Of a stretch of 64,000 nucleotides of DNA, positions 1-64,000 are shown one piece after another. Position numbers and translations under genes: made by a program. The stretch comes from Catenulispora pinistramenti (GTDB taxonomy: Bacteria > Actinomycetota > Actinomycetes > Streptomycetales > Catenulisporaceae). The number at the start of each line of letters is the position of its first letter. Position 1 is the stretch's first letter. The notes under the pieces are model-generated. The model was not told the origin of the DNA. It did no database searches and saw only the letters and a list, made by a program, of their open reading frames with translations. The DNA lies in contig NZ_JAAFYZ010000008.1 in assembly GCF_018274385.1 (NCBI RefSeq), forward strand, positions 1 through 64,000, in the 5' to 3' direction.

Positions 1-3
1 GGG

Positions 4-22
4 AGATGTGTATAGGAGACAG
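4..22 (+). other. Probable Tn5/Nextera mosaic-end adapter remnant
   Basis: AGATGTGTATAGGAGACAG matches the 19-bp Tn5 mosaic end used in tagmentation libraries (AGATGTGTATAAGAGACAG) at 18 of 19 positions. It sits at the very start of the window, preceded by three G. It is best read as untrimmed adapter at a contig end rather than genomic DNA. It also creates an in-frame stop (13-15) upstream of the first gene. Confidence 0.85.
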
Positions 23-87
23 CCCCCGGCACTCCCCCCGCCGCACCCACCGGCGCCGCAACCGGTGCTGCCACCGGAGCCGCCGCG

Positions 88-141
88 GGCGCGGGTGCCG
101 CCGTAGCGGGCGCGGGCGCGGGTGCCGCCGTAGCGGGCGCG
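88..141 (+). repeat. Two tandem copies of a 27-bp unit
   Basis: Positions 88-114 and 115-141 are near-identical 27-bp copies. The period is a multiple of three, and in the frame of the DUF3566 gene downstream each copy encodes an Ala/Gly/Val nonapeptide. This suggests the stretch upstream of 238 may be translated. Confidence 0.7.
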
Positions 142-237
142 GCCGCGTCGATCACGGCAGGTATCTCTGGTCTGGCCGGTCGGCTTTCCGGCGCGGGAGG
201 CCGTCGTACCGGGGCAAGACGCAAGGAAGCGCCTACG

Positions 238-771
238 ATGGGCACCGTGGCGTATCAGCAATCGGAGTCAGCCCAAGGCCAGGCGGGCACCCGCCAGCAG
301 GCCGGCGGCAGCTGGGGCCCCCGCCCGGCGGCCCCGGCCGGCTCCCCCACAGGCGCACCCCGCTACCAGCAGCAGGCCCCCGGCGCCGCACCCCGCGGCC
401 GCAAGGCCCGCCTACGCGTGGCCAAGGTCGACCCCTGGTCGGTGATGAAGACGACCTTCGTCCTCTCGATCGCCTTCGCGGTGGTCTCAGTGGTGGCCGC
501 CGCCCTCCTGTGGTCCGCCCTGAACGCCCTCGGCGTCTTCGACTCCATCAACCGCACCCTGGCCTCAGTGGCCCCGGCGAACCAGCCCAACAGCGTCACC
601 CTCACCTCAGTCCTGTCCTTCGGCAAGGTGATCAGCTTCACCGCCCTGGTGAGCGTGGTGAACATCGTTCTGTTCACCGCCCTGGCCACCCTCGCCGCCT
701 ACCTCTACAACATGTGCTCCTCCCTCGTCGGCGGCGTAGAGGTCACCCTTGCCGACGACACCGCCTCCTGA
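238..771 (+). CDS. DUF3566 domain membrane protein
   Basis: 177 residues. The first 57 or so are rich in Gln, Ala, Gly and Pro. The rest, starting at the R-L-R-V-A-K-V-D-P-W-S-V-M-K segment, matches the actinobacterial DUF3566 family, with two membrane segments (about 70-95 and 135-158) and the C-terminal V-G-G-V-E-V-T-L motif. Its function is unknown; family members usually lie directly after gyrA and before tRNA-Ile, and tRNA-Ile follows here. The ATG at 238 has an AAGGAAG ribosome site about 9 bases upstream, and the resulting length suits the family. The same frame stays open leftward through a 27-bp in-frame repeat to the adapter, so a longer N-terminus lost at the contig end is possible. 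Confidence 0.85.
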   Translation: MGTVAYQQSESAQGQAGTRQQAGGSWGPRPAAPAGSPTGAPRYQQQAPGAAPRGRKARLRVAKVDPWSVMKTTFVLSIAFAVVSVVAAALLWSALNALGVFDSINRTLASVAPANQPNSVTLTSVLSFGKVISFTALVSVVNIVLFTALATLAAYLYNMCSSLVGGVEVTLADDTAS

Positions 772-835
772 CCGCCCCCAAAGCGGTTTTGGGGCACCGC
801 CCCCGGTACGGTAAGCTTCTCGACGTTACCAACCG

Positions 836-909
836 GGGCCTATGGCACAGTTGGTTAGCGCGCCGCCCTGATAAGGCGGAGGTCGGTGGTTCAAGTCCAC
901 CTAGGCCCA
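836..909 (+). tRNA. tRNA-Ile (GAT anticodon)
   Basis: A full cloverleaf can be drawn. The acceptor stem GGGCCTA (836-842) pairs with TAGGCCC (902-908), the anticodon loop reads CTGATAA with anticodon GAT, and the T arm contains GGTTCAAGTCC. The discriminator base is A909. The 3' CCA is not encoded (ACCCC follows). Its position after a DUF3566 gene is the usual one near gyrA in actinobacteria. Confidence 0.97.
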
Positions 910-917
910 CCCCGGTG

Positions 918-954
918 AACAGCCTCGAACTTTTACAGGTTCGAGGCTGTTTTG
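918..954 (+). terminator. Intrinsic terminator after tRNA-Ile
   Basis: AACAGCCTCGAAC (918-930) and its exact complement GTTCGAGGCTGTT (939-951) flank an 8-base loop and are followed by a T run. It ends the tRNA-Ile transcript. Confidence 0.9.
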
Positions 955-1222
955 CGTTTTCTAGGGACGCGCCCCTAGAGGTTGCAGGGACGGGTCCAGC
1001 TTCGACGGAGGAACGTGCCCTCAACCGACTCACGTTGCTGGTTGCTCGAACTGGGTTCGGTGGCTTCGCTTGAAGCTGTAGGCCGCATCGTGGCCCCTTC
1101 CCACCAACCGTTGGCCAAAAGTGACTACCGATAGGTGCACGGACCGGCTGATCAACGCGTACGCTGGCTTTAAAATGTACCGCGAAAAACTCACGTCGAT
1201 CATGTTCGAGAGGAGGCGGAAG
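955..1222. other. Intergenic region, no gene seen
   Basis: No convincing gene. GC content is visibly lower than in the neighbouring core genes. A TAAAAT hexamer at 1171-1176 could be the -10 box of the toxin-antitoxin operon that starts at 1223. I saw no second copy of the tRNA-Ile 3' end that would mark an element boundary. Confidence 0.4.
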
Positions 1223-1420
1223 GTGACTACCGACGCGGCATACGCCCACCACCGCGAACCCCCACGGGAACGAACTCTCGAAGAGATCATTCGTGCCAAA
1301 CGGGCTCGCCCACTGCGTTCAGTAGACGAGTTGATGGCTCCTGATGTGTTTCCCTCTGAAGAAGAGGTTGACGAGTTTGCGCGGGCGTACCACGAGGACC
1401 GTCAGGCCAGCCTAGGCTAG
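1223..1420 (+). CDS. VapB-like antitoxin (putative)
   Basis: 65 residues, acidic at the C-terminus, four bases upstream of a PIN-domain toxin. The GTG start at 1223 is chosen because AGGAGG (1211-1216) lies six bases before it; the frame stays open further upstream but without a comparable ribosome site. The central part (R-T-L-E-E-I-I-R-A-K-R-A-R-P) followed by an acidic segment rich in E-E-E-V-D-E-F resembles the toxin-binding tails of antitoxins. No confident DNA-binding fold is visible, so the assignment rests mainly on gene order. Confidence 0.7.
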   Translation: MTTDAAYAHHREPPRERTLEEIIRAKRARPLRSVDELMAPDVFPSEEEVDEFARAYHEDRQASLG

Positions 1421-1424
1421 GCGT

Positions 1425-1826
1425 ATGCCGCAAGCCGTAGTGATGGACACGGACGTTGCTTCCGCGTCTTTCAAACGCAAGCCGCTACCGCTGCTCGTGA
1501 AGTTGGCGACGATGGACCCGGTCATCACCTTCGTGACGTTTGGCGAGCTGGTGAAGTGGACTGTGCGGCGACATTGGGCGCGGCACAACCGGGTTGCGAT
1601 GGACAACTGGCTGGCAGGCATGCCCGTTCTTGACAGCACCGAAGCCATTGCCCGGACCTGGGGCGCGCTTGCAGCAGCCGCCGACGATCGCGGACGTCCT
1701 CGCCCTCAAAATGACATGTGGATCGCTGCTGCCTGCCTGACGTATGGCATCCCGCTCGCGACACTGAACCTTAAGGATTACCTCGACTTTGAAGCACACC
1801 ATGGGCTTCAACTCGTCAGGGTGTAG
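1425..1826 (+). CDS. PIN-domain ribonuclease toxin, VapC-like
   Basis: 133 residues, the usual length of VapC toxins, which are Mg2+-dependent RNases. The acidic residues expected of a PIN domain are present: Asp8 and Asp10 in M-D-T-D-V-A-S, Glu41 in F-G-E-L-V-K-W, and Asp97 in Q-N-D-M-W-I-A-A, followed by the typical G-I-P-L-A-T-L-N strand and a near C-terminal D-Y-L-D. It starts four bases after the putative antitoxin, so the two are co-transcribed. All active-site acids are intact, so the toxin is probably functional. The specific RNA target cannot be told from sequence. Confidence 0.88.
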   Translation: MPQAVVMDTDVASASFKRKPLPLLVKLATMDPVITFVTFGELVKWTVRRHWARHNRVAMDNWLAGMPVLDSTEAIARTWGALAAAADDRGRPRPQNDMWIAAACLTYGIPLATLNLKDYLDFEAHHGLQLVRV

Positions 1827-1862
1827 TCAGTCGTCTGAGCGCGAGTCAACGGGATACGAAGA

Positions 1863-1892
1863 GACGCCCCCGGTGCGCGTCCCAGGGGCGTC
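1863..1892 (+). terminator. Hairpin after the vapBC-like operon
   Basis: GACGCCCC (1863-1870) and GGGGCGTC (1885-1892) form a perfect 8-bp stem around a 14-base loop, between the toxin and the convergent GntR gene. There is no clear T run, so this is a weak or factor-assisted terminator, possibly serving both strands. Confidence 0.5.
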
Positions 1893-1986
1893 CGTCAGAA
1901 GAAGCGTCAGGCAGCTTGGAGAGCTTGTCCGTCGTCGCCCTCATCGTCGATGACAGTCAGAACGGTCCCCTTGCTGCGAACCGCCC

Positions 1987-2703
1987 TCAGCCGATCGGCG
2001 GCAGCGTCCGCCGATACCGCATCCCATAGAGATGCCCGCCCTTCACCATGACGACGACCTCGACCACGGTCCCGTCCTCCGTGCTGATCGTGCGTAGGGT
2101 GCGCATGACGGGGATGCCGGCGGGGAGTTCGAGGGCTTCGAGTTCTTCGGAGGTCGGTTGGCGGACTTGGATCTCGTCGACGAACTCGTGTTGGGGCAGG
2201 CCCAGGTCGGCTAGTGCGGTTGGGGCGCCGCCGCGGATGCGTTGGGGTCTTTCCAGGGGGCTTCCGGTGGCGATGGGGGTGGGGTAGTAGGACCAGGAGA
2301 GTTCGATGGGGATGTTGTCGCGGATGGTCAGGCGTTTGCGGAGGATGGCTGTTTCTTCGGCGGCCAGGCCGAGGTTGCGTGCCGCGTCCGCGGGTGGGCG
2401 GTCGGGGCCGATGTGGAGCATTACGTAGCGGACGTGGGTGACCGCCGGTTCGAAGTAGGGGGTGGCGTCGATGATCTCGACGCGTTTGGCGCGGATCAGG
2501 AGTGCCTTGCCCTGTTGGCCTTCGACGAAGCCTTCGGCTTTGAGGAGGGCTACTGCGCGTTGGGTGGTGTTGTTGGAGGTGTCGTAGATCTCTTGCAGGC
2601 GCTTGAAGGGCGGCAGCTTCTCGGTGAGGTCGCCGGACAGGATCTTTGCGCGCAGGTCGGCCGCGATCTGCAGGTGGCGGGGTCGGTCGTCGAGGCGTCG
2701 CAT
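1987..2703 (-). CDS. GntR-family regulator with UTRA domain
   Basis: 238 residues. A winged HTH occupies about residues 5-70 (I-A-A-D-L-R-A-K-I-L-S-G-D-L, then T-Q-R-A-V-A-L-L-K-A-E-G-F-V and G-Q-Q-G-K-A). A UTRA effector-binding domain of the HutC type follows from about 85 (L-R-K-R-L-T-I-R, W-S-Y-Y-P, V-M-R-T-L-R-T-I) to the end. It probably represses transcription until a small ligand binds. The ATG lies one base after the stop of a UTRA-only gene, so both are co-transcribed. It resembles the protein encoded at 3474-4190 closely along its length, so the locus arose by duplication. Regulators of this class (KorSA of pSAM2-type elements is one) are common on actinobacterial mobile elements. 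Confidence 0.92.
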   Translation of the reverse strand: MRRLDDRPRHLQIAADLRAKILSGDLTEKLPPFKRLQEIYDTSNNTTQRAVALLKAEGFVEGQQGKALLIRAKRVEIIDATPYFEPAVTHVRYVMLHIGPDRPPADAARNLGLAAEETAILRKRLTIRDNIPIELSWSYYPTPIATGSPLERPQRIRGGAPTALADLGLPQHEFVDEIQVRQPTSEELEALELPAGIPVMRTLRTISTEDGTVVEVVVMVKGGHLYGMRYRRTLPPIG

Positions 2704-2704
2704 G

Positions 2705-3238
2705 TCAGGGCTCGACTACGACGCGGTGGTGGAGGGTGCGTCCGGTGGGGATCATGACGATCTCCGTTGCCTCGAATGGTGCGCCGGCCGCGGTCTTCAC
2801 GACTCGGCGGATGCGGACCACGCGGGTGTTCGGCTTGATCTCCAGGAGGGCGGCCTCGGCCTTTGTCGGGTGTCCGGCGAGGTCCACCGCTTCGTCGGCG
2901 TGGTCGGCGACGTAGCCCAGGTGTGCCAGCAGGGTGACCGCGCCGCCGGGGATGCGGTTGGGGTGCTCCAGGGCGGTGTGGTCGGCGATTTCGAGGGGAT
3001 AGAAGGAATCCGTGAGCTCGACGGGGTGGTCGCCGAGGTACATGGTGCGGCGTCTGGCGACGACCGTTCCGGCGATCGGGACGCCGAGTGCGTCCGCGAC
3101 CCAGTCCGGCGGGGTGACGCGGGTCGCGCCACGAAGCTTCTGGGAGCCGTGGCCGCCGGCTGCCCGTGTGGCTTGTGCCCAGGTGTCCCCACCACTCGGC
3201 GTGAGATAGGACGCGGTGTCGTCGACCCCTCGTTCCAT
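2705..3238 (-). CDS. UTRA-domain protein lacking a DNA-binding domain
   Basis: 177 residues. From about residue 38 the protein reads as a UTRA effector domain (T-R-V-T-P-P-D-W-V-A-D-A-L-G-V-P, then A-R-R-R-T-M-Y-L-G-D-H-P-V-E-L, S-F-Y-P-L-E-I-A, and V-R-I-R-R-V). No winged-HTH precedes it; the first 35 residues look disordered. The ATG at 3238 has a GGAAGGGAAG ribosome site just upstream; an earlier in-frame ATG (3328) would add only low-complexity sequence. It is followed by a full GntR/UTRA gene after one base. A truncated paralog or a ligand-sensing partner that forms heterodimers with the complete regulator are both possible. Confidence 0.8.
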   Translation of the reverse strand: MERGVDDTASYLTPSGGDTWAQATRAAGGHGSQKLRGATRVTPPDWVADALGVPIAGTVVARRRTMYLGDHPVELTDSFYPLEIADHTALEHPNRIPGGAVTLLAHLGYVADHADEAVDLAGHPTKAEAALLEIKPNTRVVRIRRVVKTAAGAPFEATEIVMIPTGRTLHHRVVVEP

Positions 3239-3262
3239 CGCTTCCCTTCCTCGGGTGCCTGA

Positions 3263-3276
3263 GCGACACAGTAGCA
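3263..3276 (-). promoter_or_regulatory. Conserved promoter/operator motif, copy 1
   Basis: GCGACACAGTAGCA here is repeated exactly at 4238-4251, upstream of the second GntR gene. Read on the minus strand it is TGCTACTGTGTCGC, with TACTGT as a plausible -10 box. It begins 25 bases before the UTRA-only gene. Sharing by two paralogous repressor units suggests a common promoter and operator. Confidence 0.5.
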
Positions 3277-3473
3277 ACGGCCCAGGGAAATGGGCGGTGC
3301 GTGCCGCACCGCAGCGGGGCTGATGCACTCGACTAGGTCGGTACCGTCAGTACCCTGTGATCGCAGTCGACGGATACTGTCATGCGATCGCTGGCGGCTG
3401 TGGCAGCCGCCCCTGAGGTTACTGAGACGGCAGTATTGCCTGACGCGCGCTCCGGAATGACGCGCGCTCGGAA

Positions 3474-4190
3474 TCAGGCCGACGGCGGCAGCGTCTGCTG
3501 GTAGCGCACGGCGTACAGGTGACCGCTGGTGATCATCACCGTCACCTCGAGCACGGCTCCGCTCGCGTCGGTGATCGTGCGAAGCGTGCGCATGACCGGG
3601 ATCTCGTCCGGCAACTCCAGCGTCTGGAGCTCTTCGGTCGTCGGTTCGCGGACCTGGATCTCATCGACGAGTCCGTGCTGCTCATAGCCCAGGGCGGCCA
3701 GGACGGTCGGGCCGCTCGTCAGGTCGCGCTGCTGGTGGTCCAGCGCGGTGCCGGTGACGACCGCCTCCGGGTAGTACGACCATTCGATCTCGACCGGCTC
3801 GTCGTCGCGGAGCATCAGGCGCTTGCGGAGCAGGGCGGTTTCGCCGTCGGCCAGGCCCAGCTTCTGGGCGGCGTCTGTCGGCGGGCGTTCGTGGCCGACG
3901 TGCAGGACCTGGTAGGTGATCGTGGCGGTCGGCGGCTCGAGTTGGGATGAGGCGTCGACGATCTGGATCCGGTCGGAGCGGATGATCAGGGCTTTGCCCT
4001 GGCGGCCCTCGACGAAGCCCTCCGCCTTGAGCATGGCGACCGCCCGCTGGGCGGTGTTGATGGAGGTGCTGTACAGGACTTTCAGCCGCTCGAAGGTCGG
4101 CAGGGTACCGGTGATGTCGCCGGAGAGGATCTTCGCGCGAAGGTCGGCGGCGATCTGCGCGGACTGGGGACGGTCGTCGACGCGCTTCAT
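3474..4190 (-). CDS. GntR-family regulator with UTRA domain (paralog)
   Basis: 238 residues, same length and architecture as the gene at 1987-2703. The HTH covers about residues 5-70 (I-A-A-D-L-R-A-K-I-L-S-G-D-I, then A-Q-R-A-V-A-M-L-K-A-E-G-F-V) and the UTRA domain the rest (L-R-K-R-L-M-L-R-D-D-E-P, W-S-Y-Y-P-E-A, V-M-R-T-L-R-T-I). The ATG at 4190 is preceded by AAAGGAGGGG about 12 bases upstream. It is divergent from the small-protein/ATPase/XRE operon starting at 4414 and probably regulates itself and that operon. The frame is open far beyond 4190, but that part is antisense to the operon and not coding-like. Confidence 0.93.
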   Translation of the reverse strand: MKRVDDRPQSAQIAADLRAKILSGDITGTLPTFERLKVLYSTSINTAQRAVAMLKAEGFVEGRQGKALIIRSDRIQIVDASSQLEPPTATITYQVLHVGHERPPTDAAQKLGLADGETALLRKRLMLRDDEPVEIEWSYYPEAVVTGTALDHQQRDLTSGPTVLAALGYEQHGLVDEIQVREPTTEELQTLELPDEIPVMRTLRTITDASGAVLEVTVMITSGHLYAVRYQQTLPPSA

Positions 4191-4237
4191 GTGTCGCAGG
4201 CCCCTCCTTTCATCAGATCCCTTCCATGCCCACCTCA

Positions 4238-4251
4238 GCGACACAGTAGCA
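4238..4251 (-). promoter_or_regulatory. Conserved promoter/operator motif, copy 2
   Basis: Exact copy of the 14-bp motif at 3263-3276, located 48 bases upstream of the GntR start at 4190. Within the 223-bp divergent region between the GntR gene and the 4414 operon there is also GGTACTG-N6-CAGTAACC (about 4315-4334), an imperfect dyad that could be an operator. Confidence 0.5.
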
Positions 4252-4413
4252 GCACTACGCCGGTATGCGGCGTTCGCGGGCGGGACGTGGCAATTACCCC
4301 GTTGTCCTTGTTGAGGTACTGCAAAATCAGTAACCTGAGGTGCGCCTCTGCGGTCGGAAGCTAACGGCGCGTCACGACATCGCATGGCACGTTCCGCCGA
4401 AAGGAGACCGAAG

Positions 4414-4623
4414 GTGCCTCGATTCGAGTTCAAATACGCAGCAGACCTCATGGTGGGAGATTGGGCCCAGATCGACGGGACGTGGGCGGAAGTCCTGGGG
4501 TGCGCGACGGATCCGAACGGGTGGACCCGCCTCACCCTGGAGGGGTTTCCGCTGCCTGAGACGATCCTGCACGGCACGGTCGAGGTGCCCTGGTCGCGGA
4601 CCAGCCCGGCGGGTGCGCGGTGA
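4414..4623 (+). CDS. Small protein of unknown function, SH3-like pattern
   Basis: 69 residues, first gene of a four-gene operon. The GTG at 4414 is chosen because AAAGGAGA (4400-4407) sits six bases upstream; an in-frame ATG at 4384 has no ribosome site. The pattern L-M-V-G-D-W-A-Q-I-D-G-T-W-A-E-V followed by short predicted beta strands looks like a small beta barrel. A similar pattern (L-K-P-G-Q-W-V-H-L-D ... W-Y-E-V) occurs in the protein at 25117 on the integrated element. Function not known. Its end overlaps the next start (GTGA). Confidence 0.75.
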   Translation: MPRFEFKYAADLMVGDWAQIDGTWAEVLGCATDPNGWTRLTLEGFPLPETILHGTVEVPWSRTSPAGAR

Positions 4624-5081
4624 GGCGCCCGCCGGACATCGGGGCCTTCCTGGCCCAGCACAGCGACGCGCGGGTGATCGGCCGGGTGCCGGCGATGTTC
4701 GGGATCGCCGTGAGCCAGGCCGAGGCGGAGTTCCAGCAGCGGCTGCTCGCCGCGGGCTACTCCGGCAGCTACCTCGCGCTGCTGGGCCTGGCGGCGACCC
4801 TGACCTTCGACGCCGGGGAGTACTTCCCGGCCGGTGACGCGAGCCGGCGTGACCAGGGTGAGTGGCACGGCTACCACCGGGGTCTGCAGACCTCGCTCGC
4901 CTGTCTGGTGATGCACGAGACCGGCTGCAACCCGCGCCAGGCCGCCCTGCTGGTGGCCGAACACACCGAGGCGTTGATCCGGTGCCGGTGGACCAACCAG
5001 CCAGTCGAGGACCAGCCAGTCGAGGACCAGCCGAGCAAGGACCAGCCGGCCGAGGACCAGCCGCCCAAGGGTGGTGGGTGA
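4620..5081 (+). CDS. Hypothetical protein with C-terminal QPxxD repeats
   Basis: 153 residues, GTG start overlapping the preceding stop by four bases. Residues 1-125 look like a mostly helical soluble domain (V-I-G-R-V-P-A-M-F-G-I-A-V-S-Q-A-E-A-E-F) with a cysteine-containing segment around 95-105. Residues 127-151 are a charged tail built from five 15-bp tandem repeats encoding Q-P-V-E-D-like pentapeptides (4998-5072), a pattern prone to slippage. I do not recognise the family. Operon position between a small beta protein and an RsbW-like ATPase suggests a regulatory rather than metabolic role. Confidence 0.75.
   Translation: MRRPPDIGAFLAQHSDARVIGRVPAMFGIAVSQAEAEFQQRLLAAGYSGSYLALLGLAATLTFDAGEYFPAGDASRRDQGEWHGYHRGLQTSLACLVMHETGCNPRQAALLVAEHTEALIRCRWTNQPVEDQPVEDQPSKDQPAEDQPPKGGG
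4998..5072 (+). repeat. Five 15-bp tandem repeats inside a gene
   Basis: Units at 4998-5012, 5013-5027, 5028-5042, 5043-5057 and 5058-5072 follow CAGCC(A/G)xxxxAGGAC. They encode Q-P-x-x-D pentapeptides at the C-terminus of the protein at 4620-5081. The first two copies are identical. Confidence 0.85.
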
Positions 5082-5084
5082 GAC

Positions 5085-5567
5085 ATGGAGATCTGGTCGA
5101 AGGAGTTCGCAGGCCGGCCCGAGTGCCTGGTCGACGCCCGGAAGTTCACCTATGCCGTGCTCGACGGCTGCGACGCCGCGCACACTGTCGCCTTGGTCGC
5201 CGACGAGCTGGCCGGCAACGCGATCAAGCACACCGCCTCTGGCAGGCCCGGAGGGGAGTTCGTCCTGCGGCTGGCCCGGTTCGGCAACCGGTGCCGGGTG
5301 CGGGTCGATGATCAGGGCGGGCCCTCGACACCGGCTGTGTACGTGGCCGACGACGCGGATGAGGCCGGGCGCGGCCTGACCATCGTCAGCGCGCTGTCCG
5401 CCAACTGGGGCGTCGACGGCGACGAGAACGCCAGGTCGGTCTGGGCCGACATCACCTTCGACGAGACCCCGGCGATACCCAAGCCCGGCGGCCCGGCCGC
5501 CGGTCTCCCCTCTCAGATGAGTGCGAAAAGAAGGGTCGGCATGACGACGGACGACAGGAAGCGTTGA
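5085..5567 (+). CDS. RsbW/SpoIIAB-like ATP-binding protein
   Basis: 160 residues with a GHKL-type ATPase fold (HATPase_c_2). The N box is visible as D-E-L-A-G-N-A-I-K-H-T with Glu41 and Asn45, the first glycine box as V-D-D-Q-G-G-P, and the second as G-R-G-L-T-I-V-S-A-L. Stand-alone domains of this kind act as anti-sigma kinases or partners of XRE-DUF5753 proteins in actinobacteria. The start lies three bases after the previous stop, with GGTGGGTGAG upstream. It matches the paralog at 10357-11235 residue for residue around the N box (same Glu41 and Asn45). The following XRE gene overlaps it by one base. Confidence 0.88.
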   Translation: MEIWSKEFAGRPECLVDARKFTYAVLDGCDAAHTVALVADELAGNAIKHTASGRPGGEFVLRLARFGNRCRVRVDDQGGPSTPAVYVADDADEAGRGLTIVSALSANWGVDGDENARSVWADITFDETPAIPKPGGPAAGLPSQMSAKRRVGMTTDDRKR

Positions 5568-6163
5568 TGGCGTTGCGTGCTGACCATGCGGCGGAGCGGA
5601 CCTTCGCGCGGATCGTCGACGGTCTGCGGTCCGCCCGCCTGCAGGCCGGGATCTCTCAGAACGCGCTGTCGGCCGGCTTGCCGGTGCGGGGCAGGGCGAT
5701 CTCCGAATGGGAGACCGGGGCGATAGAGCCGACCTTGGGGCACCTGATCCTGTGGTCGCGATTGCTGGGCCGGCGCCTGGTGATCGTCGGCCGGGAGGGC
5801 GATCTGCGGATCGGCCCGTCGCGGCCGCGGCCCGGGGAATCGTCGGAGATGTTCGAGCGCCGGCGCTTGGCCGTCCCCTTACGGAATCGCAGGCTGGCGC
5901 TAGGGATGGGACAGGGGGAGCTGGGCCGGCTGGTCGGTGTCAGCCGGGACTCGATCCAGCGCTGGGAGCTGGTCCGGGTACCGCCACGGCCGATCGCGCA
6001 CGTCGTGTGGGCCCAGCGGCTCGGCTACACGCTGGACGTGTGGCCCGTCGCCGCGGTCGCCGACGGCCTCTCGCGGGTCCGGAACGCAGGTCCCGCCGCC
6101 GCCGGTTTGCCCGCCGGCGATCAAGCCTCCTACGCTCGGCGCCATGGACGAAACACCAGGTGA
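5567..6163 (+). CDS. XRE-type regulator with two HTH domains
   Basis: 198 residues. Two helix-turn-helix segments are recognisable. The first is at about 15-60 (L-R-S-A-R-L-Q-A-G-I-S-Q-N-A-L-S, then I-S-E-W-E-T-G). The second is at about 105-150 (R-N-R-R-L-A-L-G-M-G-Q-G-E-L-G, then S-I-Q-R-W-E). The ATG at 5567 has AGGAAG (5556-5561) five bases upstream and overlaps the ATPase stop by one base; a TTG one codon earlier is less likely. The tandem-HTH layout without a DUF5753 effector domain differs from the XRE proteins at 11335 and 12374. It closes the operon. Confidence 0.85.
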   Translation: MALRADHAAERTFARIVDGLRSARLQAGISQNALSAGLPVRGRAISEWETGAIEPTLGHLILWSRLLGRRLVIVGREGDLRIGPSRPRPGESSEMFERRRLAVPLRNRRLALGMGQGELGRLVGVSRDSIQRWELVRVPPRPIAHVVWAQRLGYTLDVWPVAAVADGLSRVRNAGPAAAGLPAGDQASYARRHGRNTR

Positions 6164-6172
6164 GGGTTTGCG

Positions 6173-6856
6173 ATGACCGGGTCGGTCTTCCTTGCGGGCG
6201 GCGGTGGCGCCGAAGACTCGGTGCCGCTGGATTCGGCGTTCGCCGCGGCGCTCGGCTCCGGTCCGCTCTGGTACTGGCCGGTCGCGATGGATCCGGCCGA
6301 GCGGGCTTACGCCGACTGCCTCGACTGGCTGGCCGGGGTGTTCGGGCCGCTCGGCGTGACCGACGTCGATATGTGGGAAGGCCGTGGCACCGGTCTGGCC
6401 GAGCGCCTTCCGGACTACCGTGGCGTCTACATCGGTGGCGGCAACACGTTCCGTCTGCTCGATCTGGTGCGGCGCAACGGTCTCCTGCCCGCGCTGCAAG
6501 AGTTCATTGAGAACGGCGGCGTCGTCTACGGAGGCAGCGCCGGTGCGGCATTGCTGGGCGCCGACATCTCGACCATCGCGCATATCGACCCTGATCCGTA
6601 TGGCACGACCGACACCCGCGGGCTTGATCGCATCGCGGGGTACGGGGTGTTCGTCCACCACCGGCCTTCGGAGGTGCCGCGTGCTCGGGATTGGGCACGA
6701 ATGAACCACCGTCCCGTCGTCGCTCTGCATGAGCGAGCCGGAGCGGTGGTCACTGATGGTCGGCTGACCTCGGTCGGTTTCGAACCGGTGGAGATCATCG
6801 GTGCCGGGACGCTCGGAGTGCAGAGTGTGCGGCCGGGCGAAAGCGTTGCGCTGTAA
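6173..6856 (+). CDS. Peptidase S51 / class I glutamine amidotransferase-like protein
   Basis: 227 residues. The fold of dipeptidase E-like proteins is indicated by Y-I-G-G-G-N-T-F-R-L-L-D (about 86-97) and the nucleophile elbow G-G-S-A-G-A (about 119-124), where Ser is the expected nucleophile. Some relatives cleave aspartyl dipeptides or cyanophycin-derived peptides; others are uncharacterised. The start lies nine bases after the XRE gene on the same strand, so it may be the last gene of that operon. A strong hairpin follows at 6962-6991. Confidence 0.82.
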   Translation: MTGSVFLAGGGGAEDSVPLDSAFAAALGSGPLWYWPVAMDPAERAYADCLDWLAGVFGPLGVTDVDMWEGRGTGLAERLPDYRGVYIGGGNTFRLLDLVRRNGLLPALQEFIENGGVVYGGSAGAALLGADISTIAHIDPDPYGTTDTRGLDRIAGYGVFVHHRPSEVPRARDWARMNHRPVVALHERAGAVVTDGRLTSVGFEPVEIIGAGTLGVQSVRPGESVAL

Positions 6857-6890
6857 GGGCTTTGGGTCCTGACGCTGATCTGTCCCGGCC

Positions 6891-6944
6891 GAACTCCGAA
6901 CTCCGAACCCCAACTCCGAACCCCAACTCCGAACCCCGAACCCC
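6891..6944 (+). repeat. 13-bp tandem repeat downstream of the S51 gene
   Basis: Three exact copies of AACTCCGAACCCC (6899-6911, 6912-6924, 6925-6937) flanked by partial copies. It is non-coding and lies between the stop at 6856 and the terminator hairpin. Confidence 0.85.
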
Positions 6945-6961
6945 GGTCCCCGGACAACGGC

Positions 6962-6991
6962 CGAGGCCCGGCACTTCGGTGCCGGGCCTCG
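6962..6991 (+). terminator. Strong terminator hairpin
   Basis: CGAGGCCCGGCAC (6962-6974), loop TTCG, and exact complement GTGCCGGGCCTCG (6979-6991). A UUCG tetraloop on a 13-bp GC stem is very stable. There is no T run, as is common in high-GC actinobacteria. It separates two convergent genes and probably serves both. Confidence 0.85.
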
Positions 6992-7026
6992 CTGCGCGGG
7001 GTTCTTGTCGAGTGTGTGTCGGCGCC

Positions 7027-7599
7027 TCACGAGCGGCCGGTTGTCTGCATCGCGTACTCGCGGGCCCGGCCAGTCTGGGACTGGGTCTGCAGGCCGGTCC
7101 GGGGGGTGCGGTTCGACAGGTTACAGGCGCGCAGGCCGATCACGCCCAGGCGGACGACGACCTCGCCGAAGGCCATCAGGATCAGCGCGTCGACCCAGGC
7201 CTGGCCGCTGGTGATGTGGTGGGCGGCGGAGAAGCGGGTGAGCTGTGCGGCGCCGGTGGCGTGGGTGGACCAGACGGCGAAGCCCAGTCGGAAGCCCATG
7301 CTGGTCACCCACAGTGCGGCCGCGCTGGCGGTGGCCTTGATGTGTACGTGGCCGTCCAGGCTGCGCACCCGGGTCAGCAGGCCGCCGAACAGTCCGAAGA
7401 CCGCGCCGACGCCGGCCATGGCGGCTATCAGGATCAGGTCGTTGCCGGCGGTGGGGATGGCGTGCAGGTAGTTCTTGGCGGCGAAGGTGATCATCGCCAG
7501 CGGGACGATGAACGTGGCCTTGCCGATCCGCTCCTCGCGCAGCTGCCGGAAGACGATGAGGACGAGGGCGATGTCGATGATCCAGTCAGTGGTCGTCAT
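7027..7599 (-). CDS. Multi-pass membrane protein of unknown function
   Basis: 190 residues with about five hydrophobic segments, the first beginning immediately after the start (M-T-T-T-D-W-I-I-D-I-A-L-V-L-I-V-F). The motif V-L-I-V-F-R-Q-L-R-E-E-R-I-G resembles the N-terminus of DUF1453/CcdC-like membrane proteins, but the match is only suggestive. The start at 7599 is preferred because the first TM helix then begins at the N-terminus; a start at 7620 would add seven residues. No clear operon partner. Confidence 0.7.
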   Translation of the reverse strand: MTTTDWIIDIALVLIVFRQLREERIGKATFIVPLAMITFAAKNYLHAIPTAGNDLILIAAMAGVGAVFGLFGGLLTRVRSLDGHVHIKATASAAALWVTSMGFRLGFAVWSTHATGAAQLTRFSAAHHITSGQAWVDALILMAFGEVVVRLGVIGLRACNLSNRTPRTGLQTQSQTGRAREYAMQTTGRS

Positions 7600-7759
7600 G
7601 GCTATGACTATCCAGGCCAAGACCCCTGTGCAGCTTCAACCCGGAGATGGGTTGCGGGTGGACTCTCGCCTTCCACCCCAGGGTGGAACACCCCGGTGGA
7701 CAGGGTTGACCCGACGGGAGAACCGGCACCGGGCCGCTTGCGCGCCCGGACATGGCGAA

Positions 7760-7784
7760 CGCCCCGGAGCCACCCTCCGGGGCG
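7760..7784 (-). terminator. Terminator of the HtrA-type protease gene
   Basis: CGCCCCGGAG (7760-7769) pairs with CTCCGGGGCG (7775-7784) around a five-base loop, 18 bases beyond the protease stop codon. A second perfect stem, TTCCACCC/GGGTGGAA (7671-7688), lies between it and the membrane protein gene. Confidence 0.8.
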
Positions 7785-7801
7785 CCCGCGCTTAGGGGCG
7801 A

Positions 7802-8941
7802 CTAGCCCTGCTGCCCGGCCTCGAGCTTGGAGAGCATCGTCTTGACCTGGTTGATCGGGATGGAGAAGCCGAGGCCGACGCTGCCACCCTGGGAGTTGTA
7901 CGAGCTGGTCGGGGAGTAGATCGCCGAGTTGATGCCGACGACCTGGCCCTGGGCGTTGAGCAGCGGGCCGCCGCTGTTGCCCGGGTTGAGGCTGGCGTCG
8001 GTCTGGATCGCGTTGTAGGTGACCTGATTGCCGCTGGAGTAGCGGCTGGAGTCGCTGCTGACGGTCACCTGGCGGTTCAGGGCACTGACGATGCCGCTGG
8101 TCACCGTGCTCTGCAGGCCGTCGGGGGAGCCTATCGCGATCACGGTGTCGCCGACCTGGACCTTGTCGCTGTCGCCGAGGGTCGCGGTGGGCAGCCCGCT
8201 GACGCTCTGGGCCTTGATCACGGCCAGGTCGCTGCCGGTGTCGTAGCCGACGATGCTGCCCTGCGCGGTCTTGCCGTTGTTGAAGGTGATGGTGATCTGG
8301 CCGTTGCCGCTGGTGGCGTCGGAGATCACGTGGTTGTTGGTGAGGATCAGCCCGTCGGCGGACAGGATGACGCCGGAGCCGACCGACTTGCCCTGGTAGG
8401 AATCGACCGACACCTGCACCACGGTCGGCAGCGCGGCCTTGGCGACCTGGCCGACCGTGGTGGTCGGCGAGCCGGTCTGGTTGCTGACCGACGTGTTCAC
8501 CGTGCTGCTGCTGGGCACGACGTTCGAGGAGGCGGTGCTCGAAGAGGAGCCGTTGTGCGCGGCGACCGTCCCGGCGACGCCGCCGGCGACCGCGGAGGCG
8601 GCTATCGTGCCGGCCACGATCAGCGCCACACCCATCCGGCGCTTGCGCCGCGGCTGCTCCGGCGGGACCGAGGGGATCGGCGGGAACGGCGGGTAGCCGG
8701 GGCCGCCCGTGCCGCCTTGACCCGGCGTTATCGAGGTGATCGGGGCATACGGGGGCACAGCGCCGGACGCGCCCATTGTGCGGGACGGGGCGGACGAGCC
8801 GGAGGGGTCGGAGGAGGCCGACGGGGTGGTCTGGGCCGGACCGAACACCGGCCCGGAAGCGGAAGTCGGCTGGCCCCACGGCTGCGGGTTGCCGGTGGCG
8901 GGCTGCTCCGGCTGGTACGGGTCGTGCTCGAATCCGGTCAT
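7802..8941 (-). CDS. HtrA/DegP-type serine protease, membrane-anchored, no PDZ domain
   Basis: 379 residues. A cytoplasmic Pro/Ser/Gly-rich segment (about 1-100) is followed by one membrane helix (M-G-V-A-L-I-V-A-G-T-I, about 102-124) and an extracytoplasmic trypsin-like domain. The catalytic triad is intact: His in L-T-N-N-H-V-I, Asp in G-S-D-L-A-V-I-K, and Ser in N-P-G-N-S-G-G-P. The protein ends just after the protease domain (F-S-I-P-I-N-Q-V-K), so the PDZ domain usual for this family is absent. It probably acts in envelope protein quality control. The ATG at 8941 fits the family; a longer reading from 9010 adds an unlikely N-terminus. Confidence 0.92.
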   Translation of the reverse strand: MTGFEHDPYQPEQPATGNPQPWGQPTSASGPVFGPAQTTPSASSDPSGSSAPSRTMGASGAVPPYAPITSITPGQGGTGGPGYPPFPPIPSVPPEQPRRKRRMGVALIVAGTIAASAVAGGVAGTVAAHNGSSSSTASSNVVPSSSTVNTSVSNQTGSPTTTVGQVAKAALPTVVQVSVDSYQGKSVGSGVILSADGLILTNNHVISDATSGNGQITITFNNGKTAQGSIVGYDTGSDLAVIKAQSVSGLPTATLGDSDKVQVGDTVIAIGSPDGLQSTVTSGIVSALNRQVTVSSDSSRYSSGNQVTYNAIQTDASLNPGNSGGPLLNAQGQVVGINSAIYSPTSSYNSQGGSVGLGFSIPINQVKTMLSKLEAGQQG

Positions 8942-9061
8942 GGTCCCAAGATGCGGCCCGACGATGAGAACGCACTGTGCGAGAGCATGAGAATCGGAGA
9001 AGAAAGGCATGAAGCAGACGGCCCTGTTTCCTTAGGAAACGGGTTATCCGAGGTCAGGGGC

Positions 9062-9658
9062 GTGCGCGACCATCAGGCGATGGACCGCGAACCGCTTCCC
9101 GATGCCCGAGCCCTGCTGCGCGAACGTTATCCACAGGCTGTGTGGTCGGTGTTGGCCGGCAGTGTTATGACCGCTCACCGCACGGCCGGTTCGGATCTGG
9201 ACATCGTGGTCGTACTCCGCCCTCGATGATCCCCGCGCGCCAAGCCGTGAGTCGCTGACCTTTTCGTGGATGGAATGGCGGTCCCGATCCACTTGCGCAG
9301 CCACAGCTCAAAGCAGCCCACTACGGCCTCACCGATCTGCTCGATGACTTCGCGCGCGCCACTGATTGCTAGATATACAGCGATCCCGGCGAGCGCCAAG
9401 TCATCGCGACCACGTTGTGGACCGCGACCGGACACGACGCGCAGGTTGGGCGGAAACCACTGGATCGGCAACGGGAAATGGCTGCTGCGCGAGCTGCGGT
9501 CTCATGACCCGGAGTTCGCCGAGCGCTGGCTGGCCGCGCGCGATGATCCGGCCGCTGTGCGGGCCTGCGCCCGCGATGTCCTGGACCGGCTCGGCGGTCC
9601 GCTCTTCGACGGCTATCTGGCTGTGGCGCCGCGGCCCGCGGTCACGAAGCCTGGGTGA
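9062..9658 (+). pseudogene. Broken nucleotidyltransferase-domain gene
   Basis: Pieces of one protein lie in different frames. 9062-9229 encodes the start of an NTP_transf_2 domain (V-L-A-G-S-V, then A-G-S-D-L-D-I-V-V-V) and stops at once. Around 9303-9371 another frame gives A-A-H-Y-G-L-T-D-L-L-D-D-F-A-R-A-T-D before a TAG. About 9382-9429 continues E-R-Q-V-I-A-T-T-L-W, and 9444-9658 supplies the C-terminus (G-N-G-K-W-L-L-R-E-L-R to L-F-D-G-Y-L). The order and content match actinobacterial nucleotidyltransferases of about 250 residues, with the middle deleted and several frameshifts. Its tail overlaps the convergent secreted-protein gene. Confidence 0.8.
9127..9135 (+). promoter_or_regulatory. 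DnaA box (perfect match)
   Basis: TTATCCACA, the consensus DnaA-binding 9-mer, inside the broken nucleotidyltransferase gene. A single box may be chance, but others occur at 46402, 46423 and 55350. Confidence 0.4.
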
Positions 9659-10259
9659 TCGTCAGTGGGAACTCGGTCAGGGTGACCGAGGGGCCGGACG
9701 GGTTCGCGATGTCGGTCAGCTCCACGGGATTCGTCATCAGGTACACGGCGTTCTGGGGCGGGAAGGCTGTCAGATCCGTGTTCAGCAAAGGGAACGCGGC
9801 TTTGGACTCGAAGGTGGCCGGCTGCCCGCCGCCGCAGGGGCTGTGCTGCATGGAGACGGTCAGGTCCTGGGCCAGCGACTCGGCGGCGGGGAACTCGCGG
9901 CCGGCGGCCGGGGCCACGAAAGCGCCGGCGGCCGGGGACTTCTCGGACACGGTGACGGTGCCGAGTTCGGCGTCGTAGCCGGTCAGTTGCTCGGCCACGG
10001 TCTGCACGGCGGCGGTGGGCTGATCGCCGGCCACTTTGTCGCCGACGCGTACTTGTCCGGTGCCCAGCACTTCGAAGCGGTGGAGGACACCGTTGCATTC
10101 CAACACCATGTCGCCGTCTTCGCTGAGGGCGACGGTGGTTCCGGACGCGGGTAACGTGCCGCCACCGCTGTCGGAGCGGGCGGCGGCGTGCGCGGTGAAA
10201 CCGTTGTAGGAGAACAAGAAGACTGCGCCGGTGACGGCCAGCACGGGACGGATTCTCAT
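9642..10259 (-). CDS. Secreted protein of unknown function
   Basis: 205 residues. A signal peptide is evident (M-R-I-R-P-V-L-A-V-T-G-A-V-F-L-F, cleavage probably after A-H-A-A). Two cysteines (L-E-C-N and S-P-C-G-G) could form a disulfide outside the cell. No known domain is recognised. The ATG at 10259 has AAAGGACC a few bases upstream; the longer frame to 10334 lacks this and would bury the signal peptide. The 3' end overlaps the tail of the convergent nucleotidyltransferase pseudogene by 17 bases. Confidence 0.78.
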   Translation of the reverse strand: MRIRPVLAVTGAVFLFSYNGFTAHAAARSDSGGGTLPASGTTVALSEDGDMVLECNGVLHRFEVLGTGQVRVGDKVAGDQPTAAVQTVAEQLTGYDAELGTVTVSEKSPAAGAFVAPAAGREFPAAESLAQDLTVSMQHSPCGGGQPATFESKAAFPLLNTDLTAFPPQNAVYLMTNPVELTDIANPSGPSVTLTEFPLTITQAS

Positions 10260-10356
10260 GGCCGGTCCTTTCGGGAGATTTGTCGCTTTGGTGGCCATTA
10301 TCGTCTCGCATGCCACTGACAATCCCGGCCCCACGCCGTGCGGTGCCCGTCCGGTC

Positions 10357-11235
<879 letters not shown>

Positions 11236-11334
11236 AGGGGCCTCCCGGATGGTGGGGAGGGGGCGGTTCCGCCCTCCCGTCAGCCAGGCTAGCCCCCAAC
11301 ACGCCCCGTTCTAGGGCATTTTAAGGAAGTTCCC

Positions 11335-12210
11335 TTATTTGGATGATGATTCGTCATCCAGGTTTAGTGGGGGCAGCCGCGCGAGATCCATCTCCACCCG
11401 ATTGATGAGCCCGATCGCCTCTTCACCGTACACAGCCGACTCCTCGAAGCGCCGGAACTGCGACACGTGTGTCGAGACCTTGTCAGGCTGGGCCAACAGC
11501 AGTTCGCCGGTGAACATCTCCACGGCGACCTCGCGGTCGTCGTACACGGTGAAGGTGACCATCGGCAGCCCGCGCATCGCCGAGGTCCAGGGCAGGATCC
11601 CGACCCGCACCCCCGGATGCATCGCCATCTGCCGGAGCCGGTCGAACTGCGCGGCCATCACCGTCAGCTCGCCGGGCCAGGTGCGCAGCACGCCCTCGGT
11701 GATCAGGAAGGTGAACTCCCGGCCGTCCTCGAACAGCACCGATTGGCGCTCGGTGTGGGTCATCGCCGCCTTGCCGACCTCGCGCTCGGACAGCCAGGGC
11801 GTGAGCCGGTTGGCGTCCCGGGCGTACTCGGCGGTCTGCAGCAGCCGCGGGATGATCGAGTTCGAGAACGTCGACACCGCCGAGCAGACGCGCTCGCGGT
11901 CGGCCATCTGGTTCAACAGGGTCAGGCCCTTGCCGTAGCCGCGGTTGCTGGCGGCGTCGGCGGCGGCCTGGCCGAGCAGGTCGAACAGGCTCTCCTGTTC
12001 CTCAGCCGGCAGGTTCAAAGCGGTGACGATCCGGGCCAGCACGTCTCGGCTGGGCACCATCTTGCCGTGCTCGACCTTGGACACCGCCGAGGAGGTGACC
12101 GCGGCGGCGGCCGCGAGCTCGCCGCTGGACAGCGCGCGCTCCATCCGGAACTGCCGGATCCGGCCGCCCAGCTTGGCCGCGTATGGACTTCGCACCGCAC
12201 TCATACCCAT
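11335..12210 (-). CDS. XRE-family regulator with DUF5753 domain
   Basis: 291 residues. The HTH is at about 15-70 (L-G-G-R-I-R-Q-F-R-M-E-R-A-L-S-S-G-E-L-A, then S-A-V-S-K-V-E-H-G-K). DUF5753 covers about 95-280, with the usual P-R-L-L-Q-T-A-E-Y-A-R motif and F-L-I-T-E-G-V-L-R. Such proteins act with RsbW-like ATPases and DUF397 proteins in development and antibiotic control in Streptomyces. It is immediately upstream of the ATPase gene (99-bp gap) on the same strand. The start could be 12210 or the second ATG two codons later. No DUF397 gene is seen nearby. Confidence 0.93.
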   Translation of the reverse strand: MGMSAVRSPYAAKLGGRIRQFRMERALSSGELAAAAAVTSSAVSKVEHGKMVPSRDVLARIVTALNLPAEEQESLFDLLGQAAADAASNRGYGKGLTLLNQMADRERVCSAVSTFSNSIIPRLLQTAEYARDANRLTPWLSEREVGKAAMTHTERQSVLFEDGREFTFLITEGVLRTWPGELTVMAAQFDRLRQMAMHPGVRVGILPWTSAMRGLPMVTFTVYDDREVAVEMFTGELLLAQPDKVSTHVSQFRRFEESAVYGEEAIGLINRVEMDLARLPPLNLDDESSSK

Positions 12211-12373
12211 TGGTTCTACACCACTTGTGAGGATTCGGTGACCGATCCGGCAGGATCAGTAGCCGGTGGTCACCTGTATGGATTGTGTTGGACTGGGCCG
12301 ACGACTCGACGTGCGGCTACCCCCTGGTGACCTCGGCCGTCGGCTCCTTCCCCGGCGGCCCGTGCCCGCTGCC

Positions 12374-13246
12374 TCAGCCGGTTCCTGCCCCGGCCGGAGC
12401 CGGGATAGACGCCACCGGGCGCCTCTCACTCGTTAGGAGACCGGCCGCGGTCTCCAGGTCGTAGTCTGCGACGGTCGCGTAGCCGTCCAGCACTGCGGCG
12501 TGGGCGGCGATCTCGTCGGCCCGGGAGAGCAGCAGTTCGCCGGTGAAGGTCTCGACGGCCACCGCCGCGTCGTCGTGCAGGGTGAATCCGTACAGCGGGA
12601 AGACCTCGGTCACCGCGGCGGAATCCGGCACGATGCCGATCCGCACGCCGGGCAGGGCCGAGAGCACGCGCAGCCGGTCGGCCTGGGTGGCGGCCAGCGT
12701 CGAAGGGCCCGGACACAGCCGCAGGGCGCTCTCGGTCAGCAGGAACTCGAAGCTGCGGCCCTGTTCGAACAGCACACCCTGGCGCTCCAGGTGCAGCGCC
12801 GAGGCCCGGCCGAGTTCGCGTTCGGACATCCACGGCGTCAGGCGCGCGGCATACCGGGCATAGTCGGCGGTCTGCAGCAGCGGCGGGATCATCGACGTGG
12901 AGAAGGACCGTAACGCCGTCGTGTTGCGCTCACGCTCGGCGATCGCGTCCAGCAGGGCCAGACCGCGGCCGTGCCGGCGCCGGTCGGCGGCGTCGTCGAC
13001 GGCCCGGGTGAGCAGATCGCGCAGATCGGTGCGGTGTTCGTCCCCGAGGCCCAGGACGCCGAGCACCCGGTCCAGCACCTCCGCCGAGGGGAGCATCATC
13101 CCGCGTTCGATCTTCGACACCGAGGGCTGGGTGACACCGGCGCGGGCGGCGACCTCCAGTCCGGACAAGCCGAGATCCAGTCGGTGCCGACGCAGACGCC
13201 GACCGAGTTCTTCAGCTAATACGCTGCGTGCTGGGCTCATTCCCAC
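12374..13246 (-). CDS. XRE-family regulator with DUF5753 domain (paralog)
   Basis: 290 residues with the same architecture as the gene at 11335. The HTH is at about 12-68 (R-R-L-R-R-H-R-L-D-L-G-L-S-G-L-E, then P-S-V-S-K-I-E-R-G), and DUF5753 follows from about 95 (P-P-L-L-Q-T-A-D-Y-A-R, F-L-L-T-E-S-A-L-R). GTG at 13246 or ATG two codons later can start it. The tandem arrangement suggests local duplication; the two proteins differ most in the C-terminal 40 residues, which here are Ala/Pro/Gly-rich. Confidence 0.93.
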   Translation of the reverse strand: MGMSPARSVLAEELGRRLRRHRLDLGLSGLEVAARAGVTQPSVSKIERGMMLPSAEVLDRVLGVLGLGDEHRTDLRDLLTRAVDDAADRRRHGRGLALLDAIAERERNTTALRSFSTSMIPPLLQTADYARYAARLTPWMSERELGRASALHLERQGVLFEQGRSFEFLLTESALRLCPGPSTLAATQADRLRVLSALPGVRIGIVPDSAAVTEVFPLYGFTLHDDAAVAVETFTGELLLSRADEIAAHAAVLDGYATVADYDLETAAGLLTSERRPVASIPAPAGAGTG

Positions 13247-13441
13247 AGTGTGTACGGCGCTGCCGACGAACTGTGAGGGTTTCCGGGACTTATGCCGTTA
13301 GTATCACCCGGTCGAGCTACCATCATGCGATGCGATCTTGGATATCCGGCCTCGGTACCGCCGGACGCAGTGCTCGCCTATCGTCCTGGACAGCCTTCAC
13401 ATCGGTCCGATTCGCTGTAGTTTGACGCTGGTGAGCGCCGT

Positions 13442-14038
13442 ATGAATCTGGCCGCCCTCGTCACCGCCTTCGGGGTGGTGTTCCTGGCTGAACTGCCGGA
13501 CAAAACCGCAATCGTGTCCCTGATCCTGGGGACCAGGTACCGCCCGTCGTGGGTTTTCTGCGGGGTGGCGGCGGCCTTCGTGGTGCACGTGGCGCTGGCG
13601 GTGGCCGCCGGCTCGCTGCTCTCGCTCATCCCGCGGCGTCCGCTACAGGCGATCGTGGCGGTGTTCTTCCTGGCCGGCGCGGTGCTGATGCTGCGCAGTC
13701 ACGGCCGTGAAGCCGGAGAGGAAGAGGCGGAGGAGGCGCCGGATCTGGGCGAGGGCGCCGGGTTCGGCAAGGTGGCCGGGACGGCGTTCGGGGTGATCAT
13801 GGTTGCCGAGTTCGGGGACCTGACCCAGATCGTCACCGCGAACCTGGCGGCGAAGTACGCCGACCCGCTGGCCGTCGGGCTCGGCGCGGTGCTGGGCCTG
13901 TGGGCGGTCGCCGCGCTGGCCATCATCGGCGGGCGCAGCCTGCTCAAGGTGCTGCCGCTGCACCTGATCGTCCGGTTGGCCGCGCTGGCGATGATCGTGC
14001 TGGCCGGCGTCAGCCTGGGGCAGGCCATCGCCGGCTGA
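13442..14038 (+). CDS. TMEM165/GDT1 (UPF0016) family cation transporter
   Basis: 198 residues with six predicted membrane helices in two halves, the duplicated layout of the Gdt1/TMEM165/MneA family, which exports Mn2+ or Ca2+. The signature E-x-G-D-K/R-T/S appears degenerate in both halves: A-E-L-P-D-K-T-A-I (Pro for Gly) and A-E-F-G-D-L-T-Q-I (Leu for Lys). A Glu-rich loop (E-E-E-A-E-E-A-P-D) separates the halves. The key acidic residues are present, so transport function is plausible. It converges on the TetR gene with a 25-bp gap. Confidence 0.88.
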   Translation: MNLAALVTAFGVVFLAELPDKTAIVSLILGTRYRPSWVFCGVAAAFVVHVALAVAAGSLLSLIPRRPLQAIVAVFFLAGAVLMLRSHGREAGEEEAEEAPDLGEGAGFGKVAGTAFGVIMVAEFGDLTQIVTANLAAKYADPLAVGLGAVLGLWAVAALAIIGGRSLLKVLPLHLIVRLAALAMIVLAGVSLGQAIAG

Positions 14039-14063
14039 ACAACAGGACCGTCGCGTGCACTCC

Positions 14064-14663
14064 TTATGAGGACACTGAGACCATCTTCCCGTCCAACGCG
14101 TCCGCGAGCTGGCGCAACCCCCTGGCCAGGTCCGAGCCGGTGGGAGCCCGCCGCGAGTCGACGTGGCGCTGGACCAGCACCCCGGCCATCAGCGAGTACA
14201 CGACCGCGCCGACCGACAGTTCCAGGTCCCGGTCAACTTGGTCTTCCGGGATCCCGAGGATCAGGTGGACCATGCCCGTGCGGGCCGCCGGGATCGCACC
14301 GACCAGCATTTCGCGCGCCCCGGGGATGTGGTCGATTTCCAGGAACATCTCGAAGCTGGCCATCCACAGCGCCTGGTCGCGCTCGAAGGTCGCGGCGACT
14401 TCGTCGAAGACCGCGGTGAAACGGTCCAGGTTCGACATGTCGGGGCCGGCTTTGGCGAAAGCCTCCTCGAGCCGGTCGCCCCACTGCTCGATCGCCTCGA
14501 ACATCGCCTGGTTCATCAGCGCGTCCTTGGACCCGAAGTGGTAGCCGATCGCGGCCAGGCTGACCCCCGAGGCCTGGGCGATGTCCCGGGCGGTGGTGCG
14601 CGAGTAGCCCTTCTCCAGCAGACACTTCTTGGCCCCGGCGAGGAGGTCGTCACGGTTGCTCAT
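14064..14663 (-). CDS. TetR-family transcriptional repressor
   Basis: 199 residues. The N-terminal HTH is clear (T-T-A-R-D-I-A-Q-A-S-G-V-S-L-A-A-I-G-Y-H-F-G-S-K-D, about 23-47, given residue by residue), followed by a ligand-binding helical domain. ATG at 14663 is the natural start; upstream open frame is antisense to the transporter. It is divergent from an MFS drug exporter with palindromic GTCTTG/CAAGAC elements between them, so it most likely represses that exporter and itself. Confidence 0.92.
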   Translation of the reverse strand: MSNRDDLLAGAKKCLLEKGYSRTTARDIAQASGVSLAAIGYHFGSKDALMNQAMFEAIEQWGDRLEEAFAKAGPDMSNLDRFTAVFDEVAATFERDQALWMASFEMFLEIDHIPGAREMLVGAIPAARTGMVHLILGIPEDQVDRDLELSVGAVVYSLMAGVLVQRHVDSRRAPTGSDLARGLRQLADALDGKMVSVSS

Positions 14664-14685
14664 GCTCCGTAGCCTACCGCGGCCT

Positions 14686-14742
14686 AAGACGAATGTCTTG
14701 CACCAACGTCTTGAACGACAGTCTTGCACGATCGTCCAAGAC
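14686..14742. promoter_or_regulatory. TetR operators and divergent promoters
   Basis: AAGAC-GAAT-GTCTT (14686-14699) and GTCTTG-N10-CAAGAC (14721-14742) are perfect palindromes sharing the GTCTTG half-site; a further GTCTTG is at 14708-14713. TTGCAC (14724-14729) within the second could be a -35 box with a -10 near 14745-14751. That places the transcript start at or next to the ATG at 14760, implying a leaderless mRNA. Confidence 0.7.
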
Positions 14743-14759
14743 GGTTGTACGTTCCTCTC

Positions 14760-16403
14760 ATGACGACGACCCAGAGTGCTGAAACCGCCCCGGCCCCGCG
14801 GGCCGGCCGCAAAGAGTGGATCGGGCTGGCCGTGCTGGTCCTGCCGTGCCTGCTCATCTCGATGGACATGTCGGTCCTGCTCTTCGGGCTGCCGTTCATC
14901 AGCGCCGACCTCAAGCCCAGTGCCACCCAACAGCTGTGGATCATGGACGCCTACGGCTTCGCCCTGGCCGGGCTGCTGATCACCATGGGCGCCATCGGCG
15001 ACCGGATCGGCCGGCGCCGGCTGCTGCTGACCGGCGCCACGGCGTTCGGCGCGGCCTCGGTCGTGGCCGCCTACTCCGGCAGCGCCGAGATGCTGATCGG
15101 CGCCCGGGCCCTGCTCGGGGTGGCCGGGGCGACACTGATGCCCTCGACGATGGCCCTGATCCGCAACATGTTCCACGACCCCAAGCAGCGGCAGACCGCG
15201 ATCTCGCTGTGGACCGGCGGTCTGATCGGCGGCGTCACCCTCGGCCCGATCGTCGGCGGCGTGCTGTTGAACCACTTCTGGTGGGGTTCGGTGTTCCTGA
15301 TCAACCTGCCGGCGATGGCGCTGCTGTTGGTCCTGGGCCCGATCCTGCTCCCGGAGTACAAGACCCGGGCCGCCGGCCGACGGTTCGACGTCCTGGGTTC
15401 GGTGCTGTCGATGGCCACGATCTTCCCGGCGGTCTACGGGATCAAGCAGCTGGCCGTGGACGGCTTCAGCGCCACCGCGGCCGCCGCGTTGGCCTTCGGC
15501 GTCGCGCTGGGTATCGCCTTCGTGATCCGTCAGCACACCGCGAAGAACCCGCTGGTCGACATGGAGCTGTTCCGCAAGCCGAGCTTCCGGGCGCCGATGC
15601 TGGTGAACTTGTGCGGCAACTTCGTCCTGATGGGATTCAGCCTCTTCAACACGCAGTACCTGCAGTCTGTGGCCGGCATGCGGCCGTTCACCGCCGCGCT
15701 GTGGTCGATGGCCGCGATGCCGTTCGTCAGCGTCGGGATGGCGCTCACCGGCGCGTTGACCACCAGGGTCCGCCCGGCGCGGATCATCGGCACCGCCTTC
15801 CTGGTCTCGGCCTGCGGCGCGCTGGTTCTGACGCTGGTCCACCCGGGCAACCCGGTCGTGGTGCTGATGGTCGGTGCCGGGGTGGCGGCCGGCGGCGTGG
15901 TCGCGGCGCAGAGCATCGTCGGGAACATGGTGATGGCCGCGGCCCCGGCCGAGCGGGCCGGTTCGGCCTCGGCGCTCAACGAGACCGGCGCCGAACTCGG
16001 CAGTTCGCTGGGGATGGCCCTGCTGGGCAGCCTGGGCGCCGCGATCTACCACAACAAGATGGCGTCGGTGGGTGCGGGCGGAGCTCCGGAGCCGGCGGTG
16101 CACGCGGCCCACGAGACCATCGGCGGCGCGGTCGCCGTCGCCGGGCAGTTCCCCGGGGCGGCCGGACACAGCCTGCTGATCACGGCGCGCGACGCCTACA
16201 CCTCGGGTCTGCACACCGCGGCCCTGGCGGGTGCGGCGGTCCTGGCGCTCACCGCGCTGTTCGCCGTGCGGGCGCTGCGCAACGAGCCGGTCTTGCCGGC
16301 CGCGCCCAAGAAGGCTCCCAAGAGCAAGAAGGAGAAGCCGGAGAAAAAGGGTGCGAAGGCGGCGCCGGCCGAGCCTGTCGGTGACTACGCCTCGGCTGTG
16401 TGA
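14760..16403 (+). CDS. MFS drug exporter, DHA2 (14-TM) family
   Basis: 547 residues with about 14 membrane helices, as in QacA/EmrB-type proton-driven multidrug exporters. Motifs include S-M-D-M-S-V-L in helix 1, motif A as G-D-R-I-G-R-R-R-L-L in the loop after helix 2, and the G-x-x-x-G-P-x-x-G-G antiporter signature (T-L-G-P-I-V-G-G). The C-terminus is Lys/Ala/Pro-rich and cytoplasmic. The ATG at 14760 has no ribosome site, which fits a leaderless transcript from the TetR-controlled promoter. A strong terminator follows 12 bases after the stop. Confidence 0.94.
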   Translation: MTTTQSAETAPAPRAGRKEWIGLAVLVLPCLLISMDMSVLLFGLPFISADLKPSATQQLWIMDAYGFALAGLLITMGAIGDRIGRRRLLLTGATAFGAASVVAAYSGSAEMLIGARALLGVAGATLMPSTMALIRNMFHDPKQRQTAISLWTGGLIGGVTLGPIVGGVLLNHFWWGSVFLINLPAMALLLVLGPILLPEYKTRAAGRRFDVLGSVLSMATIFPAVYGIKQLAVDGFSATAAAALAFGVALGIAFVIRQHTAKNPLVDMELFRKPSFRAPMLVNLCGNFVLMGFSLFNTQYLQSVAGMRPFTAALWSMAAMPFVSVGMALTGALTTRVRPARIIGTAFLVSACGALVLTLVHPGNPVVVLMVGAGVAAGGVVAAQSIVGNMVMAAAPAERAGSASALNETGAELGSSLGMALLGSLGAAIYHNKMASVGAGGAPEPAVHAAHETIGGAVAVAGQFPGAAGHSLLITARDAYTSGLHTAALAGAAVLALTALFAVRALRNEPVLPAAPKKAPKSKKEKPEKKGAKAAPAEPVGDYASAV

Positions 16404-16414
16404 CGCGTACAGAG

Positions 16415-16458
16415 AAGGATCCGCCGGTCTCGGAGGGGGAGACCGGCGGATCCTTTTG
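16415..16458 (+). terminator. Bidirectional intrinsic terminator
   Basis: AAGGATCCGCCGGTCTC (16415-16431) and its exact complement (16439-16455) flank a seven-base loop and end in a T run. It lies between the convergent MFS exporter and QorB-like genes. Confidence 0.95.
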
Positions 16459-16471
16459 TCCAGCGCAGGAT

Positions 16472-17335
16472 TCAGACCTTGAGCGCTTCGGTCACGGCCT
16501 CGGCGACCGTGGTGGTCGGACGGCCGATCAGGGTGCTGAGGGTGTCGGTCACCTCGGCCAGCGCGCCCTCGGAGATCTTCGAGTCCGCGTCGGCCAGACC
16601 CGCTGCGAGGAAGCCCGGCAGGCCGAAGCCCTCCAGAGTCTTGCGGTACTCGGCCGGCTCCAGGTTCACGGCCGCGACCTCCTTGCCGGCCTGGCGCGAG
16701 ACCTCGGCGGCGATCTCGGCGCGGCTGTAAGCCCGGTCGCCGGTGAGCTCGTAGACCTTGCCCACGTGGCCTTCGGCGGTGGCCACCACTCCGGCCGCGG
16801 CGGCGTAGTCGGCCCGGGAGGCGAACGCGGTCCGGCCCTCGCCCACGGAGCCGATGATCGCGCCGTGCTCGATCGAGGCCGGCAGGGTCGCGGTCAGGTT
16901 CTCCCAGTACCAGTTGTTCCGCAGGAACGTGTAGGGCAGGCCGGACTCCTTGACCGCGGCCTCGGTGTCCTTGTGGACCCAGGCGAAGCCGATCGGGTTG
17001 GCCTCAGCCTGCGGAATCGAGGTGTAGATCACGTGGCCGACCCCGGCCTCCTTCGCGCCCTTGATCGCGTTCAGGTGGTGGCTGAGGCGGACCTCGTCCG
17101 GGCCGCTGGAGGAGATGAAGACCCACTTGTCGGCGCCGCGCAGGGCCTCGGTGAGGCTCGCGGCGTCGGCGTAGTCGCCGGGCACGACCTGCACGCCGCG
17201 GTCGGCGAGATCCTGCACCTTCTCCGGGGTGCGCACGATGGCGCGGATCTGTCCGGCCGGGACGCCGCGGCTCAGCAGGTCCTCGACGACGAGCCGGCCG
17301 AGGTGGCCGCTGGCGGCGGTGATGGCGATGGTCAT
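16472..17335 (-). CDS. NmrA-like NAD(P)H:quinone oxidoreductase, QorB/YtfG-like
   Basis: 287 residues, atypical short-chain dehydrogenase. The nucleotide-binding motif is T-A-A-S-G-H-L-G at about 7-14, and A-I-V-R-T-P is at about 32-37. The active-site Tyr region (H-V-I-Y-T-S-I) and N-W-Y-W-E-N resemble E. coli QOR2. It probably reduces quinones or electrophilic substrates using NADPH. It is divergent from an HxlR gene with a perfect palindrome between them, the common arrangement for HxlR-controlled oxidoreductases that answer electrophile or redox stress. Confidence 0.9.
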   Translation of the reverse strand: MTIAITAASGHLGRLVVEDLLSRGVPAGQIRAIVRTPEKVQDLADRGVQVVPGDYADAASLTEALRGADKWVFISSSGPDEVRLSHHLNAIKGAKEAGVGHVIYTSIPQAEANPIGFAWVHKDTEAAVKESGLPYTFLRNNWYWENLTATLPASIEHGAIIGSVGEGRTAFASRADYAAAAGVVATAEGHVGKVYELTGDRAYSRAEIAAEVSRQAGKEVAAVNLEPAEYRKTLEGFGLPGFLAAGLADADSKISEGALAEVTDTLSTLIGRPTTTVAEAVTEALKV

Positions 17336-17380
17336 GACGGCTCCTTGGGGGCGCGGCCCGGGGTTGGGCGCTTTCTCTCG

Positions 17381-17409
17381 GTTAGTGCGAGATCAACGAT
17401 TGCACTAAC
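17381..17409. promoter_or_regulatory. Palindromic operator for the HxlR regulator
   Basis: GTTAGTGC (17381-17388) and GCACTAAC (17402-17409) form a perfect inverted repeat with a 13-base spacer in the divergent region between the oxidoreductase and HxlR genes. Another AGTGCA follows nearby (about 17418-17423). Confidence 0.7.
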
Positions 17410-17475
17410 TTTTGGAAAGTGCAACCCGAGGCGCAGCACTACCGCAGGGAAAGCGAGTGGGGTACCGTGGACGGC

Positions 17476-17889
17476 ATGAGCACGCGCGCCGAATCATCAG
17501 CCGATTCCGAAGAGCGCGCCCTCGACCTGGTCTTCGACGTCTTGCAGGCGCGCTGTCCGTCGCGCCCCGTCCTGGAGCACGTGACCGGCCGCTGGGGCAC
17601 GCTGATCATGATGGCCCTGCTGGAGGGGCCGGTCCGGTTCAACGAGCTGCGCCGCCGGGTCGACGGGGTGAGCGAGAAGATGCTGTCCCAGGGGCTGCAA
17701 GCCCTGGAGCGGGACGGTTCCGTGGTCCGCGAGGTGCAGTCGACGATGCCGCCGCGGGTCGAGTACCAGCTGACCCCGCTCGGCAAGGAGATCGCCGAAC
17801 GGCTGAAGGACCTGGTGCGCTTCCTGGAGAGCCGGATGCCGGAGATCGAGGGGCTTCAGGCCCGCTATGACCAGGCGGCCGCCGCCTAG
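17476..17889 (+). CDS. HxlR-family (winged-helix) regulator
   Basis: 137 residues. The fold is typical: Cys near the N-terminus (Q-A-R-C-P-S-R-P-V-L), then H-V-T-G-R-W-G-T-L-I-M-M-A-L, F-N-E-L-R-R-R-V-D-G-V-S-E-K-M-L, and the wing P-P-R-V-E-Y-Q-L-T-P-L-G. That conserved N-terminal Cys is the redox or electrophile sensor in several HxlR/QorR proteins. ATG 17476 is preferred over the upstream open frame, which runs into the operator. It likely represses itself and the divergent oxidoreductase. Confidence 0.9.
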   Translation: MSTRAESSADSEERALDLVFDVLQARCPSRPVLEHVTGRWGTLIMMALLEGPVRFNELRRRVDGVSEKMLSQGLQALERDGSVVREVQSTMPPRVEYQLTPLGKEIAERLKDLVRFLESRMPEIEGLQARYDQAAAA

Positions 17890-17917
17890 CTCCTGCCGAT
17901 GATCCACACTGGGCGTC

Positions 17918-18658
17918 ATGACCAGACACGTGGAATTCCAGCGCCTGCACAACTTCCGTGATCTCGGCGGCTACCCGACCGCGGACGGTGGCACCACGAA
18001 GTGGGGCGTGCTGTACCGGTCGGACAACCTCGGGAAGCTGCGCGAGGCGGCTGACGTCGAGCGCTTCCGGGAGCTGGACGTGCACACGGTCATCGACCTG
18101 CGTTACCCCTGGGAGATAGAGAAGGCCGGCCGGGTGCCGGACTTCCCCGGGCTGCGCTATCTGAATTCCAGCATCGAGCACCAGCCGTACGACCAGGGCG
18201 CGCTGGGAAGCGACTTCGATCCGTGGCGGTTCCTCGCGGATCGCTATATGGAGGTCTCACAGGACGGCGTCAAGGAGATCCGTGAGGTCTTGGACGTCAT
18301 CGCCGATCCTGAGTCCGGTCCCACGGTCTTCCACTGCGCCTCGGGCAAGGACCGCACCGGCATCATCGCGCTGTACGTCCTCACCCTGATCGGGGTTCCC
18401 GAGGAGACGGTGCTGGACGACTTCTCGTTGACGGAGTTGGCCACGCAGCGGTTGATCGCGGACTGGAAGGCGTTCTACCCCGATCGCGAACTGAAGTGGC
18501 CCGCCTATGCGCGCGCCCCTAAGGATCCGATGGAGCTGTTCATCGCCGATCTGAAGGCCCGCTACGGCTCTGTAGAGGGTTACGCAGAACAGGAACTCGG
18601 TGTCGACGACGCTCTGGTCACCGCGTTGAAGACGAACCTAGTCGACGTCGAGGGCTAG
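17918..18658 (+). CDS. Tyrosine-protein phosphatase (PtpB-like, Y_phosphatase3)
   Basis: 246 residues. The N-terminus reads F-R-D-L-G-G-Y-P-T-A-D-G, the hallmark of atypical bacterial tyrosine phosphatases, and the P-loop is H-C-A-S-G-K-D-R-T-G, with Cys the nucleophile and Arg binding phosphate. The K-D in the loop is typical of PtpB-type enzymes that also act on phosphoinositides. It lies 28 bases after the HxlR gene on the same strand and could be co-transcribed. Its last 21 bases overlap the convergent GNAT gene. Confidence 0.92.
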   Translation: MTRHVEFQRLHNFRDLGGYPTADGGTTKWGVLYRSDNLGKLREAADVERFRELDVHTVIDLRYPWEIEKAGRVPDFPGLRYLNSSIEHQPYDQGALGSDFDPWRFLADRYMEVSQDGVKEIREVLDVIADPESGPTVFHCASGKDRTGIIALYVLTLIGVPEETVLDDFSLTELATQRLIADWKAFYPDRELKWPAYARAPKDPMELFIADLKARYGSVEGYAEQELGVDDALVTALKTNLVDVEG

Positions 18659-19111
18659 CTCGATCGACAGTGGCACGAAGCCATAGCGCTGATAGAAGCG
18701 GATCGCGGAGTCGTTCGCCGTATACGCGGAGACGTGGAGGCGTACGGCTCCGCGTTCGCGTCCCCAGGCGATGAAGTCCTCCACCAGACGGCCGCCGATC
18801 CCTTGTCCTCTATAGGGAACGGCTACATGCGTGCTGACTAGTTCGGCGCGCGCCGCGGTCCACATAGAGGACGCCGGGCTGAAGGTTCCTATTACGTGCC
18901 CGATTACTGTGTCGTCCTCTACAGCGACCAGTACCAGTGCGTCTGGAGCGGCGATGAGTCCGGCACACCTGGTGCGGATGTCGTCGCGCGGCCATTCCGG
19001 GTCACGCAGCCGGTCCCGGGTGACGCCGTCCTCGGCGAACAGGTCGGCGCTGTCTTGGGTGAGGCCGTCCAGATCGTCCAGGGTCGCCGGGCGGATCTCG
19101 ATGTCGGTCAT
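18638..19111 (-). CDS. GNAT-family N-acetyltransferase
   Basis: 157 residues. The acetyl-CoA binding motif A is V-P-Y-R-G-Q-G-I-G-G-R-L-V, preceded by strand L-V-S-T-H-V-A. The family C-terminus follows (Y-T-A-N-D-S-A-I-R-F-Y-Q-R-Y-G-F). The substrate cannot be predicted. ATG 19111 gives the normal start M-T-D-I-E-I-R-P-A-T; the frame upstream to 19180 is not coding-like. It ends inside the phosphatase gene on the other strand. Confidence 0.9.
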   Translation of the reverse strand: MTDIEIRPATLDDLDGLTQDSADLFAEDGVTRDRLRDPEWPRDDIRTRCAGLIAAPDALVLVAVEDDTVIGHVIGTFSPASSMWTAARAELVSTHVAVPYRGQGIGGRLVEDFIAWGRERGAVRLHVSAYTANDSAIRFYQRYGFVPLSIELALDVD

Positions 19112-19227
19112 ATCCGGGTGATACCCGTCGGCGGTATCCGGCGACCATCGGCGGTTCCGCGAGTTGTCACGGTGATGCAACCTGTTCTGGCGACCCCGCG
19201 GTTTGTGCGTGCGGAAGGGGGTACCGG

Positions 19228-19770
19228 ATGCGGTCCGAGGACGAAGACGAGTTCCGCCACTTCACGGCTGCGCGGTGGCCGGGGCTGGTGCGGACGGCGT
19301 ATCTGCTGACGGGGGATCTCGGCCACGCCGAAGATCTCGCCCAGGCGACGTTGATCAAGGCCTACCGGTCGTGGCACCGGGTGCGCCGGGTCGAGGACGT
19401 CGACGCCTACGTGCGCAAGATCCTGGTCAACGCCAACCGGAGTCGGTTCCGGTCGAAGCGGCCGGTGGAGTACAGCGTCGCCACGGTGCCGGAGCCGCAC
19501 GCGCGGCCGGACGCCAGTCGCGCGGTCGAGGACCGGGACGTGCTGTTCGCGGCGCTGGCCGGGCTGCCGCCGCGGCAGCGCGCGATCGTGGTGCTGCGGT
19601 ACTGGGAGGACTTGGCCGAGGGCGAGGTCGCCGACCTGCTCGGCTGTTCCGTCGGCAACGTCAAGAGCCAGGCTTCACGGGCGCTGGCGAAGTTGAGGAA
19701 TGACGCGGGTCTGGCCGGGCTGTCCTCGTTTCGGGAGCCGGCGGCGTCGTTGAGAGGAGAACGGGCATGA
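19228..19770 (+). CDS. SigE-family ECF RNA polymerase sigma factor
   Basis: 180 residues. Region 2 is at about 10-75 (A-Y-L-L-T-G-D-L-G-H-A-E-D-L-A-Q-A-T-L-I-K-A, as separate residues) and region 4 at about 105-160 (L-P-P-R-Q-R-A-I-V-V-L-R-Y-W-E-D-L, S-V-G-N-V-K-S-Q-A-S-R-A-L). It belongs to the actinobacterial group usually named SigE family (SigE70). Its stop overlaps the start of a membrane protein with a DsbA-like domain (ATGA), so the two are translationally coupled. It probably drives its own operon. Confidence 0.93.
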   Translation: MRSEDEDEFRHFTAARWPGLVRTAYLLTGDLGHAEDLAQATLIKAYRSWHRVRRVEDVDAYVRKILVNANRSRFRSKRPVEYSVATVPEPHARPDASRAVEDRDVLFAALAGLPPRQRAIVVLRYWEDLAEGEVADLLGCSVGNVKSQASRALAKLRNDAGLAGLSSFREPAASLRGERA

Positions 19771-20600
19771 CACAGGATTCGTGGGACGACGGCCTGCGCG
19801 AGATCATGACCGGCACCGCCGGCACGGCACGGGTCGCGGCGGCGCCGACCGATGTGATCCTGCGGCGGGGGCGGTCCTCGGTGCGTCGGCGGAACGGTCT
19901 GGCGGGCTCGGCGGTGCTCGGGGTCGTCGCCGCGGCGGTGATCGCGGGGACCGCCTTCGCCTCCGGAACAGCTGGCAGCTCCCCGCAGCCCGGTGCGGCG
20001 TCCAGCTCGGGGCGACTGTCGCCGGCCGCGGACGCCGTGGTGACCCTGGGATCGCCGTCGGCGAAGACGAAGGTGGTGATCTACGACGACTACCGCTGCC
20101 CGCCGTGCCGCCAGGTCGACAGCGGGACCAGCGCGCTGCTCAAGCAGGAGACCGCGTCCGGCAAGATCGAGGTCGAGTACCGCCCGGTCGACCTGATCGA
20201 CCGCCACGACACGCCGAACGGGACCGGGTCCGTGGTCGCGGGAAACGCCGTGCAGTGTGCGGCCGATCGGGGCGACTTCCTCGCCTACCGGGCCGCGGTC
20301 TTCGCGCACCAACCGGCCTCCGACGCCGATGACCCCTTCAGCTCGCCGACGGAGATGATCTCCATCGCCCGGGGGATCCCCGGTCTGGTGACTCCGTCGT
20401 TTGTGAAGTGCGTGGACGATCAGCCGTATGCGGCGGCGATCCGCGCGAACTACGACACCGCCATCAACACCCTGCAGTGCCCCGGCGTGCCGTGCATCAA
20501 CGCCGGCGGCCAACAGTGGAACGGCCAGGGAACCGACAGCACCAAGCCGCTGGGAGTCGGCGTCGACACCTGGTTGACTCAGATTATTGGGGCGCACTAA
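19767..20600 (+). CDS. Membrane-anchored DsbA-like thioredoxin-fold protein, putative anti-sigma partner
   Basis: 277 residues. About 40 cytoplasmic residues (beginning T-Q-D-S-W-D-D-G-L-R-E-I) are followed by one membrane helix (G-S-A-V-L-G-V-V-A-A-A-V-I-A-G, about 46-68) and an extracytoplasmic domain. That domain has D-D-Y-R-C-P-P-C-R-Q at about 108-117, a CPPC active site in a DsbA/thioredoxin-4 setting, and another Cys pair near the end (Q-C-P-G-V-P-C). The gene overlaps the sigma-factor gene by four bases, the position normally held by an anti-sigma factor. No zinc-binding anti-sigma motif is present in the N-terminal part. Either the short cytoplasmic segment binds the sigma factor or the protein is just a regulated thiol oxidoreductase. 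Confidence 0.85.
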   Translation: MTQDSWDDGLREIMTGTAGTARVAAAPTDVILRRGRSSVRRRNGLAGSAVLGVVAAAVIAGTAFASGTAGSSPQPGAASSSGRLSPAADAVVTLGSPSAKTKVVIYDDYRCPPCRQVDSGTSALLKQETASGKIEVEYRPVDLIDRHDTPNGTGSVVAGNAVQCAADRGDFLAYRAAVFAHQPASDADDPFSSPTEMISIARGIPGLVTPSFVKCVDDQPYAAAIRANYDTAINTLQCPGVPCINAGGQQWNGQGTDSTKPLGVGVDTWLTQIIGAH

Positions 20601-20688
20601 CGGTGTCGCGGCGGGCGCACGGACACCATCCTGCCCGGCTGAGAAAACCCGTGGTCGTGGCACGTACGCGCGGCTAGCTTGCTGCCCC

Positions 20689-21336
20689 ATGAGCTCTGAT
20701 CCGCAGAACATCATCGAGTCCGGATACGACGCCATGGCCGAGCAGTACTTGGCCGCGTTCGGCGAAGGCGTCCCCGACGATCCCCGGATCCGGTTCGTGG
20801 GCGAGTTGGCCGACCGTCTTCCTGACGGTGCGCGCGTTCTCGAGCTCGGCTGTGGTGCCGGGGTGCCGGCGACCGCCTTGCTGGCTCAACGTTTTGACGT
20901 TCTCGGCGTGGACATTTCGGCCGCTCAGCTGGCGCTCGCCGCGCAGCGGGTGCCGAGCGCCGCGTTCCGCAAGGCGGACATGATCAATCTGGAGCTGCCG
21001 GACGCCTCGTTCGACGCGGTCACGGCGTTCTACAGCTTCAACCACGTTCCCCGCGAGCAGCAGCCACCCCTGCTGGCCAAGATCGCCCGCTGGCTCCGCC
21101 CCGGCGGCCTCCTGCTGGCTTCCTTCGGCCAGGGCGGGTCGGCCGACGACGTCGAACCGTGGCTCGGCGTCCCCATGTTCTTCGCCAGCCACGATCCGGC
21201 CACGAACACCCGCCATCTCACCGAGGCCGGTCTCACGCCGATCGTCGACGAGCTGGTGAGTAAGGAGACGGGGATGGGGTGCGAAGCGTGGCAGTGGGTG
21301 CTGGCTCGCGGTGCTGGTGAGGGCGCCGGACGTTAA
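20689..21336 (+). CDS. Class I SAM-dependent methyltransferase
   Basis: 215 residues. Motif I is V-L-E-L-G-C-G-A-G-V-P-A, followed by V-L-G-V-D-I-S, A-D-M-I-N-L-E-L-P-D-A-S-F-D-A-V, and W-L-R-P-G-G-L-L-L-A-S-F. The UbiE/Methyltransf_11-like layout suggests a small-molecule O-, N- or C-methyltransferase; the substrate is unknown. ATG at 20689 begins M-S-S-D-P-Q-N-I, and the upstream open frame is not coding-like. A perfect 17-bp-stem terminator follows. Confidence 0.9.
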   Translation: MSSDPQNIIESGYDAMAEQYLAAFGEGVPDDPRIRFVGELADRLPDGARVLELGCGAGVPATALLAQRFDVLGVDISAAQLALAAQRVPSAAFRKADMINLELPDASFDAVTAFYSFNHVPREQQPPLLAKIARWLRPGGLLLASFGQGGSADDVEPWLGVPMFFASHDPATNTRHLTEAGLTPIVDELVSKETGMGCEAWQWVLARGAGEGAGR

Positions 21337-21348
21337 GTGCTAACCCTG

Positions 21349-21389
21349 AACCGGCGGTGACACAGGCGCGCTCTGTGTCACCGCCGGTT
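21349..21389 (+). terminator. Strong bidirectional terminator
   Basis: A 17-bp perfect inverted repeat (21349-21365 with 21373-21389; core GGCGGTGACACAG / CTGTGTCACCGCC) around a seven-base loop. It separates the methyltransferase gene from the convergent sigma-partner gene. Confidence 0.93.
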
Positions 21390-21415
21390 CGATCGACCGC
21401 GTTAAGCGGTCAGAT

Positions 21416-22315
21416 TCATGGGACGGTCACCGCGTTGGCGACGAGGGCCTTCAACTCTGTGACGGCCTGGTCCCATCCCGGTGCCGCCAGCAGTGTGCTC
21501 GCCTGGTCGCTGGTCAATGTGAACTGCGAGGGCGACGGTTCCACCATGTCGACTTCGATCACAGCGCCGTCCGGACGGACCCAGACGTAGGACAAAAAGT
21601 AGGGACCAGTCTGAGTAGTGGGATCCTTCCGGCTTTTGTACGTGATGAACTCGCCGCCCTTGGCGAACGGGGCGACGGTGCACACGTCATTCGGGCTCAG
21701 CTTCATCTTCTGACAGGTGGGTGTGTCGGTGCGGATCGAGACGACGACCCCGGCGCCCGGACCGTCCTGGGTGCCCAGGCTCCACGTGCCGTGGACGGTG
21801 CCGAGGATGTTCGCTGGAGCGCCGTTGACCGGCAGGTTCTTCCCATCCGGGATCTTTGTGCCGCCCGCGCCGAATCCCGTTTTGACGGGATGCGAGCCGG
21901 GCGGAAGGGCGCCCACCGCGATATCCAGTACGGAGTTCGCGAGCGCCTTGCCTTGAGCCGCCGTCACGTGTGTCGGGGCCACGGCCGCCGGCGACGTCGA
22001 GTGGTCGGGGCTCGGGCTCGGGGTCGAGCTCGATGATGTGACCCCGGCCGCGCCCGGGCCGACTGACGAAGGCGTGGAAGCCCCGGTGCGCGACGGGATC
22101 ATGGTGACGACGGCGCCGGCGACGCCGACCGCCGCGACCGCGGCGAGCGTCCCGGCGGCGGCCGAGCGGCGGCGGTGGCGCCGGGCGTGGGCCAGCGCCC
22201 CGGCGTGCAGCACGGCGGAGGCCGGTGCCTCGAAGGAGAAGGCAGTCTCGCGGAACGCCGCGGCGATGCCGTCCGGTTGATCGTGGTCGATGTCCTCGAA
22301 GTGATCGGTGGACAT
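21416..22315 (-). CDS. Membrane protein downstream of SigE-family sigma factor
   Basis: 299 residues. A cytoplasmic N-terminus (about 1-50, containing F-R-E-T-A-F-S-F-E-A-P) is followed by one membrane helix (T-L-A-A-V-A-A-V-G-V-A-G-A-V-V, about 55-72), a Ser/Pro/Thr-rich linker and an extracytoplasmic domain with two cysteines (T-C-Q-K-M and V-C-T-V-A). It lies 74 bp downstream of a sigma-factor gene and likely modulates or is controlled by it. I do not recognise the outer domain. The layout parallels the DsbA-like sigma partner at 19767 but the domain differs. Confidence 0.8.
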   Translation of the reverse strand: MSTDHFEDIDHDQPDGIAAAFRETAFSFEAPASAVLHAGALAHARRHRRRSAAAGTLAAVAAVGVAGAVVTMIPSRTGASTPSSVGPGAAGVTSSSSTPSPSPDHSTSPAAVAPTHVTAAQGKALANSVLDIAVGALPPGSHPVKTGFGAGGTKIPDGKNLPVNGAPANILGTVHGTWSLGTQDGPGAGVVVSIRTDTPTCQKMKLSPNDVCTVAPFAKGGEFITYKSRKDPTTQTGPYFLSYVWVRPDGAVIEVDMVEPSPSQFTLTSDQASTLLAAPGWDQAVTELKALVANAVTVP

Positions 22316-22389
22316 GGGAGTACACCTCTTTCGTGTCAGGTCTGAGAGTGATCGGGGACCGGGCCGGTCCGGACGCGCCCGGGAAGTGC

Positions 22390-22947
22390 TCAGAAACGCG
22401 CCAGGTCGGCGAAATCGCCGCCCAGCAGCTCGCGAACCCGTGCCAGCGCACGGGAACAGCGCGAGCGGACGGCGGTGTCGGACAGGTTCAGCCGGGCCGC
22501 CGTCTCGGCCACACTCAGGTCCTCCCAGAACCTGAGCACCAGCACCGCACGGTCGACCGGCGGTAGCGACCGCAACGCCTCCAGCAACGCCACCCGCAGC
22601 ACGACGTCCTCGCCGCGAGTCGGTTGATCCGCCACACCGCCGAGCCCGCCACCGCCGGCCGGGCGTTCGCTGTTGCTCCGTTTACGCCGCGCCGACACAA
22701 ACCGGTTGACCAGGGTGGTCTGCGCATAACCGACCGGGTTGTCCAGCCCGCCCACCCGCTGCCACCGCCGGTACAGCAACCCGAAGGTCTCCTGGACCAG
22801 GTCCTCGGCGGCATGGGTGTCCCCACCGGTGAGCAGGCAGGCGGAACGGAACAACCGCGGTCCGCTGGCCGCGACGAACGCCTGGAAGTCCAGGGCCGCG
22901 CCGTCAGCTTCTGTCGACCCGCGACTCCCGCGCTGTATGAGCCTCAT
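22390..22947 (-). CDS. SigE-family ECF RNA polymerase sigma factor
   Basis: 185 residues. Region 2 is at about 20-85 (S-A-C-L-L-T-G-G-D-T-H-A-A-E-D-L-V-Q-E-T) and region 4 at about 120-175 (L-P-P-V-D-R-A-V-L-V-L-R-F-W-E-D-L, L-N-L-S-D-T-A-V-R-S-R). A Gly-rich linker joins them. Its partner membrane gene follows at 21416-22315. It is the last core gene before the left end of the integrated element. Confidence 0.93.
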   Translation of the reverse strand: MRLIQRGSRGSTEADGAALDFQAFVAASGPRLFRSACLLTGGDTHAAEDLVQETFGLLYRRWQRVGGLDNPVGYAQTTLVNRFVSARRKRSNSERPAGGGGLGGVADQPTRGEDVVLRVALLEALRSLPPVDRAVLVLRFWEDLSVAETAARLNLSDTAVRSRCSRALARVRELLGGDFADLARF

Positions 22948-23182
22948 ATCCGATCAACGCCGCGAAGATGGGGAACTGTGGCACGCGAATTTTCGGCCGC
23001 GGCCGTACCGAGGTCTGGAAGTCGGACAAACCCGTCGACCGACCGCGTCACACCCATCGGGGTTAACCGGGACACCCGACAGAGCGTCCTCATCCCCGCC
23101 CGAAAACGATCGGGAAAAGCGATCAGGCCCGGTTCCCCGGGACTTGTCGTCCTCGGAACCGAGCCCTATCGTCGACTACTTA

Positions 23183-23218
23183 CAAGTGCGCGAGGGGGGA
23201 GTTGAACCCCCACGCCCT
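23183..23218. repeat. attL: 36-bp copy of the tRNA-Leu 3' end
   Basis: Identical over 36 bases to 33524-33559; the flanking bases differ on both sides. It contains the T-arm and acceptor 3' strand of tRNA-Leu (GTTGAACCCCC and GCGCGAG as seen on the plus strand) but no 5' half, so it is the tRNA fragment left behind by integration. Confidence 0.95.
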
Positions 23219-23327
23219 ACCCGGCAAACCGGCAACGGATCACCAGGTGAACGAGTCCCTGACCAGCATAGACGCGCTGGTTGGGGACTCTTCGTTTGTA
23301 CCCGAGAGGACATAAAAAGACATCAGG

Positions 23328-23353
23328 TTGCATGTCGGTTGCATGGCTGCATG
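23328..23353 (+). promoter_or_regulatory. TTGCATG repeats near attL (putative integrase/Xis arm sites)
   Basis: TTGCATG at 23328-23334 and 23339-23345, plus CTGCATG at 23347-23353. The same heptamer occurs twice near attR (33458-33464 and 33470-33476). Direct repeats just inside both att sites are what integrase arm-binding or excisionase sites look like. Confidence 0.6.
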
Positions 23354-23496
23354 ACGGGTGGTCGGCTGACGCGCGCCGAGGCAGTCAGGGACGTGACTAC
23401 CGATCTATGCAGGAACGTGACTTGCCGTTGACCAGGCATCACCCCACACCTAGCCTCGCTTATGGTGATCAACCCACTACAAGACAAGGGGGAACC

Positions 23497-23697
23497 ATGA
23501 AGCTCACGAAACTGGCCGACCCGCCGGACTGCGGTTCCGACGACTGCCCGGCCGTGTACGTCACGGACTCCGGCACGATCGTCGTACAGGGCGACGCGGT
23601 GAGCCAGGCTGAAGGGCTCCGACTCGGCGCCGGGGAACAGGCAGTCGAGATCTCGGCAGACCTGTTGAGGGAGGCACTGCGTGCGCTTGGAGGGTGA
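23497..23697 (+). CDS. Small cysteine-containing protein, partner of DUF6879
   Basis: 66 residues. The N-terminal half has P-P-D-C-G-S-D-D-C-P-A-V-Y, with a C-x4-C pair, then T-D-S-G-T-I-V-V-Q-G-D-A-V, ending in an amphipathic helix (S-A-D-L-L-R-E-A-L-R). Proteins of this shape commonly precede DUF6879 genes in actinobacteria, and the DUF6879 gene here overlaps its 3' end. ATG 23497 follows AAGGGGGAA. Function unknown; the cysteine pair could bind a metal. Confidence 0.8.
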   Translation: MKLTKLADPPDCGSDDCPAVYVTDSGTIVVQGDAVSQAEGLRLGAGEQAVEISADLLREALRALGG

Positions 23698-24196
23698 AGT
23701 CTGGCGGGCGTACTCTCGCGACTTCAAGCGGTCCGCGTTTCGGCTGGAGACCCAACCGACGTACACCATGCCGGACGAGGTAGACGAGGTACGACGGTTT
23801 CTAGCCGGCGAGCTGAGTCCGCCGGAGGGTCACAACGCCCGTTGGCATGAGACCGTGCGCGCCAACGTAAAGGCGGGCAAGAGTATGACGCGCGTCCGTG
23901 TCATGCGCCAGCCGCTCACCGATTACCAACGGTATGGATTTGCCTGGTCTGTCCCCGGCAACATCGCAGCCGGGGAAGACATCCGCGTCCTGGACCTGAC
24001 TGGCAAGCCGTTGCCCCCGCTTCCCACATTCGACTTCTGGCTGTGGGACGAAGAGATCGTGGCACGGCTCGACTACCACATGGACGGGACGCAGATCGGC
24101 CGTGAACTGGTCGAAGACGCCGACCTAGGGCGATACCTTGAATGGCGAGACTACGCGCTAGCACACTCAGTGCCGTTCCAGGAGTACCAACACTGA
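23681..24196 (+). CDS. DUF6879 family protein
   Basis: 171 residues. The family pattern is clear: F-K-R-S-A-F-R-L-E-T-Q-P-T-Y, E-V-R-R-F-L-A-G-E, R-V-R-V-M-R-Q-P-L-T-D-Y-Q-R-Y, A-G-E-D-I-R-V-L-D, and the end F-W-L-W-D-E-E-I-V-A-R-L-D-Y. Biochemical function is not known. GTG at 23681 overlaps the preceding small gene by 17 bases, and the next gene begins 55 bases before its end, so the three are tightly coupled. The recurrent linkage to XRE-DUF5753 regulators suggests a signalling or toxin-antitoxin-like role, which is inference. Confidence 0.88.
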   Translation: MRLEGEVWRAYSRDFKRSAFRLETQPTYTMPDEVDEVRRFLAGELSPPEGHNARWHETVRANVKAGKSMTRVRVMRQPLTDYQRYGFAWSVPGNIAAGEDIRVLDLTGKPLPPLPTFDFWLWDEEIVARLDYHMDGTQIGRELVEDADLGRYLEWRDYALAHSVPFQEYQH

Positions 24197-25023
24197 TCGA
24201 GCCTGAAGAGCAGGAACAGCAGCGGGCCGACCTAGCCGCAGCGCTTAAGGAGTTGCGGCTAGCGTCTGGCCTGTCCGGGGAACGCCTGGCAGTGCGAACC
24301 GGAATGAGCCAGACGAAAGTCAGCCGGATCGAGACCGGCCGGACCCTAGCAACTGTGTTCGATGTTCAGGCTATCGTCAGAGCACTTGAGGTCCCCGAGG
24401 CTGACGCCGAAGAGCTGCTGAAGCTGGCGCGCGCCGCCAACACCGAGTTTCACGACGTACGGTCATCCCGACGCCGTGGCCTTGAGCACCGCCAACGCGA
24501 GTTAGCAAAGCTTGAACAGGACTCGCGCGAGATCCGGTTCTTCCTGCCCACGATGTTGACCGGGCTCCTTCACACACCTGAGTACGCGCATGCGAGCATG
24601 CCTTACCCCCAGGCAGCCGCGATCGCGAAGCGGCTTGAGCGCCAGACCGTTCTCTACAACCGCGAGAAGCGGTTCACGTTCTTAATGACAGAGGGCGCTG
24701 TACGCTGGCCGATCCTCGGACCTGAGGGCATGGCTGTACAGGTCGATCGCCTTGTCTCGCTCGCGAGCCTAGCCAGCGTCCGAATGGGGCTCATCCCGTC
24801 GAACGGCGTATCGGGCCTACCAGCCCTCTTGAGCATCTTCGTCGTGTACGACGAACGGCTCGCAACCGCAGAGACGTATGGCGGGCTGGTGGTGATGCGT
24901 GATCCGCGCGACGTAGAGATCCACCTTGAACGCTTCCGCCTCTTCGAAGAGCATGCGTTGTGGGGTACCGACGCAACTAGTCTCCTGGCCTCAATTTCGG
25001 CCGATTTTCGCGCCCGCGCATGA
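24142..25023 (+). CDS. XRE-family regulator with DUF5753 domain (element copy)
   Basis: 293 residues. The HTH is at about 30-85 (L-K-E-L-R-L-A-S-G-L-S-G-E-R-L-A, then T-K-V-S-R-I-E-T-G-R), and DUF5753 covers about 115-290 (P-T-M-L-T-G-L-L-H-T-P-E-Y-A, F-L-M-T-E-G-A-V-R-W). It is more divergent from the two chromosomal copies (11335 and 12374) than they are from each other. The ATG at 24142 lies within the DUF6879 gene with no ribosome site, so translation is probably coupled. It may control the element's own operon. Confidence 0.92.
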   Translation: MARLRASTLSAVPGVPTLIEPEEQEQQRADLAAALKELRLASGLSGERLAVRTGMSQTKVSRIETGRTLATVFDVQAIVRALEVPEADAEELLKLARAANTEFHDVRSSRRRGLEHRQRELAKLEQDSREIRFFLPTMLTGLLHTPEYAHASMPYPQAAAIAKRLERQTVLYNREKRFTFLMTEGAVRWPILGPEGMAVQVDRLVSLASLASVRMGLIPSNGVSGLPALLSIFVVYDERLATAETYGGLVVMRDPRDVEIHLERFRLFEEHALWGTDATSLLASISADFRARA

Positions 25024-25116
25024 GGAGATTATGCGGCTACGTGACTAGCCCTATCCGGCCTTCTACCTGCGTCGTTATGGTCTAAAAGATCTGAGACGCG
25101 CAGAGGAGAACAGGCC

Positions 25117-25428
25117 GTGAGGACGACAAGCCACGCAATCACAGCCGTGGAGCCGATGACCGGTCCGGCAGAGCCGGGACGCTACTTCGTTGCCAACCAG
25201 CGGCGCGTGCCGGTGACCATGCTCAAGCCCGGCCAGTGGGTACACCTGGACCCGGACTCGGAATGGTACGAGGTGAGCAAGGTGGGACGGCCCTACGACG
25301 CTCCGGTGCCGGGCACGGCCGCCAAACAGTGGCGCAGGTTCGTCACTGTCGAATTCACCGACATCATCGACCGGACGTTCCTGGCCAGCTCGCAGCTGTG
25401 GGTGCGTAATGACGAGGAAGGCAACTAG
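25117..25428 (+). CDS. Small protein of unknown function, SH3-like pattern
   Basis: 103 residues. GTG start with AGAGGAG about eight bases upstream. The middle reads L-K-P-G-Q-W-V-H-L-D-P-D-S-E-W-Y-E-V-S-K-V, a beta-rich pattern with conserved Gly and Trp that recurs in the protein at 4414 and, less clearly, at 25450. No catalytic motif is seen. It is on the same strand as the XRE-DUF5753 gene, 93 bp after it. Confidence 0.72.
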   Translation: MRTTSHAITAVEPMTGPAEPGRYFVANQRRVPVTMLKPGQWVHLDPDSEWYEVSKVGRPYDAPVPGTAAKQWRRFVTVEFTDIIDRTFLASSQLWVRNDEEGN

Positions 25429-25449
25429 CGGAAGCCGGAGGTGGAAGAC

Positions 25450-25650
25450 ATGGCGCTTCCGAGTAGCCAAACCAACATGGTGCCGGCGCTCGTTCCTGAG
25501 GGGGCATTCATCTATCGCGATCGTGTGGGGTGGGTCCAGGTCGAACGGGTTGAAGAGAGCGGGCCGTTCGTGAGGATCTTCACCATGGGTGATACGGAGC
25601 CAATCCAGTTCCTCAACACCGAGGACGTTGCCGTGTGCCTGCCGCTGTGA
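25450..25650 (+). CDS. Small hypothetical protein
   Basis: 66 residues, beta-rich (F-I-Y-R-D-R-V-G-W-V-Q-V-E-R-V, then F-V-R-I-F-T-M-G-D). The ATG at 25450 has GGAGG (25437-25441) about eight bases before it; an in-frame GTG at 25441 is an alternative. It lies 21 bases after the 103-residue gene and may be a distant relative of it. A hairpin CCCGCCGA/TCGGCGGG (25661-25687) follows the stop. Confidence 0.65.
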   Translation: MALPSSQTNMVPALVPEGAFIYRDRVGWVQVERVEESGPFVRIFTMGDTEPIQFLNTEDVAVCLPL

Positions 25651-25805
25651 CTCCGAGACTCCCGCCGATCCCGTACCGGTCGGCGGGTTGCCTGAGCCGG
25701 CCAACTGTAAAGCGCGCCTGATCCAGCCGTCCGCCTGTAGAGGCGACTTCCCCCGTGGCGCGTGCCGGGCGGGCGGGTGCGCCACCACTAAGCAGGAGAG
25801 AGACC

Positions 25806-25946
25806 GTGAGAACCATTGGCGTGATTGACCCACTGGTCATGCCCGGATTTTCCTATGAAGCCCAGCCGCGCACCCTGCGGGACCCAATCAATGCAAGTTT
25901 CAGAAGCATTATAGCAGCTTGCATGACGCCCCAAGAAAGACTCTGA
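25806..25946 (+). pseudogene. Short reading frame with strong RBS, probably a truncated gene
   Basis: A GTG at 25806 has a good ribosome site (AGGAG at 25794-25798) and opens a 46-residue frame starting R-T-I-G-V-I-D-P-L-V-M-P-G. From about 25853 the sequence is antisense to the membrane protein on the minus strand, and base composition drops. The likely reading is that the 5' end of a gene survives and the rest was replaced when the lower-GC block (25.85-27.1 kb) arrived. Confidence 0.4.
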
Positions 25947-26215
25947 CCAGTCTTCACGAATCCGATGAATGACGCTAGCAGAAGAGCCGAGGCGGCGACG
26001 TTTAGAGCCATCAATATTAGCCACGAATTATACCGACCCTGCCAAAGCCTGAACAGCAGATAGGCATCGACGGCGCACCAGGCAACCACGGCTCCGGTCA
26101 GACCAGAAGGGTAGCTGGTTGTGACATAGGTTGCCAGCTCAAGCACCGTAATGACCAACAGGTAGATTGTGGGTCGCGACGGAAGGTCTTCATCCAGCTC
26201 CACTATTACCGACAT
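25853..26215 (-). CDS. Small membrane protein (four predicted TM helices)
   Basis: 120 residues. Four hydrophobic segments are visible (I-Y-L-L-V-I-T-V-L-E-L-A, G-A-V-V-A-W-C-A-V-D-A-Y-L-L, L-I-L-M-A-L-N-V-A-A-S-A-L-L-L-A, and M-Q-A-A-I-M-L-L-K-L-A-L-I). The N-terminus is acidic (V-E-L-D-E-D-L). ATG 26215 is chosen for GGGAG upstream; longer starts up to 26263 exist. GC content is well below the window average. Function unknown; with the next gene it forms a lower-GC cargo block. Confidence 0.72.
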   Translation of the reverse strand: MSVIVELDEDLPSRPTIYLLVITVLELATYVTTSYPSGLTGAVVAWCAVDAYLLFRLWQGRYNSWLILMALNVAASALLLASFIGFVKTGQSLSWGVMQAAIMLLKLALIGSRRVRGWAS

Positions 26216-26250
26216 CGACACTTTCTCCCGTATGCTCGACATAGCGCGAG

Positions 26251-26286
26251 ATCGTTGGCTCAACGGCCGCCCGTCGAGCCAACGAT
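26251..26286 (-). terminator. Hairpin between cargo genes
   Basis: ATCGTTGGCTC (26251-26261) and GAGCCAACGAT (26276-26286) make an 11-bp stem with a 14-base loop, just beyond the stop codon of the secreted-protein gene. It lies inside the 5' flank of the membrane-protein gene. Confidence 0.65.
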
Positions 26287-26312
26287 CATAGTTCAGCGAC
26301 TAGGCATTCCAG

Positions 26313-27017
26313 TTAGTACGAACTGTACCAGTTGTCGCCATGGCCGGTCGCCTGGTATGTAGCGTTCGCCCCGTGAGTAACCGAGACGGGGAAGCCCTTA
26401 AAGAGCCACGAAACCACAAAGTCCATGTGGGAAAAGAATTCCCCACCCGCGCCGGTCGGATCCGGGCCGCTCCAATTGCAGGACCCCATCGAGATGGTGT
26501 AACCATAGGCGTAGTCCTGGGTGCACCGAAGATCGGTGGTCCAGTTGTGCTGGATGAAGTTCCCTAGATTGTCACCACTCCAAGAGGCGTGCATGGTTGC
26601 AGACCATGCGCCAGCGGGCGAATAGACCTGGAATCCGTTGGACCAGGTCCAATATGTGCAAGGACAGTCACCCCCGTAGGCTGGCGAGACCGTACCGGCG
26701 CGCTGGACCGGGGTCGCGCCCGCCGCGATCTGCTTCGAGCTGCCACCAACGGCCTTGATCTGGAGGTCGCACGCGCTCTTCACTGCGACTGCAACATCCG
26801 TTGCGGAGACCTTGGTGACGAGCTGCTTCTCGACAGACGCCTTGCATGCGGCTGCGTCGCCAGCCGTAAGGGCGATGACCGGCCCATGGCTCGGTGGCGG
26901 AGCGGGGGTTGCTGCGGTCGAGGTGGCGGCGCCGGCTCCGCCAGTAGCAGCAACAACTCCCCCTATCGCAAGGCTCAAGACTGCGACTCCACGCAGTAGA
27001 ATGTTAGGTGTCCTCAC
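26313..27017 (-). CDS. Secreted protein of unknown function, Trp/Cys-rich C-terminal domain
   Basis: 234 residues. A signal peptide (M-R-T-P-N-I-L-L-R-G-V-A-V-L-S-L-A-I-G) is followed by a Pro/Ala linker, a helical segment with two cysteines (A-A-C-K-A-S-V-E-K and S-A-C-D-L-Q-I), and a C-terminal domain rich in Trp, Tyr, Gly and Cys. That domain includes G-G-D-C-P-C-T-Y-W-T-W-S, T-D-L-R-C-T-Q-D-Y, and M-G-S-C-N-W-S-G-P. Even cysteine number and aromatic content suggest a disulfide-bonded extracellular binding or toxin-like fold, but no family is recognised. GTG 27017 follows AGAGGGAGGGG. Low GC marks it as recently acquired. Confidence 0.8.
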   Translation of the reverse strand: MRTPNILLRGVAVLSLAIGGVVAATGGAGAATSTAATPAPPPSHGPVIALTAGDAAACKASVEKQLVTKVSATDVAVAVKSACDLQIKAVGGSSKQIAAGATPVQRAGTVSPAYGGDCPCTYWTWSNGFQVYSPAGAWSATMHASWSGDNLGNFIQHNWTTDLRCTQDYAYGYTISMGSCNWSGPDPTGAGGEFFSHMDFVVSWLFKGFPVSVTHGANATYQATGHGDNWYSSY

Positions 27018-27246
27018 GGACCCCTCCCTCTGGTAGTGGGCGGACAGTGGGGATTGCGGCGGCCGGGTGTGCTAGCACTCGGCCGTCTCCCATGTCAGGA
27101 CTCTGCGAGCCCTCAGTCGGTGACTCTTCCGGCACTGAACGTTCGTGTCAATGGATCACATCGGCATATTGATCTGCATCATTTGACATGCTAGGGAAAG
27201 CCCACTCGTCCGACACATCTAGACCACGCGCAGAGGCGCAGTCGCC
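27018..27246. other. Low-GC intergenic stretch
   Basis: No gene seen. It includes the promoter region of the secreted-protein gene. It is among the more AT-rich stretches of the window. Confidence 0.4.
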
Positions 27247-27564
27247 TCATTTGATACGCCACGGATCTGTGATGTAAGTCACATCGGATGTTGAGAACCG
27301 CGACCTCGAACGCAGCTCTGTTATAAACACGTTGACACTCCATACGCGCCAGGGCACTTTGAAACATGTCGGCGGCCGAACCGGCGAGGGCCAGCCCGAA
27401 GGCTGGCCCCTACCGCGCTCGGTAGATTCAGCAACCCGGGTTCGCCGCCGGTAGCGGTCCATGAGGCCCTTGAGGATACGGCCACGGTCGCTGATCTCGA
27501 TGCCCTCACCGCGCAGCCATTCCGAGATGTGCGTGGTATTGCAAGGTGCGCGCCCATGCCGCAC
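27247..27564 (-). CDS. Lsr2-type DNA-binding domain fragment (uncertain)
   Basis: 105-residue frame. Residues 11-42 read T-H-I-S-E-W-L-R-G-E-G-I-E-I-S-D-R-G-R-I, then L-M-D-R-Y, the pattern of the C-terminal DNA-binding domain of Lsr2 (W-A-x-x-x-G-x-x-V-S-x-R-G-R-I). The remaining 60 residues look non-coding and contain a perfect hairpin (27388-27409). A stop lies upstream in frame, and no good start or ribosome site is present except GTG 27564. A frameshift near 27415 or a degenerate gene is likely. Lsr2-like proteins silence foreign AT-rich DNA. Confidence 0.4.
   Translation of the reverse strand: MRHGRAPCNTTHISEWLRGEGIEISDRGRILKGLMDRYRRRTRVAESTERGRGQPSGWPSPVRPPTCFKVPWRVWSVNVFITELRSRSRFSTSDVTYITDPWRIK
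27388..27409 (-). terminator. Hairpin with CGAA tetraloop
   Basis: GGGCCAGCC (27388-27396), loop CGAA, GGCTGGCCC (27401-27409). It would end a minus-strand transcript of the Lsr2-like frame if that gene originally stopped near 27415. Confidence 0.55.
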
Positions 27565-27760
27565 TTCCGCTATGGCGCGTACTTGCCAATCTTAGCTGGC
27601 TAATCGCTCTAAAGCGTTCTGGTCCCAGACAGGTCAATGACACGCGCCGATGGCGCAGAGTGCTCGTCTTCCGCTACCTTGCCGGAAACGTCAACGAGCC
27701 CGGAGGGTGCTACCAACACCGTTCCGGGCTCTACACCTCAGACTCGGCTAGGAGTCGTCA

Positions 27761-28420
27761 GTGTCCCCCAAGCGTATCGCCCGTGCCCTGGTGCTTGCCG
27801 GAATCGGAATCGTCATCCTGGCAGCCGGAATCCTCAGCTTCTCGGCGCTCCGCCGGCTAGGCATCTCCGCAGGTTGGAACCCTGGGCTTGCCGCTTTGCT
27901 GCCCGTCTCCATGGACGTGTATGCCTTGATATCAACCGTGTCGTGGCTGGTGCTGGCGGAAGGGCAGGCGGACCGTAAGCGGTCCGGCATCAACGCTTCC
28001 GTGGCCGTGTCCCTTTCCGTGGTCGGGAACGGCATCGAGCACCTGAACGCGTTCCACGTTCTCACCGTGGGGTGGCCCGTGGTGGTCGCCGTTTCCGCGA
28101 TTCCGCCCGTCGTCATGGCGCTTTCCGTTCACCTCGCCGTGCGGTTCCTGGCCGAGACGGCACAGCCGGAAACCGCGACAGAGACCGTCACACAGGCGAG
28201 CAACAGTGCCGATACCAGCAACATCACGGGCAGCCCCGAGAAGGCCGCTGCCGAGTCGTGGAACACCCTTCCGGAGCCGGTGAAGTTGAACCGCGTCAAA
28301 GCCGCTACGGAGCGGCTGAAGGCAGAGGGCAAGCCGGTTACCGGCGCCACCCTCGCGGGTGTGCTAGGGACCACAGACCGGACTGGTAGGAACTACCTCG
28401 CCAAGCTGAACGCCGCGTGA
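27761..28420 (+). CDS. DUF2637 membrane protein
   Basis: 219 residues. Three to four membrane helices fill the first 130 residues (A-L-V-L-A-G-I-G-I-V-I-L-A-A-G-I, L-L-P-V-S-M-D-V-Y-A-L-I-S, W-P-V-V-V-A-V-S-A-I-P-P-V-V). The S-M-D-V-Y and H-L segments are typical of DUF2637. The cytoplasmic tail ends in a helix-turn-helix-like segment (T-G-A-T-L-A-G-V-L-G-T-T-D-R-T-G-R-N-Y-L). DUF2637 proteins are common on actinobacterial plasmids and integrative elements, often near transfer (spread) genes. GTG 27761 has AGGAG about eight bases upstream. A strong terminator follows. Confidence 0.88.
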   Translation: MSPKRIARALVLAGIGIVILAAGILSFSALRRLGISAGWNPGLAALLPVSMDVYALISTVSWLVLAEGQADRKRSGINASVAVSLSVVGNGIEHLNAFHVLTVGWPVVVAVSAIPPVVMALSVHLAVRFLAETAQPETATETVTQASNSADTSNITGSPEKAAAESWNTLPEPVKLNRVKAATERLKAEGKPVTGATLAGVLGTTDRTGRNYLAKLNAA

Positions 28421-28443
28421 CAGAAGGTCTGTGAAACGACAAG

Positions 28444-28471
28444 ACCCCCGCCCTTGATGGGCGGGGGTTTC
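28444..28471 (+). terminator. Intrinsic terminator after the DUF2637 gene
   Basis: ACCCCCGCCC (28444-28453), loop TTGAT, GGGCGGGGGT (28459-28468), followed by TTTCTTG. Confidence 0.93.
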
Positions 28472-28599
28472 TTGTGCGTAGCAGGCACCGAGGGCCTGAA
28501 AACGTCATGCCTGTGACCTGCGACGGAGGAAACAGAAACGGCCGGACAGCAACGCTGACGGCCGTACAGAAAACCCGAGAGTGATTCGATATGGGCGGA

Positions 28600-28887
28600 C
28601 TACACGGACCGCGTACGGTCCGCTGAAGCCGTTTCTTTCCCCTGGTTCGCTCGATCCGTGTAGGACGACCACGCAATGCCGTACGCGGCAGATGGCGCAC
28701 CGCCAGCGGCGCCAAAAGCGGCCAGCATCTCAGATATCCGGCTGGCCGGCTCTTGGCCACCATCGGGGAGTGTCATCACCAGCCACGGGGAACCGTCGTT
28801 GCCGGTAGCGAGCCGGGGTGCTCCGGCCTTGTCGGAAGCGGGGGCAGAGCAGGCAGCAGAAGTCAAGAGAGACCACCATCCCAACAC
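28600..28887 (-). CDS. Small hypothetical protein, possibly exported
   Basis: 95 residues from the GTG at 28887, which has GGGGG about seven bases upstream. The N-terminus is short and hydrophobic (L-G-W-W-S-L-L-T-S-A-A-C-S-A-P), reminiscent of a very short lipoprotein signal with Cys after A-A. A segment with protein-like character follows (S-P-W-L-V-M-T-L-P-D-G-G-Q-E-P). Codon bias is only moderate, and the frame extends to 29022 without a better start. It is a weak candidate gene. Confidence 0.4.
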   Translation of the reverse strand: MLGWWSLLTSAACSAPASDKAGAPRLATGNDGSPWLVMTLPDGGQEPASRISEMLAAFGAAGGAPSAAYGIAWSSYTDRANQGKETASADRTRSV

Positions 28888-29645
28888 AAAGAGGCCCCCA
28901 TGGGAGGGGGCATGACTACGGGGAATGGCGGGCCGCTTCGCCAGAGTGTGAGCTACACCGGGGACCGGTGCGTCACTGCCGAGATGAAAATGATAACCGA
29001 TTCCAGCATGGAGCGTCCACACCTTTTTCTTGCCAACCTGCGTGTGCGCATGGTGATGAGTTAGTCACGCGTGTGCCCAAAACCCGTTTATTCTGCGGGC
29101 GCACACATGAGACTGCGCGGGTCTTGTGCATATAGGTCGATACACTTTTGACCCCCCCTATCCCGTAAGTACCTACCACCTATGTTCAATAACCCCAAAA
29201 GGGACAACACGGAAGTGTTGCCGTTTGTGGGTCAAGGTTGTGGCCGCTAGCGGCATTGCCGCACGTCAGCAGCAGAGAAGTTCAGCTAAGCCGTTAGGTG
29301 GGGGGTAGGCATGAAAGAAGGCTCGCCAGTAAGGCGGCCGTGTCCCAATGGGTTAGGTCCCATCGGCCCCGTGAGGGCCGTGAAGGAGACAGCAGAACAG
29401 CCGTAGGCAATCGGACTACCGGTGAAGAGTGAAGTCCTTCGAGGGGCTACGCGGCCGGATTTCGGCACCGGCCGTTTGTCGAAGGGGATGAGCTTTACAG
29501 CACCAGGCCGGCTCACCGGCTGAAGTGACCGTAGGACGGCCCCGAAGGGCCGCCCCGACAACTCGTCACAACGTCACAGAACCGGGAGACCGCAGGTCAA
29601 ACCCCGTGTTTACTGTGACAAGTGCTGCGACAGGCTGTTACGCGG
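28888..29645. other. 758-bp non-coding region of the element, hairpin-rich
   Basis: No convincing gene. It holds several short perfect stems: CAACAC/GTGTTG with loop GGAA (29205-29220), CGGCCC/GGGCCG with a five-base loop (near 29369-29385), and CGGCCC-CGAA-GGGCCG (29537-29552). ACCGG/CCGGC motifs recur between 29410 and 29530, and an AT-rich patch lies around 29130-29210. Within a mobile element this is the natural place for an origin of replication or transfer, or a structured RNA; none of these is proven. Confidence 0.4.
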
Positions 29646-30854
29646 TTACGCCTCCGGCGGGTACTTGTCCCACTCCCGAGCAAGGTCAGCCCATGCATAA
29701 CCCCGCCGCTGAGTACCGCCCTTCACAGGAAGGCCCGGGTCCTGCCGATACCGGTACACCCCTGATGAGATCTCGTACGGCTTGAGCATCCGATTCAGCT
29801 TGTGGACCGTGAACCACGACCAGTCACCCCACGGCATGTCATCGCGCGCCTTGAGCGCGGCCACCAGCACCTCACTGGCGATGTGCTCCTCATCCACAAG
29901 CGGCAGCACCGATGAGCCGATCAAATCCGAGACCATCCCGCCATCCGGGCCGCGCGCGGCCATCAGATCGTGGAACACGTCCCGCATGTCCGGGAACAAC
30001 CGCTGATCGGCATCGAGATCCACCCGCGCCTTGACACCCGAAGTGAAGTGCGCGCACGCCTCCCGCGCACGCCGCCCCCACACATCACTAGCCGCTTCCC
30101 CGATCACCACCAGCGGCGACCAAATCTCATACTCCCGATCCGACAGGCCATCGGGCATCAATGAGGGCTCCAACAGGCCCCACACGTCCGCCTCAGCAGC
30201 CATCAAGCCTGCCAGCAGCACCCCTAACGCCTTTGCCTCCTCCTGACGGCGGGCGTCGAACCGCTCAATACTGACTTCCGGCGGCTTGCGCCTCATCGCC
30301 AGCTTGATGCAGCGGGACCGAAAGTCCTGAGGCATCCGGCCCATCGACAGGCCGCCGACCGCGACCGGCGCGAAGGTCGGGAACTCGATCACCTTCCGAC
30401 CCTTGGACGTGTCCACCCGAAACACAGACTGCCCTGTCCGGTAGCCCACGTTCAACAGGCCCGTGAGGTCTTCGTCAAGCCAGCGGTCCACCTCATCCAG
30501 AAGGAACGTCGGAGGCGGGGCGCCATCCGTCTGCCGCTTCTCGATCAGGGAGAACAGCACCGAAGGCGTGATGGACGCAGACAGCACCGCGCCCGAGCAC
30601 AGCGAGCGCAACACCTCAAGCACCCGCGTCTTGCCCGCGCCGAACGTCTCGGCCGTCACCAACAGGCGCGGCGTCCGCCCGAACGCCTCAGCCGTATACG
30701 TATGCGCCACCCACAGCGCCGCCATCGAAGCGCAATGCCCATCCTGGCCATCCGGCCAGGCAATGAACCTGGCCATGAAGCCCTCCACAGCATCCAGGAC
30801 AGCCGACAGGTCATTTACATCGGTCCCAGTCGGGACCGTCAGAACATCACTCAA
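29646..30854 (-). CDS. DUF3631-domain AAA-type ATPase
   Basis: 402 residues from a TTG at 30854, preceded by AGGAGG. An N-terminal P-loop domain has Walker A (A-E-T-F-G-A-G-K-T-R-V-L, about 65-76) and Walker B (T-F-L-L-D-E-V-D-R-W-L, about 115-125). The DUF3631 C-terminal part follows (S-R-C-I-K-L-A-M-R-R-K, W-S-P-L-V-V-I-G-E-A-A, and a winged-helix-like end W-F-T-V-H-K-L-N-R-M-L). DUF3631 ATPases occur on phages, plasmids and integrative elements, often with primases, and probably act in replication. No primase is visible here. It lies 34 bases downstream of a nuclease-like gene on the same strand. Confidence 0.85.
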   Translation of the reverse strand: MSDVLTVPTGTDVNDLSAVLDAVEGFMARFIAWPDGQDGHCASMAALWVAHTYTAEAFGRTPRLLVTAETFGAGKTRVLEVLRSLCSGAVLSASITPSVLFSLIEKRQTDGAPPPTFLLDEVDRWLDEDLTGLLNVGYRTGQSVFRVDTSKGRKVIEFPTFAPVAVGGLSMGRMPQDFRSRCIKLAMRRKPPEVSIERFDARRQEEAKALGVLLAGLMAAEADVWGLLEPSLMPDGLSDREYEIWSPLVVIGEAASDVWGRRAREACAHFTSGVKARVDLDADQRLFPDMRDVFHDLMAARGPDGGMVSDLIGSSVLPLVDEEHIASEVLVAALKARDDMPWGDWSWFTVHKLNRMLKPYEISSGVYRYRQDPGLPVKGGTQRRGYAWADLAREWDKYPPEA

Positions 30855-30888
30855 GGAGCCTCCTCGTAGATGGGGTATGGCCGCTCGC

Positions 30889-31344
30889 TCAGGCTCGCGA
30901 GAGGCCGGGAAAACCCTTGTGGACCAGGGCAATCACGGTGTCAGGCACCATCACAGGAAGTGCAATGGTTCCGGTGGGGTAGGTCGAGATCGGCACCAGC
31001 TCAGGGAGTACGGCGCGCGCCAGAGCGTAGGACTCGGGCGACATGAGCCATAGGGCGTGTTCAAGGCGCTGTCCGCCGTGGAGATGGGCGATGACGATGC
31101 CAAAAGGAAGACGGCAAGCCGCAGCTTGGGTATCCGCCTTCCTGACCCACTTCGCGGCTTCAGACGGCCGCCAGGACGTTTCGGCGTACGCCTTGCACTC
31201 CACCAGGAAGGGGAGTCCGAGAACGTCGCCTACGCCCTTCTTGGGGCAGTAGTGCGCCGTCTTAAAGCCCCAGCGCTTCAGGCCGGCGGCAACGCGTGAC
31301 TCCCACCAACCGCCCCTGATCTGGCCCTTAGTGCTGTGGGCCAT
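30889..31344 (-). CDS. PD-(D/E)XK nuclease-like protein (Holliday-junction resolvase type)
   Basis: 151 residues. The core motif is G-V-G-D-V-L-G-L-P-F-L-V-E-C-K-A-Y-A, giving Asp, then Glu-x-Lys on the next strand, as in PD-(D/E)XK nucleases. An N-terminal helix with E-S-R-V-A-A-G-L supplies an upstream Glu. A Hjc-like or phage VRR-like role in DNA processing is plausible. It forms an operon with the DUF3631 ATPase downstream. The strand pairing of a small nuclease with an ATPase suits replication or recombination of the element, but a defence role cannot be excluded. Confidence 0.75.
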   Translation of the reverse strand: MAHSTKGQIRGGWWESRVAAGLKRWGFKTAHYCPKKGVGDVLGLPFLVECKAYAETSWRPSEAAKWVRKADTQAAACRLPFGIVIAHLHGGQRLEHALWLMSPESYALARAVLPELVPISTYPTGTIALPVMVPDTVIALVHKGFPGLSRA

Positions 31345-31353
31345 CGCGAGCGG

Positions 31354-31521
31354 CTACAGCAGGCCCGGATTCTCGCGGCAGGTCTCCAGCCACCGGTCGA
31401 TTTCGGAGCGTCGGAATCGGTAGCCCCTGCCAACGCGATGCGTCGGCAACCTGTGCTTGTTGCGGTAGATGGTCTTCGTGCTGAGTCCCAGGTACTCAGC
31501 AAGTTCCCCCGTGGTCATCAT
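31354..31521 (-). CDS. Excisionase-like HTH protein
   Basis: 55 residues from ATG 31521. The HTH_17/MerR-like fold is clear: T-T-G-E-L-A-E-Y-L-G-L-S-T-K-T-I-Y-R-N-K, then L-P-T-H-R-V-G-R-G-Y-R-F-R-R-S-E-I-D-R-W-L, shared with Xis proteins and element regulators. The frame is open to 31626, but the added residues are not family-like. It lies next to and divergent from the integrase operon, the standard place for an AICE excisionase, and is separated from the nuclease gene by nine bases. Confidence 0.88.
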   Translation of the reverse strand: MMTTGELAEYLGLSTKTIYRNKHRLPTHRVGRGYRFRRSEIDRWLETCRENPGLL

Positions 31522-31643
31522 GTTGTCGGACAGCTCGTCACACTCCCTCGATCGGCGTCGGCAGCTTCCGGCTGACGTTCGGTGAGTGGACGCTACATCC
31601 TTCATGTGGACATTGGCAACTGTCATACGTTACTGTCGTCGCT

Positions 31644-32234
31644 ATGGCGATCGACCTCAGCACCCTGGCGCTTCCCGAAGGGTGGGAAGCGGTACCGACC
31701 TACAGCCCTGACGGCTCGGTCTACGTCCGGTTTAACCGGCTCTACAACATCCCCGGTTGGTGGGTGACGGTCCAGTTCGACCCGATGGCGCCGGCTGATG
31801 GCCCGCTGGACCTCCATGTCCGACTCGACACCAGCGAGGAGTCAATGAACGAGTCCAATTGGATGTCCGGCATTACCACGGGAGACCTGCGCAGCATCCC
31901 GCTCGGTGACATTCGGCGTGAGTGGAACGCGCTGAAGCCGCGAATCCTCGCGTGGATGGGCCAGACGGACACCGGCGACCCTGTGGGGCGTGCGGAGTCG
32001 GAGCGGGACTACGCCGTTGTGGCTCGGGCCTACGTCGAGTACGTGCGGGAAGGCCACCGATCGCCCATCAAGCGCCTTGCTCAGGACTGGTCGGTCAGTT
32101 CGAGCACTGTCAGCGCCCGGATTCAGAAGGCAAGGCGCCTTGGCCTGCTAGCCGGAACGCCGGGCAAGCGGGCGACCGAGTTGACCAGCAAGGCGAAGAA
32201 GCTCCTCAACGACGACCCCAAGGAAGAGGCGTAG
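31644..32234 (+). CDS. Hypothetical protein with C-terminal HTH, upstream of integrase
   Basis: 196 residues. The N-terminal half is beta-rich (L-P-E-G-W-E-A-V-P-T-Y-S-P-D-G, W-W-V-T-V-Q-F-D-P). The C-terminal half carries a clear HTH (R-A-Y-V-E-Y-V-R-E-G-H-R-S-P-I-K, then L-A-Q-D-W-S-V-S-S-S-T-V-S-A-R-I-Q-K-A-R-R). Proteins of this layout are common directly upstream of actinobacterial integrase genes, and it may act as a recombination directionality or regulatory protein. Its stop touches the integrase GTG, so they are one operon. CTGTC repeats (31620-31624 and about 31633-31637) lie just before the start. Confidence 0.82.
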   Translation: MAIDLSTLALPEGWEAVPTYSPDGSVYVRFNRLYNIPGWWVTVQFDPMAPADGPLDLHVRLDTSEESMNESNWMSGITTGDLRSIPLGDIRREWNALKPRILAWMGQTDTGDPVGRAESERDYAVVARAYVEYVREGHRSPIKRLAQDWSVSSSTVSARIQKARRLGLLAGTPGKRATELTSKAKKLLNDDPKEEA

Positions 32235-33452
32235 GTGCCCCCGAAGAAGAAGACCAAAGCCGCGAACGGGGACGGCAGCATTGTCCCCCGGAAGCTGAAG
32301 GACGGCACGACCGTCTACGACGTCTGGATCAGCTACAAGGACCGCGAGACCGGTCAGACCAAGCGGAAGCCGTTCTACGGCATCAAGACATATGAGGAGG
32401 CCCAGAAGAAGCGGCGTGAGGCAACGGCCGCCGTGGATGCGCGCACGTTCGTGAACCCGTCCGAGCAACCTTTGAGCGACTACCTCACGGCGTTCCTGGA
32501 CACGCACAGGGTGAAGGCTCAGACTCTCGCGGGCTACCGGAAGTGGGTCACGCTGCATATCAACCCACATATAGGCCACATCAAGCTATCCAAGCTCACG
32601 ACCCGCCACCTGTCCGACCTCTATCGCAAGCTCGAACGTGAGGGCAGCCCGAAAGGTAAGGGACCACTCAAGCCGTCGAGCGTGCTTCACGTCCACAACA
32701 CCGTGTCGCGGGCGCTCAAGCAGGCAGTGACTGACGGGCTCCTCGCGTCGAATCCTGCGACCACCGCGATACGCCCGTCTGCGGCTGAAGCGGCTGCACC
32801 GGAGTTCGCGGTTCTGACGGCCGCAGAAGTGAGCCGGTTCCTGAACCAGGAGAAGGGAAAACGAGAGTACGCGATCTGGCACTTCTTCTTCACGACCGGC
32901 GTACGGCGTGGGGAAGCGCTCGGGCTCCGCTGGTCAGACATCGATTTCGAGGCGGGCACCGCCGGCACGGCGGTCATCCGGCAAACGGTGGGGGTGATCA
33001 GGGGGAAGATCGTGCGCGAGACGCTGCCGAAGTCGAACAAGCCGCGTGTGATCGACCTCGACGCGAAGACCCGGGAAGTATTAAAGGCGTACCGGAAGGC
33101 TCAGGCTGTTGAGCGCCTGGCCCTCGGGGACCGGTGGGTTGACGAGGATCTTGTGTTCGCCCGCGATGGGTTCCGGCTCGGGCCGAATCAGAAGGCAGGT
33201 GGGCCGCGCCACCCTGACCGGCTGGCCCGTTTGTTCGACCGGCGTCTTGCTAAGGCCAAGGTTCCAGACGTACGGCTCCACGATGTTCGCCACACGTGGG
33301 CGACGTTGGCGCTGAAGAACGGCGTTCCTGTGAAGGTCGTACAAGAACGGCTTGGTCACGCGAACCCGACGATTACCTTCAACATCTACACGCACGCCCT
33401 TCCGGGCATGCAGCACGCGGCAGCCGAACAGGTTGCCAGCCTCATAGCCTGA
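32235..33452 (+). CDS. int: Tyrosine recombinase, site-specific integrase
   Basis: 405 residues. It has an N-terminal arm-binding region (D-G-S-I-V-P-R-K-L-K-D-G-T), a core-binding SAM-like domain (about 80-185; L-S-D-Y-L-T-A-F-L-D-T-H), and a catalytic domain. The catalytic residues are present: Arg in T-T-G-V-R-R-G-E-A-L-G-L-R-W, H-x-x-R in L-H-D-V-R-H-T-W-A, the second His in L-G-H-A-N, and Tyr in N-I-Y-T-H-A-L. GTG 32235 follows GGAAGAGG and abuts the previous stop. It lies 72 bases from attR in tRNA-Leu, which is its own integration site. No disruption is seen, so the element may still be mobile. Confidence 0.97.
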   Translation: MPPKKKTKAANGDGSIVPRKLKDGTTVYDVWISYKDRETGQTKRKPFYGIKTYEEAQKKRREATAAVDARTFVNPSEQPLSDYLTAFLDTHRVKAQTLAGYRKWVTLHINPHIGHIKLSKLTTRHLSDLYRKLEREGSPKGKGPLKPSSVLHVHNTVSRALKQAVTDGLLASNPATTAIRPSAAEAAAPEFAVLTAAEVSRFLNQEKGKREYAIWHFFFTTGVRRGEALGLRWSDIDFEAGTAGTAVIRQTVGVIRGKIVRETLPKSNKPRVIDLDAKTREVLKAYRKAQAVERLALGDRWVDEDLVFARDGFRLGPNQKAGGPRHPDRLARLFDRRLAKAKVPDVRLHDVRHTWATLALKNGVPVKVVQERLGHANPTITFNIYTHALPGMQHAAAEQVASLIA

Positions 33453-33457
33453 CCCTG

Positions 33458-33476
33458 TTGCATGATTCCTTGCATG
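33458..33476 (+). promoter_or_regulatory. TTGCATG repeats near attR
   Basis: Two TTGCATG heptamers (33458-33464 and 33470-33476) directly after the integrase stop, 48 bases inside the attR core. They match the repeats near attL. Confidence 0.6.
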
Positions 33477-33483
33477 TTTGCCG

Positions 33484-33519
33484 CCAAATAAAGAAGCCGC
33501 AGGCCACTTGACCTGCGAC
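33484..33519 (-). terminator. Terminator of tRNA-Leu
   Basis: On the minus strand CGCAGG and CCTGCG (33498-33517 pair) form a stem with an eight-base loop, followed by TTCTTTATTT. It lies inside the element just past the tRNA 3' end, so the element supplies the tRNA terminator, possibly doubling as the integrase terminator. Confidence 0.7.
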
Positions 33520-33523
33520 TCCG

Positions 33524-33559
33524 CAAGTGCGCGAGGGGGGAGTTGAACCCCCACGCCCT
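33524..33559. repeat. attR: 36-bp repeat inside tRNA-Leu
   Basis: Identical to attL at 23183-23218. It covers the tRNA 3' end from the variable arm onward plus four bases beyond, so insertion leaves the tRNA intact. Confidence 0.95.
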
Positions 33560-33611
33560 TTCGGGCACACGGACCTGAACCGTGCGCGTCTGCCTATTCC
33601 GCCACTCGCGC
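33528..33611 (-). tRNA. tRNA-Leu (CAG anticodon)
   Basis: Class II tRNA of 84 nt. The acceptor GCGCGAG pairs with CTCGCGC, the anticodon loop contains TTCAGGT with anticodon CAG, a long variable arm is closed by GCCC-GAAA-GGGC, and the T arm is GGGGGTTCAACTCCCCC. CCA is not encoded. It is the integration site of the element lying on its 3' side. Confidence 0.97.
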
Positions 33612-34071
33612 TCGCTCTTGCTGCACAAACATTAGCACGCGGTGGAGGTGCCTCTCGCCAATATCGGGGCGGGCCCGAAGGTAGCGATCGTCACATCCCG
33701 GTACGGGTGCCGATCGCCCGTTTCGCCGAGCCGGAATCGATGGGAACCGGTCGGGGGTGTCGCACGTCCTTGTGTCGAGAGGGTGTTCACCTCCCTCCTT
33801 CCGTACCTGCTCGCGGCGCCGCTTTCGGGCGGGCCGCTGAGCTGCGTGGGCACGGCCGTGCGGCTGATCTCGCGGCGATGTGGGTACGCAGCGGGGGATG
33901 GGGTGGTTACGATCTCATCCGTAACAGGCACACGGACCGGATGTCGCAGGCGGCGGACGGTGCGGGTGACCGTGGGTCCGACGACGACGGCGTCCCGATG
34001 TGGGGCGCTGGACGACAGAATGGTCTGCGAGGCCGGTCAACGCTAGGCTGGCGCGCCGGAAGGGGGTGTCC
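33612..34071. other. Intergenic region upstream of fhaA
   Basis: 460 bp without a supported gene. It holds the promoter of the minus-strand tRNA-Leu and of the cell-division kinase operon. GTTACG (33906-33911) and CGTAAC (33920-33925) form a perfect inverted repeat with an eight-base spacer, a candidate operator about 150 bp before fhaA. Confidence 0.5.
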
Positions 34072-35145
34072 GTGGGAGTCCTACAGCGGTTCGAGCGACG
34101 CATCGAAGGGTTGGTCAACGGCGCCTTCGCCAAGGCATTCAAGTCCGAGGTCCAGCCGGTGGAGATCGCTTCCGCGCTACAGCGCGAGTGCGACGACCGG
34201 GCGGCCATAGTCAGCCAGGGACGGACCATGGTGCCCAACGACTTCACAGTCGAGTTGGGCGGCGTGGACTACGAGCGGTTGGCGACTTACGCCGGCCCCC
34301 TGGGCGCCGAACTCGCCGAACTCGTCCGTGAGTACGGCGCGGAACAGCGCTATATGTTCGTCGGACCTGTCGAGGTGAAGTTCGCGCGCGCGGCCGATCT
34401 CGACACGGGGATGTTCCGGATCCAAAGTCAGGCGTTGGCAGGAGTGGTGCCCGTGTCTCAGATGCAAGGCGAGCCCCAGGGCTACGACCCCTACGGCCAG
34501 CCTCCCCCATACCAAGGCGGACCCCAGGGTCCGCAGGGCCCCGGTGGACCCCAGGGCCCGGGCGGACCGCAGGGGCCCGGCGGGCTTCAGCCGGTGCCGC
34601 CGCCGAACCCGGTGCCGCAGCCCGCGCCGTGGGGCAGCCCCCCGCCGCCCCCGCAGGGGCAGGGCGGGCCGCAGCCCGGCTGGGGCGCGCCGCCGCCCGG
34701 CCAGGGCGGCTACGACCAGCAGGGTCAGGGCGGTTATGACCAGCAGGGTCAGGGCGGCTACAACCAGGGCGGCGGGTACGACCCGTACGGCCAGCCGCCG
34801 CCGCAGCAGGCCGGTTGGGGCCCGCCCGGCGGCCAGCAGCAGGACCAGTACCCGCCGCAGCAGTCCCAGACCCAGTGCTGGGTGGAGATCAACGGCGCCC
34901 GGCACATGCTGACCAAGCCGGTCACCACCATGGGCCGCGGTACCGACGTGGACCTGCGGGTGGACGACCCGTCGGTGTCCCGTCGGCACGCCGAGATCCG
35001 GATCGGGACCCCGTCCTACGTATCCGACCTGGGCTCGACCAACGGCATCGTGGTGGACAACCAGCACGTGACGCAGGCTCCCCTGCGGGACGGATCGGTG
35101 ATCCACCTGGGTACCACGACGATCATCTTCCGGCAGCAGGGCTAG
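34072..35145 (+). CDS. fhaA: FhaA: FhaA-N (DUF3662) and FHA domain protein
   Basis: 357 residues. Residues 1-125 are the FhaA N-terminal domain (M-G-V-L-Q-R-F-E-R-R-I-E-G-L-V, A-S-A-L-Q-R-E-C-D-D). A long Pro/Gln/Gly/Tyr-rich linker follows (about 130-265, with repeated G-G-Y-D-Q-Q-G-Q). A C-terminal FHA domain binds phosphothreonine (T-M-G-R-G-T-D-V-D-L, S-V-S-R-R-H-A-E-I, L-G-S-T-N-G-I). In mycobacteria FhaA links the PknB kinase to MviN and septal or polar peptidoglycan synthesis. GTG 34072 has GGAAGGGGG upstream. It is the first gene of the fhaA-to-kinase operon. Confidence 0.95.
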   Translation: MGVLQRFERRIEGLVNGAFAKAFKSEVQPVEIASALQRECDDRAAIVSQGRTMVPNDFTVELGGVDYERLATYAGPLGAELAELVREYGAEQRYMFVGPVEVKFARAADLDTGMFRIQSQALAGVVPVSQMQGEPQGYDPYGQPPPYQGGPQGPQGPGGPQGPGGPQGPGGLQPVPPPNPVPQPAPWGSPPPPPQGQGGPQPGWGAPPPGQGGYDQQGQGGYDQQGQGGYNQGGGYDPYGQPPPQQAGWGPPGGQQQDQYPPQQSQTQCWVEINGARHMLTKPVTTMGRGTDVDLRVDDPSVSRRHAEIRIGTPSYVSDLGSTNGIVVDNQHVTQAPLRDGSVIHLGTTTIIFRQQG

Positions 35146-35167
35146 GGGCGAGGCGAACCCACACAAG

Positions 35168-35695
35168 ATGTCCCAGCTGACTCTTACGGTGATCCGGCTC
35201 GCCTTCCTGGTGCTGCTCTGGCTGTTCGTGTTCTCCGCGGTCGGGGTCATGCGCTCCGACCTCTACGGTTCCCGGACGAGCAAGCGCCAGCAGGCCAAGG
35301 CAGCCAAGGCGGCCGCCGCCTCGACCCAGCAGGTGGCCGCCCCCCGCGGCGGCGCCCGCGCACCCTACAACCCAGGCGCCCGCCGCAGCGGCCCGCCGCA
35401 GCCCACCCGGTTGGTGGTGGTCGGCGGCTCGCTGGCCGGCACCACGGTGAACATCACCAGCGGGCAACAGGTCACGATGGGGCGGGCCCACGACTCGACC
35501 ATCGTGCTGGACGACGACTACGCCTCCAGTCGGCACGCCCGGCTCTACCCGGATGCCTCCGGGCAGTGGATAGTCGAAGACCTGGGCTCCACCAACGGCA
35601 CCTTCCTCGGGCAGACGAAGCTGAACGCGCCGACCGTGGCACAGATCGGTGTCCCGATCCGCATCGGCAAGACCGTGCTCGAGTTGCGCGCTTAG
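35168..35695 (+). CDS. fhaB: FhaB: membrane-anchored FHA domain protein
   Basis: 175 residues. One N-terminal membrane helix (I-R-L-A-F-L-V-L-L-W-L-F-V-F-S-A-V) is followed by an Ala/Lys-rich linker and an FHA domain (V-T-M-G-R-A-H-D-S-T-I, A-S-S-R-H-A-R-L, D-L-G-S-T-N-G-T-F). The mycobacterial ortholog (FipA/FhaB) couples PknB-type kinases to the divisome. Twenty-two bases separate it from fhaA and 19 from pstP. Confidence 0.95.
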   Translation: MSQLTLTVIRLAFLVLLWLFVFSAVGVMRSDLYGSRTSKRQQAKAAKAAAASTQQVAAPRGGARAPYNPGARRSGPPQPTRLVVVGGSLAGTTVNITSGQQVTMGRAHDSTIVLDDDYASSRHARLYPDASGQWIVEDLGSTNGTFLGQTKLNAPTVAQIGVPIRIGKTVLELRA

Positions 35696-35714
35696 GGATA
35701 AGGAGAGGTGCCAG

Positions 35715-37706
35715 ATGGCTCTTGTGCTCAGGTACGCGATCCGCTCCCATGTCGGGCTGATCCGGGAGGGCAACGAGGACTCCGGTTACGCCGGCCCGCG
35801 CCTGCTGGCGATCGCCGACGGCATGGGCGGCGCCGCCGCCGGTGAGCTGGCCAGCGCGGTCGTGATGACGACGGTCTCGCGGCTGGACGCGCCCGGCGGC
35901 GAGGTCGGCCTGGAGGCGTTGTCGAGCTCCGGCGAGCTGCCCGTCATGCCGCGGGGCGCTCACCCGGGGCCCGGCGCACCGGCGCCGGGGGACCAGGGCG
36001 TGCCGGAGAACGAGCAGACCCTGCACATCTCGCAGCACGACCTGGCCGCCCGCGAGTCCGGCCACCCGCACTCGGCCCCCGACCCGACGCTCGGCGAGCC
36101 CGACCTGGCGCTGCTGGGCGGCGCGGTGGTGGCGGCCAACGAGCGGCTGCGGGCGATCGTGGCCGAGCGTCCCGAGCTGGAGGGCATGGGCACCACGCTG
36201 ACCGCGATGCTGTGGTCCGGCGGCCGGTTCGGCATGGTGCACGTCGGCGACTCCCGGGCCTACCGGCTGCGCGAGGGCCTGCTGGAGCAGATGACCGCCG
36301 ACCACACCTGGGTGCAGCGGCTGATCGACGAGGGCCGGATCACCGAGGAGGAGGCGGGCCACCACCCGCAGCGCTCCCTGCTGATGCGGGTCCTGGACGG
36401 CCGCACCCAGGTCGAGGCGGACATCGGCACCTTCGACGCCTATCCGGGCGATCGCTACCTGCTGTGTTCTGACGGTTTGTCAGGCTTTGTTTCACAGGAA
36501 ACATTGGCCGAGACCCTGGCCGCCTACCTGGACCCGCAGCAGGCCGTGGACGCGCTGATCGAGCTGGCGCTGCGGGCCGGCGGCCCGGACAACATCACCT
36601 GCATCGTCGCCGACACCCTCGACGACGGGACCATCCCGGGGGCCAGCCCGAACGAGGCCACCCAGATGCTGGGCTCGCTGACCCCGGTGGTGGTCGGCGC
36701 GGCCAGCGAAGGGGTGGACCAGCTCCCCCAGTTCAGCACTCCGGCGACCGGTGGTCCGGGCCAGGGCGGCGGTCAGCAGGACGAGTTCCCGCAGAACCAC
36801 CCGGCCGGCCGGGCCGCGCGGCTGCGGTCCCGCCGCAACCAGCAGAACCAGCAGCTGACCGCCGAGCACCCGGGCGGACCGGTGGCCACGGCGTCGCCCC
36901 AGTTCGACCCGGCGGCGCAGACCATGGAGACCGAGTCGGTGCCCGGGCAGCGCGGCATGATGCCCGGTGCCGAGAACCTGCAGCCCGGCTCCCCCGGCGG
37001 GCCCGGCGGGGCGTTCGGCGGACCGGACGGGATGCCCGGCGGCCCTGGCGGTGCGACCGCCGGCAAGCGGGGCAAGAAGGGGCTGCTCATCACCGGGGCC
37101 GTGGTCGTGGTGCTGGCCGCTGCCGCGGGTGGCGCTTACATGTACAGCCAGGGGCAGTACTACGTGACGCCGTCGGCGGACAAGACGCAGGTGCTGCTCT
37201 ACCAGGGCATGTCGCAGCTGTCGTTCGCCGCGTCGAAGCAGTCGATGACCGAGGGCCCGCTGTGGATCGAATCGGTGCCGGAGAGCAAGCGCGCAGACCT
37301 GCTCAACACCCAGTCCTTCGGCTCCAAGGGCGCCGCGCTGAACTACCTGGAGCAGTACCGGTCGGCCGCCAAGTCCTGCGCGGACTACCGGCACAACCAG
37401 CCGCCGGCCGGCCAGCAGGTGCAGCTGCAGGCGGTGACCGGCCGACCGGCCGGCACCACGCTGCCGCAGCAGCAGAACCTCGCTCCGTCCTCGCCGGCCT
37501 CCAGGGCCGGCGCACCGCTGGCCAACGGCCCGACCAGCGCGCCGGTCCCCACGCCGCCTGCCGACATCCCGACCGGCAGCTCCTCCGGGAGCAGCGAGCA
37601 GGGCTCGCCGCCCCCGCAGAATCCCACGTCGTCGCCGTCGGCCGCGTCACAGCCGACTGACGACCCCCGAAAGGCGTACTGCGCCGGAACTACGGACGGT
37701 CCTTAG
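35715..37706 (+). CDS. pstP: PstP: PP2C-type Ser/Thr protein phosphatase
   Basis: 663 residues. The catalytic PP2C domain has the metal-binding motifs I-R-E-G-N-E-D-S-G, A-I-A-D-G-M-G-G, H-V-G-D-S-R-A-Y and C-S-D-G-L-S-G, then G-G-P-D-N-I-T-C. An insertion of about 60 residues rich in Gly, Pro and His (about 62-120) splits the domain between the second and third motifs. A disordered juxtamembrane region follows, then one membrane helix (I-T-G-A-V-V-V-V-L-A-A-A-A-G) and an extracellular tail of about 180 residues rich in Ser and Pro. It reverses phosphorylation by the PASTA kinase in the same operon. ATG 35715 follows AAGGAGAGG. Confidence 0.96.
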   Translation: MALVLRYAIRSHVGLIREGNEDSGYAGPRLLAIADGMGGAAAGELASAVVMTTVSRLDAPGGEVGLEALSSSGELPVMPRGAHPGPGAPAPGDQGVPENEQTLHISQHDLAARESGHPHSAPDPTLGEPDLALLGGAVVAANERLRAIVAERPELEGMGTTLTAMLWSGGRFGMVHVGDSRAYRLREGLLEQMTADHTWVQRLIDEGRITEEEAGHHPQRSLLMRVLDGRTQVEADIGTFDAYPGDRYLLCSDGLSGFVSQETLAETLAAYLDPQQAVDALIELALRAGGPDNITCIVADTLDDGTIPGASPNEATQMLGSLTPVVVGAASEGVDQLPQFSTPATGGPGQGGGQQDEFPQNHPAGRAARLRSRRNQQNQQLTAEHPGGPVATASPQFDPAAQTMETESVPGQRGMMPGAENLQPGSPGGPGGAFGGPDGMPGGPGGATAGKRGKKGLLITGAVVVVLAAAAGGAYMYSQGQYYVTPSADKTQVLLYQGMSQLSFAASKQSMTEGPLWIESVPESKRADLLNTQSFGSKGAALNYLEQYRSAAKSCADYRHNQPPAGQQVQLQAVTGRPAGTTLPQQQNLAPSSPASRAGAPLANGPTSAPVPTPPADIPTGSSSGSSEQGSPPPQNPTSSPSAASQPTDDPRKAYCAGTTDGP

Positions 37707-37708
37707 TA

Positions 37709-39682
37709 GTGTCGTCGATGTCAGCCGCCCCACCCCGGCCCGAAGAACCACTGATCCCCAAACGCCGCAACACCGAGCTGCTGCTCAGCCTGTTCGCGGT
37801 GGCGATCGCCATGTTCGCGTACGCCAACGTGGGCCTGGCCGACAACGGCAAGCTGCCGGCCGGTATGTGGGGCTACGGCGCGGGCCTGGCGGCCGTCGTG
37901 GTGGTCGCCAACCTGCTGATCCGCTACGCCGCGCCCTACGCCGACCCGCTGTTCCTGCCGCTGGCGATCTTCCTCAACGGCATCGGCCTGGTCCTGATCC
38001 ACCGCCTGGACATCTACGACTCCGAGACCTTCGCCGCGCTGCACAAGGTCGACCCGGTGAAGTACCACACCGCGCCGACCGGTTCCACGACCAACCAGCT
38101 GATGTTCACCGCGCTGGGCATCATCGGCCTGGCCTGCGTCCTGCTGATGGTCAAGGACCACCGGATCCTTCAGCGCTACGCCTACATCTCGATGGTCGCC
38201 GGCCTGTTCCTGGTCGCGGTCCCGGCCGTGCTGCCGGCCTCGATCTCCAGCGCGAACGGCGCCAAGAGCTGGATCCGCTTCCCGGGAGGCGTGTCGATCC
38301 AGCCGGCCGAGTTCGGCAAGCTGCTGCTGGTCTCGTTCTTCGCGGCGTTCCTGATGGCCAAACGCGACGCACTGCGGGTGGCCTCACGCCGGGTGTTCGG
38401 CCTGAACATCCCGCGCGGCCGGGACATGGGCCCGATCGCGGTCTGCTGGGTCCTGGCGATGCTCATCCTGGTCTTCGAGACCGACCTCGGCGTCTCGCTG
38501 ATGTTCTTCGGCGCCTTCGTGGTGCTGCTGTACATCGCGACCGAGCGGACCTCGTGGCTGGTGTTCGGTGTCACCGCGTTCATCGGCGGCGCCGTGTTCA
38601 TCGCCGAGACGGTCCCGCACGTCCAGCAGCGCGTGAACAACTGGCTGCACCCGTTCAACGGCGAGATCTGCGCCGCCACCGCTCCGGCCGGGACGCACTG
38701 TCCCTCGGACCAGATCTCGCAGTCCATCTACGGCTTCGCCACCGGCGGCATCTTCGGCAAGGGCCTGGACCAGGGCCGGCCCTGGCTGGTCGGCTTCGCC
38801 AAGAACGCGGACTTCATCCTGGTCACGGTCGGTGAAGAGCTCGGCATGGTCGGGCTGTTCGCGCTGATGATGGTCTACACGCTGTTCGTGATGCGCGGGT
38901 TCAAGACCGCGCTGCTGATCCGCGACAACTACGGCAAGCTGCTGGCGGCCGGTCTGTCCGTGACCTTCGCCCTGCAAGTGTTCATCACCGCCGGCGGTGT
39001 CATGCGGGTCATCCCGCTGACCGGTCTGCCGATGCCGTTCCTGGCCGCCGGTGGTTCGGCGCTGGTGGCGAACTGGGTCGTGGTCGCCTTGCTCATCCGG
39101 CTGTCGGACTCCGCGCGGCGTCCGCTGCCGCCGGCGATCCCGCTGTCCGACGACGAGCTGCGGGCGATGCGCCTGGCGGCCGCGCAGCGGATGCCGTCGA
39201 ACGCGGTGCCGGGGCGGCACGCCCAGCCGGCGGCACCGCAGGGTCCTGACGGTCCGCCCCGTCCGCATCCGCTGGCTCAGCCCGGTCTCGGGCAGAGCGG
39301 ATTGGGTCAGACCGGTCTGTCGGGCCCCGGTGGGCCCGGCGATCCGACCCCACCGGGCGCCTCCGAGGCCACGCAGGCGATGCCGGTGCGGCCGGCCGGG
39401 GCCGCCGGATCGGCAGGTGCCGGGGACCCGACGCAGGCCGTGCCCGCCCAGCCGCGCGGTTACGGAGAGCAGACAATGATGCGCGCAGGGGAAGCGACAC
39501 AAGCGATCCAGACCACATCCGGGCCGGACTCGGAACCGGAACAGGGTCCGACAGAGTCCTATACCCCGGTATTCGAAGACGAAGAAGACGACGTACGGAC
39601 GCGGCAGACCCCGGCACCCGGTGCGACCCCGGGTGACGCGCCGGGCCGGCCGGGTCCGTCGGAGCGGAGGTACGGACCGTGA
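37709..39682 (+). CDS. rodA: FtsW/RodA/SpoVE family peptidoglycan glycosyltransferase
   Basis: 657 residues. About 12 membrane helices form the SEDS polymerase fold, with G-G-V-S-I-Q-P-A-E-F-G-K and Y-G-F-A-T-G-G-I-F-G-K-G-L, and the C-terminal G-L-P-M-P-F-L-A-A-G-G-S. It polymerises lipid II into glycan strands with the PBP encoded next. A cytoplasmic tail of about 180 residues, rich in Pro, Gly and Thr-Gln motifs (E-A-T-Q-A-M, D-P-T-Q-A-V), is long for the family and could hold kinase target sites. GTG 37709 or ATG 37718 starts it; neither has a strong ribosome site. The end overlaps pbpA by four bases. Confidence 0.95.
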   Translation: MSSMSAAPPRPEEPLIPKRRNTELLLSLFAVAIAMFAYANVGLADNGKLPAGMWGYGAGLAAVVVVANLLIRYAAPYADPLFLPLAIFLNGIGLVLIHRLDIYDSETFAALHKVDPVKYHTAPTGSTTNQLMFTALGIIGLACVLLMVKDHRILQRYAYISMVAGLFLVAVPAVLPASISSANGAKSWIRFPGGVSIQPAEFGKLLLVSFFAAFLMAKRDALRVASRRVFGLNIPRGRDMGPIAVCWVLAMLILVFETDLGVSLMFFGAFVVLLYIATERTSWLVFGVTAFIGGAVFIAETVPHVQQRVNNWLHPFNGEICAATAPAGTHCPSDQISQSIYGFATGGIFGKGLDQGRPWLVGFAKNADFILVTVGEELGMVGLFALMMVYTLFVMRGFKTALLIRDNYGKLLAAGLSVTFALQVFITAGGVMRVIPLTGLPMPFLAAGGSALVANWVVVALLIRLSDSARRPLPPAIPLSDDELRAMRLAAAQRMPSNAVPGRHAQPAAPQGPDGPPRPHPLAQPGLGQSGLGQTGLSGPGGPGDPTPPGASEATQAMPVRPAGAAGSAGAGDPTQAVPAQPRGYGEQTMMRAGEATQAIQTTSGPDSEPEQGPTESYTPVFEDEEDDVRTRQTPAPGATPGDAPGRPGPSERRYGP

Positions 39683-41157
39683 ACCAGCCGATCAGGCGAG
39701 TGGCCATCTTCTGCTTCCTGCTCATCGCCAGCCTGTTGGTCAGCTCCAACTACCTCCAGGTGGTCAACGCCGACAGCTACAAGTCGCGGGTCGGCAACAA
39801 GCGGAACGTCTACGACGCGTTCGCGTATCCGCGCGGCCAGATCCTCACCGCGGACGGCACCGTCATCGCCAACTCGGTCCCCTCCGGCGGTCTGTTGTAC
39901 AAGTACCAGCGCCAGTACCCGCTGAAGTCGGCCTACGGCAACATCACCGGGTACAAGTCGATCGGCTACGGCTCCACCGACATCGAGTCCGTTCTGGACG
40001 GTTATCTGAAGGGCACGGACAGCTCCGAGTCCGTGGCCAACTTCATGGACACGCTGACCGGCAAGTCCAAGAAGGGCGGGGACGTCCAGCTGACCCTGCA
40101 GAATCCGGTGCAGCAAGCGGCCATCAAGGCGCTGGGCACGGAGACCGGCTCGGTCGTGGCACTGGACCCGACCACCGGCGCGATCCTGGGGATGTACTCC
40201 AACCCGAGCTTCGACCCCAACGGGATCTCGTCCAACAACTCCGACGTCTCCAACCCCGCTGCCAACGGGCTGGCCAACGACAAGAACAAGCCGAACCTGA
40301 ACCACGCGATCCAGGAGAACTACCCTCCCGGCTCGGTGTTCAAGATCGTCACGGCCGCGGCGGCGCTGGATACCGGCATGTACACCGAGACCGGCCCGAC
40401 GGGAGCCCCGGCCACCACGCTGACCTGGCCCGGTTCGTCCAACCAGCTGCCCAACGAGAACAGCGCGACCTGCCCGGGAACGGACTTGAAGTCCGCGCTC
40501 GAGCAGTCCTGCAACTCCGTCTACGGTTTCGTCGGCGACAAGCTCGGCGCGCAGACCATGGCCGAGTACGCGCAGAAGTTCGGGTTCAACAACCCCAGCT
40601 TGAAGATTCCGCTGTCGGTCGCACAGTCGAACTTCCCGGCTGCCAATCAGATCGGCAGTGACGCGGTCGCCCTGGCCCAGGACTCGGTCGGGCAGAACGG
40701 CACGCAGGCCACCCCGCTGCAGGCGGCGATGATAGCGGCGGCGGTGGCCAACGGCGGCGTCATCATGCAGCCCTACCTGGTGGACAAGGAGACCGCGCCC
40801 AACGGCCACGTGACGTACAAGGGCTCGGACCACCAGCACGAGCTCAGCCAGGCGATGCAGCCGTCCACGGCGGCCACCCTGGACGACATGATGCAGAGCG
40901 TGGTCGCCAACGGCACCGCGCAGAACGCCGCTGTCGCGGGCATCCACATGGGCGCCAAGACCGGCACCGCACAGCGTGGCACGAACCAGAACCCGCTGGC
41001 CTGGTTCGTCTGCTACGGCACCGCCAACGGCAAGAAGGTCGCGGTGGCGGCCATGGTCGAGACGAACAATCCCAATATCCGCGGCGACGTCAGCGGTGTC
41101 GGGTTCGCCGGTCCGGTGGCCGACGCTGTGTTGAAGGCGGCACTCGGCGTGAGCTGA
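39679..41157 (+). CDS. pbpA: Class B penicillin-binding protein (PbpA/FtsI type)
   Basis: 492 residues. An N-terminal signal anchor (V-A-I-F-C-F-L-L-I-A-S-L-L-V) is followed by the dimerisation region (Y-P-R-G-Q-I-L) and transpeptidase domain. The catalytic motifs are complete: S-x-x-K in P-G-S-V-F-K, S-x-N as Q-S-C-N-S, and K-T-G in A-K-T-G-T-A. It cross-links the glycan strands made by the adjacent SEDS protein. GTG 39679 overlaps the preceding stop. The 196 bp to the kinase gene contain GC hairpins but no gene. Confidence 0.97.
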   Translation: MNQPIRRVAIFCFLLIASLLVSSNYLQVVNADSYKSRVGNKRNVYDAFAYPRGQILTADGTVIANSVPSGGLLYKYQRQYPLKSAYGNITGYKSIGYGSTDIESVLDGYLKGTDSSESVANFMDTLTGKSKKGGDVQLTLQNPVQQAAIKALGTETGSVVALDPTTGAILGMYSNPSFDPNGISSNNSDVSNPAANGLANDKNKPNLNHAIQENYPPGSVFKIVTAAAALDTGMYTETGPTGAPATTLTWPGSSNQLPNENSATCPGTDLKSALEQSCNSVYGFVGDKLGAQTMAEYAQKFGFNNPSLKIPLSVAQSNFPAANQIGSDAVALAQDSVGQNGTQATPLQAAMIAAAVANGGVIMQPYLVDKETAPNGHVTYKGSDHQHELSQAMQPSTAATLDDMMQSVVANGTAQNAAVAGIHMGAKTGTAQRGTNQNPLAWFVCYGTANGKKVAVAAMVETNNPNIRGDVSGVGFAGPVADAVLKAALGVS

Positions 41158-41353
41158 CAGGGCGGGGATCCGCCCCGGGCCGGGCGGGTGTCGGACCGGC
41201 GGCCCCGGGTAGCGGGGAGCCGGTCCTCGGGGATCAGCGGCGCGTGGACTGGCGCCGGACCCGGTTCGGGGGATACTGCCGGAAGCAAGTTTTCGACTGA
41301 GACGATGTCAGACCGCCGCCTTCGGGCGGTGATCGATGAGCTGGAGCGATGAG

Positions 41354-43453
41354 ATGTCCGGAACCTACCCCGGGGCGGAACAGCCGCGGCGGCTCGGCGG
41401 CAGGTACGAGCTGGGCTCCGTGCTGGGCCGAGGCGGGATGGCCGAGGTCTTCATGGCCCGCGACACCCGGCTGGGCCGCACGGTGGCCGTGAAGACCCTG
41501 CGCGCGGACCTGTCCCGGGACCCGACGTTCCAGGCGCGGTTCCGCCGCGAGGCGCAGTCGGCGGCCTCCCTGAACCACCCGGCGATCGTGGCGATCTACG
41601 ACACCGGCGAGGACTTCGAGGCCAACGTCTCGGTCCCCTACATCGTGATGGAGTACGCCGACGGCTCCACGCTGCGCGACCTGCTGCACTCCGGCCGCCG
41701 GCTGCTGCCCGAGCGGGCCCTGGAGATCACCGCCGGCGTGCTTCAGGCCCTGGACTACTCGCACCGCAACGGCATCATCCACCGCGACATCAAGCCCGCG
41801 AACATCATGCTGACCCGGGCCGGCACCGTGAAGGTGATGGACTTCGGCATCGCCCGGGCCATGGCCGACAACGGCATGACGATGACGCAGACCGCCGCGG
41901 TCATCGGCACCGCGCAGTACCTGTCGCCGGAGCAGGCCAAGGGCGAGACCGTGGACGCCCGCAGCGACCTGTACTCCACCGGCTGCCTGATGTACGAACT
42001 GCTCACCGGCCGGCCGCCGTTCGTCGGCGACTCCCCGGTGGCGGTGGCCTACCAGCACGTGCGCGAGGAGCCGCAGCCGCCGTCCTCGTACGACCCCGAG
42101 GTGAGCCCGGCGATCGACGCGGTGGTGCTCAAGTCGCTGGCCAAGTCCGCCGACCAGCGCTACCAGTCGGCCACCGAGATGCGCGCCGACATCGAGCGGG
42201 TGCTGGACGGCCGGCCGACCGACGCGCAGACCGCGGTGCTGGGCGCGGCCAACATGCCGACCCAGCGGCTGGACCCGCGCCAGGTCGGTGCCGCGGCCGC
42301 GGTGGGTCAGACCCGGGCCATGCCCGCGGTCGACGCGCAGACCGGCTACCAGCCGCCGACGCCGCGGTACGAGGACGAGGAATACCTGGACGGTGGCCGT
42401 CCGCCGGCGGGCCCGCCGCGCCGTCCGGAGCCGCGCCGTCCTCCGGAGCCGGAGAAGAGCGGCAAGACCGGGTACATCATCCTGGCCATCGCCGGCATCG
42501 CCGCGGTGATCGCCGCGGTCCTGCTGGCCAAGTCGCTGCTGAAGTCCGGCGGCAACACCAGCTCCAAGGCGGTGCCGGACTTCGGCGTCGGGATCACCAA
42601 CTTCGGCCAGGCGCAGCAGATGCTGGCCAAGCCGGAGTACGCCGGGTACTCGCTCACCGGCAACGGCAAGGACTGCCCGGCCGGGACCGACCAGCACCAG
42701 GGCACGCTCGGGACGATCATCGCCCAGAACCCGGCGGCCAACGTCTACCAGAAGCCCGGTCCGATCACCTACTGCCTGTCGCTGGGCCCGCAGACGGGCA
42801 AGGTGCCGACGAAGGCCGTCCTGAACACCTGGACCCAGGACACCCTGAAGAGCTACCTGGCCGGTGCCCACTTCGATCTGTCCAACCCGGTGATCTCGCA
42901 GCAGTCCAGCGACACGGTTCCGGTCAACAACATCATCGACGTGATCGACGCGAACAACAACAACGCGGTCCTGGACGGCGTGCAGGTCCCCGACGTCAGC
43001 AAGGTCCAGATCGGGTGGATCGTCTCCACCGGCAAGAACAAGATCGCGCTGAACGGGGCCAGCGGCGGCTACGTCGGGCAGCCGTACGGCGGCGTCGTCA
43101 ACCAGATCGAGGGGCTGGGCTTCACCAAGGTCACCCCGCAGCCGGACACCTCGGCCAACGGCCAGCAGCCCGGCAACGTGACCAAGCTCAGCGTGGGGGA
43201 CGGTTCGTTCACCGCCGACACGCCGATTGTGGTGTACTACGCGCCGCAGCCGCCGCCGAGCACGCCGTCCAGCTCCCAGCAGCAGACGTGTGACCCGCAG
43301 CAGGACCCGACCTGCCAGCCGAGCGGCAACCCGACGTCGACGACGTCGTCCGGGCCGGGCAACCCGAACCCGACCAACAGCATGGCGTGCATCCTCGACC
43401 CGGCGCTGTGCCCGAGCTCCCCGACGAGTTCGAAGGGGCACGGAGGTAACTGA
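41354..43453 (+). CDS. pknB: PknB-type Ser/Thr kinase with PASTA-like repeats
   Basis: 699 residues from ATG 41354, which has GGAG seven bases upstream; ATG 41336 is in frame. The kinase domain is complete: G-R-G-G-M-A-E-V, the Lys in [19 protein letters not shown], and the activation loop [11 protein letters not shown]. One membrane helix follows ([14 protein letters not shown]), then about three divergent PASTA-like units that sense muropeptides or lipid II, and a Ser/Pro/Thr tail ending in a Cys-containing segment. Only this one kinase is present; the pknA gene usual between pbpA and pknB is missing. Confidence 0.95.
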
Positions 43454-43470
43454 GCGATCCGCTCTATAGC

Positions 43471-43504
43471 GAAGCCCCGCACGGAACCTTCCGTGCGGGG
43501 CTTC
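43471..43504 (+). terminator. Bidirectional terminator between kinase and trpG
   Basis: A perfect 16-bp inverted repeat (43471-43486 and 43489-43504; core AGCCCCGCACGGAA) with a two-base centre. It lies between convergent genes. CTATAG-containing palindromes flank it on both sides (43459-43470 and 43527-43536). Confidence 0.93.
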
Positions 43505-43542
43505 GTGTTGTCCGCTATAGGGGAAACGCTATAGCGCAGCCC

Positions 43543-44178
43543 TCAGTTAGCCGCACCAATCACCACAGGGGCCAGGCCCGCCGACCGCTCGACCGCCCCG
43601 GCGTCGCCGCATGCGGTGAGCCAGTTCGCCAGCATCCGGTGCCCGCCCTCGGTGAGGACCGACTCGGGATGGAACTGCACCGCCTCTACCGGGAGTTCTC
43701 GGTGCCGGATGCCCATGATGACGCCGGAGTCGGTGCGTGCGGTCACGGACAGGTCCTCCGGCAGCGTCTCCGGCTCTATGGCCAGGGAGTGGTAGCGGGT
43801 GGCCGTGAACGGGTCCGGGAGGCCCTGGAAGACACCCTGGCCGTCGTGGGTCACGGTGCTGGTCTTGCCGTGCAGCAGTTCCGGGGCCCGGCCGACCACG
43901 GCGCCGTGCGCGACGGCGATCGACTGCAGGCCCAGGCAGACGCCGAAGACCGGGATCCGGTGCCGCTCGGCGTAACCGACCATCTTGATGCAGATGCCGG
44001 CTTCCTCGGGCGTCCCGGGGCCGGGCGAGAGCAGGACGCCGTCGTAGTCGTGCGCGGCCTCGACGCCGATCGCGTCGTTGCGCACCACCTCGCACTCCGC
44101 GCCGAGCTGGTACAGGTACTGGACGAGGTTGTAGACGAAGCTGTCGTAGTTGTCGACGACGAGGATCCGCGCTGCCAT
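43543..44178 (-). CDS. trpG: Anthranilate/aminodeoxychorismate synthase component II (TrpG/PabA)
   Basis: 211 residues. Class I glutamine amidotransferase: N-Y-D-S-F-V-Y-N-L at the N-terminus, L-L-S-P-G-P-G-T-P, nucleophile Cys in V-F-G-V-C-L-G-L-Q, and His-Glu in Q-F-H-P-E-S-V-L-T. It supplies ammonia from glutamine to chorismate-using synthases for tryptophan or folate. Its place beside the pknB operon is conserved in actinobacteria. No trpE-like partner is in the window. Confidence 0.95.
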   Translation of the reverse strand: MAARILVVDNYDSFVYNLVQYLYQLGAECEVVRNDAIGVEAAHDYDGVLLSPGPGTPEEAGICIKMVGYAERHRIPVFGVCLGLQSIAVAHGAVVGRAPELLHGKTSTVTHDGQGVFQGLPDPFTATRYHSLAIEPETLPEDLSVTARTDSGVIMGIRHRELPVEAVQFHPESVLTEGGHRMLANWLTACGDAGAVERSAGLAPVVIGAAN

Positions 44179-44207
44179 GCCGCGAGCCTACCGGCCGCGG
44201 GGAGCCG

Positions 44208-44366
44208 CTACTGCGAGACGGTGTTACCGCTGAACGGCATCAGCGGCTCGACCCACGGGAAGATCCAGCCGAACAGGAGCACCACGATCACGGCCGCCAC
44301 GATTAGGGCGACGAGTACCTTCACATAGACGGGTCCCGGAAGGTGCCGCCATAGAAACGCGTACAT
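44208..44366 (-). CDS. Small membrane protein, conserved between trpG and sortase
   Basis: 52 residues. It begins M-Y-A-F-L-W-R-H-L-P-G-P and has one membrane helix (V-L-V-A-L-I-V-A-A-V-I-V-V-L-L-F), followed by F-P-W-V-E-P-L-M-P-F. The start ATG (44366) has AGGAG a few bases upstream. Small proteins of this shape are usual at this position in Streptomyces and relatives. Function unknown; gene order suggests a link to the sortase or to the cell-wall cluster. Confidence 0.85.
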   Translation of the reverse strand: MYAFLWRHLPGPVYVKVLVALIVAAVIVVLLFGWIFPWVEPLMPFSGNTVSQ

Positions 44367-44427
44367 CGCCTGCTCCTCTTCTCTACAGACTTCTCTATAG
44401 AGGTCTCTATGAGGTTTTACCAGAGTC

Positions 44428-45144
44428 TTATTGGAACTTGGGGGCGTTCACGGTCAACGCCGGGGGCTCGCCCTGGGCGCGGGGCCGCTCGGCGATCAGC
44501 GTCCCGATGACGATCATCCGCTGGGTGGAGGCCCACCAGGGGTTGCAGGTGGTCAGCGTGATCAGCTTCTGGCTGGGCTTTTCGCCCGGCTCGTTCGGGA
44601 CCGGGGCGACGACGCCGAGGTCGGTCGGCTCGACGATGAACGGGTCGCGGTCCTCGCGGTAGGTGTACCAGGTCTGGGCGGTCTCCACGACGATCAGGTC
44701 GCCGGCCCGCATCTCGTCGAGGTAGCGGAACGGTTCGCCGTGCGTCTTGCGGTGTCCGGCGACCGCGAAGTTCCCGATCTGGCCGGGCAGCGCCGAGTCC
44801 TTGTAGTGGCCGACGCCGCGGCCCAGCAGGTCCAAAGTGGTGCCCTGCAGGACCGGGATCGACTTGTCGCCGAGCCGCGGGATGTGCAGGATCGCGAACG
44901 CCGTGCCGGAGTGGCCCTGGCTGTCGGCGGTGTCGAAGGGGTCGGCGGCCGGCGCGGCCGAGCGCGCGGCCGGCGGCTCGGCCCACTGCTTGTGCAGGTC
45001 CGAGACCTCGGACTTCATCGCCTCGTCGGCGACCACGTTGGTGTAGAAGAGCTGGTAGGCGCAGAACAGGAAGAGCACGACGCCGAGCGTGATCAGGATC
45101 TCCCCGAGCGATCGGATGGTCGTCCGCGTACGTTCAGCCCACAT
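44428..45144 (-). CDS. srtE: Class E sortase
   Basis: 238 residues. N-terminal membrane anchor (L-I-T-L-G-V-V-L-F-L-F-C-A-Y), an Ala/Pro-rich stalk, and a sortase domain. The catalytic residues are visible: His in V-A-G-H-R-K-T-H-G, Cys in T-L-T-T-C-N-P-W-W, and Arg in T-Q-R-M-I-V-I-G. Class E enzymes anchor proteins with LAXTG signals to peptidoglycan, including chaplins in Streptomyces. No substrate with such a motif was noticed in this window. Confidence 0.94.
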   Translation of the reverse strand: MWAERTRTTIRSLGEILITLGVVLFLFCAYQLFYTNVVADEAMKSEVSDLHKQWAEPPAARSAAPAADPFDTADSQGHSGTAFAILHIPRLGDKSIPVLQGTTLDLLGRGVGHYKDSALPGQIGNFAVAGHRKTHGEPFRYLDEMRAGDLIVVETAQTWYTYREDRDPFIVEPTDLGVVAPVPNEPGEKPSQKLITLTTCNPWWASTQRMIVIGTLIAERPRAQGEPPALTVNAPKFQ

Positions 45145-45162
45145 TCCGCCAGTTTGTCGGCT

Positions 45163-45987
45163 TCACGGCGCCACGGACGCGAACGACACGTCCAGCGGCC
45201 CGGTGTAGCCCGGGAGCGTCACTCGATCGCGCGCCTTCACGTCCCAGCCGAGGCCGTAGGCGCTGACGTATTCCAGATACGTCTGCACGGCCGGGGCGGC
45301 CAGCAACGACGCCCGCAGCTTGGTCGGGTCGCCGACCGCGGTGATCACGTAGGGCGGGGAGTAGACGCGGCCTTGCAGAAGCAGGGTGTTGCCGACGCAG
45401 CGCACCGCCGAGGTGGGCGCCAGGCGCTGGTCCATCAACTGGATCCCGGTCGCGCCGCCGGCCCACAAGGCGTTCACCACCGCCTGCACGTCCTGCTGGT
45501 GGATGATCAGCCAGTCCGGCTGGGCCGCGGGGGCCCCGGCGGCCGGCTGGGCGTTCGGCGGGGCGTCGTTGAGGGTCACGGCCAGCGCCGAGCCGCTGAC
45601 CGGGGTCAGGGCCACCGGGCCGGACAGCGCGTCCACCTGGTCCTGGACCGCCTTGACCCGGGCGTCGGCGCTCTGGGCGCGGGTCAGCGCGTCCTGGTCC
45701 GCGCGCTGGGTCGCGACCTGCTCGGTAAGCTGTTGGTTGTGCGTGTTCTGGGCCCGGATCACGTCGGAGAGCTGGGCCCCCCGGTCCGGGCGGATGTCAC
45801 CCTGGCCGTTCGCGGTGTCCCGGGCGGTCAGGAACAGCGCTCCGGCGAGGGCGAACACCAGGACCACCCCGGTGTGCCAGACCACCCGGGAGCGGGGCCG
45901 CCCGGCCTGTCGCGGGCCGGAACCCGGACCCGGCTCCGGGTCGGCCTCCGATACGGGTTCGTCCAGCTGATCGCGCCCTGACGCCAT
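45163..45987 (-). CDS. DUF881 family membrane protein
   Basis: 274 residues. A charged N-terminus, one membrane helix (V-V-L-V-F-A-L-A-G-A-L-F-L) and a coiled-coil segment (Q-N-T-H-N-Q-Q-L-T-E-Q-V-A) lead into the DUF881 domain (V-T-L-N-D-A-P, D-W-L-I-I-H-Q-Q-D-V-Q, N-A-L-W-A-G-G-A). DUF881 proteins are linked to septation loci near crgA and sortases. ATG 45987 lacks a good ribosome site. It is divergent from crgA (78-bp gap). Confidence 0.92.
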   Translation of the reverse strand: MASGRDQLDEPVSEADPEPGPGSGPRQAGRPRSRVVWHTGVVLVFALAGALFLTARDTANGQGDIRPDRGAQLSDVIRAQNTHNQQLTEQVATQRADQDALTRAQSADARVKAVQDQVDALSGPVALTPVSGSALAVTLNDAPPNAQPAAGAPAAQPDWLIIHQQDVQAVVNALWAGGATGIQLMDQRLAPTSAVRCVGNTLLLQGRVYSPPYVITAVGDPTKLRASLLAAPAVQTYLEYVSAYGLGWDVKARDRVTLPGYTGPLDVSFASVAP

Positions 45988-46065
45988 GGCGGATACGCTA
46001 TCGGACGCACACTGTCGCATGCCCGATCGAGGCCGCACAGCAGCCGAGCAATCCAGGAGTGAACC

Positions 46066-46320
46066 GTGCCCGAGTCGAAGGTCCGCAAGAAGGCCGCGTA
46101 CACCCCGCCGCCGGACAAGAAGCAGCCGATCAAGCTGGACACCGGGAACCGGGTGGTGCTGCCGCTGATGGTCGGGTGTTTCCTGCTCGGCCTGCTGTGG
46201 ATAGTCGTCTACTACCTGTCGAACATGACGTATCCGGTGTCGGCCCTGCACGGCTGGAACATGGCCGTCGGCTTCGGCCTGATCATCGTCGGATTCATCA
46301 CGTCGATGAAGTGGAAGTAG
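46066..46320 (+). CDS. crgA: CrgA cell-division protein
   Basis: 84 residues with two membrane helices (V-L-P-L-M-V-G-C-F-L-L-G-L-L-W and W-N-M-A-V-G-F-G-L-I-I-V-G-F) and the conserved V-Y-Y-L and P-V-S-A-L-H-G-W-N segments. CrgA inhibits or coordinates FtsZ ring assembly at the septum in actinobacteria. GTG start at 46066. The gene runs alone toward the rhomboid gene. Confidence 0.96.
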   Translation: MPESKVRKKAAYTPPPDKKQPIKLDTGNRVVLPLMVGCFLLGLLWIVVYYLSNMTYPVSALHGWNMAVGFGLIIVGFITSMKWK

Positions 46321-46391
46321 CGTCCGGCCCGCATTAGGTCCTCGGCGTCACCGACTGTGCCCGACCGCTTCCTAACACAACATCCACAGGC

Positions 46392-46431
46392 TTATCCCCA
46401 GTGTGGATAAGTGCCGGAAGCCTGTGGATAA
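46392..46431. promoter_or_regulatory. Cluster of DnaA boxes in the 3' end of the rhomboid gene
   Basis: Two perfect boxes (TGTGGATAA at 46402-46410 and 46423-46431) and one with a single mismatch (TTATCCCCA, 46392-46400) lie within 40 bp. On the minus strand they encode the last residues of the rhomboid protein (S-Y-P-Q-A and T-Y-P-H-W-G). Confidence 0.75.
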
Positions 46432-47483
46432 CTTGCCGGGACGTCGGTGACGCCCCTGGTCAGGCCGGGTGAGTACGCGGCGCCGTCAACAGTGCGCGTA
46501 CGGTTCGCGGGGTCGTTCAGGTGTGCGGTGTGGACGGCCGTCCCGGCTATCGCCAGCGCCAGGACCAGCGCCATGGTGCCGAAGCCGAGCCCGTTGAGCA
46601 GCCGCACCTGCTGCTCACGGGGCGCCCGGCCCCGCCCGAAGGCCCGGATCAGCTCCGGGGCGAAGGCGTAGACCGCGCCGATCAGCGCGCCGGCCACCAC
46701 CCCGCCGACGTGGTCGCGCCAGTCGATGTTGGTGTCCTGCAACGGGATCACGATGTTGATGATCAGCACCACCACGATCATCCCGGGGTCCAGGATCTTG
46801 CGCCGCAGCCCGATCACCACCAGGCAGCCGAAGACCGCCGAGATCGCGCCGGAGGCGCCCAGGCTGGCCGGGCTCAGCGGGGTCATGAACCAGTAGGACG
46901 TCACCGCCCCGGCCAGCCCGCCGACCAGGTAGACCAGCAGGAACCGGAGCCGGCCGAGCAACGCCTCCAGCATCGGGCCGATGAAGAACAGCGAGATCAT
47001 GTTCGAGGCGATGTGTATCAGGTTCGCGTGCAGGAACATCGAGGTGAACAGCCGGTACCACTCGCCGTTGGCGACGCCTATCGGCTGGCCGTCCACCCAG
47101 GTGCCCTTGGCGATCAGCTCCAGCCGCATGTCCAGGGTGTTCACCTGGGCCACCTGGCCGTCGCCGACGCCGACCTGCGAACTGCCGATGATGTGCTGCA
47201 GGCCGAACATCACGAAGTTCAGCGCGATCAGGCTGTAGGTGACCACCGGCACCACCCGGGGCCGCAGCACCGCCCCGAACGGGGACCGGGCCTTGGGCAC
47301 CTGCTGGTTGCCGCCGCGCACGCAGTCCGGGCACTGGAACCCGACCGAGGCCGGCACCATGCACTCCGGGCAGATCCGGCGGTCACAGCGGGTGCAGCGG
47401 ATCTGCGCCTCCCGCCCCGGATGCCGGTAGCAGGCTTGGAGGTCGGGCGCTGGCGCGGAGGGGCTGCCTGGCGGCATCGTCAC
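46392..47483 (-). CDS. Rhomboid family intramembrane serine protease
   Basis: 363 residues. The N-terminus has a B-box-like zinc finger (C-T-R-C-D-R-R-I-C-P-E-C, then C-P-D-C). Six or more membrane helices follow. Catalytic Ser is in L-G-A-S-G-A-I-S and His in D-H-V-G-G-V-V-A-G; N-L-I-H-I-A-S-N-M is the helix-2 motif. It cleaves single-pass membrane proteins within the bilayer; the substrate is unknown. The C-terminal 40 residues are soluble, and the final codons are made of DnaA boxes. Confidence 0.94.
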   Translation of the reverse strand: MTMPPGSPSAPAPDLQACYRHPGREAQIRCTRCDRRICPECMVPASVGFQCPDCVRGGNQQVPKARSPFGAVLRPRVVPVVTYSLIALNFVMFGLQHIIGSSQVGVGDGQVAQVNTLDMRLELIAKGTWVDGQPIGVANGEWYRLFTSMFLHANLIHIASNMISLFFIGPMLEALLGRLRFLLVYLVGGLAGAVTSYWFMTPLSPASLGASGAISAVFGCLVVIGLRRKILDPGMIVVVLIINIVIPLQDTNIDWRDHVGGVVAGALIGAVYAFAPELIRAFGRGRAPREQQVRLLNGLGFGTMALVLALAIAGTAVHTAHLNDPANRTRTVDGAAYSPGLTRGVTDVPASYPQASGTYPHWG

Positions 47484-47585
47484 GGTGATCCTTCTGCCAC
47501 GGGTTCCGGTTTCGATCGGCCGGTTCGAATGTAGAGGAAACGAACACGCGGGGCACGGAGTTTCCTCCGGCCCCGCGCGGCAGGC

Positions 47586-48140
47586 TCAGCCTTCGCGACG
47601 CTCGACCGTGATCGACTCGATGACCACCGGCTCCAGCGGGCGGTCCTGGTCGGCGGTGGGGACGGCCGCGATCTGGTCCACGACCTTGCGGCTGCCCTCG
47701 TCCACGACCTCACCGAAGATCGTGTGCTTGCCGTTCAGGTGGGTCGGCCGGCGCGGGGTCGGCACGGTGATGAAGAACTGCGAGCCGTTGGTGCCCCGGC
47801 CGTTGCGGATGCCCGCGTTGGCCATGGCCAGCAGGTAGTCGCGGTCGTTGAAGGTCTGGTCCGGGTGCGGTTCGTCGTCGAAGACGTAGCCCGGGCCGCC
47901 GAAGCCCTGGCCCAGCGGGTCGCCGCCCTGGATCATGAACTGCGGGATGATCCGGTGGAAGACCGTGCCGTTGTACAGCGGTTTGGTCGACTTCTCGTTG
48001 GTCTCCGGATGCGTCCACTCCCGGGTCCCCTCCGCCAGACCCACGAAGTTGGCGACGGTCTTCGGCGCGTAGTCCGGAAGCAACCGCACGACGATATCGC
48101 CGTGGTTGGTCTTGATGGTGGCGTACAGGTTCTCGGCCAC
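47586..48140 (-). CDS. ppiA: Cyclophilin-type peptidyl-prolyl isomerase
   Basis: 184 residues from GTG 48140 (A-E-N-L-Y-A-T-I-K-T-N), chosen for the GAAAGG site upstream; a start at 48182 would add 14 residues. The cyclophilin core is complete: V-F-H-R-I-I-P-Q-F-M-I-Q-G-G-D, Arg in the active site, G-S-Q-F-F-I-T, L-N-G-K-H-T-I-F-G-E-V. It catalyses cis-trans isomerisation before proline, probably in the cytoplasm since no signal peptide is seen. Confidence 0.95.
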   Translation of the reverse strand: MAENLYATIKTNHGDIVVRLLPDYAPKTVANFVGLAEGTREWTHPETNEKSTKPLYNGTVFHRIIPQFMIQGGDPLGQGFGGPGYVFDDEPHPDQTFNDRDYLLAMANAGIRNGRGTNGSQFFITVPTPRRPTHLNGKHTIFGEVVDEGSRKVVDQIAAVPTADQDRPLEPVVIESITVERREG

Positions 48141-48361
48141 AGTCTGTTGCCTTTCGGTTTCTGTCGTATGGACGCTCTCCATCCTCGCACGGAAGCACGC
48201 TCACCCTCTGGGTAGCCCCAATGGCCCTGAGTGAGATTGTCGGAAGGGTGGGCCGGGCAGGCACGACTTCGAGCCGCTTGCCAGGTCGACCCTGCTTCCG
48301 GCGGCGCTGCCCGGCGGGGCCGCCGGCAGCGGTGAACAGGTTAAGTAAGGGAGAGGCGAGG

Positions 48362-48967
48362 ATGAGGATGCCGTTCAGCCACGAAGAGCCGCAGAGCCGT
48401 CTGGAGCGCGTGCGCTGTGCTGTGCGCGACCGGACCTCTGGCGCCGCCCACTCGGTCTCCGGTGCGGCCGGGACCGCCCAGTCCGCGGCGGCCAACGCCG
48501 CCGGCGTCGCGCAGGACACCGCCCAGCAGGTCGCAGGACGGGCCACGGTGGTCGCGCACCAGGTGGCCGACCGCGCGTCGGTCGCCGCCGCGGTGCTGGC
48601 CGAGCGCGCCCGCCCGGTGGCCTCCGAGGCCGCGTCCCGCGGCGGCGCGGCCTGGCAGGTCATTCTGCACGGCGCGCCCCAGCCCTCGCCGATGTCCCGG
48701 GTGGCCGCGGTCATGCCGGTCGCGGTGACCACCGTCGCCCGCCGCGGCCGGGCCCCGCTGGGCCTGATGGCCATCGGCGCCCTGGGCGCGGTCGGCCTGC
48801 TGTGGTGGCGCCGCTCCCGGGCCGGTGCCGACAGCGTCTGGATCCTCGACTCGGACAGCGACGTCGAGCCGGTCGGCCGCTGGCAGGAGGGCGACCGCCG
48901 CGGCGGTGCCGACGACACCGCCATGGATCCCGGCCGCCGCGAGTCCCCGGCCAACCGCTGGCCCTGA
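48362..48967 (+). CDS. DUF5324-like membrane protein
   Basis: 201 residues. The first 140 residues are Ala-rich and helical (A-A-G-T-A-Q-S-A-A-A-N-A-A-G, V-A-D-R-A-S-V-A-A-A-V), followed by one membrane helix (L-M-A-I-G-A-L-G-A-V-G-L-L-W-W) and an acidic C-terminus. The pattern and the place near ppiA, crgA and a rhomboid gene resemble DUF5324 proteins of Streptomyces. Function unknown. ATG 48362 has GGGAGAGG upstream. Confidence 0.75.
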   Translation: MRMPFSHEEPQSRLERVRCAVRDRTSGAAHSVSGAAGTAQSAAANAAGVAQDTAQQVAGRATVVAHQVADRASVAAAVLAERARPVASEAASRGGAAWQVILHGAPQPSPMSRVAAVMPVAVTTVARRGRAPLGLMAIGALGAVGLLWWRRSRAGADSVWILDSDSDVEPVGRWQEGDRRGGADDTAMDPGRRESPANRWP

Positions 48968-49037
48968 GCCCCGACCCCGCTGGCCCTGAGCCGCCGACCG
49001 GCGCGGACCCGACCACCCACCGAAAGGCGTTCCGCCC

Positions 49038-49829
49038 ATGATCGCCGTCGCGCTGGGCCTGATCGGCCTCGTGGTCATGATCGCTACCGGCGTGGCCGCC
49101 TCCAGCACCGCCGACGACCACCTGACCTTTCTGGGAGTCGGCGTCCAGACCACCACGGCCCAGGTCTTCCTGACCGGCGCGATATTCGGCTGGGTCTTCG
49201 TCATCGCCCTATGGCTGCTGCGGCTCGGTATGCACCGCTCCGGCGAGCGCTGCGCCCAACTCGCAGCCCGCCGCAGCCGCCGTGCCACCGACTGGCTGGG
49301 CTTCACCGAGAGCGACGCCGACGACGACGGCTGGGCAGCCTGGAGCGACTGGGGCGTGCTGGGGCGGCGCCCGGGGAACGAGGGGCGCGGGGCGGAGCCG
49401 GGCGGGATCCGCTTCCGCACCTTGCCGCCGCTCGGCGCTGACGGTGACGTCGGCGGAGGTGCCAGTGCGAGTGCCGGTGCCGGCACCGACGCCGGTTGGT
49501 CGCGGAGCGCTCGGTCGGCTGGCGGCGACGACATCCGACCCAAGCGGGTCGTCGGCCGGACCGGCCCGACTCGTTACGGTCGCAGCACCCCATGGCGTCC
49601 CGGCGGCGGCGCTGACAAGACAAACCGGACCATCGCAAGCACATCGGACCAGCCGTACCCGCTGCGCGGCAGCCACCCGCCGCGCCCAGTCACAGGGCGC
49701 CCCGGTATCGGCATGGACAGCGGCACTCAACGCCGCGAGATCGGCGGCGGCCCCGGCCCGATGCCGGGCGAGAACCGCGGACCCGAAGGCGAGCACAGCC
49801 CCGGCGAGGGCGGTCAGCAGACTGGCTAG
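49038..49829 (+). CDS. Membrane protein, C-terminal extent doubtful
   Basis: 263 residues as read. Residues 1-100 look genuine, with two membrane helices (A-L-G-L-I-G-L-V-V-M-I-A-T-G-V and F-L-T-G-A-I-F-G-W-V-F-V-I-A-L). From about 49440 codon bias decays, and the rest is antisense to the TadE-like gene on the minus strand. The overlap of about 620 bp is unusual; the true stop was probably lost or the tail is not conserved. ATG 49038 follows CGAAAGG. Confidence 0.65.
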   Translation: MIAVALGLIGLVVMIATGVAASSTADDHLTFLGVGVQTTTAQVFLTGAIFGWVFVIALWLLRLGMHRSGERCAQLAARRSRRATDWLGFTESDADDDGWAAWSDWGVLGRRPGNEGRGAEPGGIRFRTLPPLGADGDVGGGASASAGAGTDAGWSRSARSAGGDDIRPKRVVGRTGPTRYGRSTPWRPGGGADKTNRTIASTSDQPYPLRGSHPPRPVTGRPGIGMDSGTQRREIGGGPGPMPGENRGPEGEHSPGEGGQQTG

Positions 49830-49880
49830 GAACGCGGCGTAGATCGTCGCCGAGCCGCGGTCAGGGGCTCGGGTCGGCAT
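49209..49880 (-). CDS. TadE-like protein (Rv3654c type)
   Basis: 223 residues as read. The first 130 match the secretion-neighbourhood TadE-like family: R-G-S-A-T-I-Y-A-A-F-L-A-S-L-L-T-A-L-A-G, A-R-H-R-A-G-A-A-A-D-L-A-A-L-S-A-A, and Q-R-V-R-L-V-R-C. It is a pseudopilin-like protein of the Tad/Flp apparatus encoded upstream. The remaining 90 residues run antisense into the divergently read membrane gene and are probably an unconserved extension. It is the last gene of the tad operon. Confidence 0.78.
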   Translation of the reverse strand: MPTRAPDRGSATIYAAFLASLLTALAGAVLAFGSAVLARHRAGAAADLAALSAAVHADTGAPCDWARRVAAAQRVRLVRCACDGPVCLVSAAAGTPWGAATVTSRAGPADDPLGSDVVAASRPSAPRPTGVGAGTGTRTGTSADVTVSAERRQGAEADPARLRPAPLVPRAPPQHAPVAPGCPAVVVGVALGEAQPVGGTAAAAGCELGAALAGAVHTEPQQP

Positions 49881-49973
49881 GGGGGGTCCTCACTTTCGGT
49901 ATGCGGCTCTGTCTGGGCTATTTGCGAGCGCTGGCTATCGGTGTTCGGTGTCTGGACCGAGATGTGGTTCTGG

Positions 49974-50357
49974 TCAGGGGTCCGGGTCGGTGCCGGGATC
50001 CTCGCTTTCTGTCGTGGTCTCATCTGCCTCGTAGGCCTCGGCGTGCACCGTGAAGGCGTGCAGCAGCGGCACCGCGGCTACCGGCGCTGAGATCGAGACG
50101 TGGATCAGGCCGTTCTCGGTGGTGATGTGCACTGAGCTGTCGGGGGCGGCGCGGGTGACGGCGGCTTTGACTTCTGCGGGCGACTCGCCGCGGGCCGTGG
50201 CTCGGGCCGCGAGGCGGGCGGCGTCGAGGCAGCGGATCTGGGTCGCCATGCCGGCCAGGACGCCGGCGAGTGCCAGGGTGAGGAGCAACAGGCTGGGGAT
50301 GGCCAGGGCCGCCTCCACTGTCGCGTAGCCGGCGTCGGGGGGTCTTCGGCCGGGCAT
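49974..50357 (-). CDS. TadE-family minor pilin
   Basis: 127 residues. The TadE signature D-A-G-Y-A-T-V-E-A-A-L-A-I-P and a single long hydrophobic helix (L-L-L-L-T-L-A-L-A-G-V-L-A-G) at the N-terminus are present, followed by R-C-L-D-A-A-R-L-A-A-R-A. The tail is rich in Glu, Asp and Thr. The start overlaps the stop of the pilin-like gene (ATGA). It is probably a pseudopilin that primes or tips the Flp-type fibre. Confidence 0.88.
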   Translation of the reverse strand: MPGRRPPDAGYATVEAALAIPSLLLLTLALAGVLAGMATQIRCLDAARLAARATARGESPAEVKAAVTRAAPDSSVHITTENGLIHVSISAPVAAVPLLHAFTVHAEAYEADETTTESEDPGTDPDP

Positions 50358-50533
50358 CAGAAGGCCGTGTTCATGGCTTTGCGCAGGACGGCGGTGAGGC
50401 CGTCCTGGACCATCGGGCTTGTGATCACCTTGTACAGGATCACGGCGAAGGCGCAGGCGGCGAGGGTGCCGAGGGTGTACTCGACGGTGGACATGCCGTC
50501 GTCGCGCCTGAGGCGGTGCAGGGTGTGTCGCAT
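50357..50533 (-). CDS. DUF4244 / Flp-type pilin
   Basis: 58 residues. R-R-D-D-G-M-S-T-V-E-Y-T-L-G-T-L-A precedes a hydrophobic helix (A-C-A-F-A-V-I-L-Y-K-V-I), the layout of DUF4244 major pilins, with Gly and Glu of the prepilin peptidase site. It overlaps the TadE gene by three bases. Likely the main fibre subunit. Confidence 0.9.
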   Translation of the reverse strand: MRHTLHRLRRDDGMSTVEYTLGTLAACAFAVILYKVITSPMVQDGLTAVLRKAMNTAF

Positions 50534-50564
50534 GGTTCTGACTTTCTGTCTTGCTGCCGGTTGG

Positions 50565-51269
50565 TCAGAGCAGGTGGTGGGCCAGGCCCAGGGCGATGGG
50601 GATGACTCCGATCAGGACGAAGGCGGGCAGGAAGCAGCCGGCCAGTGGTGCGACGCCGCGCACTCCGGCCCGGCGGGCGGCCGCGGTGCTCGCGGCATGG
50701 CGTTCCTTGCGGAGATCTGTTGCGCAGGCGCGGATCATGGCGACCGGTGGGGCGCCGGTCAGGCCGGCCCGGCCGATGGCCTCGGCGACCGGGCGCAGTC
50801 CGGGCTCGCCGGCCACCACGCGCCAGGTGGTGACCGGGTTGCCGCCGAGCCGGAGCAGGTGCGCGACTTCCTGGAAGCGGTCGGCCAGCTCAGCTGCCGC
50901 GTGCTCGCCGAGGGTGGTGAGCCGGCCGGCCGGGCGCAGGCAGTAGGCGACGACTTCGGCGGCGCGCAACGGATCGGCGCCGGAGGCCAGGCATGCGGCC
51001 AGCAGGTCCGCGGCCACCGGGCAGATGCGGGCCGTCGCCTGGCCCTGCCGCGTCCTTCGGCGGGCCAGGCTCCAAGGGTTGTGTCTCAGCCTTTTGAGAA
51101 ACCCGGACCAGGGCCGGGTGTGCGCCGGATCCGTCGCGCCCTCTGGTGCGGTCAGGAAGGCCAGGCGTCGGGCCGGGCGGTTCGGCCGACGCTGCGGCCA
51201 GCACAGCACCGACACGCCCGCCGAGACGCCGGCCGCGATCCCGGTGAACGCGACGCCCAGGACGTTCAC
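50565..51269 (-). CDS. tadC: TadC-like type II secretion F-domain membrane protein
   Basis: 234 residues from GTG 51269, chosen for GGAGG (seven bases upstream) and the GTGA overlap with the previous gene. The T2SSF domain is at about 90-210 (D-L-L-A-A-C-L-A-S-G-A-D-P, E-V-A-H-L-L-R-L-G-G). The C-terminal membrane helix is hydrophobic (F-L-P-A-F-V-L-I-G-V-I-P-I-A). It is one half of the inner-membrane platform of the Tad system. Confidence 0.88.
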   Translation of the reverse strand: MNVLGVAFTGIAAGVSAGVSVLCWPQRRPNRPARRLAFLTAPEGATDPAHTRPWSGFLKRLRHNPWSLARRRTRQGQATARICPVAADLLAACLASGADPLRAAEVVAYCLRPAGRLTTLGEHAAAELADRFQEVAHLLRLGGNPVTTWRVVAGEPGLRPVAEAIGRAGLTGAPPVAMIRACATDLRKERHAASTAAARRAGVRGVAPLAGCFLPAFVLIGVIPIALGLAHHLL

Positions 51270-52078
51270 GACAGCGCCTCCGCCGATCGTGCGATGCGGT
51301 CCATCCACAGCACGCCGCCGAGCACGAGCGCGATGCCCAGCACCAGACACGTCTCGCCGACCCCGGTGTGCAGCAGCATGGGGACCGGCGAGAGCCCCAT
51401 CCCGGAGCCGATGACCAGCCCGACCACCGGCAGCAGCGCCAGCAACCGGGCCGAGGTGCGGATCCCGGCGAGTTCGGCGTCCAGCTCCCGGCGTTGGGCC
51501 CGTTCAGCCCGCAGCCCGTCGGCCAGCTCCCCGATCGCCGCTGTCATCCCGGCGCCGCCCTCGGCGACCTGCCAGCACGCGGCCAGCGCGGCCAGGGCCT
51601 CGCGGCCCGGTGTCCCGGCGGCCGAGCGCAGCACGGTGACCACGTCGTCGCCGGTGCTGAGCGGTCCGGCGAGATACACCGCCAGGTCCGGGCACGCGCC
51701 GTTGGCCGCGTCCCGCAATGCCTCGCGCGCCTCGCGCCCGGCGTGTAGTTCGGAACGGACGGTGACGCAGAGTTCGATGATCTCGGTCCGTCGGCGCTCG
51801 ACGGCCAGCCGTGCGGTGTGCGCCGTCCACGCCCGATGGGCCCGCCACGCACCGAACGGAACCAGGAACGCCAGAACCGTCGAGCGGGCCAACAGCGAAC
51901 TGAGGATGCCCAACGCGATCGCCGACAACGCCGTCGGCCACGCCCCGGACAGCCGCAACCGCCACCTCGGCCCCTTGGGCTGGCCCAGTACCGCGGTCTC
52001 CAGACGACGGCGCGCGCCGGGGCCGGGAAACGCCAGTACCGCTGAAGCCGCCAGCAGTCCGGCCAACGCGGCGCTCAT
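51266..52078 (-). CDS. tadB: TadB-like type II secretion F-domain membrane protein
   Basis: 270 residues from ATG 52078, which has GAGGGGG upstream and overlaps the TadA stop. The T2SSF core (I-I-E-L-C-V-T-V-R-S-E-L-H-A-G, W-Q-V-A-E-G-G-A-G-M) is flanked by membrane helices (L-L-A-A-S-A-V-L-A-F, L-A-L-L-P-V-V-G-L-V). It partners TadC in the platform on which the TadA ATPase acts. Confidence 0.9.
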   Translation of the reverse strand: MSAALAGLLAASAVLAFPGPGARRRLETAVLGQPKGPRWRLRLSGAWPTALSAIALGILSSLLARSTVLAFLVPFGAWRAHRAWTAHTARLAVERRRTEIIELCVTVRSELHAGREAREALRDAANGACPDLAVYLAGPLSTGDDVVTVLRSAAGTPGREALAALAACWQVAEGGAGMTAAIGELADGLRAERAQRRELDAELAGIRTSARLLALLPVVGLVIGSGMGLSPVPMLLHTGVGETCLVLGIALVLGGVLWMDRIARSAEALS

Positions 52079-53508
52079 CGGTGGCCCCCTCTGCGTGCCG
52101 GTGCGGGGCCGTAGTCGGCGACGAACGGCTCGTCCGGACCGGCTTCGTCGCCGCCCGGCGCGTTCTTCAGCACCGGCAACAGCCGATCGGCCGCGGCCAA
52201 CGCCTCCTGCCAACTGTCGAGGTGGTCCAGCCCGGCGTCAGGACCTTGGTTCTCCGGTTCCGGCGCGGGATCGTCGGGCGTCTCACGGATCTCCAGGCCC
52301 AGCAACCGGCTCAGGCGTTCGGCCCCGGCGCCGTACGTCGCCGTGCCCGCGGCGTCGAAGTCCACGGCGGGGAGTACCTGCGTCTCCGCGAACCCGCGCT
52401 CGATGACGCCGATCGAAGCCAGGCGCCGTTTTCCCTTCTCCCGCACCAGATGCACGACCGCCTGCACCGCGGAGGCGAGCTGCGCGTGCAGCGCACCCTG
52501 TGACAACCCGGCCGGGGCGGCGAGGGCTTCGACCCGGGCCACGACGTCCTCGACCCCGTTGGCGTGCAAAGTGGCCGCGCAGCCGTCGTGCCCGGTGTTC
52601 ATCGCGGCCAGCAGTTCCAGCACCTCGGGCCCGCGCACCTCGCCGACCACGACCCGGTCCGGCCGCATCCGCAACGCCTGCCGCACCAACGTCCGCAGGT
52701 TCACCGCGCCGCGGTTCTCCTGGTTCGCGATCCGGCATTGCAGCCGGGCCACGTGCGGATGGTCGACGACCACCTCGGCGCACTCCTCGGTCACCACGAT
52801 CCGCTCGTCCGCCGGCACCAGGCCGAGCAGCGCGCCGAGCAGCGTGGTCTTACCGCTGCCGGTGCCGCCGGTGACCAGATACGACAGCCGGGCGGTGGCG
52901 ATGGCCTGGAGGAGGTGCGCGCCGTGTTCGGTGGTCAGTCCCCCGGCGGTCAGCCGTTCCATGGTGAAGGCCCGGCGTGGCGGGACCCGTAACGAGATCA
53001 GCGTTCCGCGCACGGCTACCGGAGGCAGCACCGCGTGCAGCCGGGCGCCGTCCGGCAGGACGCCGTCGACGCACGGTGCCGCGTCGTCGAGCCGGCGCCC
53101 GGCGTGGGCGGCCAGCCGCTGCGCGAGGCGCCGCACCGCGGTCTCGTCGGGGAAGCGCACGTCGGCGCGGCTCAAGGTCCCGGCCCGCTCGATCCACACC
53201 GAGTCCGGCGCGTTGACCAGGACGTCGGTGACCTCCGGGTCGGACAGGAACCGGTCCAGCACACCGGCGCCGGTGAGTTCGGAGCGGACCTGGTACGCCG
53301 CGGCGCGCAGATCACGGCCGTCCAGCATGCATCCCTCGGCCCGCAGCGCGGCGAGGATGGCTTGCATGTCGACCCGTACCGGCGGGGTGGCCAGCCGAGT
53401 GCGGACCCGGTCCACGAGCGCCGCGTTCAGCCGCAACCGCTCGGCTCCGGGCAAGGGACCCGAGGACATGGGCGAGGGCGACGACTTGACGGGCGGCGGG
53501 ATGCTCAT
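52075..53508 (-). CDS. tadA: TadA/CpaF-type secretion ATPase
   Basis: 477 residues. The CpaF/TadA N-terminal domain (F-L-S-D-P-E-V-T-D-V-L-V-N) leads to the ATPase core: Walker A G-G-T-G-S-G-K-T-T, Asp box E-R-I-V-V-T-E-E-C-A-E, Walker B P-D-R-V-V-V-G-E-V-R-G, and the His box. It powers assembly of Flp-type pili. The C-terminal 60 residues are acidic and Pro-rich. ATG 53508 overlaps the upstream CpaE-like stop. All catalytic motifs are intact. Confidence 0.95.
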   Translation of the reverse strand: MSIPPPVKSSPSPMSSGPLPGAERLRLNAALVDRVRTRLATPPVRVDMQAILAALRAEGCMLDGRDLRAAAYQVRSELTGAGVLDRFLSDPEVTDVLVNAPDSVWIERAGTLSRADVRFPDETAVRRLAQRLAAHAGRRLDDAAPCVDGVLPDGARLHAVLPPVAVRGTLISLRVPPRRAFTMERLTAGGLTTEHGAHLLQAIATARLSYLVTGGTGSGKTTLLGALLGLVPADERIVVTEECAEVVVDHPHVARLQCRIANQENRGAVNLRTLVRQALRMRPDRVVVGEVRGPEVLELLAAMNTGHDGCAATLHANGVEDVVARVEALAAPAGLSQGALHAQLASAVQAVVHLVREKGKRRLASIGVIERGFAETQVLPAVDFDAAGTATYGAGAERLSRLLGLEIRETPDDPAPEPENQGPDAGLDHLDSWQEALAAADRLLPVLKNAPGGDEAGPDEPFVADYGPAPARRGGHR

Positions 53509-55235
53509 GCCGCCGCCCGGGACTCGGAGCCGCGCCGTCCGGACGGCAGGCCGAACAGGTCGTCCAGGAAGGACCGGCAGAAGGCGGAAACGCTGCCCCG
53601 GGCGCTGGAGCCCGGCGGCTCGCCGTGCTCGGCGGCGGCCGACAGCCGGCGGTCCGCGCCGATCACCCCGGCCAGCGGCAGCCCGCCCATCACATCCGTT
53701 ATGTCCAGCGGTTCCAGACCGCCGGGCGCGGGCAGCCGGACCACCACCCGCAGGTCCGGGGTGACCAGTCGGACCGCCGCGGCCAACTGCGAGGCCGCGG
53801 CCGAGGCCCGCACCTCGGCCGGCACCACCATGAGCGTCACGTTCGCCAGTGCCAGCGCCTCGGTCGCGGCCTCGTCGAGGGCCCGTGGCAGGTCCACCAC
53901 GACCAGATCGCCGGCCTGGGCCAACGCGGTCAGCACGGCGCGCACCGGTTCGGCGGCGACCGCGGGCAGCGGGATGTCGGTGCGGGTGTGCGGCCATGTG
54001 AGGACCGGCAGACCGCGATGTGGCCGGGCGGCGACCGTCGCCCGGGAGTCCACTCGGCCGGAAACCGCGGAGCCGCTACCGCCTTGCCGAGATCCCTCTG
54101 AATCAGAGTTTTCCAGCGCGATCACGCTCGCCCGGGAAAGGGATTCCGCTGATGAACCGTCAGCATTGATCCGGCGCCCGGCGCGGTGCGGTCCGGCGGT
54201 TTCCTTCCGGCTCGGCGAACCGCCGCCGGACCACAGATCGTCGTCGATGTCCGGGACTGCGCCGTCATACCCGGCTCCGGGGCCGAACAAGGGATTCCCG
54301 GATCCGTCGGCAATGTCGGCGCCATGGACGCCCGGGTCCGAGGACAGCCACGGGTCCGCCTTCGCCGGATCCGCCGGCGACCCGCTGTCGTACCAGGGGT
54401 CCTCGTCGGCCCCCGGCCGGGCCCCGAGCCAGCCGGGACCGTCGTCCTCGCCGGGCCGGGCACGTGGCCAGGCCAGCACCGGCAACCGGTCCGCGCCTTC
54501 CTCGGTGAAGCCCAGGCCCGCGGCCAGCCCGTGCCGGGAGTGCGCGGCGTAGGTCGGCAGCGCTTCGCGCAGGGAACGGCCGCACAGCCTGCCGTCCCGC
54601 CACTGGGCCAGCTCCGACCAGCGCGGCCCGGGCTCGGTCTCCAGGCCGAAGAGCAGGTCGATACCGCCGCCGGCCGGGTCCAGGTCGACCAGGGTGGAGC
54701 GCAGGCCGCGCCGGGTGCCGGCCAGGGCCAGCGCGGCGGCCAGGGTCGAGCCACCGGCGCCGCCGCGTCCAGATAGCACGGCGACCACCGCCCCGGGCTC
54801 CTCGCGCGGGCTGTCGGCCTCGGCGAGCATGCCGGCCAGCCAGCGCTCGCAGTCCGGCAGGATCAGCACGTGCGCGGCGCCCACAGCGCTGCCTCGCTGC
54901 CAGACCGAGGCGTCGTCCAGATCGCGGCCGATCAGCGCGACCTCCGGTCTGCGGGGCAGTCCGGCCCGGGCCACCTCGCCGGTCTGGTCCGCGCCGATCA
55001 GCACCAGCGGCGCGGCGGCCCAGCGGCGGCGCGCGGCGCTGGGCCCGGGCACGATCTCGATCCGCACCCCGGCCTCGGCGGCGATCCGCAACAGCGCGTC
55101 GGCCAGTGCCGGGTCGGCGGTCACGGCCAGCGGCGCCGGGGCCGCGGCGGGCCCCTGACCTGGCTGTGCGCCGGGATCCGGGCGGCGGGTCCGGCCCGGT
55201 CGGCCGGACCCTGGATGCTGCGTGAGGTCTCGCAT
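53505..55235 (-). CDS. CpaE/Ssd-like (septum-site-determining type) ATPase-fold protein
   Basis: 576 residues. An N-terminal receiver-like region is followed by a MinD/ParA-type domain with deviant P-loop S-G-R-G-G-A-G-G-S-T (about 155-164) and V-D-L-D-P-A-G-G-G. The second half carries V-V-D-L-P-R-A and V-V-P-A-E-V-R-A. Between them is an insertion of about 140 residues rich in Asp, Gly, Ser and Pro (about 265-405), not usual in the family. In mycobacteria the relative Ssd (Rv3660c) affects septation; in Tad systems CpaE localises the pilus machine. First gene of the tad operon. Confidence 0.88.
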   Translation of the reverse strand: MRDLTQHPGSGRPGRTRRPDPGAQPGQGPAAAPAPLAVTADPALADALLRIAAEAGVRIEIVPGPSAARRRWAAAPLVLIGADQTGEVARAGLPRRPEVALIGRDLDDASVWQRGSAVGAAHVLILPDCERWLAGMLAEADSPREEPGAVVAVLSGRGGAGGSTLAAALALAGTRRGLRSTLVDLDPAGGGIDLLFGLETEPGPRWSELAQWRDGRLCGRSLREALPTYAAHSRHGLAAGLGFTEEGADRLPVLAWPRARPGEDDGPGWLGARPGADEDPWYDSGSPADPAKADPWLSSDPGVHGADIADGSGNPLFGPGAGYDGAVPDIDDDLWSGGGSPSRKETAGPHRAGRRINADGSSAESLSRASVIALENSDSEGSRQGGSGSAVSGRVDSRATVAARPHRGLPVLTWPHTRTDIPLPAVAAEPVRAVLTALAQAGDLVVVDLPRALDEAATEALALANVTLMVVPAEVRASAAASQLAAAVRLVTPDLRVVVRLPAPGGLEPLDITDVMGGLPLAGVIGADRRLSAAAEHGEPPGSSARGSVSAFCRSFLDDLFGLPSGRRGSESRAAA

Positions 55236-55349
55236 GGCGGCTCCCTGGGGGCGATGTCCACTGTGGATCTAGGCCCGCCTTCGGTCGGCGGGCCACCGGC
55301 CCACGGTCGCCGAGGAATCGCAGAGTGCGCCAGAACGGCCGGAAGCACT

Positions 55350-55358
55350 TGTGGATAA
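55350..55358 (-). promoter_or_regulatory. DnaA box (perfect match)
   Basis: TGTGGATAA on the plus strand (TTATCCACA on the minus). It lies 142 bp left of the 13-bp repeat array. Confidence 0.55.
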
Positions 55359-55499
55359 ACCCGGGTTCGGGAAAACCGCTATCCCCCGTTTGGCGCAGCG
55401 GCTACGCGGTTATTGGATGCGGAGTCTTAGTTCGTGTACGAACTTGTGGATTTCTCAGGGAAGCGCAAACCCGCCCGGATATCCGGACATCGGTCGTCG

Positions 55500-55590
55500 G
55501 ATCTGTGCTCGAGATCTGCGCTCGAGATCTGTGCCCGGGATCTGTGTCTGAGATCTGTGTCTGAGATCTGTGCCCGGGATCTGTGTCCGG
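55500..55590 (+). repeat. Seven 13-bp tandem repeats
   Basis: Consensus GATCTGTGYYYGR. Units start at 55500, 55513, 55526, 55539, 55552, 55565 and 55578. The second unit has GATCTGCG. Units 4 and 5 are identical, as are 3 and 6. The period is not a multiple of three, and no gene covers the array. Confidence 0.95.
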
Positions 55591-55611
55591 CGGGGCTTAA
55601 GTGAAGAACGC

Positions 55612-55770
55612 ATGTGGGGATTCGAGTGGGCCTCGAGCGGAGTCGCGGGGCCGGTGGGTGATGCGCTCGCGCGGGTCCCCGACCGGTGCGGCGTGCCGGT
55701 TGTCCACTACAACCTGCGGACTCGCCCGCCGGACCGCCGCCACCCGGGAGCGGGTGGGGCGCGGCTGTGA
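55612..55770 (+). CDS. Small hypothetical ORF (uncertain)
   Basis: 52 residues from ATG 55612 (M-W-G-F-E-W-A-S-S-G-V-A-G). Third codon positions are about 85 percent G or C, but a second overlapping frame (55601-55810) is equally GC-rich and the ribosome site (GAAG) is weak. No family recognised. A strong terminator 39 bases downstream supports some plus-strand transcript here. Confidence 0.35.
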   Translation: MWGFEWASSGVAGPVGDALARVPDRCGVPVVHYNLRTRPPDRRHPGAGGARL

Positions 55771-55808
55771 CATCGCAGGCAACGGGGCGGAGCCGTTAGA
55801 AGAAAAGT

Positions 55809-55843
55809 GAAGACCCCCGCCGGGGGGGAGAGCGGGGGTCTTC
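55809..55843 (+). terminator. Intrinsic terminator
   Basis: GAAGACCCCCGC (55809-55820) and GCGGGGGTCTTC (55832-55843) with an 11-base loop. It must end a plus-strand transcript from the small ORF/repeat region, or a minus-strand one; no larger gene ends here. Confidence 0.85.
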
Positions 55844-56089
55844 TCCACGACCAGGCTCGGGGGGGAGGAGCCGGGCCGTGGTAGCACGGTCGCGAACGAT
55901 CCGTGACTTCCATGGTGTACCCGAGGCTCGCAGAATGCAAACCCCACCCTCATCCATTACGCCGAATGACTGAAGAGGTGGCCTCGACCGGGCGCAACTG
56001 CGCTTCAAAGCCGTCACTGAGGGCGCATCTGGGGGCGCATCTGAAGCCGCGTCGGCGTAGGCGCTACCAACGACGCTATCCTCGATTGT

Positions 56090-56935
56090 GTGGATGAGCA
56101 TGCGGACGCACGTGCGGATGGCGCGGGCCGTCCGGCGGCCTTCTTCGACCTGGACAAGACGATCATCGCCAAGTCCTCCACCCTGGCCTTCGGCCGGTCG
56201 TTCTACAACGGCGGCCTGATCAACCGGCGCACTGTACTGCGGACGGCGTATGCCCAGTTCGTCTATCTGGCCGGCGGCGCGGACCACGACCAGATGGAGC
56301 GGATGCGGCAGTTCCTGTCCGCGATGGCCACCGGCTGGGACGTCGAACAGGTCAAGGAGATCGTCGGCGAGACCCTGTACGACCTGATCGATCCGCTGAT
56401 CTACTCCGAGGCCGCGGCGCTGATCGCCGAGCACAAGGCCGCGGGGCGGGACGTGGTGATCGTCTCCACCTCCGGGTCGGAGGTCGTGGAGCCGATCGCC
56501 GAGATGCTGGGCGCGGACCTGGCGATCGGCACGCGGATGGCGGTCGGCGAGGACGGCAAGTACAGCGGCGAGATCGAGTTCTACGCCTACGCCGAGAACA
56601 AGGCCAAGGCGATCATGGAACTGGCCGCCGAGCGCGGCTACGACCTGAAGCGGTCCTTCGCTTACAGCGATTCGGCGACTGACATCCCGATGCTGGAGTC
56701 GGTGGGCCACCCCTACGCCGTCAACCCCGACCGGGCCCTGCGCAAGGAAGCCACCGTCCGGGAGTGGCCGATCCTGGTCTTCGACAAGCCGGTGGCGCTG
56801 CGCTCCCGGGTCGGCGAGCTGGCGGCCAAGCCCGCGGTGTCCGGGACCGCTCTCGGCCTCGCTCTGGCCACCGCAGGGACCATCTGGTGGCTGGGCACCC
56901 GAGGCCGCCGCCGACGGCGCTACGACTTCGACTGA
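56090..56935 (+). CDS. HAD-IB family phosphatase (SerB-like)
   Basis: 281 residues. HAD motifs are visible: motif I F-F-D-L-D-K-T-I (about 18-25), motif II V-S-T-S-G-S, and motif III/IV A-Y-S-D-S-A-T-D. A C-terminal hydrophobic segment (A-L-G-L-A-L-A-T-A-G-T-I-W-W-L) followed by Arg/Tyr suggests membrane association. Relatives beside Ssd/Tad loci in actinobacteria are annotated as phosphoserine-phosphatase-like; the true substrate is unknown. GTG 56090 has no ribosome site, and GCTATCCT just upstream could be a -10 box, so the mRNA may be leaderless. Confidence 0.9.
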   Translation: MDEHADARADGAGRPAAFFDLDKTIIAKSSTLAFGRSFYNGGLINRRTVLRTAYAQFVYLAGGADHDQMERMRQFLSAMATGWDVEQVKEIVGETLYDLIDPLIYSEAAALIAEHKAAGRDVVIVSTSGSEVVEPIAEMLGADLAIGTRMAVGEDGKYSGEIEFYAYAENKAKAIMELAAERGYDLKRSFAYSDSATDIPMLESVGHPYAVNPDRALRKEATVREWPILVFDKPVALRSRVGELAAKPAVSGTALGLALATAGTIWWLGTRGRRRRRYDFD

Positions 56936-56939
56936 GCCC

Positions 56940-57986
56940 TCAGCGAGGTGTCGGGGGACGGCCGGACCCGGTGTCCCGGTGCGGAACCGGGTCCGTCCGG
57001 TGGTCGTGCACTGATCGCACCACGACCAGCCGGTCGGTGAGCTGGATGGTGCCGATCGCCACATCGTCGTAGCGCATGGTCCGCGACCCGCGGATGACCG
57101 CGAGCACCGGCTCCTTGACCGCTCTGGGCTCCTTGCCGACGTCGCGGGAGTCCGCGGGCCGGTCCAACAGTTCCAGGCCGTCTCCGTAGGACAGCAGGTC
57201 CTGGACGACCTGGCTGACCTTGGGACTGATGGTGGCGACGCCGAGCAGCTGCCCGGCGGTGTCGGAGGTGGTGACCACCGAGGTGGCGCCGCTCTCGCGC
57301 AGCAGCGGGGCGTTCTCCGCCTCGCGGACCGAGGCCACGATGGTGGCCCGCCGGGTGAGCCGGCGCACGGTCAGCGTGGCCAGTACCGCGGTGTCGTCCC
57401 GTTCCGCGCTGATCACCACGTGCCGGGCCTTAGTGATCTCCGCGCGCTCCAGCACCTCGCTGCGGCTGCCGTCGCCGACCACGCCGACCAGGCCGCGCCG
57501 GTTGGCCTCGGCGATCCGGGCCGGATCGGTGTCGACCACCACGATCGAGTCCGGGGAATGGCCGTTCTTCAGCAGTGTCTGCACCGCGGAGCTGCCCTTG
57601 GTGCCGTAGCCCACCACGACCGTGTGATCCCGCACCTTCGACCTCCACCTGTCCTGCCGCCATACGTTGCGGGTCCGCTCGGTGAGCACTTCCAGAGTCG
57701 TGCCGACCAACACCAGCAGGAACATGACACGCAGCGGCGTCACGACGAGGGTGTTGACCAACCGGGCCGAGTCGCTGACCGGCACCACGTCGCCGTAGCC
57801 GGTGGTGGAAAGGGTGACCGTGGCGTAGTAGAAGGCTGTGAGCCAGCCGATCGGCTTCCCGGAGGAATCCCGGTAGCCGTTCCGCCCGAGGTAGACGATC
57901 ACCGCCGAGAGCACCAGGATCGCCAGCGCCAGCAGCACCCGCTTGAGCACCGCCCACAGCGGGCCCGGGACGGCGCGCGGCAGCAC
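56940..57986 (-). CDS. Two-TM potassium channel with TrkA-N (RCK) domain
   Basis: 348 residues from GTG 57986. TM1 (L-L-A-L-A-I-L-V-L-S-A-V-I-V-Y-L), the pore with selectivity filter T-T-G-Y-G-D, and TM2 (L-R-V-M-F-L-L-V-L-V-G-T-T-L) precede an RCK domain with V-V-V-G-Y-G-T-K-G (Rossmann) and V-V-D-T-D-P. A TrkA-C-like C-terminal region follows. No ATG or GTG with a ribosome site gives the extra residues between the MoeA stop and 57986, so the start is uncertain; a CTG near 58031 would give a more natural N-terminus. Confidence 0.88.
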   Translation of the reverse strand: MLPRAVPGPLWAVLKRVLLALAILVLSAVIVYLGRNGYRDSSGKPIGWLTAFYYATVTLSTTGYGDVVPVSDSARLVNTLVVTPLRVMFLLVLVGTTLEVLTERTRNVWRQDRWRSKVRDHTVVVGYGTKGSSAVQTLLKNGHSPDSIVVVDTDPARIAEANRRGLVGVVGDGSRSEVLERAEITKARHVVISAERDDTAVLATLTVRRLTRRATIVASVREAENAPLLRESGATSVVTTSDTAGQLLGVATISPKVSQVVQDLLSYGDGLELLDRPADSRDVGKEPRAVKEPVLAVIRGSRTMRYDDVAIGTIQLTDRLVVVRSVHDHRTDPVPHRDTGSGRPPTPR

Positions 57987-58027
57987 GATCGCCGGGCGGA
58001 ACGGCGCGGCGTACGTGGTGTGCTCGC

Positions 58028-59302
58028 TCAGACCGTCAGCACCTCCACCCGCTGCCCGGCGCCGAGGGCGACCACCCCTCCTCCCGGCGGTACGACGGCC
58101 AGTCCGTCGGCCAGCGCCAGTCCGCGCAGCATCGCCGGGCCGGTGAACCGCAGGGGGAGCACGGAGGCGTCGGTGACGGAGACGGGCACGAGTCGAGTGT
58201 CTGTCGGGTGAGTGCCGACGGCATCTCCGAGCGACAGGAAGTGTGACGTGTCCGGCAGCCCGGACAGCCGGCGCAGCAGCGGCCGCACCACCGTGACGAA
58301 GCCGGCCACGGCGGCCAGCGGGTTGCCGGGCAGCCCGGCGACGAACCGGCGGTGCTGTCGGCTGCCGCCGTACTGCGCGAGCAGCATCGGATGTCCGGGC
58401 CGGACCGTGACCCCGTCGACGACCAGCCGCGCGCCCAGGTCGGCCAGCACCCGGTGCACGTGGTCCACCGGGCCGCGCGCCGTCCCGCCGGTGGTGATCA
58501 CCAGGTCGGCCGGGGAGGACGCGATGACGGCGAGCAGGTCGCGGGGGTCGTCGGCGACCCGGCTCACCGTCACCTCGACCCCGAGGGCTTCGAGCCAGGC
58601 GGTGAACATCGGGCCGAGCGCGTCCCGGATCCGGGCGCCGTCGGGCAGGCCGGACCCGGCCAGCTCGTCGCCGATGACGACGAGCGCGACCCGCGGGCGT
58701 TCGTGGACCGGCAGGTCGTCGTAGCCGGCGGCGGCGGCCAGGCCCAGGACCGCGGGGGTGACGCGGGTCCCGGCTGACAGCAGTGTCTCGCCGCGGCGCG
58801 ACTCCTGGCCCTGCGGTCGGATGTCGGTCCCTATGGGCAGTCCCAACTCGGTGCCGCGCGGGGTGCGCGTCGCGGTGGCGTTGTTGGCGACCGCCGCATA
58901 AGAGCGCTGCGGTGCGGCGACCGGGGCCGCGTGGTCGTGGGCCTCGGAGTTCTCGGCCACGTGGAGCCAGCCGTGCGCGTCGACGAACCCGCGTTCGCGG
59001 CGCAGAACCGCCTCCGCCCCGGAGGGCACCCGCGCCCCGGTGGCGATCTCGACCGCCTCGCCGTCGTCGAGCCGGCTCGGCTCCTGGCCGGCCAGCACCC
59101 GGCCGGTGACCTTCCAAGCCGCCGGGCCGGCGACCGCCCAGCCGTCCATCGCGGAGGTCGCGAACGGCGGCAGGTCGACCAGCGCGGACAGCGATTCGGC
59201 CAGCACCATGCCGCGGGCCTGGCCCATCGGCACGCGGGCGGCGGGCAGGGGGATCGCCACGGTGCCGGCGATCTTGCGAGCCTCGGCCCAGGACGTGCTC
59301 AC
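58028..59302 (-). CDS. moeA: Molybdopterin molybdotransferase (MoeA)
   Basis: 424 residues from GTG 59302, which overlaps the stop of the MobA-like gene. The signatures are present: S-A-M-D-G-W-A-V, A-T-G-A-R-V-P-S-G-A-E-A-V, and T-T-G-G-T-A-R-G-P-V-D-H-V in the MoeA/MogA-like domain. The A-G-L-P-G-N-P-L-A-A motif follows. It inserts molybdenum into molybdopterin-AMP. A linker of about 40 residues around G-T-D-I-R-P-Q-G-Q is typical. It forms an operon with MobA; the two together suggest an active Mo-cofactor pathway. Confidence 0.94.
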   Translation of the reverse strand: MSTSWAEARKIAGTVAIPLPAARVPMGQARGMVLAESLSALVDLPPFATSAMDGWAVAGPAAWKVTGRVLAGQEPSRLDDGEAVEIATGARVPSGAEAVLRRERGFVDAHGWLHVAENSEAHDHAAPVAAPQRSYAAVANNATATRTPRGTELGLPIGTDIRPQGQESRRGETLLSAGTRVTPAVLGLAAAAGYDDLPVHERPRVALVVIGDELAGSGLPDGARIRDALGPMFTAWLEALGVEVTVSRVADDPRDLLAVIASSPADLVITTGGTARGPVDHVHRVLADLGARLVVDGVTVRPGHPMLLAQYGGSRQHRRFVAGLPGNPLAAVAGFVTVVRPLLRRLSGLPDTSHFLSLGDAVGTHPTDTRLVPVSVTDASVLPLRFTGPAMLRGLALADGLAVVPPGGGVVALGAGQRVEVLTV

Positions 59303-60369
59303 CGGCCGCCGGATCCCGTCGAGTCGCCGGCCGGGCTGTCGGCCGCGGCACTGGCCGTGGCACCAGTCGCGCCACCGACCGCGCCACCGGCGGAGGCGTC
59401 GCGGGTGGCGGCCGGGGTCCCGGCCACCGAGCCGCCGACCGTCCCGGCCACCGGGCCGCCGCGACCCGGCCCGGCCGCCGTGCCGGTCGCCGGATCCCAG
59501 GCCTGAGCCAGGGCGCTGAGCTTGGCGATCGGCCCGTCCAGGGCCCCGCGCCCGCCGTCGGTGGAGCTGCGCAACCCGATCGCGTACCCGGCCAGGAACG
59601 TGGTCAGCGGCGCCGCCGGTCGCAGCACATTGTGGGCGGCGACCCCGGCCAGACCGAGGATCGCGTCCAGGTCGGCGTCGGTGAGTTCGTGCCCGGTCAG
59701 CCCGAGTTCGGCCGCGGCGGCGGCGCACCAGTCGGCGAGCTGCTTCTTGTCGTCCATGTCCTCCATCTTCGCCTTTGTCGCGAGTCGTGTCGCGACCAGT
59801 GCGCGGGCCGCGTGAACGGCGTCCCATGTGTCGCAGTCCGTAGTCGCTCCCCGCGTGTCCGGGATACGGGTCACTTCCAGCGTATTGAGGACCGAGAACA
59901 GCCGCGCGCCCCGGAGTTCTGGGAGGGCCTCCAATGCCGCCGCCAGTTTGTTACGCCGATACAGCGCGGCCAGCAATTGGTCCTTGCCTCGGGCGTCGGT
60001 GTAGAGCACTGCGTCGGCGGTCAATGAGCGCCGCAGGACCGTGACGGCCTCCGCGTCCAGGAACGGCAGGTCGGCGGCGAAGACCGCGACGAGGCCGGCC
60101 GAACCGACGGTCAGCCCGGCGGCCAGCGCCGGGACCGGCCCTCCGCCGGGCGGGTACTCGCGGGTGAACACGACCGCACGGCTCACCTGCCGGGGCGGAC
60201 CCACGACCGCCACCGACGCCGCGTCCCGGCACGCGGCCAGCACCCGGTCGAGCAGGCTGACCCCGCCGACCTCCAGCGCGGGTTTGTCCGCCCCGCCCAG
60301 CCGGCGCGCGCCGCCGCCGGCCAGGACGATCACGTCGAAGGGTTCGCCGACTCCGCCGGGGAGGTCCAT
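59299..60369 (-). CDS. MobA-like NTP transferase fused to DUF6457
   Basis: 356 residues from ATG 60369 (an ATG four codons earlier is possible). The N-terminal half is a molybdenum cofactor guanylyltransferase-like domain: V-L-A-G-G-G-A-R-R-L-G-G-A-D-K-P, A-V-F-A-A-D-L-P-F-L, and D-T-W-D. The C-terminal half (from about 200; D-D-K-K-Q-L-A-D-W-C-A-A) is the DUF6457 domain and ends in an Ala/Gly/Thr-rich tail of about 65 residues. It probably transfers GMP (or another nucleotide) to molybdopterin. It is divergent from the acyl-CoA dehydrogenase operon. Confidence 0.88.
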   Translation of the reverse strand: MDLPGGVGEPFDVIVLAGGGARRLGGADKPALEVGGVSLLDRVLAACRDAASVAVVGPPRQVSRAVVFTREYPPGGGPVPALAAGLTVGSAGLVAVFAADLPFLDAEAVTVLRRSLTADAVLYTDARGKDQLLAALYRRNKLAAALEALPELRGARLFSVLNTLEVTRIPDTRGATTDCDTWDAVHAARALVATRLATKAKMEDMDDKKQLADWCAAAAAELGLTGHELTDADLDAILGLAGVAAHNVLRPAAPLTTFLAGYAIGLRSSTDGGRGALDGPIAKLSALAQAWDPATGTAAGPGRGGPVAGTVGGSVAGTPAATRDASAGGAVGGATGATASAAADSPAGDSTGSGGR

Positions 60370-60401
60370 GACAGCCACCATAACCGGGTGTGGCCATCCA
60401 G

Positions 60402-60415
60402 TAGAACGTGTTCTA
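60402..60415. promoter_or_regulatory. KstR-type operator
   Basis: TAGAACGTGTTCTA is a perfect 14-bp palindrome and fits the published KstR consensus TNNAACNNGTTNNA at every fixed position. It lies 107 bp upstream of the acyl-CoA dehydrogenase gene and overlaps a plausible -10 (TAATCT, 60414-60419). In mycobacteria and rhodococci KstR represses cholesterol-degradation genes. Confidence 0.75.
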
Positions 60416-60521
60416 ATCTGACGAGTGCTCAGATCGCGCTCGGGTCACCGCGGGCCTCCGGTCAGGGCGTTCAGCACTCGCCTGTCCAGCCGATCACGCC
60501 GAACGCGGGAGACGCCACCGC

Positions 60522-61730
60522 ATGCGCCCACCGGAACACCTGGCCTACACGCCGGCCCAACGAGCCCTGCGCGCCGAACTGAGGGCCTACTTCGCCGCGC
60601 TGGTCACCGAGGAGGTCCGCCGCGATCTGCGGCTGCCCGACACCGCCACGGACACCGCCCGTACCCTGCACCGCAAGCTCGGTGCGGACGGCTGGCTCGG
60701 CGTCGGATGGCCGAAGGAGTACGGCGGCCGCGGCCTGACGCCGGTGGAGCAGTTCATCTTCTTCGACGAGGCGGCGCGCACCGGCTGTCCGATGCCCTTG
60801 GTGGCGCTCAACACTGTGGGGCCGACGCTTATGCGTTTCGGCACGCAGGAACAGAAGGACTTGATTCTGCCGCGGATCCTCGCCGGGGAGATCGACGTCG
60901 CGGCCGGCTACTCCGAACCCGACGCCGGAACCGACCTGGCCAGCCTGACGACGCGCGCGGTGCGCACCGAGGACGGCAGCGCCTATGTGGTCAACGGCCA
61001 GAAGATCTTCACCACGCACGGAGACTCCGCGGAGTACGTCTGGCTCGCCTGCCGGACCGACCCGGAAGCCCCGAAGCACAAGGGCATCTCGATCCTGCTG
61101 GTCGACACCAGCGACCCCGGCTTCGAGGCGACGAAGATCCACACGATCGCCTCGCACTACACGACCGCCACGTACTACCGCGATGTACGGGTCCCGGTGA
61201 CGATGCGGATCGGCGCCGAGAACCAGGGCTGGAAGCTGATCACCACCCAGCTGAACCATGAGCGGGTGGCGTTGGCGGCGGTGGCCCAGGGCGTGATCCG
61301 GTCCTTCACGAAGGTGCAGAGCTGGGCCATGGCGACGCCTGCCGCGGACGGGAAGCGGGTCATAGACCTCCCCTGGGTGAAGACCACGCTGGCCCGCGCG
61401 CATGTCCGGATCAGCGGTCTGCGACTGCTCAATGGTCAGATGGTCGCGGCGCTGCAGAAAGACCAGACCGGGGGACACCTGTCCCCCGCGGATGCGTCCG
61501 CCGCAAAGGTGCACGGTACGGAAACGCATATAGAGGCGTTGGCGGAGTTGATCCAGGTACTCGGCGCGGCGGGAATCCTGAAAGCCGGCTCCCCCGGCGC
61601 ACTCCTCATGGGCGACCTCGAATTCCTTTACCGCTACGCGGTGACCAACACCTTCGGCGGCGGGGCCAATGAGATCCAGCGGGAGATCATCGCGATGACC
61701 GGGCTGGCGATGCCCAGGGTGCGGAGATAG
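60522..61730 (+). CDS. Acyl-CoA dehydrogenase (FadE29/ChsE2-like)
   Basis: 402 residues. The N-terminal helical, middle beta-barrel and C-terminal helical domains are recognisable: W-L-G-V-G-W-P-K-E-Y-G-G-R-G, A-A-G-Y-S-E-P-D-A-G-T-D-L-A-S-L, and the C-terminal N-T-F-G-G-G-A-N-E-I-Q-R-E-I. It would oxidise a CoA thioester with FAD. Operon context (second acyl-CoA dehydrogenase, MaoC-like and DUF35 proteins, KstR operator) points to the heteromeric ChsE1-ChsE2 type that acts on the steroid side chain. ATG 60522 has GGGAGA upstream. Confidence 0.9.
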   Translation: MRPPEHLAYTPAQRALRAELRAYFAALVTEEVRRDLRLPDTATDTARTLHRKLGADGWLGVGWPKEYGGRGLTPVEQFIFFDEAARTGCPMPLVALNTVGPTLMRFGTQEQKDLILPRILAGEIDVAAGYSEPDAGTDLASLTTRAVRTEDGSAYVVNGQKIFTTHGDSAEYVWLACRTDPEAPKHKGISILLVDTSDPGFEATKIHTIASHYTTATYYRDVRVPVTMRIGAENQGWKLITTQLNHERVALAAVAQGVIRSFTKVQSWAMATPAADGKRVIDLPWVKTTLARAHVRISGLRLLNGQMVAALQKDQTGGHLSPADASAAKVHGTETHIEALAELIQVLGAAGILKAGSPGALLMGDLEFLYRYAVTNTFGGGANEIQREIIAMTGLAMPRVRR

Positions 61731-61738
61731 GGAGAACT

Positions 61739-62275
61739 GTGGAGACCGATCCGCTGTACGAGACAGTGTCCGCGCACACCGCCGACCCGCCCTCCGAACC
61801 GGTGTCGGCCTGGGACCCGGTGAACCAGCCGATGATCCGGCACTGGTGCGACGCGATGGGCGACGAGCTGCCGATCTACACCGACGCGGCGGCGGCCCGC
61901 GCGGCCGGTCATCCCGACGTGGTCGCGCCCCCGGCGTCGTTGCAAGCCTGGACGATGCCCGGGCTGCGGATGCGCGGGGCCGAGGACGGGTCCACCCGGG
62001 CCCAGGCCACGCTGGTCAAGGCCGGCTACCTGGCGGTGGTGGCGACGGACTGTCAGCAGACGTACCACCGGTACCTCACCGTCGGGGACCACCTCTACGC
62101 CACTACGCGGCTGGACTCGGTGTCGCCGCGGAAGAAGACGGCGCTCGGCGAGGGCTACTTCCTCACCTCGATCACCGAGTACCGCGACCAGCACGGCGAG
62201 CTGGTCGGCGAGATGTTGTTCCGGACGCTGTGGTTCAAACCCGCGCGGGCGCAAGACACGGGAGCCCAGGCATGA
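61739..62275 (+). CDS. MaoC-like/FAS1-like dehydratase-domain protein (ChsH2 N-half-like)
   Basis: 178 residues with a hot-dog fold of the MaoC N-terminal type: M-I-R-H-W-C-D-A-M-G-D, then N-terminal-type segments P-D-V-V-A-P-P-A-S-L-Q-A-W, and the end E-M-L-F-R-T-L-W-F-K-P. It resembles the N-terminal half of ChsH2, which pairs with ChsH1 to hydrate steroid enoyl-CoA. GTG 61739 follows the dehydrogenase by eight bases. The stop overlaps the DUF35 start (ATGA). In M. tuberculosis the two are one protein; here they are separate. Confidence 0.85.
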   Translation: METDPLYETVSAHTADPPSEPVSAWDPVNQPMIRHWCDAMGDELPIYTDAAAARAAGHPDVVAPPASLQAWTMPGLRMRGAEDGSTRAQATLVKAGYLAVVATDCQQTYHRYLTVGDHLYATTRLDSVSPRKKTALGEGYFLTSITEYRDQHGELVGEMLFRTLWFKPARAQDTGAQA

Positions 62276-62682
62276 CGCGTCCCCAGCCGGTCATCGGCCG
62301 CGACAACGCCTACTACTGGGAGGGCGTAGCCAAGGGCGCCGTGCTCATCCAGAAATGCACAGCCTGTGGATCGCTCCGGCATCCTCCGTCTCCGATGTGT
62401 CCGGAGTGCCAGTCTCTGGACTGGACGACGGTGAAGGCAACCGGGCACGCCACGTTGCACAGCTACACCATCTGCCATCACCCTCTTCCTCCTTGGGAAG
62501 AGGGCCCCTATGCGGTCGTCCTTATAGACCTGGAGATCGAAGACAGCGACAGGCGGCCGCGCATCGTCTGCGGGGCGAAGGGCATCGCCAACGAGGACCT
62601 GCGGATCGAGATGCCGTTGAGTCTCGTCTTCGAGGACGGACTCGTCTTTGCCGGTCCCGCTCGAGAAGGTGGGGCGTCGTGA
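62272..62682 (+). CDS. DUF35 OB-fold zinc-ribbon protein (ChsH2 C-half-like)
   Basis: 136 residues. The zinc ribbon is K-C-T-A-C-G-S-L then M-C-P-E-C-Q (two C-x2-C pairs, about 28-45), followed by the OB-fold (Y-A-V-V-L-I-D-L-E-I, L-V-F-E-D-G). DUF35 proteins stabilise thiolases or hydratases; in ChsH2 the domain recruits the aldolase Ltp2. The two genes together (178 + 136 residues) are close to the length of fused mycobacterial ChsH2 (about 311). ATG 62272 has GGAG upstream. Confidence 0.9.
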   Translation: MTRPQPVIGRDNAYYWEGVAKGAVLIQKCTACGSLRHPPSPMCPECQSLDWTTVKATGHATLHSYTICHHPLPPWEEGPYAVVLIDLEIEDSDRRPRIVCGAKGIANEDLRIEMPLSLVFEDGLVFAGPAREGGAS

Positions 62683-63770
62683 CTGTCGTGGATCACTCTG
62701 TGGATGATGCGCTGGAAGCGGTGGGAGAGCTCTGTAGAGAGGTCTTCGGCGACCTCGACGTGGAGGCCTCGCGGAGTCCGTCCTACAGCAACGAAGCGGT
62801 GTCCGACGAGCACGATCGCCGCCTGTGGGGGATTCTGGCCGACACCGGCCTGCTCGCCGCTGTCCTCCCGGAGAGCGTCGGAGGCGGAGGCACCGGTGTG
62901 CCGGGCATGGTGCGCCTGCTCACCGATGCCGGTGCCGCGCTGGCCCGGCTGCCGCTCGTGGAGACGTTCGTCGCGGTCTCGGTGATCGGTGAGAAGAACC
63001 TGCCGGCGGTGTTGTCCGGCGAACTCGTCATCACCGCCGCGCTGGCCGAGCATCCGTCCACGATCGCCGTACCGCTGCGGCTGACCGGCCATCGGCTCAA
63101 CGGCATCACCCAGTTGGTGCCGTACCCGCTCAGCGCCGATCTGGTCCTCGTCCCGGCCCGCCGCGAGGACGGTAAGGAAGTGCTGGCGCTGGTCTCGTTG
63201 TCGACGGCACGCATCGGGGACCAGGTGACCACGACCGGCGAGCCGCTGGGCGTCCTGGAGTTCATCGACGCCGAGGTCATGGAGGTCTGCGAAGCGGTCG
63301 ACGAGGCCCGCGCACTCGCCGCGCTGTTCTCCTCGGCGATGCTCTGCGGGATCGCGGCGCGGGCCCTGGCCATGACCGCCGAGTACGTCAGCGGCCGGGT
63401 GCAGTTCGGCTACCCGTTGGCCACGTTCCAAGCCGTGGCGCTGCGTGCCGCGGACCGCTACATCGATTCCCGCGCTATGCAGGCGGCGTTGTGGGAAGCG
63501 GTACGTGCGGTCACAGAGCACGACATCTGCTCCCCTGGTGCCCGCTACACCGTGGCCACGGCCAAGATCTGGGCCGCCGACGGTGCGCGCCGGGTCGTCG
63601 GTTCCGCACAGCACCTGCACGGGGGCTTCGGTGTGGACATCACCTATCCCCTGCACAGGTACCACGCGTGGGCCCGCTACTGGGAGCTCTATGGGGGTTC
63701 TGCAGAGGCCTGGTCCGGCGACCTCGGCGAGCTGATCGCCGCCCACCCGCTAGAGGAGGACGACGCATGA
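62679..63770 (+). CDS. Acyl-CoA dehydrogenase (FadE28/ChsE1-like)
   Basis: 363 residues, shorter than the partner at 60522. The acyl-CoA dehydrogenase fold shows [14 protein letters not shown] at the N-terminus and [14 protein letters not shown], then [10 protein letters not shown] near the end. Like ChsE1 it looks specialised as one half of a heteromer. GTG 62679 overlaps the DUF35 stop (GTGA). The stop overlaps the next start (ATGA). Confidence 0.88.
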
Positions 63771-64000
63771 GCGAGACCGCGCTGCCCAAAGTCGGGGAGA
63801 CGTTGCCGGAGCTGGTCATCCCGATCACCCCGACGCAGATCGTCGCCGGGGCCATCGCCTCTCGCGACTACCAGGACGTGCACCACGACGTCCCGGCGGC
63901 CCGGGAGAAGGGCTCCCCCGACATCTTCATGAACATCCTCACCACGAACGGCCTCGTCGGTCGCTTCGTGACCGACTGGGCCGGCGCCCAGGCCCGGGTT
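63767..64000 (+). CDS. MaoC-like hydratase, ChsH1-like (partial, runs off the window)
   Basis: The first 78 residues are visible: [25 protein letters not shown], then [16 protein letters not shown]. This is the start of a MaoC-like R-hydratase with the hydratase Asp/His segment (R-D-Y-Q-D-V-H-H-D). It is the expected ChsH1 partner of the split ChsH2. ATG 63767 has GGAGG upstream. An Ltp2-type aldolase gene would be expected beyond the edge. Confidence 0.85.

Follow-up and report, generated by a model that had tools for sequence, protein, structure and literature searches.

A SigE-family sigma factor gene of Catenulispora overlaps the gene of a membrane protein with an outer DsbA-like domain, a putative thiol-responsive anti-sigma factor

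Results

The gene pair and its surroundings

The window (the whole stretch of DNA that was analysed, 64,000 nucleotides) belongs to a Catenulispora genome of 11.46 Mb and contains a gene for an ECF sigma factor followed by a gene for a membrane protein. An earlier note on this DNA had pointed out the pair, and its coordinates were exact: the sigma gene lies at 19228-19770 and the partner gene at 19767-20600, and the stop codon of the first overlaps the start codon of the second by four bases, as ATGA. The features of the locus are as follows.

19176..19202, plus strand: promoter-like element TGCAACC...CGYGGT just 5' of the sigma gene, a candidate autoregulated ECF promoter
19228..19770, plus strand: SigE-family ECF sigma factor, 180 amino acids (TIGR02983, Sigma70_r2, r4_2)
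19767..20600, plus strand: membrane partner, 277 amino acids (tail inside, single helix across the membrane, DsbA-like domain outside)
19767..19895, plus strand: partner residues 1-43, predicted cytoplasmic sigma-partner tail (tail HMM)
19896..19964, plus strand: partner residues 44-66, single membrane helix (hydropathy)
20031..20531, plus strand: partner residues 89-255, outer DsbA-like domain (Pfam, AlphaFold2, Foldseek)
20097..20108, plus strand: CPPC active-site motif, residues 111-114 (alignment of orthologs and relatives)
20478..20495, plus strand: CPGVPC, residues 238-243, additional CX4C pair bracketing the presumed cis-proline 242 (alignment)
20689..21336, plus strand: SAM methyltransferase gene 3' of the pair (Methyltransf_25, 80.6 bits)

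The sigma factor is a member of the SigE family, as had been noted, with a TIGR02983 score of 190.1 bits against the curated cut-off of 141.55. In the partner about 43 residues precede a hydrophobic helix at residues ~44-66, and a variable linker then leads to the DsbA-like domain. Since a basic run stands in front of the helix, an inside tail and an outside domain are expected, so that hydropathy and charge agree with the topology of the earlier note (short inner part, one helix, outer domain). A lipoprotein anchor was rejected, the hydrophobic stretch having no Cys at its end. The window contains a second SigE-family sigma gene as well (22390-22947, minus strand, 148.3 bits); its partner (21416-22315, minus strand), which is encoded about 0.8 kb beyond the DsbA gene, has the same kind of inner tail and is also found in the C. 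pinisilvae record at 84.6% identity.

Conservation of the pair

Orthologs of the DsbA protein were present in 8 of 10 Catenulispora genomes (identity at least 52%) and orthologs of the sigma factor in 7 of the 10 (identity at least 76%). Wherever the sigma ortholog occurred, it stood directly before the DsbA gene with the ATGA overlap (7/7), and no orphan sigma gene was found among the ten genomes. The pair of C. pinisilvae encodes a DsbA protein 91% identical to that of the window, and further orthologs of this protein were detected in C. rubra and in Catenulispora MAG records. Two genomes of the genus (G004 and G006) lack both proteins. C. rubra (G003; L017, L100) has the DsbA protein with an intact tail and no sigma gene in front of it, nor was there any sigma match at E 1e-55 elsewhere in that genome; since the window's genes for a phosphatase, an acetyltransferase and a methyltransferase are retained near its DsbA gene, the sigma gene seems to have been lost there.

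In the order sample (293 genomes, 283 of them outside the genus) the non-genus matches to the DsbA protein, among the matches listed, were no better than 4.1e-48, and the Catenulispora orthologs scored 9.4e-130 or better in the same search; the class sample of 394 genomes gave no match at 1e-35 outside the order. When 84 DsbA loci were scanned with a sigma HMM, a sigma gene was recognized at seven only, all of them loci of the pair. A tandem of two sigma-free DsbA-like genes (L012, L013; G000:C611) was observed separately, and it recurs in several other Catenulispora genomes.

The seven overlapping pairs rule out a chance neighbourhood of the two genes, and they bear out the anti-sigma position that had been assigned to the partner. 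The earlier note had also asked for conserved sigma/DsbA pairs and had named their non-conservation as a ground for giving up the proposal. Within Catenulispora this ground falls away, the pair being kept in all sigma-bearing genomes; the expectation holds in the genus only, as no ortholog appeared outside it among the matches listed and C. rubra has the partner without the sigma factor. The methyltransferase gene adjoins the DsbA gene in the same direction in seven of the eight ortholog genomes (the other six copies are 79-94% identical) and is a possible operon member or target.

The promoter-like element

The DNA upstream of the seven pairs is divergent except for the ribosome-binding stretch and the block TGCAACCTGKTYYGG...YGYGGT, a promoter-like element kept in 7/7 orthologous pairs. 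With up to two mismatches allowed, the pattern has a single site in its own genome, at 19176..19202, and with up to three it matches once in the window against a shuffle mean of 0.15. In the other genomes every site without mismatch precedes the pair, and the site of the pair in one genome (G005) has two mismatches. ECF promoters usually have a -35 element of the AAC type and a -10 element of the CGT type, and the presence of such an element before the sigma gene makes its autoregulation likely as far as the sequence can tell. Scanning for sigma-70 promoters and terminators returned none.

The outer domain and its cysteines

The outer CPPC thioredoxin-like domain that had been read from the letters was recovered by Pfam well above the cut-offs (Thioredoxin_4, 61.1 bits against 23.2; DSBA, 33.5 against 25.6). 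AlphaFold2 modelled it with ten-residue block means of 81-98, and the top Foldseek matches were DsbG/DsbA chains of M. tuberculosis. The Pfam scores, the CPPC motif and P242 at the cis-Pro position together place it among the DsbA-like thioredoxin folds.

Four cysteines (C111, C114, C164 and C215) occur in 8/8 orthologs and in 48/48 aligned relatives. C238 and C243 are found in 7/8 orthologs and in none of the 44 relatives that are ungapped there, which are sigma-free DsbA proteins from Catenulispora, its family and its order. In G005 both are missing and the sigma/partner pair is intact, thus CX4C as an absolute requirement was ruled out. That the two cysteines are kept or missing together suggests a disulfide between them. 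In the general thioredoxin layout the cis-proline loop lies next to the active site, and the position of C238 and C243 in this layout suggests an interplay with CPPC.

The inner tail

Residues 1-43 of the partner contain neither Cys nor His, which makes a zinc anti-sigma motif impossible. The class I zinc anti-sigma domain (ZAS, with Hx3Cx2C in the cytoplasmic domain) was excluded on this basis, and here the earlier note, which had found no known zinc anti-sigma motif, was right. W6, L10 and M14 of the tail are invariant among the orthologs, and the identity of the orthologs is 0.73 in the tail and 0.40 in the linker. Two helices (3-14 and 28-42) were predicted in the tail with low confidence, the AlphaFold2 block means being 39-51 in this region; the model was built from 56 aligned sequences, and a run with the eight orthologs only (mean pLDDT 45) was discarded.

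A search of the PDB sequences with the tail profile brought up no anti-sigma structure, the best match (E 0.055) being unrelated. Pfam gave only scattered single matches on 70 partner tails, and the whole partner matched nothing in Pfam at E up to 1 beyond Thioredoxin_4 and DSBA, neither an anti-sigma domain nor the RsgI N-terminal domain. The partner also falls short of the CU044_5270 family (NF038083, 19.4 bits against a cut-off of 100) and of the Rcas_1661 family of (seleno)lipoproteins (NF041057, 46.9 bits against 190). According to the accessible part of PMC7406223, class I anti-sigma domains were filtered at 50 residues or more, and those of less than 50 amino acids were kept apart as class II candidates; with about 43 residues before its helix the partner is below this size. 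It is possible that the tail belongs to the CnrY-type class II, defined by a short two-helix domain that wraps the sigma factor, since two helices are predicted, though at low confidence and with no sequence match to solved structures.

A common tail among SigE-family partners

In the genome of the window 47 sigma genes of the SigE family score 111 bits or more, and these were examined together with 29 loci fetched automatically and 100 picked by hand for genome variety, among the matches listed (176 loci; the picking thinned the same-order family f2, presumably Streptomyces). A same-strand reading frame with an early membrane helix was found close behind the sigma gene, within -16 to +80 bases of its stop, in 145/176 cases (42/47 in the own genome and 103/129 in other Actinomycetes), and 121 of the 145 partners overlap their sigma gene. 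From the start of the partner to its helix the median distance is 46 residues. Typical of these tails are an acidic start, a short helix of the L-R-x-x-L kind and a run rich in Arg in front of the membrane helix; a proline is frequent. Four partners were dropped before the Pfam scan and 141 were left: L047 (an acyl-CoA-ligase-like reading frame by eye), L193 and L283 (helix starting before residue 33), and L192. In the training of the tail HMMs 141 tails, L192 included, entered the first model and 140 the later one.

On HMMs built from the tails of other SigE-family partners the tail of the window scored 20.0-23.5 bits. The model from 141 other tails gave it 20.0 bits (11.7-20.0 for the eight orthologs), a score reached by 0 of 2000 shuffles, and the model trained on other genomes only gave it 23.5. 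None of the 48 sigma-free DsbA relatives came up to this tail score, all of them remaining at or below 8.0. Among held-out tails 134/141 stood above the 95th percentile of 226 decoys, and a single decoy (1/226) reached the score of the window's DsbA partner tail. This decoy comes from L094 (window 19500-23700), on the minus strand, in the region of the second SigE pair, whose partner tail scores 20.0 directly and 9.7 with the model from other genomes only. Since the tail is recognized by these models and is absent from the sigma-free relatives, the DsbA protein of the pair belongs with the sigma partners, as one that bears a DsbA head, and is no ordinary DsbA placed at this site by chance. Most of the surveyed SigE-family sigma genes thus have a membrane partner with a short inner tail of a common kind, which is a new observation. 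The earlier note had suspected that the partner may be an undescribed type of redox-sensing anti-sigma factor; its peculiarity lies in the DsbA head, seen in one genus only, and not in the inner tail, which is no one-off, though it is without a match in Pfam or among solved structures.

The heads differ from partner to partner. In the Pfam scan of the 141 partners a thioredoxin-type head was found in the protein of the window only; YceG, YkuD (L,D-transpeptidase), penicillin-binding transpeptidase, PASTA, PKD, PQQ and Gmad2 heads, among others, occurred in 1-3 members each, and most partners had none. NCBIfam named one of the 141 an anti-sigma factor, and eight matched CU044_5270 at E 0.001.

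Some further observations were made on the own-genome loci (L047-L093), a large group of paralogs that putatively code for sigma/anti-sigma pairs and differ in the outer parts. The SigE partner of L052 (2004-3281) seems, by reading of the sequence, to run into an endolytic-transglycosylase-like domain; Pfam matched YceG in one of the 141 partners. The partner of the weakest own-genome sigma factor (L093, 1522-2373, minus strand) has a long cytoplasmic part that includes a stretch containing H and C, and it resembles an ordinary zinc anti-sigma factor.

Divergence of sigma factors and tails

Over 141 pairs the sigma distances correlated with those of the tail at r 0.479, of the membrane region at 0.221 and of the outer region at 0.128. 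When close sigma pairs were omitted the values were 0.265, 0.067 and -0.113, respectively, and for the 41 pairs of the own genome 0.291, 0.161 and 0.059; co-inheritance of adjacent genes and the poor alignability of the outer regions may account for a part of these correlations. The nearest neighbour by sigma factor was also the nearest by tail in 52/141 cases against a permutation mean of 0.96. In the column-wise mutual information between sigma factor and tail 1.36% of the column pairs exceeded Z 5, against 0.29% in the control region; the measure is noisy, rare residues seem to be behind several of the highest-scoring pairs, and it was given no weight as evidence. Taken as sequence statistics, the correlations would fit a tail constrained to suit its sigma factor, and heads that are exchanged.

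Discussion

The partner is likely to work like an anti-sigma factor, judging from its sequence and gene position, and a thiol signal for it is plausible on the same grounds. On balance we favour a model in which the pair consists of a sigma factor and a membrane anti-sigma factor whose DsbA-like head passes the outer thiol state to the sigma factor, where we infer the binding, inhibition, sensing, proteolysis and autoregulation. The inner tail of about 43 residues, with its two short helices, would hold the sigma factor at the membrane, and the DsbA-like domain would be a sensing head that became attached to the common tail in Catenulispora. CPPC, in most species together with CX4C, might shift with the thiol redox balance outside the cell or with the load of reduced secreted proteins; the change of the head would free the sigma factor, probably by proteolytic cleavage within the membrane helix, and the freed sigma factor could then raise transcription of its own operon through the promoter-like element. 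C. rubra, which retains the protein without the sigma factor, and G005, without CX4C, count against this model, and so do the failure of the tail to match a known anti-sigma domain and the low AlphaFold2 confidence of the tail. A bolder version, that the short tails represent an uncharacterised class of anti-sigma factors, commonly encoded next to sigma factors of the SigE family in Actinomycetes, and that the DsbA head is a four-cysteine thiol switch (CPPC and CX4C) carrying the redox state directly to the sigma factor, we offer only tentatively and consider doubtful.

The outer domain has kept its full active site and may therefore be a plain enzyme. It is conceivable, although we think it unlikely, that the tail binds the sigma factor while the head is a working oxidoreductase, release being set by its load of clients (unfolded or reduced secreted proteins) and not by redox itself. 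The DsbA active site and fold are indeed fully kept, other partners bear enzyme-like heads (YceG, YkuD, penicillin-binding transpeptidase, PASTA, PQQ; 1-2/141 each), and there are precedents, as far as the cited sources describe them, in RsiV with lysozyme (PMC4183432) and in RsgI with polysaccharide (PMC12203970); the CX4C by the active site, present in 7/8 orthologs and 0/44 relatives, suggests a switch over a plain enzyme. That the partner is a membrane thiol oxidoreductase merely co-transcribed with the sigma factor, or a target of it, and that its tail is an anchor without sigma contact, appears improbable to us. The orphan DsbA of C. rubra and the invariant catalytic residues would agree with such a role, but the tails of the sigma-free DsbA relatives are unrelated (0/48 reach the score), the tail tracks the divergence of the sigma factor more than the membrane and outer regions do, and tails of this kind adjoin most of the SigE-family sigma genes surveyed.

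The neighbour position in itself is no proof, since SigE of S. coelicolor is controlled without an anti-sigma factor: in the accessible part of PMC8999054 it is under the CseBC two-component system and the lipoprotein CseA. The partner could even assist the sigma factor, as a positive cofactor or as a membrane tether. The sequence data would fit activation as well as inhibition, and co-translation suits both; against this, the same source calls membrane-bound anti-sigma factors the most common ECF mechanism, and one orphan partner with no orphan sigma factor is what would be expected if free sigma factor were harmful, in a count of seven pairs and one orphan only. We regard this as very improbable.

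An anti-sigma factor with a DsbA head would resemble several known systems in part. Like CnrY of class II, whose two helices wrap around CnrH (PMC7406223, in the part available), the partner has a short membrane-linked cytoplasmic part with two helices, here a low-confidence prediction; it differs in pairing with a SigE-family sigma factor, in its DsbA outer domain and in having no sequence match to a solved anti-sigma factor. RsbN of Streptomyces (class III, partner of BldN) is likewise a membrane-anchored actinobacterial anti-sigma factor of an ECF factor (accessible part of PMC8103513), but the tail profile of the window matched no anti-sigma structure among PDB sequences. The RsgI family of Clostridium thermocellum senses differing substrates and releases its sigma factor by membrane-helix proteolysis, as the part of PMC12203970 at hand describes; SigI, however, is not a SigE-family sigma factor, the signal is polysaccharide and not thiol, and the RsgI domain is absent from the partner.

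RsrA, ChrR and RshA relay a redox or singlet-oxygen signal to an ECF sigma factor. As the accessible sources describe them, they are soluble proteins whose sensing takes place in the cell interior, by way of a zinc-binding domain, whereas here the cysteines would be outside and the tail has neither Cys nor His. The closest solved folds of the outer domain are the DsbA/DsbG-like proteins of M. tuberculosis (4jr6, 4ihu) and MdbA, in which no sigma-partner tail is evident. FrnE of Deinococcus radiodurans is also DsbA-like with a CXXC and a second CXXXXC for which a role in regenerating the active site was proposed, but it is cytoplasmic and its CXXXXC is C-terminal (239-244), not around the cis-proline (PMC8945050, in the part available). 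In the literature covered, outside which most subscription journals lie, we found no description, in the accessible texts, of an ECF sigma factor paired with a DsbA- or thioredoxin-like anti-sigma factor, and nothing on an extracytoplasmic redox anti-sigma factor or on CU044_5270.

If the favoured model is true, the pair would link disulfide chemistry outside the membrane directly to transcription, while RsrA, ChrR and RshA, according to the sources at hand, sense inside the cell. The wider result may matter more: one common short tail with freely exchanged heads stands beside most of the SigE-family sigma factors surveyed, and the partners that share it make up a testable set of putative anti-sigma factors unnamed in the domain libraries searched.
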